A stretch of 64,000 nt of DNA from NCBI GenBank assembly GCA_024643325.1, contig JAHEND010000003.1, positions 186,001-250,000 on the forward strand. Direction: 5' to 3'. This DNA is from Sediminicola sp. (lineage in GTDB: Bacteria > Bacteroidota > Bacteroidia > Flavobacteriales > Flavobacteriaceae). Below the pieces are notes generated by a model that saw nothing but the letters and a program-made list of their open reading frames with translations, was not told where the DNA came from and ran no database searches. Position numbers and translations under genes: made by a program. Positions 1-64,000 of this stretch are shown here, piece after piece; the first letter of the stretch is position 1, and each line of letters opens with the position of its first letter.

Positions 1-919
1 CTATTCTATGTCTTAGTACATCGTGAACTACAGCCCTAACATCTTCGGGAATTACATAACCCCTTCTTTTAATAAAAGCATAGCACTTTGCAGCCGTTGC
101 CAAGTTAATGCTCCCTCTTGGTGAGGCGCCAAAACTAATTAAAGGTTTAAGACTTTCTAGATTGTATTTTTCAGGAAAACGGGTGGCAAAAATGAGGTCT
201 AATATATATTTCTCAATTTTTTCATCCATATACACTTCACGAACAGCTGCTTGAGCAGATAATATCTGTTTTACAGTAACAACTGGATTTACTTTTTCAT
301 AGGCCTGACTCATTGCTTGCCTCATGACCATCTGCTCCTCAGACATTTTGGGATAAGTAATCACTGTTTTTAGCATAAATCGGTCTACTTGAGCTTCTGG
401 AAGTGGGTAGGTACCCTCTTGTTCTACAGGGTTTTGTGTTGCCAAAACTAAGAAAGGCTTATCTAATACAAATGTTTCATCCCCTATGGTAACTTGTTTT
501 TCTTGCATGGCCTCCAATAGGGCAGATTGAACCTTAGCAGGTGCTCTGTTAATTTCATCAGCAAGAACAAAATTGGCAAAAATAGGCCCCTTCTTAATAG
601 AAAAATCGTTCTCTTTCATGTTAAAAATCATCGTACCCACAACATCTGCAGGAAGTAAATCGGGAGTGAATTGAATTCTACTAAAACTTCCCTTTACTGC
701 TTTGGCTAAAGTGTTTATAGCTAAGGTTTTTGCTAAACCAGGGACCCCTTCTAACAAAATATGACCCTGTCCCAATAAGCCAATCAGCAGCCTTTCTACC
801 ATGTGCTTCTGACCTACAATTACTTTGTTCATTTCAAATTGTAAGGCGTCTATAAAAGCACTTTCATTGGCTATTCTTTCATTAATAGCCGCCATGTCTA
901 TCGAACTCTTTTCTTCCAT
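1..919 (-). CDS. MoxR-family AAA+ ATPase, C-terminus beyond the left edge
   Basis: Reading the minus strand from ATG at 919 gives an uninterrupted frame of 306 codons that runs off the window with no stop. It carries a MoxR-type Walker A (EGVPGLAKT, about residue 58), a Walker B (LADEINRAPAK) and the sensor-like ATQNPVEQEGTYPLPEAQ, then the start of the C-terminal lid. MoxR ATPases are chaperone-like AAA+ proteins. In Bacteroidota they usually lead an operon with a DUF58 protein and von Willebrand A domain (Bat) proteins, which here would lie off the window. Family length is about 320-335 residues, so only a short tail is missing. The gene is divergent from the aldo/keto reductase at 1136. 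The exact partner complex cannot be told from this fragment. Confidence 0.93.
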   Translation of the reverse strand, partial: MEEKSSIDMAAINERIANESAFIDALQFEMNKVIVGQKHMVERLLIGLLGQGHILLEGVPGLAKTLAINTLAKAVKGSFSRIQFTPDLLPADVVGTMIFNMKENDFSIKKGPIFANFVLADEINRAPAKVQSALLEAMQEKQVTIGDETFVLDKPFLVLATQNPVEQEGTYPLPEAQVDRFMLKTVITYPKMSEEQMVMRQAMSQAYEKVNPVVTVKQILSAQAAVREVYMDEKIEKYILDLIFATRFPEKYNLESLKPLISFGASPRGSINLATAAKCYAFIKRRGYVIPEDVRAVVHDVLRHRI

Positions 920-1135
920 AGTGTTTAGATAATTTACGGTGTTTGTAGCTGTACTTAAATTACAGTGCTGCAATTAAAAAATTTATTCACAGACCCCTTG
1001 TTAATACAGCGTTAAAAAATGACTAAACCCCAGGTTTTTATGAAGTTTTTAAGGAATTTATGCCTAATTTCATTTATTATTTTACCCAATGCGGGGAACA
1101 ACATAAAGAAATCACCAATTTTAAAACATTTACAT

Positions 1136-2017
1136 ATGTCTAAAAAGCACCATCCTCCAGAATATTCTCAAATTATCGTAGGCACTATGAATTGGGGAAG
1201 TTGGGGTGCAGCTTTATCTACTAAAGATGTTGCCCATAGGATTGAATCTGCTTTTGATATGGGACTGACAAGCTTTGACCATGCCGATATATATGGAGAT
1301 TACACGACAGAAGCTGCTTTTGGAAGGGGCTTTAAAGCAAGTGGAATTTCAAGAGAATCTGTTCAGTTTATTAGTAAATGTGGTATTGCGCTTGCCAATA
1401 AATCAAGAGGCACGGTGACCAATCACTATAATTATACTTATCAGTATATTTTGAACAGCGTTAAACGCTCCTTGGAAGAATTACAAACAGATTATTTAGA
1501 TCTTTTGTTACTTCACAGACCCAGTCCTTTAATGGATCCAATCGAGATTCAGCAAGCGGTTCAAACTCTTTTAGATAAAGGCTATATTAAGTCTTTTGGA
1601 CTATCTAATTTTACACCTACTCAGACCTCTATAATACAACAAAAACTTAAGGTTAGCGCGAATCAATTAGAAATTTCACTCAAGGCAAACGAACCTTTTT
1701 TTAATGGAGACTTAGATTTTTGTCTTTTGCACCAGATTACACCTATGGCCTGGGCGCCTTTAGGTGGGATCTTAGGAAATCAGTCCCATCCATTAATTTT
1801 AGAAAAGGCTTTTGTTAAATTGGAAAAAAAATACTCTCTTAGCAGAGACGCACTTCTTTTGGCTTGGCTAATGAAACACCCTGCAGGAATTCATCCGGTG
1901 ATTGGAACTACCAAGGTTCCACGATATGAAAATGCCATTAGGGCAATAGATATTGATTTTGACATAGAAGATTGGTTTTATCTTTTAGCTGCCTTTAGAG
2001 GGCACGACATTCCATAA
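1136..2017 (+). CDS. Aldo/keto reductase, YdhF-like
   Basis: This is a 293-residue single-domain NADPH-dependent oxidoreductase of the aldo/keto reductase superfamily, probably cytosolic. The TIM-barrel signature starts right after the chosen Met (IIVGTMNWGSWG). The catalytic tetrad is visible as Asp48 and Tyr53 in FDHADIYGDY, Lys81 in ISKCG and His127 in LLLHRP. The closing IGTTKVPRYENAIRAI matches the cofactor-binding C-terminus. An in-frame ATG at 1019 would add 39 residues with a weak hydrophobic stretch. I prefer 1136 because the family core begins there, but an N-terminal export signal is not excluded. The stop lies 9 bp before the next gene, an SDR dehydrogenase, so the two are probably co-transcribed. 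The physiological substrate is unknown. Confidence 0.87.
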   Translation: MSKKHHPPEYSQIIVGTMNWGSWGAALSTKDVAHRIESAFDMGLTSFDHADIYGDYTTEAAFGRGFKASGISRESVQFISKCGIALANKSRGTVTNHYNYTYQYILNSVKRSLEELQTDYLDLLLLHRPSPLMDPIEIQQAVQTLLDKGYIKSFGLSNFTPTQTSIIQQKLKVSANQLEISLKANEPFFNGDLDFCLLHQITPMAWAPLGGILGNQSHPLILEKAFVKLEKKYSLSRDALLLAWLMKHPAGIHPVIGTTKVPRYENAIRAIDIDFDIEDWFYLLAAFRGHDIP

Positions 2018-2026
2018 ATATAACAT

Positions 2027-2812
2027 ATGAGTATAGAAAAACAATATATGAGCACAGAAAATAAAACAGCCTTAATTACAGGAGCCACTAGTGGGATTGG
2101 AAAAGCGACTGCAATACACTTGGCAGAAATGGGTTATCAACTTGTTTTATGTGGGAGAAATACCTTAAAATTGAATGAAGTAGCATTGTCTCTGTCTAAA
2201 AAGACTAAGGTTTACACACTCTTATTTGATGTGGCAGATAAAGCAGCTGTTTCAGATGCTATTGCCTCCTTAAAAGCCCCTTTTAATGAGATAGATGTGT
2301 TGGTTAATAATGCAGGAAATGCCCATGGTTTAGATTTGTTTCAAGACGCTTCTTTAGTAGATTGGGATGCTATGATAGATATTAATGTAAAAGGATTGCT
2401 CTATGTTTCAAAAGCAGTTTTGCCCGGTATGCTAAGTAGAAACAAAGGACATATTATTCATATTGGATCTACTGCAGGAAAGGAAGTATACCCTAAAGGG
2501 AATGTTTATTGTGCGTCTAAACACGCTGTAGATGCTATTAATAGTGCCATGAGAATAGATTTAAATGGGACAGGTATAAAAGTGGGCGCCATACATCCGG
2601 GACTGGTAGAAACTTCTTTTAGTGAAGTTCGTTTTAAAGGAGATCAAGACAGGGCCGCTCAAGTGTATAAAGGTTTTGCGCCCTTACAGGCCAGCGATAT
2701 TGCAGATGTGATAGGATTTGTTATTTCAAGGCCTTATCATGTTAATATAGCAGATCTAATCGTTATGCCTACTGCTCAAGCAAATAGCACGACAGTCTTT
2801 AAGGAGAGTTAA
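2027..2812 (+). CDS. Short-chain dehydrogenase, YdfG-like 3-hydroxy acid dehydrogenase
   Basis: This is a 261-residue classical SDR. It shows the nucleotide-binding TGATSGIG (18-25), NNAG (94-97), and the catalytic triad Ser148, Tyr161 and Lys165 (YCASK). The ending HVNIADLIVMPTAQ resembles YdfG, an NADP-dependent enzyme oxidising serine, allo-threonine and 3-hydroxy acids, so that activity is the best guess by family. There are two possible starts, ATG 2027 and ATG 2048. The first 42 bases form an imperfect 21-base tandem copy (MSIEKQY/MSTENKT), so either Met could be used. It follows the aldo/keto reductase by 9 bp and precedes the AlbA_2 protein by 18 bp, which suggests a three-gene unit. 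Confidence 0.9.
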   Translation: MSIEKQYMSTENKTALITGATSGIGKATAIHLAEMGYQLVLCGRNTLKLNEVALSLSKKTKVYTLLFDVADKAAVSDAIASLKAPFNEIDVLVNNAGNAHGLDLFQDASLVDWDAMIDINVKGLLYVSKAVLPGMLSRNKGHIIHIGSTAGKEVYPKGNVYCASKHAVDAINSAMRIDLNGTGIKVGAIHPGLVETSFSEVRFKGDQDRAAQVYKGFAPLQASDIADVIGFVISRPYHVNIADLIVMPTAQANSTTVFKES

Positions 2813-2830
2813 TGAAGCAATAATCCAACA

Positions 2831-3967
2831 ATGATCAACAAGCGCCTTTTGGTTAAAAGCCTACTTTCCCATAATGGGGAGAACAGCTTTTATGACAAAA
2901 AAAGAATGATCAATATTGGTTCAAAAGAAGGTAAAGCTAAGTTTTTAAAGCATGTTTGTGCTTTAGCCAATAGCAATCCTAAGAACAGATCTTTTATAGT
3001 CATAGGCGTTTCAGATACAGATAACCTTATAGTGGGGGTAGATTTTTTTGACGATTCAAAAATTCAAAACCTGGTTAATGCATATCTTCACAACGCACCT
3101 GTTATTTCTTATGAAAACATCCATTTTCCAGATCTAGAAGCTGCAAAGGTTATTGGTTTAGTTACAATTAGTTCTTCTGGGAAAGTTTGTAGTCTAAAAA
3201 AAAACATTTGGAAGTATAACGCTGGTACTGTCTTTATAAGAGAAGGCAGTATTAGTTTACCAAAAGATACTGGCTTGGTTTTGCAAGATCTTAATACTGC
3301 CGATGTAGCTGCTATAGAGCTAAGTGCTCAAAATAATATTAAATTAACCTTAGATGGGGTTATAGACTTCATTAAAAATAGACACAAAGACCTCAAGTGT
3401 GAATACAGGGTTTTTAAAGATCAATTTGTGGTATGCTGGGCGGGAATACCAAAACAACAACACAACAACACCTATTTTTCTAGGGTAGACATTGAATTAA
3501 TTACAGAACAAGTCAAACTTTTCTATTCAGACTTAGACGAGGTGATGATTGATTTTGACAACAATTCATTTACCATTATAGAATACGTCAGTTTGGGATT
3601 GGGTATAGAGATAAAGCATTATCCGCTTGAAAAAACTCAAATTCTTTTTAAGGAAAATGGCACCTATCGCATTGACACTACATTAATATTTTCCCCACCT
3701 CTTTTCGATTTAAAACTATTACATCACGTATTTAATAATTGTAAATTTCTTGTAAAAAAGCTCGAAAATTACGGAGTATTTAGTCAAGAAGAGCGCTTAG
3801 AAATAGACGCCTTACCCCAAACGCTTTTACTGTGTTATTTAAACGGTTTTTTGGACGCTAAAGTGCTTTTAGAAAAAATAAAACCCTATTTAAAAGGAAC
3901 TTATACTATTTCTTACGCCAACCTTAAAGAAGCCCAAAGGATCATTAGAAAAGTGAGATATAATTAA
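2831..3967 (+). CDS. AlbA_2 (Schlafen-like) domain protein
   Basis: This 378-residue protein has an N-terminal region (about 20-140) matching the AlbA_2 fold: an acidic/basic start, ALANSNPKNRSFIVIGVSD, then IVGVDFFDDSKIQNLVNAYL. AlbA_2 domains are putative nucleic-acid-binding domains found in bacterial regulators and in Schlafen proteins. The remaining 230 residues show no motif I recognise, and no winged helix is obvious. It is the third gene of the AKR-SDR run. Its stop codon overlaps the convergent sugar kinase gene by 4 bp. Function is unknown; regulation of RNA or DNA is only a family-level inference. Confidence 0.7.
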   Translation: MINKRLLVKSLLSHNGENSFYDKKRMINIGSKEGKAKFLKHVCALANSNPKNRSFIVIGVSDTDNLIVGVDFFDDSKIQNLVNAYLHNAPVISYENIHFPDLEAAKVIGLVTISSSGKVCSLKKNIWKYNAGTVFIREGSISLPKDTGLVLQDLNTADVAAIELSAQNNIKLTLDGVIDFIKNRHKDLKCEYRVFKDQFVVCWAGIPKQQHNNTYFSRVDIELITEQVKLFYSDLDEVMIDFDNNSFTIIEYVSLGLGIEIKHYPLEKTQILFKENGTYRIDTTLIFSPPLFDLKLLHHVFNNCKFLVKKLENYGVFSQEERLEIDALPQTLLLCYLNGFLDAKVLLEKIKPYLKGTYTISYANLKEAQRIIRKVRYN

Positions 3968-4911
3968 ATTTCATTTAGTTCTGGAATAGCGGCTATTGCA
4001 CCATACTTTGTAGTAGTAAGTGCACCAACTTTATTTGCTTTTGTCACCATATTGTAAAGTAGGTCTAATTGAGTAGGTAATTCGATGAGCGGAAAGTCTA
4101 ACTTAGAAATTTGGGCTAATAAACTTCCAATAAAAGCGTCTCCAGCTCCTGTAGTGTCTACTGGAGTTACTTCAGTACTTACAATTTGCTTTTTAGATTT
4201 AGCGGCACTTACTAAAGTTCCTTTGGCACCCATTGTTACACAAATAATGGGCGCTCCTAATTCGTGGAGCGTGTCACAAGCGTCTTCTAAATTTTCCTTC
4301 CCGGAGAGTAATTTTGCCTCCTCTTCACTGAATTTACATAGGTGCGACTTTTCTATAAATGGAAGGCATTTTTTGATAAAGCTGTCTACATTATTTTTCC
4401 ACAAATCCGCCCTGAAATTAGGGTCAAAACTAATAAAGGCATCTTGCGTAAGGGCGTCAAACAAATAGTGGCCATAGGATTCTTCTAAGGAACCCCCTAA
4501 AAAAGATGTGGCGGCACCAAAGTGTACCATTTGTTGGTTAAAAAGGTGTTTGACGTTGCTTTGGTATTGTAATTCCTTATCTGCACCTCTGCTAAAAACG
4601 AAGTCTCTCTCTCCATTAGTATCAAGAGAAACAAACGCCAGAGTGGTAAAAGTATCTGTTCGTTGGGTGAGACTCAAGTCTATCTCGTGTTCCTCCAAGG
4701 TTTTCCATAAAAAGTCTCCAAAAGCATCTTTGCCCAAGCAACCAATAAATGCCGCGTATCCTCCTAGTTTGTTTATTGCACAGGCTACGTTTGCTGGAGC
4801 CCCGCCCGCCTTCTTTGTAAAGGTCTGAGCTTTTTTTAAATCACTTCCTTGATTTTCAGCAACAAAGTCTATGAGTAATTCACCAATACAGAAAACTTTT
4901 TTAATGGACAT
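3964..4911 (-). CDS. PfkB-family carbohydrate kinase, probable fructokinase
   Basis: This is a 315-residue ribokinase/PfkB-fold sugar kinase that phosphorylates a sugar with ATP in the cytosol. Visible signatures are the N-terminal GGAPANVACAINKLGG (36-51) and the C-terminal DTTGAGDAFIGSLLA, with the GAGD anion hole at 255-258 and Asp258 as catalytic base. The pattern with GELLIDFVAE at the start is typical of bacterial fructokinases, but specificity among fructose, ribose and related sugars cannot be settled by eye. The gene stands alone on the minus strand, convergent with the AlbA_2 gene (4-bp overlap) and divergent from the phosphoesterase. No sugar transporter lies nearby. Confidence 0.88.
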   Translation of the reverse strand: MSIKKVFCIGELLIDFVAENQGSDLKKAQTFTKKAGGAPANVACAINKLGGYAAFIGCLGKDAFGDFLWKTLEEHEIDLSLTQRTDTFTTLAFVSLDTNGERDFVFSRGADKELQYQSNVKHLFNQQMVHFGAATSFLGGSLEESYGHYLFDALTQDAFISFDPNFRADLWKNNVDSFIKKCLPFIEKSHLCKFSEEEAKLLSGKENLEDACDTLHELGAPIICVTMGAKGTLVSAAKSKKQIVSTEVTPVDTTGAGDAFIGSLLAQISKLDFPLIELPTQLDLLYNMVTKANKVGALTTTKYGAIAAIPELNEI

Positions 4912-4981
4912 AATAACTTAAAGATATATAGTGTATAACACCTTAAATAAAAGGGCAAATTACAATGAAAAGCTTATCCTT

Positions 4982-5008
4982 CAAAAATAAAGCCATAAAA
5001 AACACAAA
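4982..5008 (-). promoter_or_regulatory. Candidate promoter of the sugar kinase gene
   Basis: On the minus strand a TATTTTTG (-7 type, 4989 to 4982) follows a TTTG (5008 to 5005) after a 15-bp spacer, which is shorter than the usual 17-23. Transcription would start near 4976 and leave a leader of about 65 nt. Confidence 0.3.
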
Positions 5009-5019
5009 CTAATATATGT

Positions 5020-5047
5020 TTTGACGTTTTTAACCAATGTATATTTG
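5020..5047 (+). promoter_or_regulatory. Candidate Bacteroidota promoter for the phosphoesterase gene
   Basis: TTTG (5020-5023) and a perfect -7 element TATATTTG (5040-5047) are separated by 16 bp. The predicted start of transcription, near 5053, falls only about 7 bases before ATG 5060. This argues for the shorter protein and against the TTG start at 5021. Confidence 0.45.
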
Positions 5048-5059
5048 TTAAAAAAAGAG

Positions 5060-5791
5060 ATGAAAGAATATGTAATAGGGGATATTCATGGGGGGTATTT
5101 AGCCTTAAAAGATCTGGTGGGAAAACTCTCTTTAAGCCCTGAGGATCGATTATTTTTTTTAGGAGATTATGTAGACGGTTGGTCGCAGCCTGTTGAAACG
5201 GTAGACTACCTCATTGAATTAAAAGCCCGTTACAATACCATTTTACTTATGGGAAATCACGACTCATTGGTTTTAGAATGGCTGTTAAATGGCCAAGCAA
5301 ATGATTTGTGGCTCAGCCATGGAGGGGCTGCTACTGTCGCTGCTTATCAGAAAGTTTCAGAGGACAAGAAAGCAGCACATTTGTTATTTTACAAAGCGTT
5401 AAAACCTTATTATTTAGATTCAAAAAACAGGCTATTTATTCACGCCGGTTTCACCAATCAAAAAGGGGTTGCCAAAGAATATTTTGAAAAAATATTTTAT
5501 TGGGACAGGTCTCTTTGGGAAACCGCTATTTCTTTTGACCCTAGAATCCCTATAAATAGCCCTTTATACCCCAAGCGTTTTTTGTGTTACAGTGAAATAT
5601 TCATTGGACACAGTTCTTTAGACAAGATAGGAGAAAGTGTTCCAACAAAGCGTGCTAATGTCTGGAATATAGACACCGGAGCAGCATTTAAAGGACCCTT
5701 GTCTGCCATGGAAATAAACACCAAAGATTTTTGGCAATCCAATGCAGTCTATTTGTATTATCCCGATGAGTTAGGAAGAAACGATTTTTGA
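5060..5791 (+). CDS. PPP-type metallophosphoesterase
   Basis: This 243-residue protein has the motif order of serine/threonine phosphatases and diadenosine tetraphosphatases: GDIHG (Asp8, His10), GDYVDG (Asp36), GNHDS (Asn66, His67) and a later IHAGF. These residues bind two metals and hydrolyse phosphate esters. The usual GDYVDRG is GDYVDGW here and GNHE is GNHD, as in bacterial phosphatases of the PrpA/ApaH-like group. Whether it acts on phosphoproteins or dinucleotides cannot be decided. The first 13 codons from a TTG at 5021 are discarded because ATG 5060 starts directly before the first metal motif and just after the -7 element. It is monocistronic. Confidence 0.88.
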   Translation: MKEYVIGDIHGGYLALKDLVGKLSLSPEDRLFFLGDYVDGWSQPVETVDYLIELKARYNTILLMGNHDSLVLEWLLNGQANDLWLSHGGAATVAAYQKVSEDKKAAHLLFYKALKPYYLDSKNRLFIHAGFTNQKGVAKEYFEKIFYWDRSLWETAISFDPRIPINSPLYPKRFLCYSEIFIGHSSLDKIGESVPTKRANVWNIDTGAAFKGPLSAMEINTKDFWQSNAVYLYYPDELGRNDF

Positions 5792-5889
5792 GTAATTTTG
5801 TGACAGGATTCTATTTTATTAAAATCATTTGGTCATATAGGTTAATTAACTCCCCTTAAATTTTATCTTTACTTCAAAATCTCTTTTTA

Positions 5890-6882
5890 ATGTCACAACA
5901 CAATATTAGATTAGAAGTAATGAGGTCTTTAGAGCCTAAAATAGACGGCTTTATTGAACAATTCTTAATTCCCATTGAAGATATATGGCAGCCATCAGAT
6001 TTTCTTCCAGACTCACAGTCAGAAGATTTTTTTGAACAAACAGCGCAAATTAGAGAAGGAGCCAAGGAGATTGGCTATGATCTTTGGGTGACTTTAGTAG
6101 CAGACACTATTACAGAAGAAGCTTTGCCTACCTACGAGTCATGGCTTTTAGATGTAGACGGGATAGACCAACATGCAGATAAAAATGGATGGACCAAATG
6201 GATTAGACATTGGACTGGTGAGGAAAATAGGCATGGAGATGTACTTAATAAGTACCTGTACCTGTCGGGTAGGGTAAACATGAAAGAGGTAGAAAAAAGC
6301 ACCCAATACCTTATTGCAGACGGATTCGATATTGGGACGGATAGAGACCCATATAAAAACTTTGTGTATACGAGTTTTCAAGAATTAGCTACCAATATTT
6401 CCCATAAACGCGTGGGGCAGTTTGCTAAGAAAACAGGCAATCATTTATTAGGTAAAATGTGTGCCATTATTGCAGGAGATGAGATGCGCCATCATTTAGC
6501 ATACAGAGAATTTGTAAAGCTTATTATGGAGCAGGATCCTTCGCAAATGATTTTGGCATTTGCAGATATGATGAAAAAGAAAATCGTTATGCCAGCTCAT
6601 TTCCTTAGAGAATCTGGAGGTGCTGTTAGCAGTGCTTTTGAAGTGTTCTCTAATTGCGCCCAACGTTTGGGTGTATATACGTCTAAAGATTACATAGACA
6701 TTTTAGACAAATTGAATAGTTATTGGGATATTGAAAATGTCAGGGCTATTTCTGATGAAGCAGAAAAAGCACGTGATTATCTAGTGAATCTTCCGAATCG
6801 ATTAACTAGAATTTCTGAGCGTATGAAATTTCCAGAGGACCAGCATCATTTTAAATGGGTGACGCCAAACGGCGTATTATAA
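5890..6882 (+). CDS. Acyl-ACP desaturase (ferritin-like diiron enzyme)
   Basis: This is a 330-residue soluble fatty acid desaturase of the plant stearoyl-ACP type (fatty acid desaturase type 2), which introduces a double bond into acyl chains carried on ACP. The diiron ligands sit in two ExxH motifs, Glu112-Asn-Arg-His115 (TGEENRHGD) and Glu198-Met-Arg-His201 (AGDEMRHH), with further Glu ligands likely at 77 and 165. The typical WTxWIRHWTGEENRH stretch is present. No membrane segments are seen. It is monocistronic and closed by a strong hairpin terminator immediately after the stop. Its role is presumably membrane fluidity control by aerobic unsaturated fatty acid synthesis. The electron donor is not encoded nearby. 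Confidence 0.93.
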   Translation: MSQHNIRLEVMRSLEPKIDGFIEQFLIPIEDIWQPSDFLPDSQSEDFFEQTAQIREGAKEIGYDLWVTLVADTITEEALPTYESWLLDVDGIDQHADKNGWTKWIRHWTGEENRHGDVLNKYLYLSGRVNMKEVEKSTQYLIADGFDIGTDRDPYKNFVYTSFQELATNISHKRVGQFAKKTGNHLLGKMCAIIAGDEMRHHLAYREFVKLIMEQDPSQMILAFADMMKKKIVMPAHFLRESGGAVSSAFEVFSNCAQRLGVYTSKDYIDILDKLNSYWDIENVRAISDEAEKARDYLVNLPNRLTRISERMKFPEDQHHFKWVTPNGVL

Positions 6883-6883
6883 A

Positions 6884-6920
6884 AAAATAAAAAAGGGCTT
6901 TTTAGGCCCTTTTTTATTTT
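6884..6920. terminator. Bidirectional terminator between desaturase and aldehyde dehydrogenase
   Basis: A perfect 15-bp inverted repeat (6884-6898 with 6906-6920, loop of 7) has A-rich and T-rich flanks on both sides. It begins 2 bases after the desaturase stop and ends 21 bases before the convergent aldehyde dehydrogenase stop, so it can serve both. Confidence 0.9.
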
Positions 6921-6940
6921 ACAAAACTTAGCGAAATCTT

Positions 6941-8482
6941 CTATAGGTCAAAAGTAATCCCTTGTGCCAAAGGAAGTTCTGTAGTGTAATTAATAGTATT
7001 GGTTTGTCGCCTCATATAAGCTTTCCAAGCGTCAGACCCTGACTCTCTTCCTCCTCCAGTTTCTTTTTCTCCTCCGAAGGCACCGCCAATTTCAGCACCA
7101 GAGGTACCAATATTTACATTGGCAATTCCACAGTCGGAACCTACAACAGATAGAAAAGCTTCTGCTTCTCTAAGGTTGTTGGTCATAATAGCAGAAGAAA
7201 GTCCTTGTTTAACACCGTTTTGAATTTCTATAGCTTTGTTTACATCACCATCGTATTTGATTAGATATAATATGGGCGCAAAGGTTTCTTCCTGTACAAT
7301 CTCAAAATGGTTTTGAGCTTCTATTATAGTAGGCCTTACATAGCATCCGCTGTTATAAGCGTCCCCTTCAAGAACCCCGCCAGGAACAATTACTTTACCA
7401 CCTTCTTCTTTAGCTTTTTCAATGGCATTGAGGTAGTTGTTTACAGAATCAGTATCTATTAAAGGGCCCATATGCATGCTTGCGTCTAATGGGTTTCCTA
7501 TTTTAAGTTGGCCATATGCTTTCACTAAGGCATCTTTAACTGCCTCGTATTTAGTGCTGTGAACAATCAATCGCCTGGTAGAGGTGCATCTTTGTCCAGC
7601 GGTTCCTACGGCACCAAAAACGGCACCCATCAGGGTCATTTTGAGGTCTGCATCTGGAGTCACTATAATAGCGTTATTCCCGCCCAGTTCTAGAAGGGAC
7701 TTCCCTAATCTAGCCGCTACTTTTTGAGCGACAATTTTTCCCATTCTAATGGAACCTGTAGCTGAGATTAATGCCATTCTAGGGTCTTCTGTCATCCATT
7801 CTCCAACAGCGTAATCGCCATTGATCAGACTGGAGACTCCAGCAGGAATATTATTTTCTTCTAAAACATCTGCTAATATTTTTTGACACGCTACACCACA
7901 TAGTGGGGTTTTTTCAGAGGGTTTCCAAACACATACATCGCCACAAATTAGGGCCAATGCAGTATTCCAAGACCACACAGCAACAGGGAAATTAAATGCA
8001 GAAATAATACCTACAATACCCAAAGGGTGATATTGTTCATACATTCTGTGTCCCGGTCTTTCGGAATGCATAGTCAATCCATGAAGCTGCCTAGACAATC
8101 CAACGGCAAAATCACAAATGTCAATCATTTCTTGTACCTCTCCCAATCCTTCTTGAAGAGATTTTCCCATCTCATAAGACACCAATGCGCCCAAAGGGGC
8201 TTTAAGCGTCCTTAGTCGCTCCCCGAATTGTCTCACTATTTCTCCTCTAAGAGGAGCTGGAGTGACACGCCAGCTTTTAAACGCTCCTTTAGCACTTTTC
8301 ATTACAGCCTCGTATCCTTCCCTGGTTGTGGTGTCTACAGCGCCAATAAGTGATCCATCTACAGGAGAATATGACTGAATGACACTACCGCCTTTTATGG
8401 ATGAATTTCCAATTTTTGTTCCGGAATTTTCCTTTGATAGGCCCAATAGGTTTAGTTGGTCTTGAATGTTAATTACAGACAT
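6941..8482 (-). CDS. ALDH7-type aldehyde dehydrogenase (aminoadipate semialdehyde / piperideine-6-carboxylate)
   Basis: This is a 513-residue NAD(P)-dependent aldehyde dehydrogenase. The general base Glu265 (LELGGNN) and nucleophile Cys299 (GTAGQRCTSTRR) are intact, as are KPSEKTP and EETFAPILY. The N-terminus lacks a signal peptide, so it is cytosolic. The sequence pattern (EYHPLG-like YEQYHPLGIVGIISAFNFPVAVWSW and GGAFGGEKETGGGRESGSDAWKAYMRR) is that of ALDH7/AmaB enzymes, which oxidise 2-aminoadipate 6-semialdehyde in lysine catabolism. No lysine degradation partner lies in the window, so the substrate is a family inference. CvpA lies 126 bp upstream on the same strand. Confidence 0.9.
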   Translation of the reverse strand: MSVINIQDQLNLLGLSKENSGTKIGNSSIKGGSVIQSYSPVDGSLIGAVDTTTREGYEAVMKSAKGAFKSWRVTPAPLRGEIVRQFGERLRTLKAPLGALVSYEMGKSLQEGLGEVQEMIDICDFAVGLSRQLHGLTMHSERPGHRMYEQYHPLGIVGIISAFNFPVAVWSWNTALALICGDVCVWKPSEKTPLCGVACQKILADVLEENNIPAGVSSLINGDYAVGEWMTEDPRMALISATGSIRMGKIVAQKVAARLGKSLLELGGNNAIIVTPDADLKMTLMGAVFGAVGTAGQRCTSTRRLIVHSTKYEAVKDALVKAYGQLKIGNPLDASMHMGPLIDTDSVNNYLNAIEKAKEEGGKVIVPGGVLEGDAYNSGCYVRPTIIEAQNHFEIVQEETFAPILYLIKYDGDVNKAIEIQNGVKQGLSSAIMTNNLREAEAFLSVVGSDCGIANVNIGTSGAEIGGAFGGEKETGGGRESGSDAWKAYMRRQTNTINYTTELPLAQGITFDL

Positions 8483-8608
8483 AATGTTATTTTTATAACT
8501 TTTTGGTTATTAAATGTGAAATTTTATATATCTAAAGGTAATAATTAATAGTCTAAGTTTATTTACTTGGCAGCATCACTTTTGGGTTGCATTTTGCTCT
8601 TGGGTTCA

Positions 8609-9130
8609 TTAGCCCTTTGAAAATAGGCGCTTAATAGTGTTTAGATTTTCTGACACAAACACTTCTTGCACTAAAAAACGGCCAAAATCTTCTAGGTGTG
8701 CTATTGCTACGCTGTTCTCAAAAACAGCTGAAGGAAGCATTTCTAAAACATTAAAATATTGTTGTCCGTAAGCAATAAGAACACTGATAATTACGCCTAT
8801 TTTAAGTATCCCAAAAAAACCTCCTAAGATTTTGTTTATACCACCTAATAAAATCATTGAGACCACTTTTGTCAGTGCTTTTCCAAGTAAATAAACCCCA
8901 ATAACAATACAAATAAATGTGAGTCCCATGGCAATGAGATACAAATTTTCTGGATTCCAATGGAACTGCTCATGGAGTATTCTTGCCGTGTAAGAGGCCA
9001 GGTGTTGGGCCCCATAGAACCCAAGAATAAGCGCTAGCAATGTAGTAAGTTCAATAAGAATACCATTTTTAAAACCTTTGTAAAAACCAAAAGCACCTAG
9101 AACCAGCAAACCAATGTCAAATGAACTCAT
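8609..9130 (-). CDS. CvpA-family membrane protein
   Basis: This is a 173-residue integral membrane protein with about four hydrophobic segments: residues 5-25, 27-48, 60-85 and 98-122. The opening DIGLLVLGAFGFYKGFKNGILIELTTLLALILGFYGA is characteristic of the CvpA family. It ends in a soluble tail. CvpA proteins were named for colicin V production in Escherichia coli; in other bacteria they affect envelope homeostasis, with no agreed mechanism. It stands upstream of the aldehyde dehydrogenase, but a 126-bp gap makes co-transcription uncertain. It is divergent from the small protein at 9284. Confidence 0.85.
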   Translation of the reverse strand: MSSFDIGLLVLGAFGFYKGFKNGILIELTTLLALILGFYGAQHLASYTARILHEQFHWNPENLYLIAMGLTFICIVIGVYLLGKALTKVVSMILLGGINKILGGFFGILKIGVIISVLIAYGQQYFNVLEMLPSAVFENSVAIAHLEDFGRFLVQEVFVSENLNTIKRLFSKG

Positions 9131-9240
9131 TTTTTGTTAACCATTAATAATTATGTTCTAAGGTACCTTATTTGATTAAAAATTGTTCTTTTTTAGTCTC
9201 AAATTAGATTAATTTTAAAGTATTTAAGGGAAGGGCTGCT

Positions 9241-9248
9241 TAGATTTG
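9241..9248 (+). promoter_or_regulatory. Candidate -7 element for the 9284 gene
   Basis: TAGATTTG fits TAnnTTTG, 35 bases upstream of ATG 9284. No convincing TTTG lies 17-23 bp further upstream. Confidence 0.35.
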
Positions 9249-9283
9249 TACCTTTATAAAAAATAAATTTACCACATATATAG

Positions 9284-9640
9284 ATGTCTAGAGATGCCGA
9301 ATTAAAACAGCGCTGGGAGATACTTGTAGAAAGACTTTCTGCCCAATTTTCAGATAATGATCCTCTTGATTTAGATGCCATTATCTGTTTGGTAGGGGTC
9401 CAAGAATTGGGTAAATACCACCAGAAGTTTAAAAAAGAAGACAAAGTAGATCTAATGCATATTGCTATTTGTAAGTTGTTGGAGCCTTATGGCTATTACG
9501 CATTTGATTTTATAGACGCAGACGGATGGCCACACTATCAGGTAGTAGAAAATTTACCCCCACTGAAAGCAGGGGAACAGTCTGTATTAATGAAAGAAGC
9601 CATTGTTCAGTATTTTATAGAAAAAGAATATATCGTATAA
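9284..9640 (+). CDS. Small conserved-type hypothetical protein
   Basis: This is a 118-residue soluble protein without signal peptide or membrane segment. It is acidic, with a compact mixed alpha/beta look (RWEILVERLSAQF, LDLDAIICLVGVQELG, LMHIAICKLLEPYGYYAFDFIDADGWPHYQVVENLP). I do not recognise a named family, though it resembles short uncharacterised proteins of Flavobacteriia. It ends 16 bp before the ABM-domain gene and is likely co-transcribed with it. ATG 9284 is the only plausible start. Confidence 0.75.
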   Translation: MSRDAELKQRWEILVERLSAQFSDNDPLDLDAIICLVGVQELGKYHQKFKKEDKVDLMHIAICKLLEPYGYYAFDFIDADGWPHYQVVENLPPLKAGEQSVLMKEAIVQYFIEKEYIV

Positions 9641-9656
9641 TTTGAGCTTACTTAAT

Positions 9657-9980
9657 ATGCCATTGACTATAAATCACGCTCCCCCTTATTACGCGGTAAT
9701 TTTCACTTCCATACAAACAGATTTTTTATCTGGATATGAGAAAATGGCCCATGAAATGGAATTACTGGCAAAAATTCAGCCGGGATATTTAGGGATGGTG
9801 TCGGCTAGAAGCCAAGTAGGAATAACGGTGAGTTATTGGGCTACCTTAAGAGATATAGCACATTGGAAGTCGCAGGCAGACCATTCACTGGCACAGCAAA
9901 AAGGGAAATCTGTTTGGTATGAAAGATACAGTGTTCAAATATGTAAAGTAGAACGCGCTTATAGTTTTGACAAAGAATAA
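9657..9980 (+). CDS. Antibiotic biosynthesis monooxygenase (ABM)-like small protein
   Basis: This is a 107-residue dimeric alpha+beta barrel-type protein. The order is a beta strand YYAVIFTSI, a helix around residues 23-40, IQPGYLGMVSARS, ITVSYWATLRDIAHWKSQADHSLAQQKGKSVWYERYSVQICKVER. This is the arrangement of ABM/YgiN/heme-degrading-like domains. Some members are cofactor-free monooxygenases, but many have no known activity. ATG 9657 is preferred over a TTG at 9642. It follows the 118-residue protein by 16 bp and is convergent with gpsA. Confidence 0.78.
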   Translation: MPLTINHAPPYYAVIFTSIQTDFLSGYEKMAHEMELLAKIQPGYLGMVSARSQVGITVSYWATLRDIAHWKSQADHSLAQQKGKSVWYERYSVQICKVERAYSFDKE

Positions 9981-10026
9981 TGCTGCAAAAAAGCAATGAC
10001 AAGTCTTTCAGTGAGCTGCAAGAGGA

Positions 10027-11028
10027 TTAATCCAACTCCTCAACGAGATTTTTAAAAGTTTTTTTAGGGTTTTTGTGATGGTATAGAATCTCGTAAACCG
10101 CATTTATAATGGGTGTTTTTTCGCTCTTACCCTCTTTTTCCATGATTTCAAATGCACTTTTTGAAGCGTAATATCCTTCAGCCACCATATTCATTTCCAT
10201 AGTAGCACTTTTCACGGTGTAGCCTTTTCCAATCATATTGCCAAACATTCTATTTCTACTAAATACAGAATAGCCAGTAACCAATAAATCTCCCAAATAT
10301 GCGGTATCATTAATGTTACGTTTCATTTTGTACACTTTCTTAATAAAGCGCTTCATTTCACGTATGGCATTACTCATGAGCACCGCTTGAAAATTATCAC
10401 CGTAACCAAGTCCATGGGCTATTCCAGCAGCAATGGCATAGATGTTCTTTAGTACAGCAGCATATTCTGCGCCAATAATGTCGTCTGAAATTTTTGTTTT
10501 AATATAACTACTCTGTAATGCTTTTGACATTTGAGTTGCAGTCTCTAAGTTGGCACAGGCTATGGTTAAAAAGGACAATCTTTCAAGGGCCACCTCCTCT
10601 GCATGGCAAGGTCCTGTTATAATACCAATTTGGTCTAAAGGGATGCCATGAGTTTCATGTAAATGTTCTCCCACAATTTTACCTGACTCTGGAATGATTC
10701 CTTTAATGGCAGAAAAAACAATTTTATTTTTCAACACAGCAGAAGATTTAGCCATTTCAGCAACTAAAAATGCAGAGGGAATGGCAAAAACAATACAATC
10801 TGCTCCGTTTAAAGCTTGGTCAATTTGGTCTGTTAATTTCAAGTACTTAAGATCAAAACTAACAGCAGATAAATAGTTGGGGTTGTGAAATTCTTCCTCA
10901 ATGTGCTTAATGGCCTCTGAGTTCCTCATATACCATATGACCATATTATTGTTTTCAGTGAGCATTTTCACAATCGCTGTAGCCCAGCTTCCTCCTCCAA
11001 TTACAGCAAACGTATTCATTTGTTCCAT
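10027..11028 (-). CDS. gpsA: Glycerol-3-phosphate dehydrogenase [NAD(P)+]
   Basis: This is a 333-residue cytosolic enzyme that reduces dihydroxyacetone phosphate to sn-glycerol 3-phosphate, the backbone precursor of phospholipids. The Rossmann motif IGGGSWATAIVKML lies at the N-terminus. Other signatures are ITGPCHAEEV, the catalytic lysine region EYAAVLKNIYAIAAGIAHGLGYGDN and later GNMIGKGYTV. Length fits the family. Met4 (11019) is an equally possible start because the Rossmann strand begins straight after it. It is monocistronic, convergent with the ABM gene, and faces a 419-bp intergenic region on its upstream side. Confidence 0.93.
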   Translation of the reverse strand: MEQMNTFAVIGGGSWATAIVKMLTENNNMVIWYMRNSEAIKHIEEEFHNPNYLSAVSFDLKYLKLTDQIDQALNGADCIVFAIPSAFLVAEMAKSSAVLKNKIVFSAIKGIIPESGKIVGEHLHETHGIPLDQIGIITGPCHAEEVALERLSFLTIACANLETATQMSKALQSSYIKTKISDDIIGAEYAAVLKNIYAIAAGIAHGLGYGDNFQAVLMSNAIREMKRFIKKVYKMKRNINDTAYLGDLLVTGYSVFSRNRMFGNMIGKGYTVKSATMEMNMVAEGYYASKSAFEIMEKEGKSEKTPIINAVYEILYHHKNPKKTFKNLVEELD

Positions 11029-11177
11029 TCCTTAATTTAGTCATTTAAATTAAATAAACACCCAGACAAATTTAATAATTCCTTTGGCTTATTAATGGCT
11101 TAGAGGCAAATATAACCTAATGGTCTTTTGAATAAAAAGCAACATTGCCTTTATATTGCCACGGCAATCTTATGGTT

Positions 11178-11193
11178 TGGCACGAAAATTGAT
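11178..11193 (+). promoter_or_regulatory. Sigma-54-like promoter element
   Basis: TGGCACG-N4-TTGAT differs from the sigma-54 consensus TGGCACR-N4-TTGCW at a single position (A for C in the -12 element). Transcription would start near 11204 and run toward the orphan terminator. A competing -7 type element TAGTTTTG lies at 11226-11233 but has only a weak upstream partner. Confidence 0.4.
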
Positions 11194-11203
11194 AATTAAT
11201 TAT

Positions 11204-11290
11204 TAGCTACAATATATTAATATTTTAGTTTTGTTTAGGTTAGAATTAGTTGATTCAAAAACCCTGGGTGAGGACCTGGGGTTTTTTTGT
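11204..11290 (+). ncRNA. Candidate short transcript ending in an orphan terminator
   Basis: No gene on the plus strand precedes this hairpin for more than 1.2 kb, and the stretch 11204-11257 contains no ATG. If the sigma-54-like element is real, the product is an RNA of about 87 nt whose 3' end is the hairpin. The first 50 bases are AT-rich and look unstructured. It may instead be an insulator without any transcript of its own. Confidence 0.33.
11257..11290 (+). terminator. Orphan Rho-independent terminator
   Basis: The arms AAACCCTGGGT (11259-11269) and ACCTGGGGTTT (11274-11284) pair over 11 bp with two G-U pairs, extendable by two A-T pairs. The loop is GAGG and the run T7GT5 follows. The T-run is on the plus-strand side; the minus-strand side has a shorter one. 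Confidence 0.75.
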
Positions 11291-11396
11291 TTTTACATTT
11301 AACTCTGGTTCTTAAGGCCGCTATTAATTGGATTATTGACAAGGATTTAATATGATGCTTTGCATATTATTGCCATTCAGTTCCATTTAAAAATAC

Positions 11397-11404
11397 TATT
11401 TTTG
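11397..11404 (+). promoter_or_regulatory. -7 element of the SulP transporter gene
   Basis: TATTTTTG fits TAnnTTTG and is followed directly by CCCC, as at gdhA and ileS in this window. It lies 43 bases before the TTG start. No good TTTG was found at the expected spacing. Confidence 0.5.
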
Positions 11405-11447
11405 CCCCTTTCTAAAAAGTCACTTGGCTTCATAAAACAAACCTCTT

Positions 11448-12974
11448 TTGAACAAATTCATTAATCTTTTCGATTTTTCCCAAAAAGTAAATTATAAAAC
11501 CGAGGTGCTTTCTGGACTTACAGTAGCGCTCGCTTTGGTGCCAGAGGCCATAGCATTTGCACTGATCGCAGGACTTTCTCCATTAACAGGACTATATGCC
11601 GCTTTTGTAATGGGTTTTGTTACATCTATTTTTGGTGGACGTCCTGGAATGATTTCAGGTGCTACGGGTGCAGTGGCTGTGGTGATTGTTTCTCTAGCCA
11701 AGGACTACGGTGTAGAATATGTATTTGCTACTGTTATTTTAGCCGGTATTATGCAATCTTTGGCTGGGTTTTTAAAATTAGGGAAACTCATGCGCTTGGT
11801 TCCCCACCCCGTAATTTTCGGTTTCGTAAACGGCTTAGCTATTATTATTTTCATGTCTCAAATGGCTCAATTTCAAGATGCTAATGGAGACTGGCTCACG
11901 GGACAGTCCTTGTATGTTCTACTGGGTTTAGTGGCGCTAACCATCTTAATGATTTGGGGCTTACCAAAGATCAGTAAGGCCATACCCGCTTCTTTAGTGG
12001 CTATTTTAACCGTCTTTGCTATAGTATTCTTTTTAGATATAGACACCAGAACTATTGGCGATATTGCCTCTATCAAAGGAGGCTTTCCTCCGTTTCATAT
12101 CCCTGAAATTCCATGGACCCTAGAAACTCTAAGTATCATTTTCCCCTTTGCAGCCATTGTGGCTGGAGTAGGGCTTATAGAGAGTTTACTGACCTTAAAT
12201 ATTGTAGACGAAATTACAGAGACCAGAGGGAGCGGTAATAAAGAAGCCGTAGCTCAAGGAGCTGCCAATATCTTATCTGGATTGTTTTCTGGAATGGGTG
12301 GCTGCGCCATGATTGGTCAGAGTTTAATTAACACCTCTAACGGAGCTAGGGCAAGACTTTCTGGAATTGTAGCCTCTGTAATGCTTTTGGTATTTATTAT
12401 GTTCGGGGCAGGCTTAATTGAAAAAATGCCCATGGCCGCATTAACTGGACTGATGATCATGGTCTCTGTAGGTACTTTTGAGTGGGCTAGTTTAAAGACG
12501 TTTAATAAAATGCCCAAATCAGATGTATTGGTGATGGTTTTAGTGACCTTGGTAACTATATTCCTTCATAATTTAGCCTTAGCGGTACTCGTTGGGGTGA
12601 TTATCTCTGCATTGGTTTTCTCATGGGACAATGCCAAGAGAATTAGAGCGAGAAAAACAGTAGACGCAGAAGGAGTAAAGCATTATGAAATATATGGCCC
12701 ACTATTTTTTGGTTCTATTACGGCATTTAATGATAAATTTGACGTGCTCAACGACCCTGAGGAGATCATTATAGATTTCAAAGAGAGCAGGGTGGTAGAT
12801 ATGTCTGCTATAGAGGCGCTCAATAAAATGACAGAGCGTTATTTAAAAGTAGGAAAGAAAGTGCATTTAAAACATCTTAGTTCAGATTGTAAGGCCTTGC
12901 TTCGCAACGCCGATGCCTTAATTGAGGTAAATGTCCTAGAAGACCCTACCTATAAAGTAGCAGCAGATATATAG
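11448..12974 (+). CDS. SulP-family inorganic anion transporter with STAS domain
   Basis: This is a 508-residue inner-membrane permease. The SulP core (about 20-400) contains the family signature region ALALVPEAIAFALIAGLSPLTGLYAAFVMGFVTSIFGG and many hydrophobic helices. It ends in a cytoplasmic STAS domain (about 410-505) with EIIIDFKESRVVDMSAIEAL. SulP proteins carry sulfate, bicarbonate or other anions; the substrate here is not determined by sequence, and bicarbonate or sulfate are both plausible. It starts with TTG: an in-frame stop lies 15 bases upstream at 11433 and no ATG fits the family N-terminus. It is monocistronic with a very strong terminator. Confidence 0.92.
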   Translation: MNKFINLFDFSQKVNYKTEVLSGLTVALALVPEAIAFALIAGLSPLTGLYAAFVMGFVTSIFGGRPGMISGATGAVAVVIVSLAKDYGVEYVFATVILAGIMQSLAGFLKLGKLMRLVPHPVIFGFVNGLAIIIFMSQMAQFQDANGDWLTGQSLYVLLGLVALTILMIWGLPKISKAIPASLVAILTVFAIVFFLDIDTRTIGDIASIKGGFPPFHIPEIPWTLETLSIIFPFAAIVAGVGLIESLLTLNIVDEITETRGSGNKEAVAQGAANILSGLFSGMGGCAMIGQSLINTSNGARARLSGIVASVMLLVFIMFGAGLIEKMPMAALTGLMIMVSVGTFEWASLKTFNKMPKSDVLVMVLVTLVTIFLHNLALAVLVGVIISALVFSWDNAKRIRARKTVDAEGVKHYEIYGPLFFGSITAFNDKFDVLNDPEEIIIDFKESRVVDMSAIEALNKMTERYLKVGKKVHLKHLSSDCKALLRNADALIEVNVLEDPTYKVAADI

Positions 12975-12987
12975 GGTTTTTCAACAT

Positions 12988-13036
12988 ACTATAAAATTAA
13001 AGGGCGGCCATTTCGGCCGCCCTTTAATTTTATAGT
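12988..13036. terminator. 22-bp perfect bidirectional terminator
   Basis: The inverted repeat 12988-13009 with 13015-13036 is perfect over 22 bp, with a GGGCGGCC/GGCCGCCC core, AT-rich outer arms and loop ATTTC. It lies between the convergent SulP and cytochrome c genes and can stop both. Confidence 0.92.
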
Positions 13037-13051
13037 AAAGTTGCTTTGAAT

Positions 13052-13531
13052 TTACAACGATCTAATATACTCTAAAAGCGCCCTAGCATCTTTTTGGTTT
13101 ACATTTTGATTGAGCATAATAGCATTGTTATACTCCTTCAATAATGCTTTAGCGATAGGGTCTTTTTTTATCATCTCCGTAGGATTCATAATCATGTTCA
13201 TAATCCATTCAGGACTTCTTCTCTCTAAAGAACCTGCTAGAGCTGGACCAATCATTCTTTGATTGGGCATATGACAGGCAGTACATTTTACCTCAAATAT
13301 TTCTTCCCCCAGGGAAACCATATCTGCATCTAAAGTGTCAGATAGTGAAACGGACTTAACAGGACCAATTCCTTTATTGTTTAAATCCACAGGGACCTCT
13401 TGTTTTTCTTTTTTTAGGGTGGTTTCTTTTTTAGTTCTGTTCATTTGAAAACCACTTTCTTCTTTTTTCTTGCCCTCTCCACAGCTGTTTAATATAAATA
13501 CAGCAGACAATGCAAATAGTACTTTTTTCAT
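13052..13531 (-). CDS. Monoheme cytochrome c lipoprotein
   Basis: This 159-residue protein starts with a lipoprotein signal (FALSAVFILNSC, lipid-attachment Cys17), so it is probably anchored in the envelope. A charged low-complexity linker follows, then a class I cytochrome c domain with one heme site, Cys83-Thr-Ala-Cys86-His87, followed by GPALAGSLERRSPEW. The axial Met is probably in the C-terminal part (around NNAIML). The ATG at 13531 is chosen over the upstream one at 13573 because the lipoprotein signal begins there. It acts as an electron carrier, partner unknown. A near-perfect 18-bp palindrome lies 24 bases upstream. Confidence 0.88.
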   Translation of the reverse strand: MKKVLFALSAVFILNSCGEGKKKEESGFQMNRTKKETTLKKEKQEVPVDLNNKGIGPVKSVSLSDTLDADMVSLGEEIFEVKCTACHMPNQRMIGPALAGSLERRSPEWIMNMIMNPTEMIKKDPIAKALLKEYNNAIMLNQNVNQKDARALLEYIRSL

Positions 13532-13554
13532 AATATAGGGTATTGGCGATGAGA

Positions 13555-13572
13555 TGTCTCCAAGTGGAGACA
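13555..13572. repeat. 18-bp palindrome upstream of the cytochrome c gene
   Basis: TGTCTCCA-AG-TGGAGACA has 8-bp perfect arms and a 2-base centre. It lies between the cytochrome c start (13531) and the NMO terminator. It may be a repressor or activator site, or a small hairpin in the 5' leader. Confidence 0.5.
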
Positions 13573-13602
13573 ATAATAAATAAAAAACGAATATAGTAAA
13601 AA

Positions 13603-13631
13603 AGCCCTTTTTGTAAGGGTCAAAAAGGGCT
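13603..13631 (-). terminator. Terminator of the nitronate monooxygenase gene
   Basis: An 11-bp stem AGCCCTTTTTG/CAAAAAGGGCT with a 7-base loop is followed on the minus strand by a T-run. It lies 26 bases after the minus-strand stop at 13657. Confidence 0.85.
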
Positions 13632-13656
13632 CAAAATTCTTAAATATTGTTATTTT

Positions 13657-14628
13657 TTACTGATACTTTTCCAGCAAGCTTACTTGAGATTTAAGGGCAT
13701 CTATAAACTCACCTCTAAGTCTTTCAACAAGCGCTTTTACAGAAATACTGTCTTTGATTGTTGTCACACCTTGTCCAGCAGACCAAATGGTTTTCCAAGC
13801 TTTCGCTTCAGTATCTAATTCTTTGCCGAAATCTATTTTAACATCTTTTTTAAGGTCTTCTGCTGTAATTCCAGCAGCCTCTAAACTGGCCGCTAAAAAG
13901 TTAGCATGAACCCCAGAAATGGCAGCGGTGTAAACCACGTCATTAGCCCCAGCGTCTACAATCATTTTTTTGTACTCCTCTGGAGCTACGCTCTCATCGG
14001 TATTTATAAATCGAGTCCCCATATAGGCTAAGTCTGCACCCATTTGTAGGGCAGAGGCCACATCTTTTCCGGTACTAATACATCCAGAAAGTAAGATGGT
14101 TTTTTTGAAAATCTCTTTGACCTCAGCTACTAAACTCATTGGGTTCAAGGATCCTCCATGACCACCAGCGCCTGCAGAGACTAATATTAATCCATCTACG
14201 CCAGCTTCAGCAGCTTTTTCTGCATGTCTCTTTTTAATAATATCATGAAATACCAATCCACCGTAGGAATGAATGGCGTCTACTACCATAGACACAGCAC
14301 CAAGGGAGGTGATCACGAGCGGCACCTGGTGTTTCATACATAATTTTACATCTGCTTCTAATCTAGGATTGGTAGGATGCACTATAAGATTCACCCCAAA
14401 AGGAGCGGCTTTTTGACCCGTTTCTTTTTCAAATGCCGCTAAGGCCTCTTTAATTTCAATGAGCCATGCTTCAAAGCCTTCACTGGTTCTTTGATTCAAG
14501 GCCGGAAAGGTCCCTACTATTCCATTCTTACAGCATTCAATCACCATATTAGGGTTTGAGATTAAAAACATAGGGGCTGCTACTACGGGGAGATTTAAAT
14601 CATTTATAAAAGATGCTTTTTCAGACAT
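13657..14628 (-). CDS. Nitronate monooxygenase family protein
   Basis: This is a 323-residue FMN-dependent TIM-barrel protein of the 2-nitropropane dioxygenase/nitronate monooxygenase family. It shows the start LNLPVVAAPMFLISNPNMVIECCKNGIVGTFPALN, the phosphate-binding GAGGHGGS (about 153-160), LLSGCISTGKDVASALQMGADLAYMGTRFI and the His-containing middle section. Such enzymes oxidise alkyl nitronates, and some relatives reduce quinones or FabK-type substrates, so the exact reaction is open. It is divergent from a thioesterase gene with a palindrome between their promoters, and has its own terminator. Confidence 0.87.
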   Translation of the reverse strand: MSEKASFINDLNLPVVAAPMFLISNPNMVIECCKNGIVGTFPALNQRTSEGFEAWLIEIKEALAAFEKETGQKAAPFGVNLIVHPTNPRLEADVKLCMKHQVPLVITSLGAVSMVVDAIHSYGGLVFHDIIKKRHAEKAAEAGVDGLILVSAGAGGHGGSLNPMSLVAEVKEIFKKTILLSGCISTGKDVASALQMGADLAYMGTRFINTDESVAPEEYKKMIVDAGANDVVYTAAISGVHANFLAASLEAAGITAEDLKKDVKIDFGKELDTEAKAWKTIWSAGQGVTTIKDSISVKALVERLRGEFIDALKSQVSLLEKYQ

Positions 14629-14661
14629 AATGTACTTTTAGGGAGTTCAAATAAATAATAA

Positions 14662-14669
14662 TACTTTTG
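14662..14669 (+). promoter_or_regulatory. -7 element of the thioesterase gene
   Basis: TACTTTTG fits TAnnTTTG, 35 bases before ATG 14704. The upstream -33 box is not clear. Confidence 0.42.
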
Positions 14670-14675
14670 CAGTTA

Positions 14676-14689
14676 TTATGCATGCATAA
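14676..14689. promoter_or_regulatory. Perfect 14-bp palindrome between divergent promoters
   Basis: TTATGCATGCATAA is identical to its reverse complement. It sits 6 bases after the plus-strand -7 element and directly beside the minus-strand one, where a bound dimer would cover both start sites. Confidence 0.5.
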
Positions 14690-14697
14690 CAAATATA
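14690..14697 (-). promoter_or_regulatory. -7 element of the nitronate monooxygenase gene
   Basis: On the minus strand 14697 to 14690 reads TATATTTG, a perfect TAnnTTTG. Transcription would start near 14683, inside the palindrome. Confidence 0.45.
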
Positions 14698-14703
14698 CCA
14701 TAA

Positions 14704-15183
14704 ATGTACACAAAATCCTTTGATATTCGTTGGAGCGATCTAGATGCTAACAGACATTTAGCCAATGCTTCTTACTTAAACTTTATGAGCCATACCCGAA
14801 TGGGTTTCTTAATGGAATGTGGTTTTAATCAAGCTTCTATGGCGACACACCAGTTAGGACCTGTGGTTTTTTACGAGCATATCTATTACTTCAAGGAAGC
14901 TTTTCCAGGAAAGCCTGTAAGTGTTTCCCTAGAATTAAAAGGGTTGAGTGAAGACGGAATGTTCTTTGAATTCCACCATAACTTTTACGATCACAAGGGG
15001 AAGAACTTTGCCCATTGCGAAATGATGGGCGCATGGATAGATATGGAATCTAGAGCCCTAAGCCCGCTCCCAGAAATATTTATGAAGGCATTTAATGCGG
15101 TTGAAAAAGCCTCAGATTTTAAGGTCCTTACTAAGGAAGACACCAGAAAATTTACCAAAAAACCTGTAGATATAAGCCTCTAA
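14704..15183 (+). CDS. Acyl-CoA/acyl-ACP thioesterase, 4HBT hotdog fold
   Basis: This is a 159-residue single hotdog-domain protein. The opening YTKSFDIRWSDLDANRHLANASYLNFMSHTR is the 4-hydroxybenzoyl-CoA thioesterase pattern, with the catalytic Asp in WSDLDANRH and the long central helix after it. Such enzymes hydrolyse acyl thioesters in the cytosol, but the chain specificity is not predictable here. It is a single gene, divergent from nitronate monooxygenase and convergent with the EamA transporter. No terminator hairpin was seen in the 25-bp gap that follows. Confidence 0.85.
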   Translation: MYTKSFDIRWSDLDANRHLANASYLNFMSHTRMGFLMECGFNQASMATHQLGPVVFYEHIYYFKEAFPGKPVSVSLELKGLSEDGMFFEFHHNFYDHKGKNFAHCEMMGAWIDMESRALSPLPEIFMKAFNAVEKASDFKVLTKEDTRKFTKKPVDISL

Positions 15184-15208
15184 TTCACTTATTTTAGGGA
15201 GCGCATCC

Positions 15209-16117
15209 CTAACGCGGCTTAGAAGACTGTTTTGAAGTGGCTAGGTAAACGCCTACCAATACGGCGGCTGTTCCCATTATTTTAATAGGACTCAATTGGT
15301 CTTTACCACTCAAAACGGCATAAATAATGCCAATAAGAGGTTGTAAATACACAAAAGCACCTACTGAAGACGCTTTGAGCGTAGTGAGCGCAAAAGCGTT
15401 AAAGAGATAGGTTAAGAAAGTGGTGCCCAAAATGACAAATCCCACAGCACCAAAAATTTCTACAGGCATAGCCTCCCACTGTATTTGGTTAAATTCTGCA
15501 ATAGTGATAGGAAAATTTATGATAAAAGCCATTCCAAAGAGCCATTTCATTAGGGTAATGGGGTGGTATTTATTAATAAGAGATTTAACCACGATCAGAT
15601 AGGCCCCGTAGGAGGTAGCATTTAATACAAACAAAAGGTTTCCCACAAAAATATTTGGCGCGTCTTGCCTAATTTCGTGGCCAAATAGGATGAGGCCTAA
15701 AGCACCCATAAACCCTAATCCAATTCCAGTGATTTTTTTAACACCTATTTTCTCTTTTAGGAAAATGGCAGACAATAGTACCACAATAATTGGGGTAATG
15801 GTCACTAATACAGCACTGTTTATAGGCGTAGATAAGGAGAGTCCTTTGAAAAAAGACAGCATATTAACCACCATGCCTAAAAGGGCGGCGGCCAATAGTA
15901 TTTTCCAGTCTTCTCTTTGAATTTTCTCTTTTGGGGTAAAAATTGAAAGGATCCAAAACAAAATAGCGGCACCTCCCACTCTGAGCATAATAAATCCAAA
16001 AGCGCCTACATAATCGGGCATGGCTCCTTTTGCAATCGTATGGTTTAAACCATAAATGGTGGTGGCGCCAAAGGCGGCTAATAATGCCAGTGCTCTTTTG
16101 TTCAAAATAGCTTTCAA
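15209..16117 (-). CDS. EamA/DMT-family transporter
   Basis: This is a 302-residue inner-membrane protein with about ten hydrophobic helices in two EamA repeats (roughly 8-140 and 155-295), the hallmark of the drug/metabolite transporter superfamily. The substrate is unknown. No ATG exists in the 5' region: reading upstream meets a stop inside the ArsC-like gene. Translation must therefore begin at TTG, either 16117 or, more like family members, 16105 (MNKRALALLAAFGATTIYGLNH). It follows the ArsC-like gene within 2-14 bp and is surely co-transcribed. Confidence 0.88.
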   Translation of the reverse strand: MKAILNKRALALLAAFGATTIYGLNHTIAKGAMPDYVGAFGFIMLRVGGAAILFWILSIFTPKEKIQREDWKILLAAALLGMVVNMLSFFKGLSLSTPINSAVLVTITPIIVVLLSAIFLKEKIGVKKITGIGLGFMGALGLILFGHEIRQDAPNIFVGNLLFVLNATSYGAYLIVVKSLINKYHPITLMKWLFGMAFIINFPITIAEFNQIQWEAMPVEIFGAVGFVILGTTFLTYLFNAFALTTLKASSVGAFVYLQPLIGIIYAVLSGKDQLSPIKIMGTAAVLVGVYLATSKQSSKPR

Positions 16118-16119
16118 TA

Positions 16120-16473
16120 CTAGGATTTTAAAGCCATTTCTGCTGCGGCAATAGTGTCTTTTTTATAGCCTACAAATACTTCATTGCCTACTCTGATCAC
16201 AGGTCTTTTCAAAAAAGTATAGTGCGAGAGAATATAGGATTTGTATTCTTTTTCTCCCAAGTCTTTTTTGGCCAACCCCTCAGAGGTGTACAGCCTAGAA
16301 CGTCTGTTGAAAAGCGATTCATAAGAGCCTGTAATGGCGACTAATTCATCCAGTTCTTTTTCTGAGATGTGGGTTTGTTTGAGGTCTTGCAGAGTGACAT
16401 CGGCCAGCGGCCCAAAACCGTCAATAATTTTTTTACAAGTATTACAAGTACTTAAGTGATAGATGTGTTTCAT
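16120..16473 (-). CDS. ArsC/Spx-like thioredoxin-fold protein
   Basis: This is a 117-residue protein of the ArsC/Spx/YffB family. It has the redox motif Cys10-Asn-Thr-Cys13 near the N-terminus (HLSTCNTCKK), an all-helical insert and KRPVIRVGNEVFVGYK at the end. Family members include arsenate reductases and the regulator Spx. Two active-site cysteines and no clear arsenate-binding arginine set argue against calling it an arsenate reductase outright. It heads a two-gene unit with the EamA transporter and is divergent from DinB. Confidence 0.83.
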   Translation of the reverse strand: MKHIYHLSTCNTCKKIIDGFGPLADVTLQDLKQTHISEKELDELVAITGSYESLFNRRSRLYTSEGLAKKDLGEKEYKSYILSHYTFLKRPVIRVGNEVFVGYKKDTIAAAEMALKS

Positions 16474-16542
16474 TGGATGATTAATTATTACACAAAGAAA
16501 CTTATTTTAAAGGAATTGTACTATTTTTAGAAAAAACAATCC

Positions 16543-17004
16543 ATGGAGACTATTTTACAGATTACTGCCGCTACTCGTGAGCTGTACATTAAATTCTTAA
16601 ATGATATTTCTATAGAAGACCTTGGCAAAATACCCAGTGGTTTTAATAATAGTATTTGGTGGAATATTGCCCATGTGGCGGTAACCCAACAACTTCTGGT
16701 GTATGGGCTTAGTGGTTTGGAACCGCATATGTCTAAATCTTTTATAGATAATTATAGAAAGGGTACCGCCCCTGTAAAAGCACCCACTTTAGAAGAGGTA
16801 GAAACCTTGAAGTCTGCTTTAAAAGAATTGATTGTCAGAACAAAAGAAGATGTTCAAAAAGGGATTTTTTCTACCTATAACCCTTATGTAACTTCTGCTG
16901 GGGTGACGCTGAACAATGTTTCTGACGCTATGGCTTTTAATCTGGTGCATGAGGGCATTCACATAGGTGCTATTATCGCTCTAAAGAAAGCATTGAGGGG
17001 CTAA
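16543..17004 (+). CDS. DinB-family four-helix protein
   Basis: This is a 153-residue four-helix-bundle protein of the DinB/YfiT superfamily. The three metal-binding histidines are visible as His44 (WWNIAHVAVTQQ), His136 and His140 (HEGIHIGAI). Relatives include thiol-dependent S-transferases (bacillithiol, mycothiol) and DNA-damage-induced proteins of unknown role. Nothing in the neighbourhood specifies the substrate. It is monocistronic, 152 bp upstream of gdhA. Confidence 0.86.
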   Translation: METILQITAATRELYIKFLNDISIEDLGKIPSGFNNSIWWNIAHVAVTQQLLVYGLSGLEPHMSKSFIDNYRKGTAPVKAPTLEEVETLKSALKELIVRTKEDVQKGIFSTYNPYVTSAGVTLNNVSDAMAFNLVHEGIHIGAIIALKKALRG

Positions 17005-17101
17005 ATCCTTTATACTACTGGTTTTACTACATGCATTACTTTTTCGCATAGCAACATTGCATTATTCTATAAAAAAACCAGCTTAAATTATGGAAATAAT
17101 A

Positions 17102-17109
17102 TAATTTTG
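17102..17109 (+). promoter_or_regulatory. -7 element of gdhA
   Basis: TAATTTTG followed by CCCC lies 47 bases upstream of ATG 17156. The expected upstream box is at best TTA (17083-17085). Confidence 0.5.
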
Positions 17110-17155
17110 CCCCTATATTATTAATGGCGCAAAGCGTCTTGCTATTAGATTTTAA

Positions 17156-18499
17156 ATGGAAGCAAAAATTAATGCATTTATGGAAGAGGTGAAGACCAGA
17201 AATGGTCATGAACCTGAATTTATTCAAGCAGTTCAAGAAGTGGCAGAAACAGTCATTCCTTACATTGCCAAGCACGATATTTACAACGGTAAAAATATTT
17301 TACTCAGAATGGTTGAACCTGAAAGACTGATTTCTTTTAGAGTAGCTTGGGTAGATGATTCTGGTGAAATACACGTAAACAGAGGCTATAGGATTCAAAT
17401 GAATTCTGCTATTGGTCCTTATAAAGGAGGGCTTCGTTTTCACCCTTCAGTAAACGCGAGTATTTTAAAATTTTTGGCTTTCGAGCAGGTATTTAAAAAC
17501 TCCTTAACCACCCTTCCAATGGGCGGTGGAAAAGGAGGGTCTGATTTTGACCCTAAAGGAAAATCAGACGACGAAGTCATGCGTTTTTGCCATGCTTTCA
17601 TGTTGGAACTCAACCGTCATATTGGTCCAAATACAGATGTACCTGCTGGAGATATTGGGGTGGGTGCTAGAGAAATTGGCTTTTTGTTTGGAATGTACAA
17701 AAAGATTCGAAACGAGTTTACAGGAGTACTTACAGGTAAAGGGCGCTCTTGGGGAGGCTCATTAATTAGACCTGAGGCAACGGGTTACGGAACAGTGTAT
17801 TTTGCACAGAGTATGTTGCAGACCAGGGGTAGTGATTTTTTAGCAAAAAAAGTAGTTATCTCAGGTTCAGGAAATGTGGCGCAATTCGCTGCAGAGAAAG
17901 CGATTCAATTAGGGGCTACTGTCCTGACTTTATCCGATTCTAAAGGATTTATTCACGACCCAGAGGGAATAGATGCAGAAAAGTTAGCTTTTGTAATGGA
18001 CCTTAAAAACAACCAAAGGGCTCGTATTTCTGAGTATGTTAAAACCTATCCAAAAGCGACCTATCACGAAGGAAAGACGCCTTGGGGTGTTGCCTGTGAT
18101 ATTGCCTTGCCTTGTGCGACTCAAAATGAGTTAGATGGCCAAGATGCTGAAAAATTAATCTCCAACGGATGTGTATGTGTAGCTGAGGGGGCTAATATGC
18201 CTTCTACTCCTGAAGCTATTCATGCCTTTCATAAAGCTAAAATTTTATTTGCCCCAGGAAAGGCATCTAACGCTGGTGGTGTAGCTACTTCTGGATTAGA
18301 AATGTCTCAGAATTCATTGAGAATTAGCTGGACTAGAGAAGAGGTAGATGAACGATTAAAAGGCATTATGTCTGATATTCACGATTCTTGTATTGCCTAT
18401 GGAAAAGAGGCAGACGGCTATTGTAATTATGTAAAAGGGGCTAATATTGCCGGTTTTGTTAAGGTGGCAGACGCTATGTTGGCACAGGGGGTTATCTAA
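17156..18499 (+). CDS. gdhA: NADP-specific glutamate dehydrogenase
   Basis: This is a 447-residue hexameric-type enzyme that fixes ammonium to 2-oxoglutarate to form glutamate in the cytosol. Signatures are IGPYKGGLRFHPSVN (87-100), the catalytic PMGGGKGGSDFDPKGK (Lys127), DVPAGDIGVGAREIGF, the Rossmann GSGNVAQFAAEKA, and ASNAGGVATSGLEMSQNS. Length and N-terminus match the 450-residue NADP-linked class. It is monocistronic, with its own -7 element and a strong terminator 21 bases after the stop. It would be a main entry point for nitrogen here. Confidence 0.95.
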   Translation: MEAKINAFMEEVKTRNGHEPEFIQAVQEVAETVIPYIAKHDIYNGKNILLRMVEPERLISFRVAWVDDSGEIHVNRGYRIQMNSAIGPYKGGLRFHPSVNASILKFLAFEQVFKNSLTTLPMGGGKGGSDFDPKGKSDDEVMRFCHAFMLELNRHIGPNTDVPAGDIGVGAREIGFLFGMYKKIRNEFTGVLTGKGRSWGGSLIRPEATGYGTVYFAQSMLQTRGSDFLAKKVVISGSGNVAQFAAEKAIQLGATVLTLSDSKGFIHDPEGIDAEKLAFVMDLKNNQRARISEYVKTYPKATYHEGKTPWGVACDIALPCATQNELDGQDAEKLISNGCVCVAEGANMPSTPEAIHAFHKAKILFAPGKASNAGGVATSGLEMSQNSLRISWTREEVDERLKGIMSDIHDSCIAYGKEADGYCNYVKGANIAGFVKVADAMLAQGVI

Positions 18500-18520
18500 T
18501 CCCGTTTTACAATGAATATT

Positions 18521-18557
18521 AAAGCCTTTTCTCTTGTTGGAGAAAAGGCTTTTTTTA
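18521..18557 (+). terminator. Terminator of gdhA
   Basis: A 13-bp stem AAAGCCTTTTCTC/GAGAAAAGGCTTT with a 6-base loop is followed by a T-run. It lies just ahead of recO, so the longer recO reading from 18512 would translate the hairpin and is unlikely. Confidence 0.9.
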
Positions 18558-18568
18558 TTTTTACATCC

Positions 18569-19288
18569 ATGCAGCAAACCACCAAAGCGATTGTTTTAAA
18601 AACGATAAAATATGGAGACAATAGCTTAATTGTAAAGCTATATACGGCTTCTAGTGGCCTAAAGTCTTACATGCTCAACGGGGTATTAAGCAGAAAAAAA
18701 GGTAAATTTAACAAGGCCCACTTCTTGCCTTTGAGTCAATTAGAAATTGTAGCCCAACACAGGGATAAGGGTAACCTGGAAAGACTCACAGAGGCCAAAT
18801 TGTCTTATCCTTATCAGAGCGCACATACCCATATGGCCAAAAACGCTATTGTGTTGTTTCTATCTGAGTTTTTATCCAATGCCATTCAAGAAGAGACAGA
18901 AAATAAACCCTTGTTTTCTTTTATAGAAACGGCCCTACAGTGGCTGGATCATGAAGATCAAATTGCCAATTTTCACTTGTTTTTTTTAGTAGAAATAAGC
19001 AAGTATTTTGGATTTTATCCTTCTGATAATCATTTAGATAAACCGTATTTTGATCTCGTGGAAGGAGATTTCTGCACTCACCCAGGCTTGAATCCACATA
19101 TGGCCGAACCTGAAATTTCTTTTTTTAAATCTATTTTAGGCATAAATTTTGATGAGTTGAATAATATTAAAATGTCTCAAAAAAGTAGGCGAGAACTTAT
19201 ATCGCATTTAATGGTTTATTACCAGCACCATTTAGATGGATTTAAAACGCCAAAATCAATACACATACTCAATGAAGTCTTTTCTTAG
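18569..19288 (+). CDS. recO: DNA repair protein RecO
   Basis: This is a 239-residue RecO. The OB-fold N-terminus (TTKAIVLKTIKYGDNSLIVKLYTASSG) is followed by GVLSRKKGKFNKAHFLPLSQLEIVAQHRDKGNLERLTEA and a helical C-terminal part. RecO works with RecR to load RecA on SSB-coated single-stranded DNA in the RecF pathway. I see no zinc cysteines in the C-terminal part. ATG 18569 is chosen because it lies just after the gdhA terminator. The last 17 bases overlap the TonB receptor that follows. Confidence 0.9.
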   Translation: MQQTTKAIVLKTIKYGDNSLIVKLYTASSGLKSYMLNGVLSRKKGKFNKAHFLPLSQLEIVAQHRDKGNLERLTEAKLSYPYQSAHTHMAKNAIVLFLSEFLSNAIQEETENKPLFSFIETALQWLDHEDQIANFHLFFLVEISKYFGFYPSDNHLDKPYFDLVEGDFCTHPGLNPHMAEPEISFFKSILGINFDELNNIKMSQKSRRELISHLMVYYQHHLDGFKTPKSIHILNEVFS

Positions 19289-21695
19289 ATTATTATATGT
19301 GGCAATCTTTGTATGCTTCCCCTTGTTTTCAATAGCGCAAGAGGTATTTGTATATGACGCAGACACAAAAGAGCCTTTGGTAGGTGTATTGGTTTTTAAC
19401 AAAGATCAATCCATTCGTTTTTTGACATCGGTAGAAGGTCGTTGTGAATTAAAGGGATTTTCAGCAAAAGAGCCTTTGTATATTAGCCACCCGTCTTATA
19501 TAGAATACAAGACTAATGTAAAACAATGGGTTCAAAGAGGTCGTATAGTCTATTTGCAACGCAATGCATTTGAATTAGATGAGGTGGTCATGTCTGTGTC
19601 TAAATGGGAACAGCAACAAAAAGATGTTCCCCAAAAAATAATTGGGATTAATGCTCAAAATATTGCTTTTAACCAGCCCCAAACAGCAGCAGATTTACTG
19701 CAGCAAACAGGAAAAGTATATGTTCAGAAAAGTCAGTTAGGAGGAGGAAGTCCTATGATTAGAGGGTTTGCAGCAAACCGACTATTGCTTTCTGTAGATG
19801 GGGTTAGGATGAACAACGCTATTTTTAGAGGGGGGAATTTGCAAAACAGTATTGCCGTAGATCCATTTAGCATAAAAAATACGGAAGTTATTTTTGGCTC
19901 AGGATCAGTAATTTATGGAAGCGATGCGATTGGTGGAGTGGTGCATTATTATACTAAGCAACCTCAATGGAGCAAAAATAAAACTACAGAATATTCCGGA
20001 AATGCTCATTACAGGTATTCAAGTGCTAATCAAGAAAGGACGGCGCATGTAGATCTCAGCGTAGCCACTAAAAAGTGGGGTTTTTTAAGTAGCGTTACCC
20101 ATAGTAATTTCGAAGATTTGCAAATGGGTAAATACGGTCCATCATCATATTTGAGGCCTCAATTTGTATTACAGGGAGGCGGAACAGATCTACTGGTAGA
20201 CAATCCCAATCCAAGGCTTCAGAACCCTACAGGATACAATCAGATAAATAGTTTACAGAAAGTACGCTATAAAGAGAATGAAAGCCTTGAATTCCAGCTA
20301 GGTGTTTATTTTTCTGAGACGTCTCATTTTCCTAGATACGACCGACTGACAAGGCCTGACAATGCTGGTACAGGATTTCGCTCCGCAGTCTGGGAATACG
20401 GTCCGCAAGAATGGTTAATGACCCATTTTAATATCTCTCATACCCCTGAAAATACTTTTTATGAGGGACTTAAATTTACGGCAGCTTATCAGCGTTTTAA
20501 TGAAAGTCGTTTTGACAGAGACTTTGGAGCAACCTCTCTTTTTGGAACGGAGGAGAAAGTAGACGCACTTTCCTTTAATTTGGATATTGAGCATGAAAAA
20601 ACGGGTGCTTTTAGGTTGTTCTATGGCGCAGAATTCGTAGGAAATAAAGTGTATTCAAAAGGATCAGAAAAAATAGTAAGCAGCAATATTATTTTAGATG
20701 CCGCTTCAAGGTATCCAGACAATAGTTTGTGGCGCTCAACTGCGGTCTATTTGAACAGCACCTTTGAAGCGTCTGATAATTTTAAATTTTTAGGAGGTCT
20801 TCGTTACAGCCATGTTTGGGTAAATGCATCTTTTGATAATGAATTTTATAATTTCCCTTTTGAAAAGACTGACCTCAATACTGGCGCATTTACTGGCAGC
20901 TTGGGATGGAGTTGGTTTTTAGAAGAAGATCTGCAGCTCAGTTGGAATGCTACTACGGGTTTTAGAGCCCCTAATATAGACGACATGGGGAAGATCTTTG
21001 ACTCTGAACCTGGAGCGGTGGTGGTCCCAAATCCTAGTTTAAATCCTGAATATGCTTATGGTACAGAGCTTGGGATTAAAAAGAATTTTTCTGACAGAGC
21101 GGTTTGGAGATTTGCCGCATATTACACTCATTTAAAAGATGCTTTGGTGCGAAGAAATTTCACTTTTAACGGACAATCTCAAATAGCGTATCAGGGGATT
21201 TTGAGTCAGGTTCAAGCCGTTCAAAACGCGGCAAATGCATATGTGTATGGATGGGAAATTGGTGCAGATTTCATTTTAAGTCCTTTCCTGTCTTTTGTAG
21301 CTAATTATAGTTATATCAAAGGTACTGAAGAAGATGAAAATGGAGATATGAGTCCCGGAAGACATGTGGCACCATCCTTTGGAGATGCCCAGTTAATTTA
21401 TAAAAACTCAAGATTTAAAGCGAGTATACTTTTAAATTTTAATCGTGAAATAAGCGCAGATCAATTGCCTTTGTCCGAACAATCCAAATCATATATGTAT
21501 GCATTAGACCGCCTTGGAAACCCATACAGCCCCGCTTGGCACACCCTTAATTTCAGGTCTCAATACACCCTAACCAACGCTATTACAACTTATCTGGCTT
21601 GGGAGAATATCACCAACCAATTATACAGAACTTTCTCTTCTGGTTTAAGTGCTCCTGGAAGCAATTTAATACTAGGTGTCAGTTATCAGTTTTAA
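19272..21695 (+). CDS. TonB-dependent outer-membrane receptor
   Basis: This is an 807-residue receptor. The signal peptide is 1-23 (cut after FSIAQ). A carboxypeptidase-regulatory-like domain follows (about 25-100, VYDADTKEPLVGVLVF), then a TonB plug with GGGSPMIRGFAANRLLLSVDGVRMNN and a 22-strand-type barrel ending in an aromatic residue (SYQF). The plug pattern resembles heme/colicin-type receptors of Bacteroidota, but no heme or iron genes adjoin it, so the substrate is not assigned. ATG 19272 is chosen because the signal peptide begins there. It overlaps recO by 17 bp, so translational coupling is possible. Confidence 0.9.
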   Translation: MKSFLRLLYVAIFVCFPLFSIAQEVFVYDADTKEPLVGVLVFNKDQSIRFLTSVEGRCELKGFSAKEPLYISHPSYIEYKTNVKQWVQRGRIVYLQRNAFELDEVVMSVSKWEQQQKDVPQKIIGINAQNIAFNQPQTAADLLQQTGKVYVQKSQLGGGSPMIRGFAANRLLLSVDGVRMNNAIFRGGNLQNSIAVDPFSIKNTEVIFGSGSVIYGSDAIGGVVHYYTKQPQWSKNKTTEYSGNAHYRYSSANQERTAHVDLSVATKKWGFLSSVTHSNFEDLQMGKYGPSSYLRPQFVLQGGGTDLLVDNPNPRLQNPTGYNQINSLQKVRYKENESLEFQLGVYFSETSHFPRYDRLTRPDNAGTGFRSAVWEYGPQEWLMTHFNISHTPENTFYEGLKFTAAYQRFNESRFDRDFGATSLFGTEEKVDALSFNLDIEHEKTGAFRLFYGAEFVGNKVYSKGSEKIVSSNIILDAASRYPDNSLWRSTAVYLNSTFEASDNFKFLGGLRYSHVWVNASFDNEFYNFPFEKTDLNTGAFTGSLGWSWFLEEDLQLSWNATTGFRAPNIDDMGKIFDSEPGAVVVPNPSLNPEYAYGTELGIKKNFSDRAVWRFAAYYTHLKDALVRRNFTFNGQSQIAYQGILSQVQAVQNAANAYVYGWEIGADFILSPFLSFVANYSYIKGTEEDENGDMSPGRHVAPSFGDAQLIYKNSRFKASILLNFNREISADQLPLSEQSKSYMYALDRLGNPYSPAWHTLNFRSQYTLTNAITTYLAWENITNQLYRTFSSGLSAPGSNLILGVSYQF

Positions 21696-21765
21696 TTTTA
21701 CTCCCGCTATTTACCCTTACTATTTAACTCCCCTTTAAAATGATCGGAGTTTCGTTCTAATTGCT

Positions 21766-21773
21766 TAATTTTG
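21766..21773 (+). promoter_or_regulatory. -7 element of ileS
   Basis: TAATTTTG followed by CCCC lies 34 bases before ATG 21807. It covers the TTG at 21771, which makes that longer start unlikely. Confidence 0.5.
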
Positions 21774-21806
21774 CCCCTTTCATACCGCATACAAGACCTT
21801 AGTACT

Positions 21807-24800
21807 ATGAAGTTTGCAGAATATAAAGGATTAGATTTACCGGGTATTTCCAAATCTGTTTTACAGGACTGGAAAGACAAAGAGGTATTCCAGAAAAGTG
21901 TTGATCAGCGAGAAGGACAGCCTTCTTATGTGTTTTTTGAAGGTCCGCCATCGGCCAACGGCCTGCCTGGAATTCACCACGCAATGGCGAGAACGATCAA
22001 GGATATTTTTCCTAGGTATAAGACCATGAAAGGTTTTCAGGTAAAGCGAAAAGCAGGTTGGGACACCCACGGCTTGCCTATTGAATTAGGGGTAGAAAAA
22101 GCTTTGGGTATTACCAAAGAAGACATAGGCACCAAAATATCTGTAGAAGAATACAACAAAGCTTGTAGAGCAGCTGTCATGCGTTACACTGACGTTTGGA
22201 ACGACATGACAGACAAGGTAGGCTATTGGGTAGATATGGAAGATCCTTATATTACTTATGAACCTAAGTATATGGAGTCTGTTTGGTGGTTGTTAAAAGA
22301 GATTTACAACAAAGGGCTTATCTATAAAGGATATACCATTCAGCCCTATTCTCCTAAAGCCGGAACTGGACTCAGCTCTCATGAGTTAAACCAGCCTGGC
22401 ACCTATCAGGATGTGACCGACACCACAGTAACAGCACAGTTTAAGGCTAAAGAAGATACGCTTCCTAAATCATTACAAGACTTAGAAGTGCCCGTATATT
22501 TTTTAGCTTGGACCACTACGCCATGGACGCTGCCTAGCAATACGGCCCTAACCGTAGGACCTAAGATTGAGTATGTTTTGGTGCGTAGTTTTAATCAGTA
22601 CACCTTTGAGCCTATAAATGTGTTGCTGGCCAAAGCATTGGTGGGGAAACAATTTTCAGGGAAGTACCAGGAGGTAGATACTCTAGAAGCCATTCAACAA
22701 TACAACAAAGAAGACAAAAAAATACCTTACTTGGTTGTAGCATCCATAAAGGGAGCAGACCTCATAGGGGCCAAATACGAACAACTCATGACGGGTGTAT
22801 TGCCTTGTGATTATCCTGAAAATGCTTTCAGGGTCATTGGAGGAGATTTTGTTACCACGGAAGACGGAACCGGGATTGTACATACAGCACCTACTTTTGG
22901 TGCAGACGACGCCTTGGTAGCCAAGCAGGCGACTCCAGAAATCCCACCCATGTTGGTCTTAGATTCAGACGGAAATAAAGTGCCTTTGGTCAATTTACAG
23001 GGAAAGTTTAGACCCGAAGTTGCTGGATTGGCAGGTAAGTACGTTAAAAATGAATACTACCCAGAAGGAGAAGCTCCGGAACGTTCTGTAGATGTAGAAA
23101 TAGCGATCAGACTTAAAGAGGAAAACAGGGCTTTTAAGGTAGAAAAATACGTACACTCTTATCCAAATTGCTGGAGAACAGATAAGCCTATATTGTACTA
23201 TCCATTAGACTCTTGGTTTATAAAAATGACCGAGGTAAAGGATAAAATGGTGTCTTTAAACCAGCAAATCAATTGGAAGCCAAAAGCTACCGGAGAAGGT
23301 CGTTTTGGAAATTGGTTGGCCAACGCCAACGATTGGAACCTTTCTAGATCTAGATACTGGGGAATTCCACTCCCTATTTGGAGAACCGCAGACGGTAAAG
23401 AAGAAATGATGATTGGTTCGGTAGCAGAACTTAAAGCCGCTATGGCGAATTCTGTGGCTGCAGGACACATGGCTAAAGATATTTTTGAAGACTTTAAAGT
23501 AGGGGACAATTCAGAAGCGAATTACGCTACCATTGACTTACATAAAAACATTGTAGATCAGGTGGTTTTGACGTCTAGTACAGGGGCTCCTATGTATAGG
23601 GAATCAGACTTAATAGATGTTTGGTTTGACTCTGGTGCTATGCCTTATGCCCAGTGGCACTACCCATTTGAGAACAAAACACTCATAGATGAAAACAAGG
23701 CCTTCCCCGCAGATTTTATTGCAGAAGGAGTAGACCAGACCAGGGGATGGTTTTACACCCTTCACGCAATTGCTACCATGGTTTTTGATAGACCGGCTTA
23801 TAAAAACGTAGTCTCTAACGGGATGGTATTGGATAAGGACGGCAAGAAAATGTCTAAGCGCCTTGGTAACGCCATTGATCCTTTTGAAACTATTGAGGCC
23901 CACGGCGCCGATGCCACTCGCTGGTATATGATATCAAACGCCAATCCATGGGACAACCTCAAGTTTGACCCAGAAGGGATTGTAGAGGTAAAGCGAAAGT
24001 TTTTTGGCACCCTTTACAATACCTATTCATTCTTTAGTTTGTACGCCAATTTGGATCATTTTGACAACAGTGCCCCTCAGATTCCATTAGCTGACAGACC
24101 TGAAATTGATCGTTGGGTACTTTCGGAACTCAATAGTTTAATCATTAGGGTAGAGGCCGCTTATGAGGCATATGAACCCACTAAAGCAGCGAGAGCCATC
24201 TCAGATTTTGTACAAGAAAATTTGAGTAACTGGTATGTTCGTTTGTGTAGAAGGCGTTTTTGGAAAGGAGAATACGGACCGGATAAAATTGCTGCCTACC
24301 AGACGCTCTATGAGTGTTTGTTAGTTGTCTCTAAATTGTCTGCTCCTATAGCACCCTTCTTTATGGATAGATTATATCTAGATCTAGCTAGCGTATGTGA
24401 TCCTAATGTAAAAGAAAGTGTACATTTAGCCCAATTTCCAGAGGCCAACGGTGCCGTTATTGACACCCATTTAGAGCGAAAGATGCAATTGGCGCAAAAC
24501 ACCTGCTCTTTGGTGCTTTCAATTAGACAAAAAGAAAAAATTAAAGTAAGACAGCCCCTTCAGAAAATCATGGTGCCAGTTTCTGCTGCAGTAAAAGCAT
24601 CAGATTTAAAAGCGGTTTCTTCATTAATTTTATCTGAGGTGAACGTAAAAGAGTTAGAAATTTTAGAGGACTCTTCTGATATCTTAGTGAAACAAATCAA
24701 GCCTAACTTTAAGACTCTTGGCCCCAAATTTGGGTCTAAAATGAAAGCGGTTGCTTTGGCAATACAATCCTTAACCTCTAAAGATATTAACGAAATGGAG

Positions 24801-25211
24801 CTGAATGGCGGTATTGAGTTACTTGTAGATGGGAACAAAATTAATTTGGAATTATCAGATGTGGAGATTAGTTCTCAGGATATTGAAGGATGGTTGGTAG
24901 CCTCTTCAGGCCCTTTAACAGTAGCATTAGACGCTACTATAAATCCTGTTTTAAAAGCAGAAGGGATTGCTAGAGAGTTGGTTAACAGGATACAGAACTT
25001 ACGAAAAGACAGCGGTTTTGAAGTGACCGATAAAATTGTTATTAAATTTCTAAAAGATCCCTTTATAGATTCGGCATTATTAAATAATTTAGAATATATT
25101 AAAACGGAAACACTGGCGACAGAAATATTGGTAGAAACGACGCTTAAAGAAGGACTACCGATTGAATTTGATGAGGTCCGTTCAGTGTTATATATTGAAA
25201 AACAAAACTAA
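21807..25211 (+). CDS. ileS: Isoleucyl-tRNA synthetase
   Basis: This is a 1134-residue class I aminoacyl-tRNA synthetase that attaches isoleucine to tRNA-Ile and proofreads valine. The HIGH-type motif is GIHH (55-58, after PPSANGLP). The CP1 editing domain contains YFLAWTTTPWTLPSN, and the KMSKS-type motif is KMSKRLGN (about residue 680). The C-terminal region is long, as in the eukaryote-like IleRS type common in Bacteroidota (which often resists mupirocin). It leads a cluster with a DksA-like gene, an envelope protein and lspA. Confidence 0.96.
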   Translation: MKFAEYKGLDLPGISKSVLQDWKDKEVFQKSVDQREGQPSYVFFEGPPSANGLPGIHHAMARTIKDIFPRYKTMKGFQVKRKAGWDTHGLPIELGVEKALGITKEDIGTKISVEEYNKACRAAVMRYTDVWNDMTDKVGYWVDMEDPYITYEPKYMESVWWLLKEIYNKGLIYKGYTIQPYSPKAGTGLSSHELNQPGTYQDVTDTTVTAQFKAKEDTLPKSLQDLEVPVYFLAWTTTPWTLPSNTALTVGPKIEYVLVRSFNQYTFEPINVLLAKALVGKQFSGKYQEVDTLEAIQQYNKEDKKIPYLVVASIKGADLIGAKYEQLMTGVLPCDYPENAFRVIGGDFVTTEDGTGIVHTAPTFGADDALVAKQATPEIPPMLVLDSDGNKVPLVNLQGKFRPEVAGLAGKYVKNEYYPEGEAPERSVDVEIAIRLKEENRAFKVEKYVHSYPNCWRTDKPILYYPLDSWFIKMTEVKDKMVSLNQQINWKPKATGEGRFGNWLANANDWNLSRSRYWGIPLPIWRTADGKEEMMIGSVAELKAAMANSVAAGHMAKDIFEDFKVGDNSEANYATIDLHKNIVDQVVLTSSTGAPMYRESDLIDVWFDSGAMPYAQWHYPFENKTLIDENKAFPADFIAEGVDQTRGWFYTLHAIATMVFDRPAYKNVVSNGMVLDKDGKKMSKRLGNAIDPFETIEAHGADATRWYMISNANPWDNLKFDPEGIVEVKRKFFGTLYNTYSFFSLYANLDHFDNSAPQIPLADRPEIDRWVLSELNSLIIRVEAAYEAYEPTKAARAISDFVQENLSNWYVRLCRRRFWKGEYGPDKIAAYQTLYECLLVVSKLSAPIAPFFMDRLYLDLASVCDPNVKESVHLAQFPEANGAVIDTHLERKMQLAQNTCSLVLSIRQKEKIKVRQPLQKIMVPVSAAVKASDLKAVSSLILSEVNVKELEILEDSSDILVKQIKPNFKTLGPKFGSKMKAVALAIQSLTSKDINEMELNGGIELLVDGNKINLELSDVEISSQDIEGWLVASSGPLTVALDATINPVLKAEGIARELVNRIQNLRKDSGFEVTDKIVIKFLKDPFIDSALLNNLEYIKTETLATEILVETTLKEGLPIEFDEVRSVLYIEKQN

Positions 25212-25212
25212 T

Positions 25213-25596
25213 ATGGACACAGACTTAAAAAACAGGTATTCAGATAAAGATTTGGCAGAGTTCAAGGTGCTTATTTCTGAAAAAATAGAAGTAGCAAAAT
25301 CTCATTTAGAGCTTTTAAAAAGTTCTTATATGAATGATGGGAACAATGGGACAGACGACACTTCTCCAACCTTTAAGGCTTTTGAAGAAGGGTCTGAAAC
25401 TATGAGTAAAGAAGCAAACACCCAATTGGCAATTCGTCAGGAAAAGTTTATCAGGGATTTAAAGAACGCGCTTTTAAGAATTGAGAATAAAACCTATGGG
25501 GTTTGTAGGGTTACTGGAAAATTAATCAACAAAGAAAGGTTAAAATTGGTCCCTCACGCTACCCTGAGTATTGAAGCTAAGAACATGCAAAAGTAA
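25213..25596 (+). CDS. TraR/DksA-type protein without zinc finger cysteines
   Basis: This is a 127-residue protein with a coiled-coil N-terminal half (DLAEFKVLISEKIEVAKSHLELLKSSYM) and the C-terminal YGVCRVTGKLINKERLKLVPHATLSIEAK. DksA proteins bind the RNA polymerase secondary channel and alter stringent-response transcription. The classical fold needs four zinc-binding cysteines; here only one Cys remains, so the finger is degenerate, a form seen in other Flavobacteriia. ATG 25213 lies 1 bp after the ileS stop. Its role in regulating transcription is inferred from family. Confidence 0.88.
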   Translation: MDTDLKNRYSDKDLAEFKVLISEKIEVAKSHLELLKSSYMNDGNNGTDDTSPTFKAFEEGSETMSKEANTQLAIRQEKFIRDLKNALLRIENKTYGVCRVTGKLINKERLKLVPHATLSIEAKNMQK

Positions 25597-25605
25597 TTGC
25601 TTTTT

Positions 25606-26229
25606 GTGAAGGGCTCACACAGCTTATTATTTCTGGTATTAGCCCTTCAGACAGTTTGGTCACAAAAAACCTTATCCAAAGTTTTAGAAGATCCTTCTCT
25701 TACACAAATCCATGTGTTGGCAGAGCAAGTCAATACATTGCGCCTAAAACCATCCCCCTCTAAGGAACTTCTCGTTACTGCCCGTTTAAATGGGGAGTAT
25801 AGTCCACATCAAATGATCGTTTTTACCAGAAAAGGGAATACCCTATTTATAGGCCCTGACCTTTCAGCCACCTTTGAACTTCCCAATGACAAACTCAGTG
25901 CCCATAAAATATGGTCGGTAGATTTGGCTATTGAAATACCAGCGCATTTAGAAGTCTTTATAGCTGGAGGAAATACCCAAATAAATGCTGAAGGTATTTT
26001 CGAGAAGCTTCAGATAGCACTCAAAGATGGATTATGTGTTTTAGAAGAAGTAGGAAACAAAGTTCAGGTAAATACCCTTAGAGCGCCTATTGTTTTAAGT
26101 CAAAAGAATGGTGTAGTTGACGCTAAAACCACTTATGGACATTTAGACTTTTTAGCTATTCCCTCAGGAGATTCAAATATTGTGTTGAGATCCCTTTATG
26201 GAGATATTAAAGTGCTCATAAAGGACTAG
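25606..26229 (+). CDS. Exported DUF4097-like envelope protein
   Basis: About 207 residues with a short signal peptide (LLFLVLALQTVWSQ). The rest is strand-rich, with alternating hydrophobics such as VDLAIEIPAHLEVFIAGGNTQINAEGIFEKLQIALKDG, reminiscent of the beta-helical DUF4097/DUF2807 putative adhesin domains. No ATG is available at the 5' end. GTG 25606 or TTG 25597 must serve, the latter abutting the DksA-like stop. It sits between the DksA-like gene and lspA in one transcript. Function unknown. Confidence 0.72.
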   Translation: MKGSHSLLFLVLALQTVWSQKTLSKVLEDPSLTQIHVLAEQVNTLRLKPSPSKELLVTARLNGEYSPHQMIVFTRKGNTLFIGPDLSATFELPNDKLSAHKIWSVDLAIEIPAHLEVFIAGGNTQINAEGIFEKLQIALKDGLCVLEEVGNKVQVNTLRAPIVLSQKNGVVDAKTTYGHLDFLAIPSGDSNIVLRSLYGDIKVLIKD

Positions 26230-26272
26230 TTTCGTTTTAATAATAATGTTTATTTTAGCCGTCTAAGTACTT

Positions 26273-26887
26273 ATGATGTTTAAAAAACCCTTCCTTCTCG
26301 CTTATTTTTTATTGATTTTAGATCAATGTGTTAAAATTTATATTAAAACACACTTTTTTTTAGGGGAGTCTGTAGAAGTTTTTTCTGGATTTCAAATTCT
26401 TTTTATAGAAAATGAAGGGGCTGCGTGGGGCGCCAAACTCAGTGATATCTTACCTATTTCAGACGTGAGTGGGAAAATTGCCCTCACCGTTTTTAGGTTA
26501 TTTGCCATTGTGGGAATTGGTGCGTGGTTTGTGAGCTCCGTAAAAAAAGGTGTGCCGCTCTTCTTACAAATGGCCCAGGCCTTGATTTTTGCAGGAGCGC
26601 TAGGAAATATTATTGACTCTGTTTTTTATGGTGTACTGTTTAATGATAGTATGTATCAGGTAGCGGCCTTGTTTTCAGAGGAACCCTATGGTCAATTACT
26701 TCAAGGGAAAGTAGTAGATATGCTCTATTTTCCTCTTATAGACACTATATGGCCTGATTGGATACCCGTTTTGGGAGGAAAAGCACTGCGGTTTTTTGAA
26801 CCCGTATTTAACATAGCAGACACGGCGATCAGTACCGGAGTTGGTTTACTGTTGTTCTTTAATAAAAAGGCTTTTCCACAAGACTAG
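26273..26887 (+). CDS. lspA: Lipoprotein signal peptidase II
   Basis: This is a 204-residue inner-membrane aspartic protease with four hydrophobic helices that removes signal peptides from diacylated prolipoproteins. The catalytic aspartates are Asp115 (GNIIDS) and Asp183 (FNIADTAIS), with the early FIENEGAAWG also conserved. It carries the extra segment between the two aspartates (about 122-172) usual in Bacteroidota. The many lipoproteins in the window are its likely substrates. The stop overlaps the convergent folate ligase by 4 bp. ATG 26276 is an equally good start. Confidence 0.94.
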   Translation: MMFKKPFLLAYFLLILDQCVKIYIKTHFFLGESVEVFSGFQILFIENEGAAWGAKLSDILPISDVSGKIALTVFRLFAIVGIGAWFVSSVKKGVPLFLQMAQALIFAGALGNIIDSVFYGVLFNDSMYQVAALFSEEPYGQLLQGKVVDMLYFPLIDTIWPDWIPVLGGKALRFFEPVFNIADTAISTGVGLLLFFNKKAFPQD

Positions 26888-27447
26888 CTAAATTCATGCA
26901 CCTGATGGGGTGTCACACAAAAATCTAGGGGAATGTCTGTTGGATCTAAGGATTCAATGAGCGTCTCAGGACCAAAAAAAGAGAGCCCTACTTTAATGGT
27001 TTCAGGCCTGCATTTAGATAAAAAGCGATCGTAAAAGCCTTTTCCGTATCCAACCCTATGTCCTTTTTTATCATAGGCCAATAAGGGGATAAATACTACA
27101 TCTATTTCGCTATTAGGTACGGGCAATCCATTCTGTGGTTCGGGAACACCCCAAGTGTTTTGTTTTATTAAAGTGTTGTCTGTGAGTAAAAAATGCGTCA
27201 TCTCTATATCAGAGGTCATTTTAGGTAAGCAGACCTCTTTGTCTTTCCCTTGAAGCAGCGCTAAAATATACTCAGTATCTATTTCATATTTAGAACGAAT
27301 AGGTAAGAAGAGGCTGTAATAGGTGACCTCCCAAATAGGACATTGAAGCAACTGATTGGCAATGGCTTGACTCTTCTCCTCAATATCCTTTTCAGAGAAT
27401 TCTGTTCTTTTTTTTAGGTATAGCGTTCTGAGCTGTTTTTTATTCAT
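26884..27447 (-). CDS. 5-formyltetrahydrofolate cyclo-ligase
   Basis: This is a 187-residue cytosolic enzyme that converts 5-formyl-THF to 5,10-methenyl-THF with ATP. Signatures are the N-terminal KKQLRTLYLKKRTEF, IDVVFIPLLAYDKKGHRVGYGKGFYDRFL (the ATP/Mg site) and the short C-terminal DIPLDFCVTP. ATG 27447 is chosen; the upstream TTG reading from 27471 adds only eight residues. It is a single minus-strand gene between lspA and uvrC. Confidence 0.9.
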   Translation of the reverse strand: MNKKQLRTLYLKKRTEFSEKDIEEKSQAIANQLLQCPIWEVTYYSLFLPIRSKYEIDTEYILALLQGKDKEVCLPKMTSDIEMTHFLLTDNTLIKQNTWGVPEPQNGLPVPNSEIDVVFIPLLAYDKKGHRVGYGKGFYDRFLSKCRPETIKVGLSFFGPETLIESLDPTDIPLDFCVTPHQVHEFS

Positions 27448-27490
27448 AGAGACAGTCAATAGGTAGGTCAAAAATACAGATAAAATAAAG

Positions 27491-27519
27491 TTTAAATAAT
27501 TATTTCTACTTTACCTTTG
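27491..27519 (+). promoter_or_regulatory. Candidate promoter of uvrC
   Basis: TTTA (27491-27494, one mismatch to TTTG) and a perfect TACCTTTG (27512-27519) are spaced by 17 bp. ATG 27532 lies 12 bases further on, giving a very short leader. Confidence 0.48.
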
Positions 27520-27531
27520 TGAGAAGCACCT

Positions 27532-29319
27532 ATGACAGCCAACAGTATTTCCATACAACTCAGCGTCCTTCCGGAAACACCGGGGGTGTATCAGTTTTAT
27601 GACAGCTCAGATAAGATTATTTATATAGGCAAAGCCAAAAACTTAAAAAAAAGGGTCAGCTCTTATTTTACTTTAAAACACGACATTGCCAAGACCCGTT
27701 TGCTGGTCAAGAAAATTGTACAGATTAAGCATATAGTAGTTCCTACAGAATCAGATGCACTACTTTTAGAAAACAATCTCATTAAAAAATACCAGCCCAG
27801 GTATAATATTCTTTTAAAAGACGACAAAACCTTCCCTTGGATTTGCATTAAGAAAGAGCGATTCCCCAGGGTTTTTTTAACCCGTCAACTCATCAAAGAT
27901 GGCTCCGAGTACTTTGGACCTTACACCAACAAAAGAATGGTGAAAGTGCTCTTAGAACTCATCAAGGGATTGTACCCCTTACGAACCTGCAACTATGACC
28001 TTTCTTATCAAAAAATTAAAGAAGGAAGGTTTAAAAGCTGTTTGGAATATCATTTGGGAAATTGTCAGGCCCCTTGTGAAGATTTGCAATCAGAAGCCTC
28101 ATATACTAAAGATATTGAGGCGATTAGACATATTTTAAAAGGAAATTTATCCTTGGCCATAAAGCATTTTAAGACCGAAATGGAACGCTATGCTTCTGAA
28201 GAGGCTTTTGAAATGGCCCATAAAGTCAAAGAAAAAATAGAAGTATTAGCGGGTTACCAATCAAAATCTACTATTGTAAACCCTAAAATAAACAACGTAG
28301 ATGTATTTAGCATAATTTCAGATCAGACCCATGCCTATGTGAATTTTTTAGAGCTTTCTCACGGAGCCATTATTCGATCCCACACCTTAGAAATAAAAAA
28401 GCAATTGGAGGAAAAAGATGAGCAAATTTTAGAATTGGCTATAGTCTCTTTAAGAGAGCGGTTTAAATCTATTTCTAAAGAAGTCATCATTCCTTTTAAA
28501 TTGCTAACGCCAGATGGAATTAAAGCGACCATTCCTATTTTAGGAGACAAGCAAAAATTGCTGGCCCTCTCAGAGCGAAATGCCCGTTTTTATAGGCAAG
28601 ATAAATTGAGTCAGATGCGAATCGTAGACCCGGAGCGACATTCGAAGAGAATAGTGGCACAGATAAAAGAAGACCTTAGACTCTCTGAGCTTCCAGTACA
28701 CATAGAGTGCTTTGACAATTCAAATATTCAAGGGAGTAATCCTGTAGCTGCTTGCGTTGTATTTATGAACGCCAAGCCCAACAAGAAAATGTACCGACAC
28801 TTTCATATTAAAACCGTAGAAGGGCCAGATGACTTTGCCTCTATGGAAGAAGTGGTTTACAGGCGCTATAAAAGACTCAAAGAAGAAGGCAGCTCTTTGC
28901 CGCAGCTTATTGTCATAGACGGAGGAAAAGGGCAACTGTCTGCTGCCTTAAAAGCATTGGACCAATTAGAATTGAGAGGAAAAATAGCCATTGTTGGAAT
29001 AGCCAAGCGTTTGGAGGAGATTTATTTCCCAGAAGACCCCATACCTTTATATCTAGATAAAAAATCAGAGTCTCTAAAAGTGATCCAACAATTGAGAAAT
29101 GAAGCCCATAGGTTTGGAATTACATTTCATAGAAATCTCAGAAGCAAAGGTGCTATTGTATCTGAATTAGATGGTATTAAAGGTATTGGAGAAAAAACGG
29201 CTACCCAGTTATTAAGGCATTTTAAAACGGTCGCTAATATAAAAGAAGCTAACTTAGATGCTTTGATTGACCAGGTTGGACCTGCTAAAGCTCGAATTTT
29301 GTATGAACATTTCCATTAA
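27532..29319 (+). CDS. uvrC: Excinuclease ABC subunit C
   Basis: This is a 595-residue dual-incision nuclease of nucleotide excision repair. The N-terminal GIY-YIG nuclease domain (about 12-95) reads GVYQFYDSSDKIIYIGKAKNLKKRV. A UVR motif lies near 200-235 and binds UvrB. The RNase H-like endonuclease domain contains IECFDNSNIQGSNPVAACVVF, and a helix-hairpin-helix tail has GIKGIGEKTATQLL. Length fits the family. It shares its last 17 bases with the phospholipase gene that follows. Confidence 0.95.
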   Translation: MTANSISIQLSVLPETPGVYQFYDSSDKIIYIGKAKNLKKRVSSYFTLKHDIAKTRLLVKKIVQIKHIVVPTESDALLLENNLIKKYQPRYNILLKDDKTFPWICIKKERFPRVFLTRQLIKDGSEYFGPYTNKRMVKVLLELIKGLYPLRTCNYDLSYQKIKEGRFKSCLEYHLGNCQAPCEDLQSEASYTKDIEAIRHILKGNLSLAIKHFKTEMERYASEEAFEMAHKVKEKIEVLAGYQSKSTIVNPKINNVDVFSIISDQTHAYVNFLELSHGAIIRSHTLEIKKQLEEKDEQILELAIVSLRERFKSISKEVIIPFKLLTPDGIKATIPILGDKQKLLALSERNARFYRQDKLSQMRIVDPERHSKRIVAQIKEDLRLSELPVHIECFDNSNIQGSNPVAACVVFMNAKPNKKMYRHFHIKTVEGPDDFASMEEVVYRRYKRLKEEGSSLPQLIVIDGGKGQLSAALKALDQLELRGKIAIVGIAKRLEEIYFPEDPIPLYLDKKSESLKVIQQLRNEAHRFGITFHRNLRSKGAIVSELDGIKGIGEKTATQLLRHFKTVANIKEANLDALIDQVGPAKARILYEHFH

Positions 29320-31636
29320 CTTTTCATATTCTTTTCCAAGACACATTTGTCTCACGGTTTTCTTGTTTTTAGGAATTGCAAAAGGGTATGCCCAAGGTGC
29401 TAAAAATATGAAAACAGAGGTTTTTGAGCATATAAAATTACCTGCTCAGGAACAAGAACTTAAAGTTGGCTTGGTATTAAGCGGAGGCGGTGCGAAGGGA
29501 TTGGCTCACATTGGAGCACTTAAAGTAATCGAGGACTCTGGGGTTAAAATAGATTATATTGCAGGAACAAGTATGGGCGCTATTGTAGGGGCTTTATATG
29601 CCTCAGGGTATAGGGCAAATGAGCTAGATTCTATATTTAGACAAATAAATTTTAACAGTCTTATTCAAGATGATTTTTCAAGGTCAAGTAAGACTTTTTA
29701 TGAAAAAGAGGACGCAGAACGCTATGCAATAAGCCTACCATTTGATGGGTATAAAATTTCTTTTCCTCAGGCTATTTCTGGTGGCCAAAAGGTATACAAC
29801 GAATTAGTCTCACTGTTGTATCATGTAAAAGACGTACGAGATTTTAACCAATTGCCCATACCTTTTTTTTGTATGGCAACAGATATAGAAAATGGCACCG
29901 CTATTCGTTTAGACAATGGGTATCTTCCAGAGGCTATCATGGCTTCTGGAACCTTTCCTTCTCTTTTTGAACCCATGGAATTGGACGGAAAACTTCTTAT
30001 AGACGGGGGAGTTTTAAATAATTACCCTATAGCTGAGCTAAAGTCCTTAGGGGCAAATTTTATTGTAGGTGTAGACGTTCAACACGACCTTTCCAGTAGA
30101 GCATCACTGGGCTCAGCAACGGATATTTTGTTGCAAATCAACAATTTTAGGACGGCAGATGCAATGAAAAGCAAGTCCAATGACACCGATATTTACATTA
30201 GGCCAAACATGGCACCCTACTCTGTAATAGATTTCGATAGGGGTGTAGAAATTGTTGCCGAAGGTGCCCGTGCCGCTTTTTTAAAAGAAAAAGCACTGAT
30301 TGAATTATCTAAAAAGCAATTGAAAAGGAAGCTTAAGGATCAAACACCTTTATGGAACACTTACAGAAAAGACACCCTAAATATTACCTATATAGAGGTG
30401 AATGGTATGGTGAATTATTCAGATGATTATGTTAAAGGGAAGCTCCGATTTAAAGAGGGTGATCAGATTAAATTTGAAGATTTAAAGCGAGGGATAAATA
30501 ATTTAGCAGCTACAAATAATTTTAATACCATTCGGTATAAGTTAATTGAAAAGACTACCGGACTGGGTCTAATTTTAAACTTGAAAGAAAGTGACAACAA
30601 GACTAATATTAGGTTTGGGGCCCATTATGACAAGTTGTATAAAAGTGCTGCTTTGGTAAACATCACCCAAAAGAATTTTTTGAGAAAAGACGACGTACTT
30701 TCCTTGGATTTCATTTTTGGAGACTATCTAAGGTATCAGATAGATTATTATGTGGATAAAGGGTTTAATTGGAGTTTTGGACTGAGAAGTAAGTTAAACG
30801 ACTTTAATTTTGACATACCCTATAAGGTACTTGAAAAAAATTTCAGGCTGCCAGATGACCCTAATTTAAATACGGTGAATATGGACTTTACAGATTTCAC
30901 CAATCAATTCTATCTTCAAACGGTGTATAAGAATGCATTCTCTATTTCACTTGGCCTAGAGCATAAATGGATTAAGTACAGTAGCGACACCTTTTTACAA
31001 GAAAGCACCCAGACAAATAACAGTTCGGTACTCACTTTAGAAAAAAGTCACTATGCCAGTGTTTATGGACAATTAAGGTTCGACACTTTAGATGATTTTT
31101 TCTTTCCTTCAAAAGGATTTTATTTAGAGACAGATTTTCACACCTACTTTTTGTCTAGTGACTTTAATGGAACGTTTAATCCATTTTCAATTTTTAGATC
31201 AAAGGCAATAGCCGCTCTAAATTTTACTAAAAACTGGTCATTTGTTTTGGCTCCTGAGGTGGGAATTAAGTCCGGAAGTTCAGGTACTAAATCCTTGGAT
31301 TTTGCCCTTGGCGGGTTGGGTGCACCCCAAATCAATAATTTCATTCCTTTTTTAGGCTATGATTTTATAGCTATTCCGGGAGATAGTTTTTTAAAGATGA
31401 AGGCTACATTAGATTTTGAAATAACACCTAAAAATCATTTTATTGTAGCAGCAAATATTGCTAAAGTGACGGATGACATTTTAAGGCCTGGTTCTTTTAA
31501 AAGAGCCCCTTCGTATTTTGGATATGGCTTGGGCTATGGATTTGAGTCAATTATAGGCCCAATGCAAATGATGTATACTAAATCTCCATTAAACGGGAAT
31601 GGGAGTGTGTTCTTTTCCCTAGGTTTTCCTTTTTAA
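29303..31636 (+). CDS. Patatin phospholipase fused to an outer-membrane barrel
   Basis: This 777-residue protein has an N-terminal signal (ending near GYAQ, residue 31) and a patatin domain with the oxyanion GGGAKG (61-66), nucleophile Ser90 in GTSMG and Asp234 in DGG. A POTRA-like segment (about 360-430) follows, then a C-terminal beta-barrel ending in GFPF. This is the layout of PlpD-type (type Vd) autotransporters, here placed in the outer membrane with a lipase domain on one face. Substrates are probably phospholipids, by analogy. ATG 29303 is chosen for the signal. It overlaps uvrC by 17 bp. Confidence 0.9.
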   Translation: MNISINFSYSFPRHICLTVFLFLGIAKGYAQGAKNMKTEVFEHIKLPAQEQELKVGLVLSGGGAKGLAHIGALKVIEDSGVKIDYIAGTSMGAIVGALYASGYRANELDSIFRQINFNSLIQDDFSRSSKTFYEKEDAERYAISLPFDGYKISFPQAISGGQKVYNELVSLLYHVKDVRDFNQLPIPFFCMATDIENGTAIRLDNGYLPEAIMASGTFPSLFEPMELDGKLLIDGGVLNNYPIAELKSLGANFIVGVDVQHDLSSRASLGSATDILLQINNFRTADAMKSKSNDTDIYIRPNMAPYSVIDFDRGVEIVAEGARAAFLKEKALIELSKKQLKRKLKDQTPLWNTYRKDTLNITYIEVNGMVNYSDDYVKGKLRFKEGDQIKFEDLKRGINNLAATNNFNTIRYKLIEKTTGLGLILNLKESDNKTNIRFGAHYDKLYKSAALVNITQKNFLRKDDVLSLDFIFGDYLRYQIDYYVDKGFNWSFGLRSKLNDFNFDIPYKVLEKNFRLPDDPNLNTVNMDFTDFTNQFYLQTVYKNAFSISLGLEHKWIKYSSDTFLQESTQTNNSSVLTLEKSHYASVYGQLRFDTLDDFFFPSKGFYLETDFHTYFLSSDFNGTFNPFSIFRSKAIAALNFTKNWSFVLAPEVGIKSGSSGTKSLDFALGGLGAPQINNFIPFLGYDFIAIPGDSFLKMKATLDFEITPKNHFIVAANIAKVTDDILRPGSFKRAPSYFGYGLGYGFESIIGPMQMMYTKSPLNGNGSVFFSLGFPF

Positions 31637-31763
31637 CTCTCTTAAATACAGATATTTCCTATTATTTAAGTAGCATTAAACAGTAATTATTCTTAAAGAA
31701 TTACTAAAAAATGTTCAGAATAGATAAATTACTGTTAAGACCTTAGTTAAAGTGAACTAAAAA

Positions 31764-31794
31764 CTTGTGTTAGCGCATGAATATATTACCTTTG
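31764..31794 (+). promoter_or_regulatory. Near-consensus Bacteroidota promoter for the small RNA
   Basis: CTTG (31764-31767) and TACCTTTG (31787-31794) are separated by 19 bp, the consensus distance for the main sigma factor of Bacteroidota. The start would fall near 31800. Confidence 0.65.
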
Positions 31795-31799
31795 TATTA

Positions 31800-31905
31800 T
31801 AAAGGGGTGGTTCCCTTTAGAACTTTAAGTATTGGTTTTTCATCATTTAAAGTTTGGTTGGTTATTTAAGAAAAGCCCAGTTGTAAAACTGGGCTTTTTT
31901 TTGTT
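31800..31905 (+). ncRNA. Candidate structured small RNA, about 105 nt
   Basis: The likely transcript folds into three hairpins. The first (31800-31819) pairs TAAAGGGG with TCCCTTTA around a TGGT loop. The second (31820-31855) has an 8-bp core AACTTTAA/TTAAAGTT, extendable by wobble pairs, with a loop of about 14 bases. The third (31871-31898) is a perfect 12-bp terminator stem followed by T-residues. It has its own promoter and no ATG followed by a real frame. It could be a trans-acting RNA or, less likely because of the terminator, a leader of the DUF3108 gene. I cannot match it to a named family by eye. Confidence 0.6.
31871..31903 (+). terminator. Terminator of the small-RNA candidate
   Basis: A perfect 12-bp stem AAAAGCCCAGTT/AACTGGGCTTTT (31871-31882 with 31887-31898) with loop GTAA is followed by further T residues. 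Confidence 0.92.
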
Positions 31906-32039
31906 TAAATGTGGAAAAAGCGATTAAAAATCTCAGTATATTACCCCATAGATCTATTTAAAAAATAAAATATGGTTAAATATCTGTGAAGGAGAATTTA
32001 AAGCCATTCCTTTTTTCTATTTTTACCTTAAATCTAGTT

Positions 32040-32822
32040 ATGAAAAAAATCCTTCTTTTTTGTCTCGTTTTGGGTTTTTGTGGAAACCTTATGGCTCAAG
32101 ACTCTTCTGTAGCGTTTAAAGACGGAGAATGGTTAAAGTTTAGACTTCATTATGGATTTTTGAATGCTAGTTATGCGACCTTGCATTTAACCAAAGCATC
32201 TTTAAATAATAAACCATTATTTCACGTGGTAGCCAAAGGAAAAACGACCGGGTGGGCCAGTATCTTTTTTAAGGTAGACGACACCTATGAAAGTTTTTTC
32301 ACCCCAAAAAGAAATGAGCCAATTAAGTTTATCAGGAAAGTTAGAGAGGGCGGTACAACCATGCATTTGGAAGTAGATTTTGATCATGAAAACAATAAGG
32401 CTTATATGCAAGACCTTAAAAATGGCAAAGATTTTGAATTTAACACCCAAAAAGGGATACAAGATATTATTTCTGCTTTCTATTTTTTGCGAAACGAAAT
32501 TAATCCGGTCACATTAAATGTAGGAGATTTTACGGTCATTAGTATGTTGTATGACGACGACGGTGTTTTCCCTTTTAAACTGGAATATTTAGGAACAGAA
32601 GCGCTAAAAACAAAATTCGGAACAGTATCTTGCCTAAAGTTTAGGCCTTATGTACAATCCGGCAGGGTCTTTAAAGCCCAAGAGAGTATTAGCCTTTGGA
32701 TTTCAAATGATTTGAATAAAATTCCTGTAAGGATAGAAGCAGATTTAGCTGTGGGCTCTATCAAAGCAGATCTAGAGGCTTATAATGGCTTAAAAAACCA
32801 ATTTAAAATAAGAATGGACTAG
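32040..32822 (+). CDS. DUF3108 exported protein
   Basis: This 260-residue protein has a clear signal peptide (MKKILLFCLVLGFCGNLMAQ). The mature part is strand-rich, with FKDGEWLKFRLHYGFLNASYATL and VISMLYDDDGVFPFKLEYLG, matching DUF3108, a periplasmic domain of unknown function related to the LolA/LolB-like fold. ATG 32040 is preferred to the upstream one at 31986. It is followed after 10 bp by the M23 peptidase, then pgi, and the three are probably co-transcribed. Its role is not known; an envelope role is inferred from export and context. Confidence 0.85.
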   Translation: MKKILLFCLVLGFCGNLMAQDSSVAFKDGEWLKFRLHYGFLNASYATLHLTKASLNNKPLFHVVAKGKTTGWASIFFKVDDTYESFFTPKRNEPIKFIRKVREGGTTMHLEVDFDHENNKAYMQDLKNGKDFEFNTQKGIQDIISAFYFLRNEINPVTLNVGDFTVISMLYDDDGVFPFKLEYLGTEALKTKFGTVSCLKFRPYVQSGRVFKAQESISLWISNDLNKIPVRIEADLAVGSIKADLEAYNGLKNQFKIRMD

Positions 32823-32832
32823 TGTATTTATC

Positions 32833-34095
32833 ATGAAAATAAATTACAAATCTTCTGTATTATGTTTGTTGTTTTCATTCACTTTTTTAGTGGGCTGCAA
32901 GACCGAAACTCCAAAAAAATCACTTAAAGAAGTTGCTCCTAAAGACAGTATTTTTTACGGAATTAATTTCAATCAATTTGAGGTCATTAGAGACACCGTA
33001 AAAAAGAACGAAACTTTTGGGCAAATTATGCTCAGGAATAATATTGGCTATTCTAAGATATACGGCATTTCTAAAGAATACAGGGAGGTTTTTGACGTCA
33101 GAAGATTGGGTATTGGAAGGCCCTACACCTTGCTGAAGTCTAAGGATAGTCTCCAGAGCACGCAATATTTCATATACGAGCAGGACGCCATTCGTTATGC
33201 CGTGATAGATTTCACTAATGGCGTGAATGTGTATAAAAAAGAAAAACCTGTAAAATATGTTACTAGAGAGGCTTCAGGCGTAATCACATCTTCGCTCTCA
33301 GAAGCCATTTTAGATCAAGGAATTGACTATGATGTAACCAATAATTTATCGGTTATTTACGCATGGACCATTGACTTCTTTAGCCTTCAAAAAGGAGACA
33401 AGTTCAAGGTTGTTTACAAAGAAAAATTCATAAATGATACAATTTATGCGGGTGCTGGACCTATAGAATCTGCTTATTTTGAGCATAATGGCAAGCCCTT
33501 TTACGCGTTTAGGCATATGCCGGATACAGTGAATAAAATAGTGGAGTACTTTGACGAAAATGGCAATAACCTAAGGAGGGCATTTCTAAGAGCGCCAGTT
33601 AATTTTGCTAAAATTAGTTCCAGATACAATTTAAAAAGGAAAATTGCATTTTACGGCAATAAAGTACGCCCTCACAAAGGGACAGATTACAAAGCAGCAG
33701 TAGGTACAGAAATTTTGGCAACCGCCAATGGTAGGGTAGTAGAGTCTACTAGAAGAGGAGGCAATGGAAAGTACGTGAAAATTAAACACAACAATGTATA
33801 CAGTACCCAATATTTACATATGAAAGCCCAAAAAGTGAAAAAGGGAGACTACGTAAAGCAAGGCGACGTTATTGGTTGGGTTGGTATGACGGGTAATACA
33901 TCAGGCCCTCATGTATGTTACAGATTTTGGAAAAACGGCAGACAGGTAGACCCATTAAAAGAAAAGCTTCCAGCCGCAGAACCATTACCTAAAAGCATTT
34001 TAAATCAGTATTTAGTAGAAATTGCTCCTATGAAAGAGCAAATAGACAATATAAATTTTAGCCGACAATCTTTAGACGCTATAGCGAACAATTAA
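32833..34095 (+). CDS. M23 (LytM-like) peptidoglycan peptidase lipoprotein
   Basis: This 420-residue lipoprotein (lipid-attachment Cys22 in FLVGC) has an N-terminal region of about 240 residues similar to the Csd3/OapA-like inhibitory domains, then a C-terminal LytM domain (about 275-385). Zinc and catalytic residues are His281 and Asp285 (HKGTD), His329 (LHM) and His360 in GPHVCYRF. The usual HxH motif is HxC: Cys362 takes the position of the third zinc ligand. It probably cuts peptide cross-links during cell wall growth. It lies in an operon after DUF3108 and 6 bp before pgi. Confidence 0.9.
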   Translation: MKINYKSSVLCLLFSFTFLVGCKTETPKKSLKEVAPKDSIFYGINFNQFEVIRDTVKKNETFGQIMLRNNIGYSKIYGISKEYREVFDVRRLGIGRPYTLLKSKDSLQSTQYFIYEQDAIRYAVIDFTNGVNVYKKEKPVKYVTREASGVITSSLSEAILDQGIDYDVTNNLSVIYAWTIDFFSLQKGDKFKVVYKEKFINDTIYAGAGPIESAYFEHNGKPFYAFRHMPDTVNKIVEYFDENGNNLRRAFLRAPVNFAKISSRYNLKRKIAFYGNKVRPHKGTDYKAAVGTEILATANGRVVESTRRGGNGKYVKIKHNNVYSTQYLHMKAQKVKKGDYVKQGDVIGWVGMTGNTSGPHVCYRFWKNGRQVDPLKEKLPAAEPLPKSILNQYLVEIAPMKEQIDNINFSRQSLDAIANN

Positions 34096-34101
34096 ACTAT
34101 T

Positions 34102-35739
34102 ATGTCATTATCCAGAATTAATCCAGCTCAGACTAAGGCTTGGACTGCATTACAAGACCATTTTAATCAAGACAATACTTCAGACATTAAAAGTCTGTTT
34201 AAATCAGAATCCAATAGGGCCAAAGATTTTAGCATTCAATGGAATAATTTCTACATAGATTATTCTAAAAATGCCCTTTCTAAAAAGACCATGGATTTGC
34301 TTATTGATCTGTCTAAAGAAGTAGGTTTAAGTGAGGCTATAGCACATTATTTTAATGGAACCGCTATTAATGAAACGGAATCTAGGGCGGTTCTTCATAC
34401 GGCACTTAGAGATAAAAGTGCCACTGCAATAAATGTCGATGGGGAAAACATTATTCCTCAAATCAATGCGGTTAAAGCACAGATGAAGGCTTTCTCAAAC
34501 GACATTATTAATGGTGTCAAAACAGGCTACACTGGTAAAGCTTTTACTGACGTTGTAAATATTGGTATTGGAGGTTCCGATTTAGGACCAGCCATGGTCG
34601 TAGAGGCATTAAAATTTTATCAAAACCATCTAAAGCTGCATTTTGTTAGTAATGTAGACGGGGATCATGTTCAAGAAGTGCTCAAAGGATTAAATCCGGA
34701 GACCACCCTATTTGTGGTGGTATCTAAAACCTTTACCACTCAAGAGACGCTTTCAAACGCCACTACCATAAAGAATTGGTTTTTGCAGACAGCTTCTCAA
34801 AAAGATGTGGCCAAGCATTTTGCTGCTGTGTCTACTAATACGCAAAAAATTTCGGACTTTGGCATAGTACCGGCTCATGTATTTACTATGTGGGATTGGG
34901 TAGGAGGACGGTTCTCTCTTTGGAGTGCGGTGGGTCTTTCTATAGCTTTGGCGGTTGGTTATGATCATTTTGAAGAAATGCTTAGCGGCGCTTTTGAAAT
35001 GGACCAGCATTTTAAACACACACCTTTTGAAAAAAACATTCCAATAGTGCTGTCTTTGATCAGTATTTGGTATGCCAATTTTTACAAATCAGAAACACAA
35101 GCCATTATTCCTTACACCCAATACTTAAGTAGATTTTCTGCATATTTACAACAGGGTATTATGGAAAGCAATGGAAAGTGTTTTGACAGGGCTGGAAACA
35201 GGGTTTCCTATGAGACTGAAACGGTCATTTGGGGAGAGCCAGGCACCAATTCCCAACATGCGTTTTTTCAATTAATGCACCAAGGCACAAAATTAATACC
35301 AGCAGATTTTATTGGTTTTAAGAAGTCCCTTCATGGAGATACAGATCATCACAATAAGCTTATGGCCAATTTCTTTGCGCAAACAGAAGCCCTTTTGAGC
35401 GGTAAAACAAGAACACAAGTAGACCAGGAGTTTGCAGAAAAAGGAACAGACGCTTTAGTAGCTTCCAAGGTGGCTCCATTTAAAGTCTTTGAAGGAAACA
35501 AACCAACCAATACTTTATTAATAGACCAACTTACCCCTAGTGCTCTGGGTTCTTTGATTGCCCTATATGAGCACAAAATTTTTGTTCAAGGCGTAATTTG
35601 GAATATTTTTAGTTATGACCAATGGGGGGTAGAATTGGGAAAACAATTGGCTACGAATATTCTGTCAGAAATAGAAGGGAGCACTAAGGGGCAACACGAT
35701 CCTAGCACACAACTATTGTTAAAAATATTTAACAGTTAA
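34102..35739 (+). CDS. pgi: Glucose-6-phosphate isomerase
   Basis: This is a 545-residue cytosolic enzyme interconverting glucose 6-phosphate and fructose 6-phosphate. The sugar-phosphate motif IGIGGSDLGPAMV, the signature DWVGGRFSLWSAVGLSIAL, and the C-terminal-side GEPGTNSQHAFFQLMHQGT are all present, and the length is that of the standard enzyme. It follows the M23 peptidase by 6 bp, so it is expressed with envelope genes. It feeds the hexosamine and cell-wall precursor routes as well as glycolysis. Confidence 0.96.
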   Translation: MSLSRINPAQTKAWTALQDHFNQDNTSDIKSLFKSESNRAKDFSIQWNNFYIDYSKNALSKKTMDLLIDLSKEVGLSEAIAHYFNGTAINETESRAVLHTALRDKSATAINVDGENIIPQINAVKAQMKAFSNDIINGVKTGYTGKAFTDVVNIGIGGSDLGPAMVVEALKFYQNHLKLHFVSNVDGDHVQEVLKGLNPETTLFVVVSKTFTTQETLSNATTIKNWFLQTASQKDVAKHFAAVSTNTQKISDFGIVPAHVFTMWDWVGGRFSLWSAVGLSIALAVGYDHFEEMLSGAFEMDQHFKHTPFEKNIPIVLSLISIWYANFYKSETQAIIPYTQYLSRFSAYLQQGIMESNGKCFDRAGNRVSYETETVIWGEPGTNSQHAFFQLMHQGTKLIPADFIGFKKSLHGDTDHHNKLMANFFAQTEALLSGKTRTQVDQEFAEKGTDALVASKVAPFKVFEGNKPTNTLLIDQLTPSALGSLIALYEHKIFVQGVIWNIFSYDQWGVELGKQLATNILSEIEGSTKGQHDPSTQLLLKIFNS

Positions 35740-35844
35740 AGACCGGATAGTTGCGTTTATAACTTCTAATAACTTTCTCCTTGTCGCGCGGGAACCTTCC
35801 CAAAAGAATGTTAATTTTGGTAAAATTTTAACATTGTATTAATG

Positions 35845-35872
35845 TTGGAACCTTTAATTATCCTCATTTTTG
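35845..35872 (+). promoter_or_regulatory. Candidate promoter of the 35909 TonB receptor
   Basis: TTG (35845-35847) and CATTTTTG (35865-35872, one mismatch) are spaced by 17 bp. An inverted repeat AACATT-N5-AATGTT (35830-35846) overlaps the upstream box. Confidence 0.42.
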
Positions 35873-35908
35873 CACTGTTTTTAAAACTAAAACTAAAATT
35901 AAACAACA

Positions 35909-38614
35909 ATGAAAAAAATGTTTGTAATGATTGTAGCCTTTTTAGTGTCTACAATTGCTTTTGCTCAAGGGACAATTAGCGGTTCCGTAACAGATGGCTC
36001 TACAGGAGATCCATTACCAGGTGCAAGTGTACTTGTTAAAGGAACGACAAATGGAGTAACGGCAGATTTTGACGGTAATTTTACTATTACCGCTAACTCT
36101 GGCGATGTATTGGTTATTTCTTATTTAGGGTTTCAAACTTTGGAAGTTGCTGCAAAAAACGGAATGTCTGTTGAATTGGAGCCTTCTACCACACAGTTGG
36201 AAGAAATTGTATTGTCTTCTGGTGTTATTGACCTAGCTCAAGTTAGAAAGACTCCGGTAGCGGTTTCTACCATTCAAGCAAGTGAAATTGCCTTGAAAGT
36301 TGGTAACATGGAATTCCCAGAAGTAATGAACAAAACTCCTGGAGTGTATGCCACTAAGACTGGTGGTGGTTACGGAGATTCAAGAATTTCATTAAGGGGT
36401 TTTGATCAAAGAAACACTTCATTCCTTATTAACGGACAGCCTGTTAATGATATGGAATCTGGATGGGTTTACTGGTCTAACTGGCAAGGACTTACAGACG
36501 TAGCTTCTGGAATTCAAATTCAAAGAGGTCTTGGAGCTTCAAAATTGGCCGTTCCTTCTGTTGGAGGAACTGTATCGATCTTCACTAAAACAGCAGATAA
36601 AGAACAAGGTGGTGCTGTATCTCAAATGTTTGGTAACAATGGATACTCTAAAACAACTGCTTCCTACAATACAGGATTAAATGATAAAGGATGGGCTTCT
36701 TCATTCTTATTATCTCAATGGTCTGGAGATGGTTACGCATATGGTACAGCTGGAGCTGGAACTACGTACTTTTTTGCGGTAGGTTACGCGCCAAAAGACT
36801 CTAAACACTCTTTAAATTTATCAGTGCTTGGCGCTGGTCAATGGCACCACCAAAGATCTTCATGGATTTCTATTCGTGACTACCAAAACTTTGGAGAGAG
36901 TGGTTTAGACAGAAGATGGAATACAGATGCAGGTTTCTTAAATGGCAAAGAATTCAACATGAGAAGAAACTTCTACAACAAGCCATTAGCAACCTTTAAC
37001 TGGGATTATAATATAAACGAGACTTGGAAATTAAATACTTCATTCTATGCTTCTGCAGGTAGAGGTGGAGGAACAGGGCCAAGAGGCGGAAACTTTAGAA
37101 ACGCTACTATTGATATGTATCCTTATAATATTGATCTTACGACTCATTACAATGAGAGAGGTAGAGGAACAAGAGATGCAGATGGGTTTGTAAATTTTGA
37201 CGCTGTTGTAGCGCACAATAGAGCTTCTGCTCAGCCTTATTCAGGAGACAATTCTAACTTTCAAGGACAATTATTAGGGTCTAACGGATTTAGAAATGAC
37301 GGTGTAAGTAGAGAAATTCTAGTAAGAAGAGCTTCTATGAACTCTCATGACTGGGTAGGTGCTATTTCGAATTTAGAAGGTCAATTTGGAAACTTTAAAA
37401 CATCTATTGGTGTAGATTTAAGAAGCTATAAAGGATACCACTACAGGGTGCTTAATAACTTAATGGGATTAGATGGTTACTACTCAACGGGTAACAAAAA
37501 TTCTAATGGTCAAATTATCAATACCTTAATTGAAGCTTCTCCATTTAGAGATACTGGAGTTAGAGGGCCTAAAATTGACTATTACAACAATGGTATTGTT
37601 GGATGGCAAGGAGTTAACGGTATGGTTGAATACTCTAAAGACGACAATTTAACAGCAGTTATTCAAGCAGGATTGTCTAATCAATCTTTCCAAAGAGAAG
37701 ATTTCTTTGACCAACCAGCTAAACCAATTTCTGATAAAGAAAATGTAGGAGGTGGTTATCTTAAAGGAGGTGCTAACGTTAACTTTAACGAAAAATCTAA
37801 CTTGTTTTTCAATGCAGGTTATATCTCTCGTCAGCCACAATTTGACGCAGTTTTCCCAAATTTTGCTAATAATGTAAGTGAAGATTTACAGAATGAAAAA
37901 ATTACTTCTGTTGAATTAGGGTATGGATACACTTCTTCTAAATTAGATTTTAATGTAAACCTTTACTCTACTAACTGGGGGAACAGATTTATATCAAGAT
38001 CTTTAAACAATGCTCAAGGTGATCAAGGAACTGCACAATTTACAAATGTAGATGTTGTTCATAACGGTATTGAGTTTGAAGGTAAATATAGGGCCTCTAA
38101 TAAATTAACATTCAAAGGAATGTTATCTATTGGAGATTGGGAATACACAAAAGATTTCAATGCTACTATTTTTGACGCAAACCAGCAAGCAATTGGTTCA
38201 GGAAAATTATATACTAAAGGTGCAAAAGTTGGAAACGCTGCTCAATTTACATCTTATGTAGAGGCTGACTATAGATTTGGTAAATTTAATGTAGACTTAG
38301 GCTACAGATTTGTAGATGGTCTTTATGCAGATTATTCAATTGCAGACTCTGCATTCACTCAGCCAAATAATGAAGGGGCTTTAAAATTACCATCTTACGG
38401 TTTATTAGATTTAGGTCTTTCTTATCAAATAGGTAACGGATTAAGCTTTAGAGCTAATGTTAACAACCTTTTGGATACAGAATACATTGCTGAATCTAAT
38501 ACTAATATTCACGCAACTTCAAGTTCTACTACTTGGAATGGTGTAGATGTAAGCAACTCAGTATGGTTCGGTTTTGGAACAACTTGGAATGCTTCATTGA
38601 AGTACAGATTCTAG
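35909..38614 (+). CDS. TonB-dependent receptor with CarboxypepD-like domain
   Basis: This 901-residue receptor has a signal peptide (cut after AFAQ, residue 20), then a carboxypeptidase-regulatory-like domain (about 22-95, GSVTDGSTGDPLPGASVLVKGTTNG), then a TonB plug (about 110-230, TPVAVSTIQASEI, ISLRGFDQRNTSFLINGQPVNDM) and a long barrel ending in SLKYRF. No SusD partner lies nearby, so it is not a SusC pair. Codon choice looks unusually uniform, and it has a strong terminator, consistent with high expression, though I did not compute it. It is a single gene. Confidence 0.92.
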   Translation: MKKMFVMIVAFLVSTIAFAQGTISGSVTDGSTGDPLPGASVLVKGTTNGVTADFDGNFTITANSGDVLVISYLGFQTLEVAAKNGMSVELEPSTTQLEEIVLSSGVIDLAQVRKTPVAVSTIQASEIALKVGNMEFPEVMNKTPGVYATKTGGGYGDSRISLRGFDQRNTSFLINGQPVNDMESGWVYWSNWQGLTDVASGIQIQRGLGASKLAVPSVGGTVSIFTKTADKEQGGAVSQMFGNNGYSKTTASYNTGLNDKGWASSFLLSQWSGDGYAYGTAGAGTTYFFAVGYAPKDSKHSLNLSVLGAGQWHHQRSSWISIRDYQNFGESGLDRRWNTDAGFLNGKEFNMRRNFYNKPLATFNWDYNINETWKLNTSFYASAGRGGGTGPRGGNFRNATIDMYPYNIDLTTHYNERGRGTRDADGFVNFDAVVAHNRASAQPYSGDNSNFQGQLLGSNGFRNDGVSREILVRRASMNSHDWVGAISNLEGQFGNFKTSIGVDLRSYKGYHYRVLNNLMGLDGYYSTGNKNSNGQIINTLIEASPFRDTGVRGPKIDYYNNGIVGWQGVNGMVEYSKDDNLTAVIQAGLSNQSFQREDFFDQPAKPISDKENVGGGYLKGGANVNFNEKSNLFFNAGYISRQPQFDAVFPNFANNVSEDLQNEKITSVELGYGYTSSKLDFNVNLYSTNWGNRFISRSLNNAQGDQGTAQFTNVDVVHNGIEFEGKYRASNKLTFKGMLSIGDWEYTKDFNATIFDANQQAIGSGKLYTKGAKVGNAAQFTSYVEADYRFGKFNVDLGYRFVDGLYADYSIADSAFTQPNNEGALKLPSYGLLDLGLSYQIGNGLSFRANVNNLLDTEYIAESNTNIHATSSSTTWNGVDVSNSVWFGFGTTWNASLKYRF

Positions 38615-38634
38615 TATTTTACTACAAATACATT

Positions 38635-38660
38635 AAAACCCCGCCTTGGCGGGGTTTTTT
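38635..38660 (+). terminator. Terminator of the 35909 receptor gene
   Basis: AAAACCCCGCC and GGCGGGGTTTT form an 11-bp GC-rich stem with a tight loop, followed by a T-run, 20 bases after the stop. Confidence 0.92.
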
Positions 38661-38716
38661 TATACGTTGAATTCGTATATTTATTGACTAAAACAAACCC
38701 ATCTAATACAACTCTT

Positions 38717-39157
38717 ATGGAAATGCTTATATCTCTACACTCTTACTTGGCTTATGCCGTATTACTTATTTTAATATTAGCCGTTAGTAATGCTTTAAAA
38801 GGTTGGCTGACCAAAAAAGACACTTTTTCCTTGGAAAAAGATTTTAGGGTGAGTTTGTTTGCACTTATATTGTCTCACATTCAATTGGTGTTTGGATTGG
38901 CAGTCTATTTTACGTCGGCCAGCGGCCTCAACGCTATTCAAGAACTTGGAATGGGTGGTCTGAATAGTGCAGCCAGACTTTTGGCGGTAGAACACCCTTT
39001 TATTAATATCATAGCAATTGTACTCATTACTATGGGTTGGTCTAAGCATAAAAAAGTGATGGGAGCAACGGCTAAATTTAAAAAAATCGCTATTTTTTAT
39101 GGCCTTGGATTACTTTTAATCTTAAGTAGAATTCCTTGGGGACAGTGGTTCTCATAG
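38717..39157 (+). CDS. Small four-helix membrane protein, cytochrome b-like
   Basis: This is a 146-residue inner-membrane protein with four hydrophobic helices (about 8-28, 45-67, 90-110 and 124-142). The lines LISLHSYLAYAVLLILI, ISLFALILSHIQLVFGLAVYF and IFYGLGLLLILSRIPWGQWF contain paired histidines that could hold heme, and related flavobacterial proteins are usually labelled cytochrome B. That function is not established. ATG 38717 is chosen over the TTG at 38684. It is followed 57 bp later by the amidase gene. Confidence 0.78.
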   Translation: MEMLISLHSYLAYAVLLILILAVSNALKGWLTKKDTFSLEKDFRVSLFALILSHIQLVFGLAVYFTSASGLNAIQELGMGGLNSAARLLAVEHPFINIIAIVLITMGWSKHKKVMGATAKFKKIAIFYGLGLLLILSRIPWGQWFS

Positions 39158-39214
39158 GCTCTGACTTTTAAGTTTATCCAATTAATTTATTGAATTTCCT
39201 TTGCTATAAATAGT

Positions 39215-40003
39215 ATGAAATCTACCCTACTAAATTTGGCCTTGTTGCAGTTTCCATTGGCTTGGGAGTCTCCAGAAGACAACATCTGTTTTTTTGAGAA
39301 AAAGATTACACAGGCGCACAGTCAAAATTCTCAGGTAGATCTATGGGTGCTTCCGGAAATGTGGTCTACAGGATTTAGTATGAATTTGGTCAAAAATGCA
39401 CGTACCATTGGAGCAAATTCCTTGTCTTTTATGATAGACTTGGCCTTAAAAACACAGAGTGCTGTGGCTGGAAGTACCGTTTTTGAAGAAGATTCAAAAG
39501 TGTTTAATCGTTTCTTTTTTGTATTTCCAGATGGGACCTATGAATACTATGACAAAAGACACACTTTTTCTATGGCGGGTGAAAGTGAGGTGTATCAAAA
39601 AGGGACTACCCATTCGATCATTCAATTTAAGGGATTTAAGATCTTTCCACAAGTTTGTTATGACCTTCGCTTTCCTAGTTGGTCCCGAAATACCCATGAC
39701 TACGACCTTTTGTTATATGTGGCGAATTGGCCCGCTCCTAGAATTCATGCCTGGGATACTTTGCTCAAAGCCAGAGCCATAGAGAACATGAGCTTTTGTG
39801 TAGGTGTTAATAGACTTGGATTAGATCCTAATGGGCATGAATACCCGGGACATTCTGCGGCATACGATTGTTTTGGTAAAGAAATGCTCTTTTCAAATCA
39901 AGAGGGGGTTCACCTTGTTTCTTTGAATAAAGAATCTTTAGAAATAGCACGCGTAAATTTTCCCTTTTTAAAAGACAGGGATACTTATAATTTAATTGGG
40001 TAA
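39215..40003 (+). CDS. Nitrilase-superfamily omega-amidase-like enzyme (YafV type)
   Basis: This 262-residue protein belongs to the nitrilase/CN-hydrolase superfamily. The triad Glu48 (VLPEMWSTGF), Lys in YYDKRHTFSMAGE and Cys in VCYDLRFPSW is complete. The pattern resembles YafV/Nit2 omega-amidases, which hydrolyse 2-oxoglutaramate or 2-oxosuccinamate to the oxo acid and ammonia. This function is inferred from family only. It is convergent with the Ig-like lipoprotein gene and overlaps it by 12 bp. Confidence 0.87.
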   Translation: MKSTLLNLALLQFPLAWESPEDNICFFEKKITQAHSQNSQVDLWVLPEMWSTGFSMNLVKNARTIGANSLSFMIDLALKTQSAVAGSTVFEEDSKVFNRFFFVFPDGTYEYYDKRHTFSMAGESEVYQKGTTHSIIQFKGFKIFPQVCYDLRFPSWSRNTHDYDLLLYVANWPAPRIHAWDTLLKARAIENMSFCVGVNRLGLDPNGHEYPGHSAAYDCFGKEMLFSNQEGVHLVSLNKESLEIARVNFPFLKDRDTYNLIG

Positions 40004-41602
40004 GATAAAGGTTTCTTCAAATTCCCAATTGGCTCTTACATCTAGTAGTTCAGGAAAATATGATACAGGTTCTGGTTGGATTTTTTTTAGGTAATTTCCG
40101 GTATCCCAAATACCATTTTTATTGCCGTCATAAATAACCCTTAATTTATAATTTAAAGGCTCCAAGTGTTCAAAAAAGAATTCAGTTGATGGGGTGCCAA
40201 TCTGCTCCCTGAGGACCACTTCCTTTTCATCAGTAAGCTGTACAATCATTTGACTGCTACTGGTGGTTTTTAACTTAAGCCTTAAGGTGCCGTAGGCCTC
40301 CAGGGGCTTAGTAGCCAACTCATATGAAATGGTGTCGTTTTTATTTTCAAATAAATCTTCAATGGCACCAGGGAACATTTGAATTCTAAATCGCTCGGCT
40401 GGTTTTACCTCAAAACGAAGGCCCATTTTGTTTTCTAGGCTGTCTATAAAAGAAGTAAATGGCACGGACAGAGTGTCAATATTAGTAATAAAAATCTGAT
40501 CTTTATTGAGCTTGTAAATAGGGGTATTTACCTCTAAGTAATAAGGTTTTGAAAAAGGGGCGTTTCCTCTTTTTTCAGGCGTGATCATGAGTGAATCTGA
40601 CTTAATTTTTCTCGTTTTTACCGTAAATGTGTCAATTTTTTGTGTGGGAATGTGTTTGACAATGAAATTTAATGAGTCTACTTCATATGGGGTAAACCAA
40701 AAATTAAGGCTGTCTTTTCCGCGCTCCTTTAAGATCCTTGTTTTTATAGAGTCTGGTATATTGGTCAAGGCTTGAATCTCAATATCTTTAGCTAAACCAC
40801 TATAGCCAAAAGTAATTTTATTGGCGGCTTCTAATTTAGGTTTCACCGGCCTATAGTTAGGAATTTCCTTGAACATCTTTATGCCTATAAAGCTATCTTT
40901 AGGAATTTCAATGAAGCGATCTAAGAATCCTATCTTTTCCTGACTCTGGTCAAATAATGTGTTGTTGTTTTCATCTTTAAGCGCTACCATAGCATATTTG
41001 CCAGCGCTTAAATTTTTTAGTTTAAAAACAATTAAGCTGTCCAAAGTATTGGTAATGTAATTGGGTTGTTTTTTATAGACGGTAGAATCGTTATAGGTAC
41101 TGTCTACTCGGTAAAGCATAACACTTACATAACGGTCTGCTTCTGCATTTAAGGCATCGTCTACTATGCCGGACATTTGAAGTGAGTCAATAAATGGACC
41201 AGTAGACATTACGTAACTAAGATAGTCATTTGGATTTCCTTCATTAAAATCAACAATAGACTGTCCGAAATTAAAAGAGTAAGTGGTGTTTTCTTGTAAG
41301 GTATCCTTAAGAATAATTTCCAATACTTTACTCGCCCTGTTTTGAGGCTTAATTTCTGGGTTGTACTTTAAGGGAGGAGATACAACCAATTGACTTTGCA
41401 CGTCTTTAAGTTGAACGTATTCATCAAAGAGCAATTTTATTTTTTGACCTTTAAAAGAAACCGATAAATTGGAAGGAAAGGCTTTGATTAATTCAGGACC
41501 CTCGAGGTCTTTTTCTCCACCAGAGGGTGATCCTCTTTTAGCGCATTGCACCAATGCAAACAAAGACAAAAAAATAAAAACAAGCCCTGTAATTTTACGC
41601 AT
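39992..41602 (-). CDS. Ig-like (Big_5) domain lipoprotein
   Basis: This 536-residue lipoprotein (lipobox LVQC, lipid-attachment Cys20, followed by a Ser-Gly-Gly-Glu-rich mature start) has an N-terminal Big_5 Ig-like domain (about 35-135), with PSNLSVSFKGQKIKLLFDEYVQL and FNFGQSIVDFNEGN, then further strand-rich repeats. Exported proteins of this type are widespread in Bacteroidota and their roles are unknown. It is a single minus-strand gene, with a 278-bp divergent spacer before the glycyl-tRNA synthetase. Confidence 0.83.
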   Translation of the reverse strand: MRKITGLVFIFLSLFALVQCAKRGSPSGGEKDLEGPELIKAFPSNLSVSFKGQKIKLLFDEYVQLKDVQSQLVVSPPLKYNPEIKPQNRASKVLEIILKDTLQENTTYSFNFGQSIVDFNEGNPNDYLSYVMSTGPFIDSLQMSGIVDDALNAEADRYVSVMLYRVDSTYNDSTVYKKQPNYITNTLDSLIVFKLKNLSAGKYAMVALKDENNNTLFDQSQEKIGFLDRFIEIPKDSFIGIKMFKEIPNYRPVKPKLEAANKITFGYSGLAKDIEIQALTNIPDSIKTRILKERGKDSLNFWFTPYEVDSLNFIVKHIPTQKIDTFTVKTRKIKSDSLMITPEKRGNAPFSKPYYLEVNTPIYKLNKDQIFITNIDTLSVPFTSFIDSLENKMGLRFEVKPAERFRIQMFPGAIEDLFENKNDTISYELATKPLEAYGTLRLKLKTTSSSQMIVQLTDEKEVVLREQIGTPSTEFFFEHLEPLNYKLRVIYDGNKNGIWDTGNYLKKIQPEPVSYFPELLDVRANWEFEETFILPN

Positions 41603-41803
41603 AATTCACCGAGGTAATATCCAATCACAAAGTAAGCACTTTTTTTAGGATCATAGAAACGAAAAAAGGCAGTGATTCATGTGTAAATAAATTCCAAAAG
41701 TCTGCCATTTCACAAATAATTAATGCCCCTTAATTATTCTTGCTTTCATTTGCAGATTTTTGAAAAGATTATTTAAGTCCTTTTTAAACTATAAATCGTT
41801 TTT

Positions 41804-41834
41804 TAGAGAATTGGCAATTGTCTCTAATTCTCTA
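41804..41834. repeat. Inverted repeat upstream of glyS
   Basis: TAGAGAATT (41804-41812) and AATTCTCTA (41826-41834) form a 9-bp stem around a 13-base loop that also contains TCTCT. It ends 34 bases upstream of the -7 element at 41868. Confidence 0.55.
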
Positions 41835-41867
41835 TTTAATTTCAGACTTCAATTGAGTGGAATATCT

Positions 41868-41875
41868 TATTTTTG
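41868..41875 (+). promoter_or_regulatory. -7 element next to the glyS start
   Basis: TATTTTTG followed by TCCC ends 5 bases before ATG 41881, so the mRNA would be nearly leaderless if this element is used. Confidence 0.42.
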
Positions 41876-41880
41876 TCCCT

Positions 41881-43425
41881 ATGGCATTACAAGAAGACGA
41901 TTTTAAAAAAGTAATCTCTCACGCAAAGGAATACGGTTTTGTATTTCAATCTTCAGAGATTTATGACGGCCTCAGCGCTGTATACGACTACGCCCAGCAG
42001 GGTGTGGCATTGAAAAACAATATTAAAGACTATTGGTGGCGTGCTATGGTTCAAATGCACGACAATATAGTGGGAATTGACTCGGCTATTTTCATGCACC
42101 CCACAGTTTGGAAAGCTTCGGGACATGTGGACGCTTTTAACGATCCTTTAATAGACAATAAGGACTCTAAAAAACGCTACAGAGCAGACGTACTCATTGA
42201 AGATCATGTCGCTAAAATTGAAGCAAAAATTGAAAAGGAACTCGCCAAAGCAGCCAAGCGTTTTGGTGATAGTTTTGATAAAGAGCAGTATATAGCTACC
42301 AATGAAAGGGTTGCAGGATACATAGCTACTTCAAAATCTATCCTGGCTCGAATGGGAGACGCATTGACTAAAGAAGACCTGGCTGCGGTAAAAGAATTGA
42401 TTGAGGAACTTAAAATTGTATGTCCTATTTCAGGATCTGCCAATTGGACAGATGTGAAACAATTTAACCTCATGTTCGGCACTAAAATTGGAGCCAGTGC
42501 AGACTCAGCTATGGATTTGTTTCTAAGGCCAGAAACTGCACAGGGTATTTTTGTAAACTTCCTCAACGTTCAAAAAACAGGAAGAATGAAAATTCCTTTT
42601 GGGATTGCTCAAATTGGAAAAGCATTTAGAAATGAAATTGTCGCCAGACAATTCATTTTTAGGCAGCGTGAATTTGAACAGATGGAGATGCAATTTTTTG
42701 TGCGTCCTGGCACACAGAAAGAATGGTATGACAAATGGAAAGAGACCAGGATTAAGTGGCACTACTCCCTTGGTTTTTCTGCAGACAACTATCGTTTTCA
42801 CGACCATGATAAGCTAGCGCATTACGCAGACGCAGCAGCAGATATTGAGTTTAAGTTCCCTTTCGGATTTAAAGAATTGGAAGGAATTCACTCTAGAACA
42901 GATTTTGACTTGAGCAGCCATGAAAAATACTCAGGAAAAAAATTACAATTTTTTGATCCTGAGCTCAACGAGTCTTATGTACCTTATGTGGTTGAAACCT
43001 CCATCGGAGTAGACAGGATGTTCTTAGCAATTTTTTCAAAGTCACTAGAGGAGGAAACCTTAGAAAATGGATCTACCAGAACGGTATTAAAACTTCCCGC
43101 AGTATTGGCACCCACTAAGGCGGCCATTTTACCTTTGGTAAAAAAAGACGGACTTTCTGAATTGGCCCATGAAATTTTTCACGAATTGCAATGGGATTTC
43201 GCTGTGAGTTATGATGAAAAAGATGCCGTAGGGAGAAGGTATAGAAGGCAAGACGCACTAGGTACACCATTTTGTATTACAGTAGACCACCAAACCAAAG
43301 AGGACCAGACGGTGACTATTAGACACAGGGATTCAATGGAGCAAGAACGAGTGGCAATAGCAGACTTATCTGGAATTATTGATCGTGCTGTTAGTACTAA
43401 GCATTGGTTAAAAAAAATGGCTTAA
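41881..43425 (+). CDS. glyS: Glycyl-tRNA synthetase (single-chain class II)
   Basis: This is a 514-residue class II enzyme of the alpha2 type. Motif 2 appears as GRMKIPFGIAQIGKAFRNEI with FIFRQREFEQMEMQFF after it. Motif 3 lies in GVDRMFLAIFSK, and an anticodon-binding domain closes the protein (PTKAAILPLVKKDG). It attaches glycine to tRNA-Gly. The start at ATG 41881 is consistent with the -7 element just before it. The gene is followed by xth after 6 bp, and likely shares a transcript with it. Confidence 0.95.
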   Translation: MALQEDDFKKVISHAKEYGFVFQSSEIYDGLSAVYDYAQQGVALKNNIKDYWWRAMVQMHDNIVGIDSAIFMHPTVWKASGHVDAFNDPLIDNKDSKKRYRADVLIEDHVAKIEAKIEKELAKAAKRFGDSFDKEQYIATNERVAGYIATSKSILARMGDALTKEDLAAVKELIEELKIVCPISGSANWTDVKQFNLMFGTKIGASADSAMDLFLRPETAQGIFVNFLNVQKTGRMKIPFGIAQIGKAFRNEIVARQFIFRQREFEQMEMQFFVRPGTQKEWYDKWKETRIKWHYSLGFSADNYRFHDHDKLAHYADAAADIEFKFPFGFKELEGIHSRTDFDLSSHEKYSGKKLQFFDPELNESYVPYVVETSIGVDRMFLAIFSKSLEEETLENGSTRTVLKLPAVLAPTKAAILPLVKKDGLSELAHEIFHELQWDFAVSYDEKDAVGRRYRRQDALGTPFCITVDHQTKEDQTVTIRHRDSMEQERVAIADLSGIIDRAVSTKHWLKKMA

Positions 43426-43431
43426 GTTACT

Positions 43432-44196
43432 ATGAAGATTATTTCATACAACGTAAACGGAATACGAGCCGCATTAAAAAAAGGCTTTATAGATTGGTTG
43501 CAAGCAGCTAGCCCTGATGTGCTTTGTTTACAGGAAACAAAAGCCCACAAAGACCAATTGGACCTGAGTCTTTTTGAAGCAGCAGGATACCCATACCATT
43601 ATTGGTTCTCTGCTCAAAAAAAAGGCTACAGTGGTGTTGCGGTGCTTTGTAAGACTAAACCGGAAGAAGTGGTTTACGGAACAGGCATAGACTATATGGA
43701 TTTTGAGGGCAGGAATCTGCTGGTTCGTTATCCGGAGATTTCTATTATGAGTATGTACCTTCCCTCTGGGACCAACCAAGATAGGTTAGACTTTAAATTC
43801 AACTATATGGATGATTTTTTAGACTACACCAAATCCTTAAAAGAAACAGACCCTAATTTGGTCATTTGTGGGGATTATAACATTTGTCATCAGGCTATTG
43901 ATATTCACGATCCAGTGAGAAATAAAAATGTTTCTGGATTTTTGCCAGAAGAAAGAGCTTGGTTATCTGCACTTTTGGAAAGTGGTTTCACGGATAGTTT
44001 TAGACAAATAAATACTGCTCCACACCAATACAGTTGGTGGAGTTATAGGGCCAATTCAAGGGCTAACAATAAAGGTTGGCGTTTGGACTACGCCTTAGTG
44101 AGTAGACCTTTAGCTGCCCAAATTTCAAATGCCCAAATTTTAAGCGCGGCGGTACATTCGGACCACTGCCCAGTTACCGTAGAAATTTCTTTATAA
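43432..44196 (+). CDS. xth: Exodeoxyribonuclease III / AP endonuclease
   Basis: This is a 254-residue EEP-family (endonuclease/exonuclease/phosphatase) nuclease of base excision repair. The N-terminal MKIISYNVNGIRAALKKGF holds the Asn and Arg of the active site. CLQETKA carries the metal Glu, GDYNICHQ the Asp/Asn pair, and SDHCPVTVEI the final Asp-His. It nicks DNA at abasic sites. It is downstream of glyS by 6 bp and its TAA shares one base with the ATG of the following aldo/keto reductase. Confidence 0.94.
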   Translation: MKIISYNVNGIRAALKKGFIDWLQAASPDVLCLQETKAHKDQLDLSLFEAAGYPYHYWFSAQKKGYSGVAVLCKTKPEEVVYGTGIDYMDFEGRNLLVRYPEISIMSMYLPSGTNQDRLDFKFNYMDDFLDYTKSLKETDPNLVICGDYNICHQAIDIHDPVRNKNVSGFLPEERAWLSALLESGFTDSFRQINTAPHQYSWWSYRANSRANNKGWRLDYALVSRPLAAQISNAQILSAAVHSDHCPVTVEISL

Positions 44197-45236
44197 TGAA
44201 ATATACCTTTTTACCTCATAGTGATATTAAAGTAAGTAAGATTTGTTTGGGCACCATGACCTGGGGAAAACAAAACACCCAAGAGGAAGCGTTCGAGCAA
44301 ATGAATTTTGCCTTAGATAAAGGAGTAAACTTTTTTGATACGGCAGAATTATATCCTGTACCTGCCGCTGCAGAGCGATACGCACATACAGAGATTATAA
44401 TTGGGAATTGGTTGGAGCAGCATAAAAATAGAGACCAAGTAGTTTTAGCATCAAAAATTGCTGGGAAAGCTGCTTTTACGGCTTTTATAAGAGAAAATGG
44501 TTTTAGTAAAGAAGCCCTCAATACGGCTTTAGAAGGTAGTTTAAAACGATTAAAGACAGATTATTTAGACCTCTATCAATTGCATTGGCCAGAGCGGAAC
44601 ACCAATTTCTTTGGACAAAGAGGCTACCAACACAAAGAAGATGAGGGGTGGGAAGACAATTTCCAGGAAATTTTAGAAACCCTCAAAGGTTTTGTAAAAG
44701 CAGGTAAAATAAGACAGGTAGGGATCTCCAATGAAAACCCATGGGGTGCAATGAGGTATATGGAATTACACAGAAATGATCCAAGCCTCCCTAGAATGAT
44801 TACTTGTCAAAACCCATATAACCTATTGAATAGGCTTTATGAAACAGGTATGGCTGAGGTGTCAATGAGAGAAAATATTGGTCTATTGGCGTATTCCCCC
44901 TTAGGTTTTGGGGTGCTTTCTGGAAAGTATCTTGGAGGAAAGCAACCTGCCAATGCACGAGTGACCTTGTTTCCAAATTACAACAGATACAGTGTGGGTC
45001 AAAACGTACCCGCAACAGAGGCCTATGCGCACATTGCAGAAGCCAACGGCTTAAGTCTTACTGAAATGGCTTTGGCTTTTGTGAATACCAGACCCTTTGT
45101 GACTTCTAACATTATTGGCGCCACTTCAATGACGCAATTAGAAGAAAATATCAAGAGCATAGACACCGATTTGTCTGAAGAGGTGTTAAAGGCTATTGAA
45201 GGGGTTCATGGGACGTATCCCAATCCGGGACCATAG
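44196..45236 (+). CDS. Aldo/keto reductase, Tas-like
   Basis: This is a 346-residue NADP(H)-dependent reductase of the Tas subgroup. The catalytic tetrad is Asp48, Tyr53 (FFDTAELY), Lys87 (LASKIAGK) and His130 (LYQLHWPE), and the C-terminal NIIGATSMTQLEENI holds the cofactor. The long insert NFFGQRGYQHKEDEGWED is Tas-like. The substrate is unknown. The ATG overlaps the xth stop by one base (TAATG), so translational coupling within a glyS-xth-AKR unit is likely. It shares only the fold with the aldo/keto reductase at 1136. Confidence 0.9.
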   Translation: MKYTFLPHSDIKVSKICLGTMTWGKQNTQEEAFEQMNFALDKGVNFFDTAELYPVPAAAERYAHTEIIIGNWLEQHKNRDQVVLASKIAGKAAFTAFIRENGFSKEALNTALEGSLKRLKTDYLDLYQLHWPERNTNFFGQRGYQHKEDEGWEDNFQEILETLKGFVKAGKIRQVGISNENPWGAMRYMELHRNDPSLPRMITCQNPYNLLNRLYETGMAEVSMRENIGLLAYSPLGFGVLSGKYLGGKQPANARVTLFPNYNRYSVGQNVPATEAYAHIAEANGLSLTEMALAFVNTRPFVTSNIIGATSMTQLEENIKSIDTDLSEEVLKAIEGVHGTYPNPGP

Positions 45237-45321
45237 CTTTAAAAGTCTTTCATTTTATGGGTTGATTAAAAACCATATGGGTATAAAATCTGGGGATTCT
45301 TTGATCAGAGATTAAGTCGTT

Positions 45322-46683
45322 TTAAGAGAATAGTAATTCTACCATTTCCTCTACCCTTCCCAGACCAATGACTTTTATGCCAGTTGGCTTTGCCGATATT
45401 TTATTGTGCTTAGAGACAATGATGTGTTCAAAACCGAGCTTTGCAGCCTCTGTAATTCTTTGATCTACCCTTTGTACTGGTCTAATTTCTCCAGCCAAAC
45501 CAACTTCTGCGGCAAAACAGAAGCTTCTGTCAATAGGCTGGTCTTGATTGCTGGATAAAATTGCGCCTATCACAGCTAAATCTAGAGCAGGGTCTTCAAT
45601 AGAAATTCCCCCTGTAATATTGAGAAAAACATCTTTGGCGCCTAAGTGAAAACCAGCTCTTTTTTCTAATACGGCTAAAAGCATATTAAGCCTTTTTGCG
45701 TTATAACCGGTCGTAGATCTTTGTGGTGTACCGTAAACTGCGGTGCTGACCAAAGCTTGAATTTCTACCATTAAAGGGCGCATGCCGTCTAAGGAAGCAG
45801 CAATAGCGGTGCCGCTAAGCCCCTCATCTTGTTTGGAAATTAATATTTCTGAAGGGTTATTCACTTCCCTTAATCCAGCCCCATGCATTTCATAAATGCC
45901 TAATTCTGCAGTAGCACCGAACCTATTCTTATTGGCTCTTAGGATACGATATACATAATTTCTGTCTCCCTCAAACTGAAGCACAGTATCTACCATATGC
46001 TCTAAAATTTTGGGTCCTGCCAGACTTCCATCTTTGGTAATGTGTCCAATAAGTATTACAGGGGTGTTGGTTTCTTTGGCAAAACTAATCAGTTCTGCAG
46101 TACATTCTCTAATCTGAGATACAGAACCAGCTGCAGACTCAATATGGTCTGTTTGAAGGGTTTGTATGGAGTCAATGACTAAAATATCTGGTTGAATTTC
46201 AGCAATTTGAGTAAATATATGTTGTGTTTTAGTTTCAGTGAGAATAAAGCAGTTTTCGCTAGTGGGCAAAATACGATCTGCCCTCATTTTAATTTGTTTC
46301 TGGCTTTCTTCACCAGATACATAAAGTGTTTTATAGGGCAAACTCAGTGCAATTTGGAGTAATAAGGTGCTTTTTCCAATGCCAGGCTCTCCTCCGAGAA
46401 GCACCAATGACCCAGGGACCAATCCACCACCAAGAACCCTGTTAAATTCTTGATTTAAGGTGTCTAGTCGCACTTCTGTTTCTGTGCTAATCTCTCCTAT
46501 TTTTAGTGGCTTGTTTGCTTTTTTAACCCCTGAGCCCCCCGATTTCCACGCCTTTTTTTCAGGAGCTTCAAGCACTTCTTCCACCACCGTATTCCATTCC
46601 TTACAGGCGCTACATTGGCCTACCCATTTGGCATAATTTTGACCACAGTTTTGACAGAAAAAAGATGTTTTAAGTTTGGCCAT
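45322..46683 (-). CDS. radA: DNA repair protein RadA
   Basis: This is a 453-residue RecA-like ATPase that drives branch migration in recombination. The N-terminal zinc finger has Cys10, Cys13, Cys24 and Cys27. The Walker A motif is GGEPGIGKST (97-106) and the RadA-specific KNRFG motif is present, followed by a Lon-like C-terminal domain (about 290-450). It is the last gene of a minus-strand run panC-panD-flippase-radA, 3 bp after the flippase gene. All key features are intact. Confidence 0.95.
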   Translation of the reverse strand: MAKLKTSFFCQNCGQNYAKWVGQCSACKEWNTVVEEVLEAPEKKAWKSGGSGVKKANKPLKIGEISTETEVRLDTLNQEFNRVLGGGLVPGSLVLLGGEPGIGKSTLLLQIALSLPYKTLYVSGEESQKQIKMRADRILPTSENCFILTETKTQHIFTQIAEIQPDILVIDSIQTLQTDHIESAAGSVSQIRECTAELISFAKETNTPVILIGHITKDGSLAGPKILEHMVDTVLQFEGDRNYVYRILRANKNRFGATAELGIYEMHGAGLREVNNPSEILISKQDEGLSGTAIAASLDGMRPLMVEIQALVSTAVYGTPQRSTTGYNAKRLNMLLAVLEKRAGFHLGAKDVFLNITGGISIEDPALDLAVIGAILSSNQDQPIDRSFCFAAEVGLAGEIRPVQRVDQRITEAAKLGFEHIIVSKHNKISAKPTGIKVIGLGRVEEMVELLFS

Positions 46684-46686
46684 AGG

Positions 46687-47652
46687 TTATTTTTTTTGAC
46701 TTACAAATGGTATAATTAGAAAAGAAAGCCCGCCCAAAACTACAATCAATATTGTTTGTGAGATCCACATAATCCAACCAAAGGCATTTCCAGCAGCAAT
46801 GCTAATCCCAAAAATAGCCAAAGATTTTTGAATAGCGATTGGATAGAGTCCTATGCCTCCATTGGTGGCAGACATAGCAAAAGCACCCGCTACAAAAGCC
46901 ACTAGTAATACGGAACCGCCCAAGGATTCGGTTTCAGGGACGGTGAATTTTATGACCCAAAACATGCCCACATAAGCGATCCATATAAATAGTGTATGGG
47001 CTATAAAGCGCCATTTGTGTTTCATTTTAAGTACGCTAAATACCCCAGATAATAAATCAGATACCTTAGCTTTTAAAGTAGCTATCACTTTATTCTTAGA
47101 CCGCATTAATACCCATAAAGTAAAGCTTCCAATAATGATTAGACCCGTGGCCATGTACCCAATTTTAGTCCAGGAAATGCCTTTTTGTGCAAAGAAATCT
47201 AATAAGACGTCTGTCTGTAAGATTAAACCTAGAACGACCACTAAAAGTAGCATGAATAAATCTATCACACGCTCTGTAATAATAGTGCCAAAGCCTTTTT
47301 GAAATGGCACATTTTCATAGGTAGTAAGCGCAGTAGCCCTTAAGATCTCTCCTGAGCGTGGAATACCTAAATTGGCAAAATACCCCATTAAAATGACCAG
47401 AATATTGGAGATTAGTTTGGGTTTGTAGCCTAATGGCCCTAAGAGGTAATTCCATCTAATCGCTCTGGAAACATGGCTAAGCAAACCTATTATGAGAGAT
47501 AATCCTACCCATAAAGGATCTGCGGAAATAATATATTCGTAAATGAGCGTTCTGTCTTCTGCTGAGGTAATTGAATAAGTGTACCAAATTAAAAACAAGC
47601 CAAAAGCGATTGGGCCAAATGTTTTGAGAGTTTTTAATAGGTTTTTTTTCAA
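46687..47652 (-). CDS. Lysylphosphatidylglycerol-synthase-type flippase-like membrane protein
   Basis: This is a 321-residue polytopic inner-membrane protein (about eight to nine helices) of the YbhN/UPF0104/LPG_synthase_TM family, with ISHVSRAIRWNYLLGPLGYKP-like and YFANLGIPRSGEILRATAL-like motifs. Known relatives flip or transport lipids, but no catalytic synthase domain is attached here. It begins with TTG at 47652, as an in-frame stop lies two codons upstream and no ATG fits. It sits between panD and radA in the same run. Confidence 0.85.
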   Translation of the reverse strand: MKKNLLKTLKTFGPIAFGLFLIWYTYSITSAEDRTLIYEYIISADPLWVGLSLIIGLLSHVSRAIRWNYLLGPLGYKPKLISNILVILMGYFANLGIPRSGEILRATALTTYENVPFQKGFGTIITERVIDLFMLLLVVVLGLILQTDVLLDFFAQKGISWTKIGYMATGLIIIGSFTLWVLMRSKNKVIATLKAKVSDLLSGVFSVLKMKHKWRFIAHTLFIWIAYVGMFWVIKFTVPETESLGGSVLLVAFVAGAFAMSATNGGIGLYPIAIQKSLAIFGISIAAGNAFGWIMWISQTILIVVLGGLSFLIIPFVSQKK

Positions 47653-47692
47653 ATTTTAAAGAATCAGCGAATCATTTTTGAATAGTCAATAG

Positions 47693-48043
47693 TTAGGTGA
47701 GTGTATTGTCTGCTTCGTTTGGAAAAACCAGAGAAGGAGAAAATTTCTTAGCCGTTTCTATATCCATAATGCCATAAGTAATTAAGATAAGCACATCTCC
47801 TACAGCTACTTTTCTGGCAGCAGCCCCATTTAAAGTAATTTCGCCACTCTTTCTAGGTCCAGGAATGGCATAAGTTTCCAAACGCTCACCATTGGTGTTG
47901 TTCACTACCTGTATTTTTTCTCCTGAAATAATATTGGCGGCGTCCATAAGATCTTCATCAATGGTAATACTTCCAATATAATTTAGATCTGCTCCGGTTA
48001 CTTTAACGCGGTGAATCTTAGATTTTACGACATGTATTTGCAT
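47693..48043 (-). CDS. panD: Aspartate 1-decarboxylase
   Basis: This 116-residue pro-enzyme makes beta-alanine from aspartate. The self-cleavage site Gly24-Ser25 (NYIGSITID) generates the pyruvoyl group. The conserved [20 protein letters not shown] closes the beta-barrel. It lies 38 bp after panC on the minus strand; together they supply both the beta-alanine and the ligation step of pantothenate synthesis. Confidence 0.95.
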
Positions 48044-48080
48044 GGGGCAAAGATATGAATTTTACTAATTTTAATTGAGG

Positions 48081-48929
48081 CTAGAGGCCTATATTATCTA
48101 GAAGCCTAACCCCCTTGAAATCTACTGCGGTAATTATTCTAGTATTTTCAAGAGTTGTGAGTTTTTCTAATGGCTCTAATGTATCTGCATTTACAAATTC
48201 AAAATAAAAAACCGAGGTGTTTTCTACGGCATGAATCTTTTTTACAGCTGCTCTAGTAATCTCATTTAATGGTTTTTTAGCGGAAACTTTTTTAACGGCC
48301 ATTTGTAGCGCTTTATATATCACTGAAGCGGCTTCCCGCTCTTGAGGTTTGAGCCTTTCATTTCTGGAACTCATGGCTAAACCATAAGATTCTCTTACGA
48401 TGGGGCAACCAACAATTGTAATGGGTAATGATTTTAAACGTACTAATTCTCTTATAATTGCCAATTGTTGAAAATCTTTCTGTCCAAAATAGGCTCGGCT
48501 AGGACGTACCAGTGCAAATAGTTTTTCCACAATAGTTCCAACCCCCATAAAGTGGCCTGGCCTATCTGCGCCTTCCCACCTGCGGTCTAATCCATTAAAG
48601 GCATATGTTTTTGTGTTTAAGCCCTCTGGGTACATCTCTTGAGTTGTGGGGGTAAATATCAGTAATTCGTCTGAAATTGTTTTTAGCAGAGCAATATCTG
48701 AGGTTAATTGTTGGGGATATTGCGCCAGATCAAGGGCGTTATTAAACTGTGTAGGGTTTACGAAAATACTCACTACTACGGTGTTATTTTCTTTCAAAGC
48801 CTGTGCTACTAGGCTTAAATGCCCCTGATGAAGGGCGCCCATAGTAGGAACAAGTCCTAAGCTATTTCCCTGTTCTCTGGAAAACGAGAGCCTTTCATTT
48901 AAAGATTTTTCACTGGTAAATACGTTCAT
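48081..48929 (-). CDS. panC: Pantothenate synthetase
   Basis: This is a 282-residue cytosolic ligase that joins pantoate and beta-alanine with ATP to give pantothenate. It shows the HIGH-like PTMGALHQGHLSLV, VSIFVNPTQFN, and the KMSKS-like MSSRNERL. It is the first gene of the minus-strand panC-panD-flippase-radA run. Divergent from it is the glycogen-synthase-like gene at 49033, with back-to-back -7 elements about 32 bp apart. Confidence 0.95.
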   Translation of the reverse strand: MNVFTSEKSLNERLSFSREQGNSLGLVPTMGALHQGHLSLVAQALKENNTVVVSIFVNPTQFNNALDLAQYPQQLTSDIALLKTISDELLIFTPTTQEMYPEGLNTKTYAFNGLDRRWEGADRPGHFMGVGTIVEKLFALVRPSRAYFGQKDFQQLAIIRELVRLKSLPITIVGCPIVRESYGLAMSSRNERLKPQEREAASVIYKALQMAVKKVSAKKPLNEITRAAVKKIHAVENTSVFYFEFVNADTLEPLEKLTTLENTRIITAVDFKGVRLLDNIGL

Positions 48930-48949
48930 AGTTCTTTATAAAACGGGAG

Positions 48950-48957
48950 CAAACTTA
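48950..48957 (-). promoter_or_regulatory. -7 element of panC
   Basis: On the minus strand 48957 to 48950 reads TAAGTTTG, a perfect TAnnTTTG, 21 bases from the panC start. Confidence 0.42.
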
Positions 48958-48988
48958 CTATAATTACGGCTAATCTCTATAATTTTTG

Positions 48989-48996
48989 TAATTTTG
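48989..48996 (+). promoter_or_regulatory. -7 element of the glycogen-synthase-like gene
   Basis: TAATTTTG followed by CC lies 37 bases before ATG 49033. Confidence 0.45.
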
Positions 48997-49032
48997 CCAG
49001 TTCCTAAGGGAATTTATTTAAACACATGCTGT

Positions 49033-49842
49033 ATGAATGGTAAAAAGATATTGTTTGTATCTTCAGAATTAGTGCCCTATCTACCTGAGAACGAAGTCTC
49101 TCAAATGTCGTATGAGGCGCCAAGAATGGTGAACGGAAATGGTGGGCAAATTAGAATTTTTATGCCCAAGTACGGTAATATAAACGAAAGAAGGCATCAG
49201 CTTCATGAAGTCATTAGGCTTTCAGGAATGAATTTAGTGATTAATGACATGGATATGCCATTAATTATCAAAGTTGCTTCTATTCCAAAAGAACGTATTC
49301 AGGTATATTTTATTGACAACGAAGAGTATTTTAAAAGAAAAGCAACCTTTACAGATGCTAAAGGTGATTTGTTTCCAGACAACGACGAACGCGCTATTTT
49401 CTTTGCAAAGGGTGTGGTTGAGACCGTTAAAAAATTAAACTGGACACCTGATATTATCCATGTTCACGGCTGGATGGCTTCTTTGCTGCCATTATACCTT
49501 AAAAGATTCTATGCAGACGAGCCACTTTTTTCTGAGAGTAAGATTGTGACTTCTGTGTATAAAAAGAGTTTCGAAGGCTCTTTAGATAAAGACCTGTCTA
49601 AAAAAATATCCTTTGACGGGATAGATCAAGAAGATTTAGCGGTACTTGAAACTCCTGATTATAATAATTTGTTAAAAGTAGCGGCCAATCATTCCGATGC
49701 GATTATTTTAGCTGCTGAGGATCTTTCAGAAGATCTTACCAACCATATAGCCAACCTCAAAAAACCAGTGTTACCATATGTGCCTGTTCAAGGATTTGAA
49801 GAAGCCTATGCTAATTTTTACAACACGGAAGTACTAAAGTAA
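49033..49842 (+). CDS. Single-domain glycogen/starch synthase-like protein
   Basis: This 269-residue protein matches only the N-terminal catalytic half of GT5 glycogen synthases: KILFVSSELVPY at the start, IRIFMPKYGNI, DNDERAIFFAKGVVE and DIIHVHGWMASLLPLYL. The C-terminal GT-B domain, including the nucleotide-sugar motifs, is absent, and the KTGGL element is replaced by ENEVSQMSYEAPR-type sequence. It is therefore unlikely to be a full glycogen synthase. Its role is unknown. It is followed 5 bp later by DUF4270 and then glmS. Confidence 0.8.
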   Translation: MNGKKILFVSSELVPYLPENEVSQMSYEAPRMVNGNGGQIRIFMPKYGNINERRHQLHEVIRLSGMNLVINDMDMPLIIKVASIPKERIQVYFIDNEEYFKRKATFTDAKGDLFPDNDERAIFFAKGVVETVKKLNWTPDIIHVHGWMASLLPLYLKRFYADEPLFSESKIVTSVYKKSFEGSLDKDLSKKISFDGIDQEDLAVLETPDYNNLLKVAANHSDAIILAAEDLSEDLTNHIANLKKPVLPYVPVQGFEEAYANFYNTEVLK

Positions 49843-49847
49843 TTTAC

Positions 49848-51656
49848 ATGAGCGGTATTAAAAGTTCACTAACAAAAGTAGCATCACTTTTGTTTGTAGC
49901 CTTAGGGTTTTTATCTTGTCAAGACACTATAACACTAGAGGGAGAGGGGATTATTAGTGGAGAGATTTTTGATACAAATCAAGCTACCTTTAACGTTTTT
50001 GTTTCCAATAAATCAGTAGCAGCAGTTCAGACAAATAAGCTTCCTGTATACCAATTGGGGCACTTTAACCACCCTGTATATGGTAAAACTTCTGCTTCAG
50101 TAGCCACTCAGTTGCGACTTCAAAATAGTCAGGGCAATCCTGTATTTGGACTCTACGCTCAGGAAAATGAAAATACCGCTACCACTACTGAAAACGAAAC
50201 AGTTACAGCCGCTTATTTGTATCTGCCTTTTCTGTTAAACACCAGGGCAGATTCAGATTTAGACGGCCTAATAGATATCTATGATATTGACCCTGAAGAT
50301 GCTAGTAGTGATACTGACGGAGATGGTGTTACAGATATTACAGAAAATAATACAGGGACAGATCCTTTAAATCCAGATACGGATGGGGACGGAATTAACG
50401 ATGGCGAAGACACGGAGACCGCTTCTAATTTATTTGCCAGGTCTTTTGATTTGGACAGTATTTACGGAGACAGGGAGACACCTTTTAACCTAAAGGTTAA
50501 AAAGTTGGATTACTTTTTAAGAGATTTGGACCCAGCATCTGATTTCATCAATACCCAAGAATATTTTTCCGATCAATCTTTTGATCCATCTTTCACGAGT
50601 GATGTTTTGTTTGACGGTCCAGTGACCATTTCGGACAAGGAGTTTTTGTTTTACAAACAAGATGACCCAGACACCACAGAGGTAGATGAATCACTTGAAT
50701 TAAGCAGCAGATTGAACCCAGGAATTAGAATTCCTTTAGATGCCGCTTTTTTCCAGCGTGCTATTATTGACAAAGAGGGTTCCTACGACCTGATCAGTCA
50801 ATCTAATTTTGCCGCATACCTAAGGGGTTTGCATTTATCTATTGCGGAACAAGAAGACATTTTATTGCTTTTAGATTTTACCAAAGCCAGTATCAGTATT
50901 GAATACACCTATGATTCTTATGATTCAGAGGGTGTAAAAACAGTGAATGAAACTACTTATACCTTGAGTATGCTTACTGGAGGTGGAAGTAATCCAATTA
51001 TTGGTAATGCTGTAAATACCTTCTACAATAGCGCTTTGTCTCCAGAAGTTTTAGCGTCTTTAAACAGCACAGAAAATGCTTCTAGAATTTATCTTAAAGG
51101 AGGCGCCGGACTCTTTAGTGAGTTAAAACTTTTTTCTGCTCCAGAGGAATGGGCTGTGATAGAACAAATTAAAGCCAATAGATGGGTGGTTAATGAAGCC
51201 CGTTTGGTTTTTTACGTAGACCAAAATGCTTTGGCAGGTACTTCTTTGCCAGAACCACCTAGATTATACCTCTACAATGCAGAGACTAAATTACCTATCA
51301 TGCGTTTTAGTACAGAAGTTTACGAAGACGACACTCCTTTAGGTGTGTTTAAAAATTACGATGGTATTCTTCAGTCAGAAAACGGAAGGGGCACCAAGTA
51401 TACTGTGAGAATTACAGACCATATTAACAATATTATTTTAAGAGATTCTACCAATGTCCCTCTAGCGCTTGGTGTTACCGCTGACATTCGTGTGAACTTA
51501 GCTTCTACGGCTAAATTCACCAATGGAGAAACAGATAAACTTCCAGTGATGGCTACTACTACACCACTAGGAACAGTTTTATACGGTAATAATGTAAGTG
51601 AAGAAATAGCGAATAAGAAACTACAATTAGAGATTTTTTACACCAAGTCTAATTAA
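49848..51656 (+). CDS. DUF4270 lipoprotein with calcium-type repeats
   Basis: This 602-residue lipoprotein (lipid-attachment Cys24 in GFLSC) belongs to the DUF4270 family of exported Bacteroidota proteins. Residues 135-189 form an insert with several DxDxDG motifs (DSDLDGLID, DTDGDGVTD, DTDGDGIND) like thrombospondin type 3 calcium repeats, and DIDPED. The rest is strand-rich, with FQRAIIDKEGSYD and RWVVNEARLVFYVD. Function is unknown, and location at the outer membrane is inferred. It is tightly spaced after the GT5-like gene (5 bp) and before glmS (14 bp). Confidence 0.83.
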   Translation: MSGIKSSLTKVASLLFVALGFLSCQDTITLEGEGIISGEIFDTNQATFNVFVSNKSVAAVQTNKLPVYQLGHFNHPVYGKTSASVATQLRLQNSQGNPVFGLYAQENENTATTTENETVTAAYLYLPFLLNTRADSDLDGLIDIYDIDPEDASSDTDGDGVTDITENNTGTDPLNPDTDGDGINDGEDTETASNLFARSFDLDSIYGDRETPFNLKVKKLDYFLRDLDPASDFINTQEYFSDQSFDPSFTSDVLFDGPVTISDKEFLFYKQDDPDTTEVDESLELSSRLNPGIRIPLDAAFFQRAIIDKEGSYDLISQSNFAAYLRGLHLSIAEQEDILLLLDFTKASISIEYTYDSYDSEGVKTVNETTYTLSMLTGGGSNPIIGNAVNTFYNSALSPEVLASLNSTENASRIYLKGGAGLFSELKLFSAPEEWAVIEQIKANRWVVNEARLVFYVDQNALAGTSLPEPPRLYLYNAETKLPIMRFSTEVYEDDTPLGVFKNYDGILQSENGRGTKYTVRITDHINNIILRDSTNVPLALGVTADIRVNLASTAKFTNGETDKLPVMATTTPLGTVLYGNNVSEEIANKKLQLEIFYTKSN

Positions 51657-51670
51657 TTAAATTACCTATT

Positions 51671-53518
51671 ATGTGCGGAATTGTTGGCTATATAGGACAT
51701 AGACAAGCCTATCCTATTGTTATTAAAGGATTGTCCCGATTGGAATATAGGGGCTATGATTCCGCTGGAATTGCCTTATATGAAAAGGGTGCTATTCAAT
51801 TGTGTAAGACCAAAGGAAAGGTTTCAGACTTAGAAGATAAATCAGGGAAAATAAAAGAAAGTCAAGCCACGCTTGGCATTGGCCACACCCGTTGGGCTAC
51901 CCATGGTGTGCCAAACGATGTGAATTCTCACCCACATCTTTCGAATTCAGGTCAGTTAGCTTTAATTCACAACGGCATTATAGAAAACTACGACGCCATT
52001 AAAACAGAGCTCAAATCTAGGGGCTATGTATTTCATTCAGACACAGATACTGAAGTACTAGTCAACCTCATTGAAGAGGTTAAGAAAAAAGAAGGGGTAA
52101 AGCTGGGTAAAGCAGTGCAATTAGCCCTTCAGGAAGTAGTAGGTGCTTATGCGATTGCTGTTTTTGATTTGGAGAAGCCAGATGAAATAGTCGTAGCTAA
52201 GTTGGGAAGTCCCTTGGCTATTGGTATTGGGGAAGGAGAATTTTTTGTAGCATCGGACGCTAGTCCATTTATTGAATACACTACTGACGCACTGTATTTA
52301 GAAGACCATCAAATGGCTATTTTAAAAGTGGGAAAGAAAATAAAATTACGTTCCATAAAAGACGACCTTCCAAAGACCCCTCATATTTTAGCCTTGCAAC
52401 TTTCATTAGACCAGATTGAAAAAGGAGGTTATGACCATTTTATGCTCAAAGAGATTTACGAGCAACCAAAGGCCATTCAAGACACCTATAGAGGTAGGCT
52501 AAGACCAGAGGACGGATTGATTAAAATGGCAGGAATAGATGCACATTTGGATCGTTTTTTAAAAGCCAACAGGATAGTGATTGTAGCCTGTGGCACTTCT
52601 TGGCATGCTGGACTTGTAGCGGAATACATTTTTGAGGAATTGGCTCGAATCCCTGTGGAGGTAGAATACGCCTCTGAATTTAGATATAGAAACCCAATTA
52701 TTGGGCCTAATGATATTGTGATTGCCATTTCTCAATCAGGAGAAACTGCAGATACCCTGGCTGCCATTGGACTAGCCAAAGAAAAAGGGGCATTTGTTTT
52801 TGGGGTTTGTAATGTGGCAGGATCTTCCATTTCTAGAGCGACAGATGCGGGTGCCTATACCCATGCGGGTCCTGAGATTGGAGTAGCCTCAACCAAAGCA
52901 TTTACCACTCAAATCACGGTTTTGAGTCTTATGGCGCTTAAGTTAGCCAAAGAAAAAGGGGTCATGTCTATTACGGATTTCCACACTAATTTAAATGCCT
53001 TGGCGCAAATACCAGCCCAGGTTGCTTTGGCCTTAGAGGCCGATGCCGCAATTCTAGAAATAGCACGTATCTATAAGGAGGCCACAAATTGCCTTTATTT
53101 GGGAAGAGGATTTAATTTCCCTGTAGCATTGGAAGGTGCGCTCAAGCTTAAAGAGATTAGTTATATTCATGCAGAAGGTTATCCGGCTGCAGAAATGAAA
53201 CATGGACCTATTGCTCTTATAGATGAGCTAATGCCAGTGATTGTGATTGCCACCAAACGCGGTCATTACGAAAAAGTGGTCAGCAATATCCAGGAGATTA
53301 AATCGAGAAGTGGGAAAATTATCGCTATTGTTACCAAGGGAGACGTCACGGTAAGAGAACTTGCAGACCACGTGATTGAGGTTCCAGAAACTTTTGATTG
53401 GCTCAGCCCATTGGTCACTACCCTACCATTGCAATTACTTTCCTATCATATCGCAGTGCTCAGAGATTGTAATGTAGACCAGCCCAGGAACTTAGCTAAA
53501 AGCGTTACAGTGGAATAG
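51671..53518 (+). CDS. glmS: Glutamine-fructose-6-phosphate transaminase
   Basis: This is a 615-residue enzyme that makes glucosamine 6-phosphate, the first step to amino sugars of peptidoglycan and LPS. The N-terminal glutaminase starts MCGIVGYIG (Cys2 nucleophile after Met removal) with GHTRWATHG. Two SIS isomerase domains follow (about 290-600), with SQSGETADT, and the C-terminal signature LAKSVTVE is intact. It is the third gene of the GT5-like/DUF4270 unit. Its substrate fructose 6-phosphate is the product of pgi in this window. Confidence 0.96.
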   Translation: MCGIVGYIGHRQAYPIVIKGLSRLEYRGYDSAGIALYEKGAIQLCKTKGKVSDLEDKSGKIKESQATLGIGHTRWATHGVPNDVNSHPHLSNSGQLALIHNGIIENYDAIKTELKSRGYVFHSDTDTEVLVNLIEEVKKKEGVKLGKAVQLALQEVVGAYAIAVFDLEKPDEIVVAKLGSPLAIGIGEGEFFVASDASPFIEYTTDALYLEDHQMAILKVGKKIKLRSIKDDLPKTPHILALQLSLDQIEKGGYDHFMLKEIYEQPKAIQDTYRGRLRPEDGLIKMAGIDAHLDRFLKANRIVIVACGTSWHAGLVAEYIFEELARIPVEVEYASEFRYRNPIIGPNDIVIAISQSGETADTLAAIGLAKEKGAFVFGVCNVAGSSISRATDAGAYTHAGPEIGVASTKAFTTQITVLSLMALKLAKEKGVMSITDFHTNLNALAQIPAQVALALEADAAILEIARIYKEATNCLYLGRGFNFPVALEGALKLKEISYIHAEGYPAAEMKHGPIALIDELMPVIVIATKRGHYEKVVSNIQEIKSRSGKIIAIVTKGDVTVRELADHVIEVPETFDWLSPLVTTLPLQLLSYHIAVLRDCNVDQPRNLAKSVTVE

Positions 53519-53560
53519 GCGGTAGAGTAAAAATTTCATTATTTGACAATTTAGCACTGT

Positions 53561-53580
53561 CTTTATTTCGAAAAATAAAG
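53561..53580. repeat. 20-bp inverted repeat upstream of the 53655 receptor
   Basis: CTTTATTT-CGAA-AAATAAAG has perfect 8-bp arms. It lacks a T-run on either side, so it looks more like a binding site or weak hairpin than a terminator of glmS. Confidence 0.5.
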
Positions 53581-53654
53581 TGTCTATGCACGTTTTTTTC
53601 TAAATAAATAAAAAAAGCAGTATCTTGCTTTGATAAACTAAACTGTAAAAACTT

Positions 53655-56456
53655 ATGAAAAATCTTTTACTTGTGCTTTCTCTGTGCCTTGCATTTGCGG
53701 GATATTCACAGACTACTATCAAAGGAACTGTAGTAGATAGCAATAGTATGCCGGTACCAGGAGCTAACGTTGTAATAGACGGAAAACCGATAGGAACGGT
53801 AACGGATTTCGATGGAAATTTCGTATTGGAAACTTCTGAAAATCCACCATTTACCCTTAAAATATCTAGTATTGGATATTCCCAGGCTACCGTCAGGGTT
53901 ACTTCAAACAACCAAACTATTTCAGTGACTCTTGAAGAGGCCAACACTATGTTGGATGAGATTGTAATCTCGGCTTCAAGAACACCAGAACGTCTTTTTG
54001 AATCTCCAGTAACGGTGGAACGTTTCGGAATTAAAGAGATCAAAAACACCGCGTCTGTAGATTTCTATGATGGTTTGGAGAATTTAAAAGGAGTAGATGT
54101 TAACACGAATTCATTAACGTTTAAATCTATTAACACAAGAGGTTTTGCCACTTTTGCCAATACGCGTTTTATGCAATTGGTAGACGGAATGGACAACTCT
54201 ACACCAGCCCTTAACTTTCCCATTGGAAACTTAGTGGGGATGATTGAATCAGATGTACAGAGTGTGGAATTATTACCAGGAGCTTCTTCTGCCTTGTATG
54301 GAGCAAACGCTTTTAACGGTATTTTATTCATGCGCTCTAAGAGTCCTTTTGATTATGAAGGGGTGAGTGTTTCTTTAAAAAGAGGGGTTACTTCACAAAA
54401 TGCTTCAGGGTCTTTTGGAAATCCAGAGACCAATCCATACACTGACGTGAGTATCCGTTTGGCAAAAAAATTCTCAGACAAGTTTGCCGCTAAAGTAAAT
54501 GTAGGATACTTAAAAGGTACGGACTGGGTAGCGAATAATATCACAGATAAAAGAAACAACGGATTCACCAGAGATAACTTAGATTATGATGGAATAAACG
54601 TATACGGAGATGAGGTGGCTACCAACATTAAAGGTGTTGCAGTTGCTTTAGAGGGCTTGGGTGTGCTTCCAGCGGGAGCAAACGCTTTGGTTCCCTCTGT
54701 TGTGGTGTCTAGACCGGGTTATATGGAAAGTGATTTAACCAACTACAATGCAGAGAGTTTAAAGGCAGACTGGGGACTGTATTTCAGACCTTTTGCTAAT
54801 GACTTTGAAATTCAATACGTAGGAAAGTACGGAACAGGTAATACTATTTATCAAGGGACCAACCGTTACAACATTAAAAACTTCATGCAACAACAGCATA
54901 AAATTGAAATGCGTAACGACAACTTTTTTGTAAGAGGATATGTGGTTGCAGATGATGCTGGAGATTCCTACGACATGGTATTTACTGGAATTAACATTAA
55001 CCGTGCTTGGAAAGATGACAATACTTGGTTTGGAGAGTATGTGGGGAACTATGCTTTAGCAACCCTTTCTGGTGCTTCAAATGAAGCAGCTCATGCCGCT
55101 GGTTTAGCGGCTGCACAAACAGGACGCTTTGAACCAGGAACGGCTGAGTTTCAGGCAGCCTTTGATAAAAGCGTACAAGATCCAAACTTGTCTACAGGAT
55201 CTAAATTTCAAGATGCCTCTAAATACTATCATGCAGACGCAAACTACAATTTCAGTCATTTAATTGACTTTGCAGACATTCAAATAGGTGGGTCTTTTAG
55301 AAGGTACAATCTGAATTCTTCAGGGACTATTTATACTGATAATGACGGAACTATTTCATATAATGAACTTGGGATTTATTCTCAAATCCAAGAGGATATT
55401 GAGATGGGTAATGAGTCTTCGTTAAAACTTACTGGTTCTGTTCGTTACGACAAATCTGAGTTATATGACGGTTTCTTCTCTCCTAGATTATCTGCAGCCT
55501 ATTTCTTAAACAGAAACCACAACATACGTTTCTCTTTGCAAAAAGGGTTTAGAAACCCAACTACCCAAGATTTATTTATTGGCTTAGATGCTGGTAGGGC
55601 TATTTTAGTAGGTTCTGCAGCAGACAATTTAGATCGTTACTCTAGAAATTTTGCTGTAAGTGGAACCGCTCAGAGCTTATATGGACAGCCAGCTACAATT
55701 ACTCAAACAGGTAGGGCTGCTTATGAAAACTCCTATACGGCTAGTTCGGTTGCAGCACTAGCTGCTACTGGAAATCCTGGCGTTTTACAAGTGTCTAATC
55801 CTGATTTAGTTAAACCAGAACAAGTAACTTCTATGGAGGTTGGTTATAGGGGTAAAATAGGTAGCGTTACTTTGGATATGAGTGCGTACTATAACCAATA
55901 TAGTGACTTTATATCTGGTGAGAATGTAATTGCTCCATTCTACGGAACGGTTGGAGACAACAGTTTATCTGTAGCGGCAATAGCTGCTGGGGACTACCAA
56001 GTGTACCAAGCTTACACTAATTCACCTGTAGATGTTAATTCTTATGGCGCATCTGGTATGTTAACCGCTAAAGTGCTTAAAAAGTTTGACTTTACAGCGA
56101 ACTATACCTTTACCAAACAAGATTTTGACAGAACACTTTACCCAGATTTTAGAACCAATTTTAACACGCCTGAGCACAAAGTGAAAGCAAGTTTTGGCTC
56201 TACTGAATTGGTAGATAATTTCGGGTTTAATGTGGCTTGGAGATGGAGCGACGATTATTTCTGGGAAGCTGCCTTTGGAGACGGAGAAGTGCCTTCTTTC
56301 TCTACTATAGATGCTCAAATAAACTATACCATTCCAAGTTTAAAGTCTACTTTAAAACTAGGCGCAGCTAATTTAGGCGGCTATGATTACTTTACAGCCT
56401 TTGGAACTGGACTTATAGGTTCTCAGTACTACCTTTCATTAACCATTAACAATTAA
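53655..56456 (+). CDS. TonB-dependent receptor with CarboxypepD-like domain
   Basis: This 933-residue receptor has a signal peptide (cut after AGYSQ, residue 19), a carboxypeptidase-regulatory-like domain (about 20-100, GTVVDSNSMPVPGANVVIDGK), then the plug (about 110-230, TRGFATFANTRFMQLVDGMDN and LLPGASSALYGANAFNGILFM) and a large barrel ending in YLSLTINN. No SusD gene follows; instead an SGNH hydrolase lipoprotein starts 6 bp later. The nutrient is unknown. An ester compound is a guess from that pairing. Confidence 0.92.
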   Translation: MKNLLLVLSLCLAFAGYSQTTIKGTVVDSNSMPVPGANVVIDGKPIGTVTDFDGNFVLETSENPPFTLKISSIGYSQATVRVTSNNQTISVTLEEANTMLDEIVISASRTPERLFESPVTVERFGIKEIKNTASVDFYDGLENLKGVDVNTNSLTFKSINTRGFATFANTRFMQLVDGMDNSTPALNFPIGNLVGMIESDVQSVELLPGASSALYGANAFNGILFMRSKSPFDYEGVSVSLKRGVTSQNASGSFGNPETNPYTDVSIRLAKKFSDKFAAKVNVGYLKGTDWVANNITDKRNNGFTRDNLDYDGINVYGDEVATNIKGVAVALEGLGVLPAGANALVPSVVVSRPGYMESDLTNYNAESLKADWGLYFRPFANDFEIQYVGKYGTGNTIYQGTNRYNIKNFMQQQHKIEMRNDNFFVRGYVVADDAGDSYDMVFTGININRAWKDDNTWFGEYVGNYALATLSGASNEAAHAAGLAAAQTGRFEPGTAEFQAAFDKSVQDPNLSTGSKFQDASKYYHADANYNFSHLIDFADIQIGGSFRRYNLNSSGTIYTDNDGTISYNELGIYSQIQEDIEMGNESSLKLTGSVRYDKSELYDGFFSPRLSAAYFLNRNHNIRFSLQKGFRNPTTQDLFIGLDAGRAILVGSAADNLDRYSRNFAVSGTAQSLYGQPATITQTGRAAYENSYTASSVAALAATGNPGVLQVSNPDLVKPEQVTSMEVGYRGKIGSVTLDMSAYYNQYSDFISGENVIAPFYGTVGDNSLSVAAIAAGDYQVYQAYTNSPVDVNSYGASGMLTAKVLKKFDFTANYTFTKQDFDRTLYPDFRTNFNTPEHKVKASFGSTELVDNFGFNVAWRWSDDYFWEAAFGDGEVPSFSTIDAQINYTIPSLKSTLKLGAANLGGYDYFTAFGTGLIGSQYYLSLTINN

Positions 56457-56462
56457 TCAATC

Positions 56463-57998
56463 ATGCAAAAGATATCTATACATATAAAGAAATATATTCC
56501 TTACGTATTAGGAATGGCTCTATTGGTTTCTTGTGAGCAAGATGCTATTGAAGGACCAGCTCCAGCGGCACCATTACCTGCTTTAAGCGCAGGAAGTTTG
56601 AATTTAAGCAACTATGTTTCTCTTGGGAATTCTTTAACTGCTGGTTATACAGATGGAGCGCTTTTTAAAGCGTCTCAAAAATTATCTATGCCAAATTTAT
56701 TGGCACAAAAATTTGCAAAAGCTGGGGGAGGTTCTTTTTCTCAACCCATGATGAATGATAATAATGGAGGTCTTTTATTAGCTGGAAATATGATTGCAGG
56801 CCCAAGATTATTTTTTAACGGAGCGGGTCCAGCCTCTTTGTTAACAGCTAATCCAGCGGCTACACCAACTACTGATATTGCAACAAATAATCCAAGTGGC
56901 CCTTTTAATAATATGGGGGTTCCAGGAGCTAAAAGTTACCACTTATTAGCCCCCGGATATGGTAACATTTCCAATGTGGCATTAGGTTTAGCCAATCCGT
57001 ATTTTGTAAGAATGGCTTCTTCACCTAACACATCTGTTTTAGCAGATGCCATGGCACAGGCGCCCACTTTCTTTTCTCTTTGGATTGGAAACAATGATGC
57101 TTTGGGTTACGCCACAACAGGGGGAGACGGAACCAACCCTTTAACGCCTATATCTGGCGCCCCTGGAGTTGGTTTTGACGGTACATATGGAGCATTAATA
57201 GCTACTTTAACCGCTGGTGGTGCTAAAGGTATTGTGGCTAACATTCCTTATTTGACAACTCTTCCCCATTTTACCACGGTCCCACATAATCCAATACCAT
57301 TAGACGCTGCTACTGCAGCGGCAGTGAATGCTGCATATGCACCATATAACGGTGGCTTGCAGGCAGCTTATCAGGCTCTACAGGGAACAGGTCTTTTGAC
57401 TGCAGAAGAGGTAGCTAAAAGAACCATTTCATTTACAGCTGGTGCTGGAAATGCCGTGGTTATTGAAGACGAATCATTAACAGACTTAGGGGCTATTAAT
57501 CCTGCTTTTGCAGCTTTACCAAAATATAGACAGGCTACTGCAGAAGATTTACTTGTATTACCTGCTTCTGCATTTATTGGAACTTTAGCGGTGCCAGGAA
57601 ACCCACTTACTGTGAATGGTGTGGCAGTTCCTTTAGCAGATAAATGGGTGTTAACACCTCAAGAGCAAGCGGAGATTAAAACGGCTATTGATGGTTATAA
57701 CAATATCATTAAAGCAGCAGCTACAGCTGCTGGATTAGCTCATTTTGACGCCAACGCTTTTATGAAACAACTGGCATCTGGAGGGATTACTGATGGGAAA
57801 TTCACAGTGACGTCAAACCTTGTGACTGGTGGTGTGTTTTCTTTAGATGGGGTTCACCCAAATCCAAGGGGGTATGCGCTATTGAGCAACCTGATGATGA
57901 AAACTTTAGACGCTACTTTTGGCTCTAACTTTGAGGATTCTGGAAATTTATTAGATATTGGAGATTATCCAACTAATTTTAGTCCTGCAATGCAGTAA
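56463..57998 (+). CDS. SGNH/GDSL-type hydrolase lipoprotein
   Basis: This 511-residue lipoprotein (lipid-attachment Cys24 in LLVSC) has the SGNH layout: block I GNSLTAGY with the nucleophile Ser57, a WIGNNDALGYA block III, and a C-terminal DGVHPNPRGYALL carrying the Asp-His pair. The central part is long and alanine-rich. Such enzymes cleave esters of lipids, sugars or glycans. It lies 6 bp after the receptor, so both are likely co-expressed at the cell surface. Substrate unknown. Confidence 0.88.
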   Translation: MQKISIHIKKYIPYVLGMALLVSCEQDAIEGPAPAAPLPALSAGSLNLSNYVSLGNSLTAGYTDGALFKASQKLSMPNLLAQKFAKAGGGSFSQPMMNDNNGGLLLAGNMIAGPRLFFNGAGPASLLTANPAATPTTDIATNNPSGPFNNMGVPGAKSYHLLAPGYGNISNVALGLANPYFVRMASSPNTSVLADAMAQAPTFFSLWIGNNDALGYATTGGDGTNPLTPISGAPGVGFDGTYGALIATLTAGGAKGIVANIPYLTTLPHFTTVPHNPIPLDAATAAAVNAAYAPYNGGLQAAYQALQGTGLLTAEEVAKRTISFTAGAGNAVVIEDESLTDLGAINPAFAALPKYRQATAEDLLVLPASAFIGTLAVPGNPLTVNGVAVPLADKWVLTPQEQAEIKTAIDGYNNIIKAAATAAGLAHFDANAFMKQLASGGITDGKFTVTSNLVTGGVFSLDGVHPNPRGYALLSNLMMKTLDATFGSNFEDSGNLLDIGDYPTNFSPAMQ

Positions 57999-58020
57999 AA
58001 AGAGTCTTATTTAAAATATA

Positions 58021-58062
58021 AATCCCGCTATTTTCTTTCACCTGAAAATAGCGGGATTTTGC
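58021..58062 (+). terminator. Terminator after the SGNH hydrolase gene
   Basis: A perfect 15-bp stem (58021-58035 with 58044-58058) with an 8-base loop is followed by a T-rich run, 22 bases after the stop. Confidence 0.92.
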
Positions 58063-58110
58063 TTTTAATAAAAATTCGTATTTGCCGTTTTTAATTCCCA
58101 TAGAAAGACT

Positions 58111-58118
58111 TATATTTG
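58111..58118 (+). promoter_or_regulatory. -7 element of atpDC
   Basis: TATATTTG followed by CACCC ends 71 bases before ATG 58190. Confidence 0.5.
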
Positions 58119-58168
58119 CACCCTAAAATCCGCACAAATAGTGTGTTGATTTTAAACAAAGTATGTAA

Positions 58169-59698
<1,530 letters not shown>

Positions 59699-59724
59699 TA
59701 TTGCTTTTAATTTAAACGACTACT

Positions 59725-60003
59725 ATGTATTTAGAAATTGTATCTCCGGAAGCCACATTGTATGCGGGAGAAATTACAGCGGTAAGTGCCCCTGGTTTAG
59801 ATGGTTCTTTTCAGGTATTAAGTGGCCACGCTCCTTTAGTAGCTTCCTTACAGGCGGGTATACTTAAAATACAAGGTGTTTCAGCACTAATTGAAGCCCA
59901 TGCAGCTAAGTTTTCCGCTCTGGAGAAAGGGGTGTATACCCTCTCTGTGAATAGTGGAACACTAGAGGTGAAAAACAACAAAATTATTGTCCTAGCAGAC
60001 TAG
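59725..60003 (+). CDS. atpC: ATP synthase F1 subunit epsilon, N-terminal domain only
   Basis: This is a 92-residue epsilon subunit. It has the beta-sandwich domain MYLEIVSPEATLYAGEITAVSAPGLDGSFQVLSGHAPLVASLQAG, and stops where the C-terminal helical hairpin of longer epsilon subunits would begin. The helical part is the regulatory element that inhibits ATP hydrolysis in many bacteria, so that control is presumably absent. Short epsilon proteins are usual in this phylum. It follows atpD by 26 bp and has a terminator after it. Confidence 0.93.
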   Translation: MYLEIVSPEATLYAGEITAVSAPGLDGSFQVLSGHAPLVASLQAGILKIQGVSALIEAHAAKFSALEKGVYTLSVNSGTLEVKNNKIIVLAD

Positions 60004-60021
60004 TTCAAGCATTATTCGATG

Positions 60022-60054
60022 AAAAGCTGCTATTTTAATAGCAGCTTTTTTTTT
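60022..60054 (+). terminator. Terminator of atpDC
   Basis: AAAAGCTGCTATT and AATAGCAGCTTTT form a 13-bp stem followed by a long T-run. The following receptor starts at 60067, after this hairpin. Confidence 0.92.
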
Positions 60055-60066
60055 ACACATCATTCA

Positions 60067-61890
60067 ATGAAAAATACTTTTAAAACACTTTTAATATTTA
60101 GTCTGCTGTCATTAGGGCAAACCGTTTTTTCACAAGATACTATTGCCACTCAAAACCTAAAGGAAGTAGTAGTGAGTAGTGGGAGAATAGATGTGCCGCT
60201 CTCTGAAAATTCAAGGACATTGGTCATTATTGGAAAGTCAGAAATTAAAAATTCTGCCGCGACTAATTTGGCAGACCTACTCCAATCAGTCGCAGGTGTA
60301 GATGTAAGAAGAAGGGGTGCAGGCGGCCAGCAAGCAGATTTATATATCAGGGGAGGTAGTTTTGACCAGACCCTCTTGTTAATTGACGGGATTAAAGTAG
60401 ACGATCCTCAAACAGGGCATCATACCCTTAATATGGCACTGCCTATTGAGCTCATAGAGCGAATTGAGATAGTCAAAGGACCTTCCGCTAGAATCTTTGG
60501 TCAAAACGCTTTTACAGGCGCTATAAACATTGTGACCAAGAAGACATTGGACGGTAAAGGTAGTACCAGATTTAGTGGGGGATCTTTTAATCAGTTTCAA
60601 GGAGCTTTTACGAGTCAGTTCACCCAAGATAATAGCGATCAGATCGTTCATTTTTCTAGAAACAGCTCTCAAGGATATCGGTACAATACCGATTTCAAAA
60701 ACAATAATTTTTTCACTAAAAGTACTTTTAATAAAGACCAGCAAGCCATAGTGCTTATGGGAACTTTTATGGACCGCTCTTTTGGCGCCAATGGGTTTTA
60801 TGCCACTCCAAGTGCTGAAGATCAGTTTGAACGAACCCAGGCGAGTTTGGTTTCTGTTCAAACAGTTTTTACTTCTGAGGATTGGGTAGTGACTCCAAGC
60901 GTCTATTGGAAGCGCAACCAAGACTTATATATTTTCATTAGAAATAATCCAGGGGTGTATAGGAATCTCCATCTTTCCAATAAAGTAGGAAGTGCTTTAA
61001 TGGCTAGAAATTTCAATGTGCTTGGTATCTCAGGTTTTGGATTAGAAGTAGCCCAAGTGAGCATAAGAAGTAATAACTTAGGGAATAGAGAGCGGTTTCA
61101 GGCCAATGGGTTTGTAGAGCACCGTTTTTCTTTCTTCGAAGATCAATTAGATGTGACTCCAGGGGTGGCCTTGAATTATTTTTCAGACTTTAAGTTTCAT
61201 GCTTTTCCAGGAATAGATATTGGCTACCGATTTAACAACGACTTTAAAACCTACGCTAATTTTGGGTACACCTATAGAATCCCTACCTATACCGATTTAT
61301 TTTATGCAGATAGAACTTCCACTGGAAATGAAAATCTAGCCCCTGAGCAGGCACTTTCTTGGGAGTTGGGTACTGCATATATCTGCAATGATTTTACGGC
61401 ACAAGCTGCCTTTTTTAGAAGAGATACAGACAATTTAATTGATTACGTAAAGTTTGACGAGGTAGCCCTTTGGGAGGCCCAAAATTTTGCTGCTTTAGCT
61501 ACCTCCGGGGTGGAGATAAACCTCACCCAAAAATTTGATTTTATGGGCTTTCAGCAACAGTTTTCTATGGGTTACACCTACATAGACGACGCTATTAAAG
61601 ACACTCAAGTGCCTTTTTCTAGGTATGCGATTAATTCCTTAAAGCATCAGCTAACAGCTAATACCCAACTCAGATGGGCGGAGCAATGGCCCATGTCTTT
61701 ATCCTATAGGTATATGGAACGAACCAATGGAATTTCTTATCAGGTGTTAGACGCTGCCCTGCGTTATGAGACGACTAAGATTACATGGTCTTTGGTAGGA
61801 AATAATATTTTAGACGCTCGGTTTTCTGAAACCAATTTAGTGCCTGCTCCTGGTGTGAATGTGTTGTTTTCTATGACCTATCAATACTAG
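60067..61890 (+). CDS. TonB-dependent receptor, BtuB/CirA-like size
   Basis: This 607-residue receptor has a signal peptide (cut after VFSQ, residue 24) and no carboxypeptidase-like domain. The plug reads TNLADLLQSVAGVDVRRRGAGGQQADLYIRGGSFDQTLLLIDGIKVDDPQ and IEIVKGPSARIFGQNAFTGAINIVTKK. A compact barrel ends in SMTYQY. Size and plug resemble cobalamin and siderophore receptors, but no transport partner gene is next to it. ATG 60067 follows the atpC terminator; the reading from 60019 would include that hairpin and is rejected. Confidence 0.9.
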   Translation: MKNTFKTLLIFSLLSLGQTVFSQDTIATQNLKEVVVSSGRIDVPLSENSRTLVIIGKSEIKNSAATNLADLLQSVAGVDVRRRGAGGQQADLYIRGGSFDQTLLLIDGIKVDDPQTGHHTLNMALPIELIERIEIVKGPSARIFGQNAFTGAINIVTKKTLDGKGSTRFSGGSFNQFQGAFTSQFTQDNSDQIVHFSRNSSQGYRYNTDFKNNNFFTKSTFNKDQQAIVLMGTFMDRSFGANGFYATPSAEDQFERTQASLVSVQTVFTSEDWVVTPSVYWKRNQDLYIFIRNNPGVYRNLHLSNKVGSALMARNFNVLGISGFGLEVAQVSIRSNNLGNRERFQANGFVEHRFSFFEDQLDVTPGVALNYFSDFKFHAFPGIDIGYRFNNDFKTYANFGYTYRIPTYTDLFYADRTSTGNENLAPEQALSWELGTAYICNDFTAQAAFFRRDTDNLIDYVKFDEVALWEAQNFAALATSGVEINLTQKFDFMGFQQQFSMGYTYIDDAIKDTQVPFSRYAINSLKHQLTANTQLRWAEQWPMSLSYRYMERTNGISYQVLDAALRYETTKITWSLVGNNILDARFSETNLVPAPGVNVLFSMTYQY

Positions 61891-61944
61891 TTTGTTACAT
61901 AAGTGTCGCAAGCTTATTGGTAAACTAAATTGATCTAAGGCTGT

Positions 61945-63450
61945 TTATCTATAGGAAGGTAATATCTTATACAATTGGGCTTTCCCTATGAGAGTGTCTT
62001 TGGAATAATACTTGGATATTTTTTTTGTAAACTGAGCTTCTAGAGCCCCCCTCCCTTTAAACAAACTGTTTTTGTGGTCTATCACGATCACTGCTGGCTT
62101 TAAGGAATCCAAAATAAAGCCCAACTCTTCTTGAGTTGTTTTTCTTTTGTTGAAGAAAGGAAAAAGGTTGGTTCTAAATAAATTACTTGGGTGGGTTACA
62201 GCCATTGTAGGGGGTCTTTTATTAAGAATCCAGTACCCAATATGGTATTCTAAAAATAAAATATTGTCTAAAGGGTATTGCGTTTTCTTTAAATAGGCAG
62301 GTACTTCTATGCCTTCTCCGTTATAATAAGTTCCATGAATTTGTTTGTTTTTGAATATAGCCACGTATTCTTTATAGGATTCAAAAGGGAGGAGCAAGCA
62401 GACTAGGAAAAATAAACTCATGGCTTTTTTTGAAGTAAAACTCTGCCAGGGTTGGACCCAGCTGAAGAGTATAAAAACAAGTGGGTAGCATTGCAACAAG
62501 TAATGGCCGTTTATTTTTCCTGCGATTACAAAGGATCCTAATACGCCAATTAAACTTAGAAGTACCAGGTGATAGTTAATTTTATCGGATGTTTTGCCCC
62601 GACTTGTTGAAATACTTTTGACCAGTAAAAACAATAAAAATCCAACAATTGGCAGTATAAAAAGGGCTATTTCCCAGTGAAATATGGCATAGGCTCTTGG
62701 GGCTAAAAATACGGCTTTCCACCAATCTTGAATAGCGTTTTCTTTAAGGTATGGAACACCGGTAATCCCTATTCCTAGTAACACGCCTAGTCCAGAGCTA
62801 AAGGATGTTATTAGGGTGTTCTTAACACCTTTATCTAGCAAAGAATTTAGCGAAATGAAACTTGCACAGAGCAAAATAGGATAGGCTAAGTTGAGTTTAG
62901 ACATGGCGCTGAGTCCGAATAAAAAACCGCCAATACCCCACAGCATCCATTCTTTAGGATAAGCGTTTTTGTGGGTATAGCTCCAGACCAGTAAGCCGCC
63001 TAGATAAAAAAGTATGGATATATGTTCAGACATAACTCCTTGAACGCTTCCGAAAAGACTGGAAAAATATAGGGACAGTAATGCTAAAATCAATGCCTTC
63101 TTTTTAGAATTATTGTTGTTGCGAAGAAAAGCATATACCATAAAAGAGGTAGCGCTAACAATAAACACACCGCCCATTCTAATCCACCAAAGGGACTTCC
63201 CAAAGATTGTGATCATTAGGCCAAAATAAGCAAATGTGATGGGAGGCTTTAGGTCCCATAAAGCGAGGTATGGCAGGTTGCCGTCTGCCCACGCTTGCCC
63301 CATCAATATAAAAGTACTCTCGTCTTTGTCTATGTAGTCTCTAAAAAAAAAGGGAAATCTGATCGCAAAAGCTACTATAAATAGCCCTATAAAAATCAAA
63401 ATCGCTTTTGATTTAATGTTGTCTTTAGGGGTTTTAAAAGGATAGGACAT
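61945..63450 (-). CDS. GT39-like membrane glycosyltransferase
   Basis: This 501-residue protein has about eleven hydrophobic helices and a soluble C-terminal tail. The early loop YIDKDESTFILMGQAWADGNLPYLALWDLKPP has the Asp/Glu-containing catalytic loop of GT-C enzymes of the ArnT/PMT (GT39) type, which use polyprenyl-phosphate sugars. The acceptor is unknown (lipid A, protein or polysaccharide). It lies on the minus strand, upstream of no partner in view, 110 bp from recX. Confidence 0.83.
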   Translation of the reverse strand: MSYPFKTPKDNIKSKAILIFIGLFIVAFAIRFPFFFRDYIDKDESTFILMGQAWADGNLPYLALWDLKPPITFAYFGLMITIFGKSLWWIRMGGVFIVSATSFMVYAFLRNNNNSKKKALILALLSLYFSSLFGSVQGVMSEHISILFYLGGLLVWSYTHKNAYPKEWMLWGIGGFLFGLSAMSKLNLAYPILLCASFISLNSLLDKGVKNTLITSFSSGLGVLLGIGITGVPYLKENAIQDWWKAVFLAPRAYAIFHWEIALFILPIVGFLLFLLVKSISTSRGKTSDKINYHLVLLSLIGVLGSFVIAGKINGHYLLQCYPLVFILFSWVQPWQSFTSKKAMSLFFLVCLLLPFESYKEYVAIFKNKQIHGTYYNGEGIEVPAYLKKTQYPLDNILFLEYHIGYWILNKRPPTMAVTHPSNLFRTNLFPFFNKRKTTQEELGFILDSLKPAVIVIDHKNSLFKGRGALEAQFTKKISKYYSKDTLIGKAQLYKILPSYR

Positions 63451-63472
63451 TTAAATATCTAAATAGTAACAC

Positions 63473-63510
63473 TTAGTTTGTGTGGTAGTCGTTAGTTTAT
63501 GTAGTAGCTG
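63473..63510. repeat. Two tandem 19-bp repeats
   Basis: Units at 63473-63491 and 63492-63510 share about 15 of 19 bases (TTAGTTTgTGTgGTAG and TTAGTTTaTGTaGTAG). They lie in the short gap between recX and the glycosyltransferase gene, just upstream of the latter's start. Confidence 0.45.
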
Positions 63511-63560
63511 TTATTTTATAGAGCGTGATTTGGGTTCCTTTTGGAGGAAGTGATTTTGTT

Positions 63561-64000
63561 TTACGCCTCTGTTTCACTAAAAGGCAATTCTTTGATTTTA
63601 TCGTAAATCAAATGAGATTCCCAGCCCCTATAAAATAAGTATTGCATGAGTTTTCTTTTCTGTATTTCTAGAGAACTGTCCCTTAAAGAAAGTCCTTTTT
63701 TATAAGCCAATTCGTTAAATGTATTTAAATATTCGTTTGCAGGGATCTCTTTTAGTGCCTTCTTAATACAATAATCAGAAACATTTCGTTGTTTCAACTC
63801 CGAAACTATTCTTAATTTCCCCCATTTTTTAATGTTAAACTTTCCCCTGGCAAATGCTTCTGCAAACCGGAGTTCATTTAAAAAATTATTGGTAATTAAT
63901 TCGCTAATAATCTGGTCTATAGCAGCTGGTATCATCCCCATTTCCCTAAGCTTGTCGTTTACTTCTTTATGACAACGTTCCTGATAGGCGCAGTAACGCG
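63561..64000 (-). CDS. recX: RecX regulatory protein, N-terminus beyond the right edge
   Basis: This is a three-helix-repeat inhibitor of RecA. The frame is open from the right edge: the bases upstream of the Met at 63941 encode RYCAYQERCHKEVNDKLRE, the usual N-terminal RecX helix, so the true start is off the window, probably by about 15-20 codons. The visible repeats include NFLNELRFAEAFARGKF, KWGKLRIVSELKQRNV and a C-terminal KLMQYLFYRGW. The Met at 63941 is therefore not the start. RecX modulates RecA filaments during DNA repair. Confidence 0.9.
   Translation of the reverse strand, partial: RYCAYQERCHKEVNDKLREMGMIPAAIDQIISELITNNFLNELRFAEAFARGKFNIKKWGKLRIVSELKQRNVSDYCIKKALKEIPANEYLNTFNELAYKKGLSLRDSSLEIQKRKLMQYLFYRGWESHLIYDKIKELPFSETEA

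Follow-up and report, generated by a model that had tools for sequence, protein, structure and literature searches.

A probable structured small RNA gene of the Flavobacteriaceae whose tail recurs before the terminators of RNAs with sigma-54-type promoters

The gap between a patatin/Omp85 gene and a DUF3108 gene in the window, by which we mean the whole 64,000-nt stretch of DNA analyzed here, very probably holds a real small RNA (sRNA) gene that occurs across the Flavobacteriaceae. The gene combines a flavobacterial promoter, a three-hairpin RNA fold supported by covariation, and an intrinsic terminator. Its tail, UUUGGUUGGUUA, recurs before the terminators of other RNAs, including sibling sRNAs with sigma-54-type promoters. 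The best explanation, which we consider moderately probable, is a family of sRNAs that act in trans on putative targets through a common seed and are tied to the sigma-54 envelope-stress regulon.

The gap extends from 31637 to 32039 (403 nt), from the end of the patatin/Omp85 gene at 31636 to the DUF3108 ATG at 32040. This length, claimed in a preliminary description of the DNA, is borne out by the open reading frame list and Pfam, and the upstream gene, there called an outer-membrane phospholipase, is patatin/Omp85 by Pfam. The promoter proposed at that stage (CTTG, a 19-nt spacer and TACCTTTG) can be read directly in the sequence, the three hairpins that were claimed are present in the fold of 31800-31902, and the perfect 12-bp terminator indeed pairs AAAAGCCCAGTT with AACTGGGCTTTT around a GTAA loop. 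The features of the locus are listed in Table 1. The sRNA promoter was absent from the output of a simple sigma-70 scan, presumably because the scan seeks an E. coli-type consensus, and the terminator at 31868-31901 was absent from that of a simple terminator scan, presumably because the stem runs into the U-run and leaves too few T in the tail. The window as a whole (1-64000), which comes from a genome of 1.96 Mb (G000), contains no tRNA and no Rfam family at gathering score.

Table 1. Features of the sRNA locus, in window coordinates
Feature	Position	Strand	Basis and remarks
GTTAA box	31734..31763	+	GTTAA 31734-31738, GTTAAAG 31746-31752, degenerate third copy 31754-31763; putative activator site
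Flavobacterial sigma-A promoter	31764..31794	+	Sequence; CTTG 31764-31767, 19-nt spacer, TACCTTTG 31787-31794
sRNA, ~103 nt	31800..31902	+	Start predicted (+/- 2 nt) from the -7 box, end predicted from the U-run
Hairpin 1, loop around GUGGU	31800..31819	+	Fold; double-sided changes in 7/7 modelled pairs
Hairpin 2, apical part UUGGUUUUUCAUC	31820..31855	+	Fold; conserved mainly as sequence
UUUGGUUGGUUA, unpaired except for its first three bases	31853..31864	+	Candidate seed or 3'-end module; little or no variation within class I
Intrinsic terminator hairpin	31868..31901	+	Sequence and fold; perfect 12-bp core 31871-31882/31887-31898
DUF3108 gene, downstream neighbor, outside the RNA	32040..32822	+	PF11306, E 1.2e-53 (scanned from GTG at 31986)

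The predicted RNA folds with an MFE of -39.6, against -19.0 +/- 3.0 for shuffled sequences (z -6.8; none of 200 shuffles was as low). The three-hairpin plan is found in the MFE structures of all seven homologs folded (z -3.6 to -6.0), with hairpin 2 looser in some. Covariation was assessed with an alignment (A6) of 73 homologs of this sRNA, designated class I, from 70 chosen loci. In this alignment, which was fitted to the model and hence leans towards the structure, 94.1% of pair cells can pair, compared with 80.0% after shuffling and 32-60% with slid structures, and double-sided changes occur in 22 of 26 pairs (13.0 when shuffled) and in 241 cells (52.0 when shuffled); covariation thus exceeds both controls. 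Hairpin 1 and the terminator have the strongest pair support, the latter with double-sided changes in 9/9 modelled pairs and 99.8% of cells paired, and RNAalifold alone predicts these two only. Hairpin 2, absent from the RNAalifold consensus, shows weaker covariation, with any double-sided change in 6/10 pairs and in few cells. The middle of the RNA is kept as sequence, UUUUCAU-AUUUAAAGUU-UUGGUUGGUUA, with conservation over about 29 nt in class I, and UGGU(U) is seen again in the hairpin-1 loop.

Upstream of the RNA, a GTTAA motif lies 40-45 nt before TAnnTTTG in all 146 distinct homologous promoters that could be scored, compared with 2/146 shuffled sequences; scoring required TAnnTTTG itself, and 47 of the 193 non-redundant loci could not be scored. 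A frequent form of the box is GTTAA-N7-GTTAAAGT-N2-GTTAAA. TAnnTTTG is the -7 consensus published for Flavobacterium psychrophilum, according to extracts of that study (PMC9723704). The -33 element of the preliminary description is not the conserved part, since a TTG at that spacing, 17-23 nt before TAnnTTTG, is present in only 54/146 homologous promoters; the description missed the GTTAA box. The pattern suggests that the class I promoter is an activator-dependent sigma-A promoter with a putative factor binding at the GTTAA box.

A blastn search of 99 relatives, including the window's own genome, gave matches at E <= 3.1e-10 in 17 other genomes. Compensatory changes and the divergence of the gap had been named beforehand as checks on the sRNA reading; the changes are found, and the matched part is 78-93% identical in the nine genomes of other genera. 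A covariance model built from 16 sequences (R1) matched 172 of 397 family genomes, representing 114 of 237 genera, at E <= 1e-3 and found no match in the other 225, although counts at this threshold mix classes because weak R1 matches are partly the class II sRNAs described below. At E <= 7e-11, our count for the same 397 genomes is 94 places in 90 genomes. In an order sample of 196 genomes, own-family members included, 20 matched R1 at 1e-4, and all 20 belong to the Flavobacteriaceae. The exact core pattern was found in at least 119 stretches of named genomes, with carriers including Maribacter, Zobellia, Arenibacter, Cellulophaga, Allomuricauda, Kordia, Galbibacter, Capnocytophaga, and Flavobacterium MAGs. 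At some loci, two to four sRNA copies stand in tandem (L322, L093, L327, L081, L082, L065). The reading of the gap as an sRNA gene, put forward in the preliminary description, thus gains support from homologs, fold and covariation; expression and function of the gene are predicted.

A second class of sRNAs (class II; alignment A5, model R2) has a GUGUGGUUAC hairpin, the UUUUUGGUUGGUUAGU core as in class I, and a terminator. A sigma-54 motif, typically TTGGCAC-N5-TTG, is found upstream of 45 of the 49 class II elements, which came from 40 loci (L346, L351, and L357 yielded none by the script pattern). By comparison, a strict version of the motif has a single occurrence in 128 kb of window strands, and 252 kb of strands from control loci contain it twice. 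Class II copies in tandem arrays mostly have a sigma-54 promoter each. R2 matched 164/397 family genomes at 1e-5, a count that takes in class I loci, including that of the window, and pair support for class II is weak on nine sequences. In extracts of the F. psychrophilum study, sigma-54 is described as driving protein quality control, envelope stress, gliding, and one putative regulatory RNA, Rfp36 (PMC9723704).

The complement of the tail, TAACCAACCAAA, was searched in 60 relatives, and the fetched sites were classified by script against a reversed-pattern control. After removal of duplicates and edge sites, the 110 script rows came down to 103 sites, of which four full-sRNA sites were set aside to leave 99; the 46 controls comprise one site from each of 26 family genomes and 20 more from six of those. 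Order-level loci were excluded, two among the targets (L358, L359) and four among the controls (L427-L430). The 99 sites are a subset: by our sum, the search gave 147 family sites and 86 with the reversed pattern, counting sites antisense to sRNAs. At 47/99 sites, compared with 3/46 controls (p 5e-7), the motif in sense orientation precedes a terminator, a proportion that may be high because sites were taken as one locus per genome where given and then from chosen genomes, excess-bearing ones first, and that includes some class II sRNAs. A terminator on the complement's own strand was found at 21/99 sites compared with 3/46 controls (p 0.03), and 34/99 sites lie inside long open reading frames compared with 40/46 controls.

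Among the 51 motif-plus-terminator elements (the 47 and the four set aside), 21 sit 0-19 nt past the stop codon of the upstream frame. Two exported-looking protein families have the module shortly past the stop codon and sigma-54 promoters (L517-L523, L527, L471, L417, L370, L458, L483), and one representative of each, scanned against Pfam, gave no match. A sigma-54 motif is upstream in 5/7 members of a lipoprotein-like family of ~310-320 amino acids and in 8/8 loci, one of them by eye, of a family of 371-458 amino acids, both module-carrying families having been grouped by eye from sequences without alignment. The motif also precedes the single gene for a 200-amino acid protein with the module (L395, 1/1), and it is absent from MscS-like channel genes with the module (0/3) and from the module-bearing genes at L470 and L360. 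The L470 gene encodes a small exported-looking protein that ends right at the module and has a sub-threshold DUF4890 match (27.0 vs 29.7 bits); it is reminiscent of Spy/CpxP. The 3'UTR of enterobacterial cpxP yields the sRNA CpxQ. With strict filters, neither R1 nor R2 has a match in two module-rich genomes, G020 and G023. The window's own genome has a second stand-alone element on the minus strand (L525; G000:C25 11188-11281, locus span G000:C25:9500-12932), with a TAATTTTG promoter, UUUGGUUGGUUA, and a terminator, and elements of this type are also present in G009 (L526) and, by site context, in G010 (L382).

According to the explanation we favor, sigma-A RNA polymerase, probably aided by an activator at the GTTAA box, would transcribe a stand-alone sRNA gene, and the RNA of about 103 nt would end at the intrinsic terminator. 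It would then pair in trans with mRNAs through UUUGGUUGGUUA, with the GUGGU loop and, in hairpin 2, the UUUUUCAU stretch as possible further contacts. The same tail would be common to class I, to the class II sigma-54 sRNAs, and to the 3'UTR ends of certain sigma-54-driven exported-protein genes, and these RNAs together would form the RNA arm of a sigma-54 envelope-stress and protein-quality regulon, a function that would carry over from F. psychrophilum (PMC9723704, seen in extracts). Several points count against this explanation: the class I promoter is of the sigma-A and not the sigma-54 type, 225 of the 397 family genomes lack an R1 match at 1e-3, the module-rich genomes G020 and G023 match neither model, some module-bearing genes lack the sigma-54 motif, pair support for class II is weak, and the pairing partners considered below are at best putative. 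We propose only tentatively that UUUGGUUGGUUA plus a terminator marks a family-wide set of RNAs sharing one seed, made up of class I, class II, and sRNAs released by cleavage of the 3'UTRs in sigma-54-driven mRNAs for exported proteins.

Candidate pairing partners were sought in several ways. General targeting of start codons, suggested when 10 of the first 40 sites lay just before an ATG, was lost against the reversed-pattern control, and the complement lies directly before a start codon at 14/99 sites compared with 4/46 controls, which is not significant (p = 0.43). In the window's own genome, a nagB-like gene with a glucosamine-6-phosphate deaminase domain has TAACCAACCAAA six bases before its ATG (L253, G000:C23:6421-6432), which would give 12 perfect pairs with the sRNA just before the AUG and make it a possible target. 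As a target of the family, nagB was rejected, as the site is present in only 4 of the 29 nagB upstream stretches listed, all four from genomes of the window's genus, and in at least two of these 29 (L289, L306) the stretch is coding sequence and not a true start. Pairing with the start of the adjacent DUF3108 gene was likewise set aside, no clear pairing being seen over 171 loci (duplex energy -15.8 vs -13.7 shuffled, mean rank 0.31), and these energies provide no evidence because the AUGAAA start that many of these genes have is lost on shuffling. Another idea is that the UUUUUCAU stretch of hairpin 2 could be antisense to AUGAAAAA starts.

The main rival to base pairing, possible though rather doubtful, is that UUUGGUUGGUUA beside the terminator is a protein-docking tail. 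It would serve an RNA-binding protein as its docking or stability site, or act as a signal for 3'-end processing or termination, and the RNA would work by binding or titrating that protein; alternatively, the site would only load a chaperone and the true seed would be elsewhere. Such a role would fit a module that precedes terminators in unrelated transcripts, a complement that is not significantly enriched at start codons, and the recurrence of UGGU(U) in the hairpin-1 loop. However, conservation in class I spans more of the RNA than a short protein site needs, and no protein of the RRM type, as in Bacteroides RbpB, was found in any of the 25 family genomes searched, the window's own included, compared with 4/15 other genomes, so that an RbpB-type partner is unlikely.

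A cis-acting role, in which the RNA is the leader or attenuator of DUF3108 and read-through of a conditional terminator feeds that gene, is improbable. It would account for DUF3108 following the RNA in the same orientation, at most 900 nt away, at 171 of the 193 non-redundant loci, with six of the remaining 22 having less than 360 nt of sequence downstream; the upstream gene varies among loci, being patatin, UvrC, or, in Flavobacterium, a gene that we named dioxygenase-like from its sequence. Yet in 147 of the 171 gaps a sigma-54-type promoter motif lies between the terminator and DUF3108 (shuffles would give 1.7), so that in most relatives the RNA does not serve as the leader of DUF3108. The tandem copies, the copies with no DUF3108 nearby, and the other promoters of the sibling sRNAs also argue against this role, and no alternative antiterminator was noticed. 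The rejection is less secure in the window's genus, where the sRNA-DUF3108 gap has no sigma-54 motif. In its place, the window's genus has TATTTTTACC at 32018-32027, 12 nt before the DUF3108 ATG; similar stretches were seen by eye before DUF3108 in many relatives and may be a second DUF3108 promoter element. Still less probable is that the conserved stretch acts as DNA, holding an enhancer for the DUF3108 sigma-54 promoter, which it immediately precedes in most genomes, given that conservation tracks an RNA structure whose pairs show compensatory changes, together with a sigma-A promoter that stays fixed, and that the motif is missing in the window's genus. A small-protein mRNA is highly implausible: two frames of 30 and 31 amino acids overlap the RNA, but the start codon of one is an ATG at 31777, ahead of the predicted RNA start, and that of the other is TTG, homologs have 1-2-nt gaps inside the RNA, and the pattern of change is RNA-like.

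Comparison with Rfam, including Flavo-1, had been suggested beforehand, and no family fits: there is no match at gathering score and nothing near it among the 49 matches at E <= 10, with BTnc231 (RF04180) at 28.6 bits against a gathering score of 80.4 and FopS (RF04319) at 22.2 against 56. Flavo-1 (RF01705, the accession being given in an extract of PMC9029176) is absent from the 49. A closer likeness is to Rfp18 of F. psychrophilum, described in extracts of PMC9723704 as an independent, structured sRNA widely conserved in the genus Flavobacterium. R1 at 1e-3 matched 97/121 genomes in the genus of G446 (Flavobacterium sp.) with 33.5-55 bits, and Rfp18, compared by description only, may represent class I in Flavobacterium; it differs in its pairing region, described there as a third stem-loop, and in a reported effect on two metalloprotease mRNAs. 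Rfp36, which a table of the same source lists as a putative regulatory RNA, has a sigma-54 (SM4) promoter, as class II does. The FopS/GibS sRNAs of Bacteroides are likewise multicopy Bacteroidota sRNAs with a common seed, but extracts of PMC11697453 place the seed of FopS in a single-stranded 5' stretch of an RNA with one terminator hairpin and name as its partner RbpB, an RRM protein, a type that was not found in the 25 family genomes. Apart from PMC9723704, no open-access paper among the matches listed describes this sRNA family in its title or the start of its abstract. GGUUGGUU was not found in the full text of the 15 best-ranked open-access Bacteroidetes papers, a ranking that favors papers with several of the search terms.

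In enterobacteria, MicA, RybB, and MicL of the sigma-E regulon, together with CpxQ, illustrate stress regulons with both stand-alone and 3'UTR-derived sRNAs. They are Hfq-dependent and differ from the RNAs described here in regulators and sequences, and the comparison is by analogy only.

To our knowledge, few sRNAs of the Flavobacteriaceae are understood, even though the family is abundant in the sea and in fresh water. Class I offers an RNA family that is defined and open to testing, together with its covariance model and a fixed promoter box as a putative activator site, and the recurring module ties sigma-54 transcripts concretely to a common RNA tail. Recurrence of the tail at the ends of sigma-54-driven RNAs suggests a shared regulatory network. 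If this is true, sigma-54 stress transcripts would double as a source of such regulators, and the regulon would have a built-in post-transcriptional arm that operates without an RbpB-type RRM protein.
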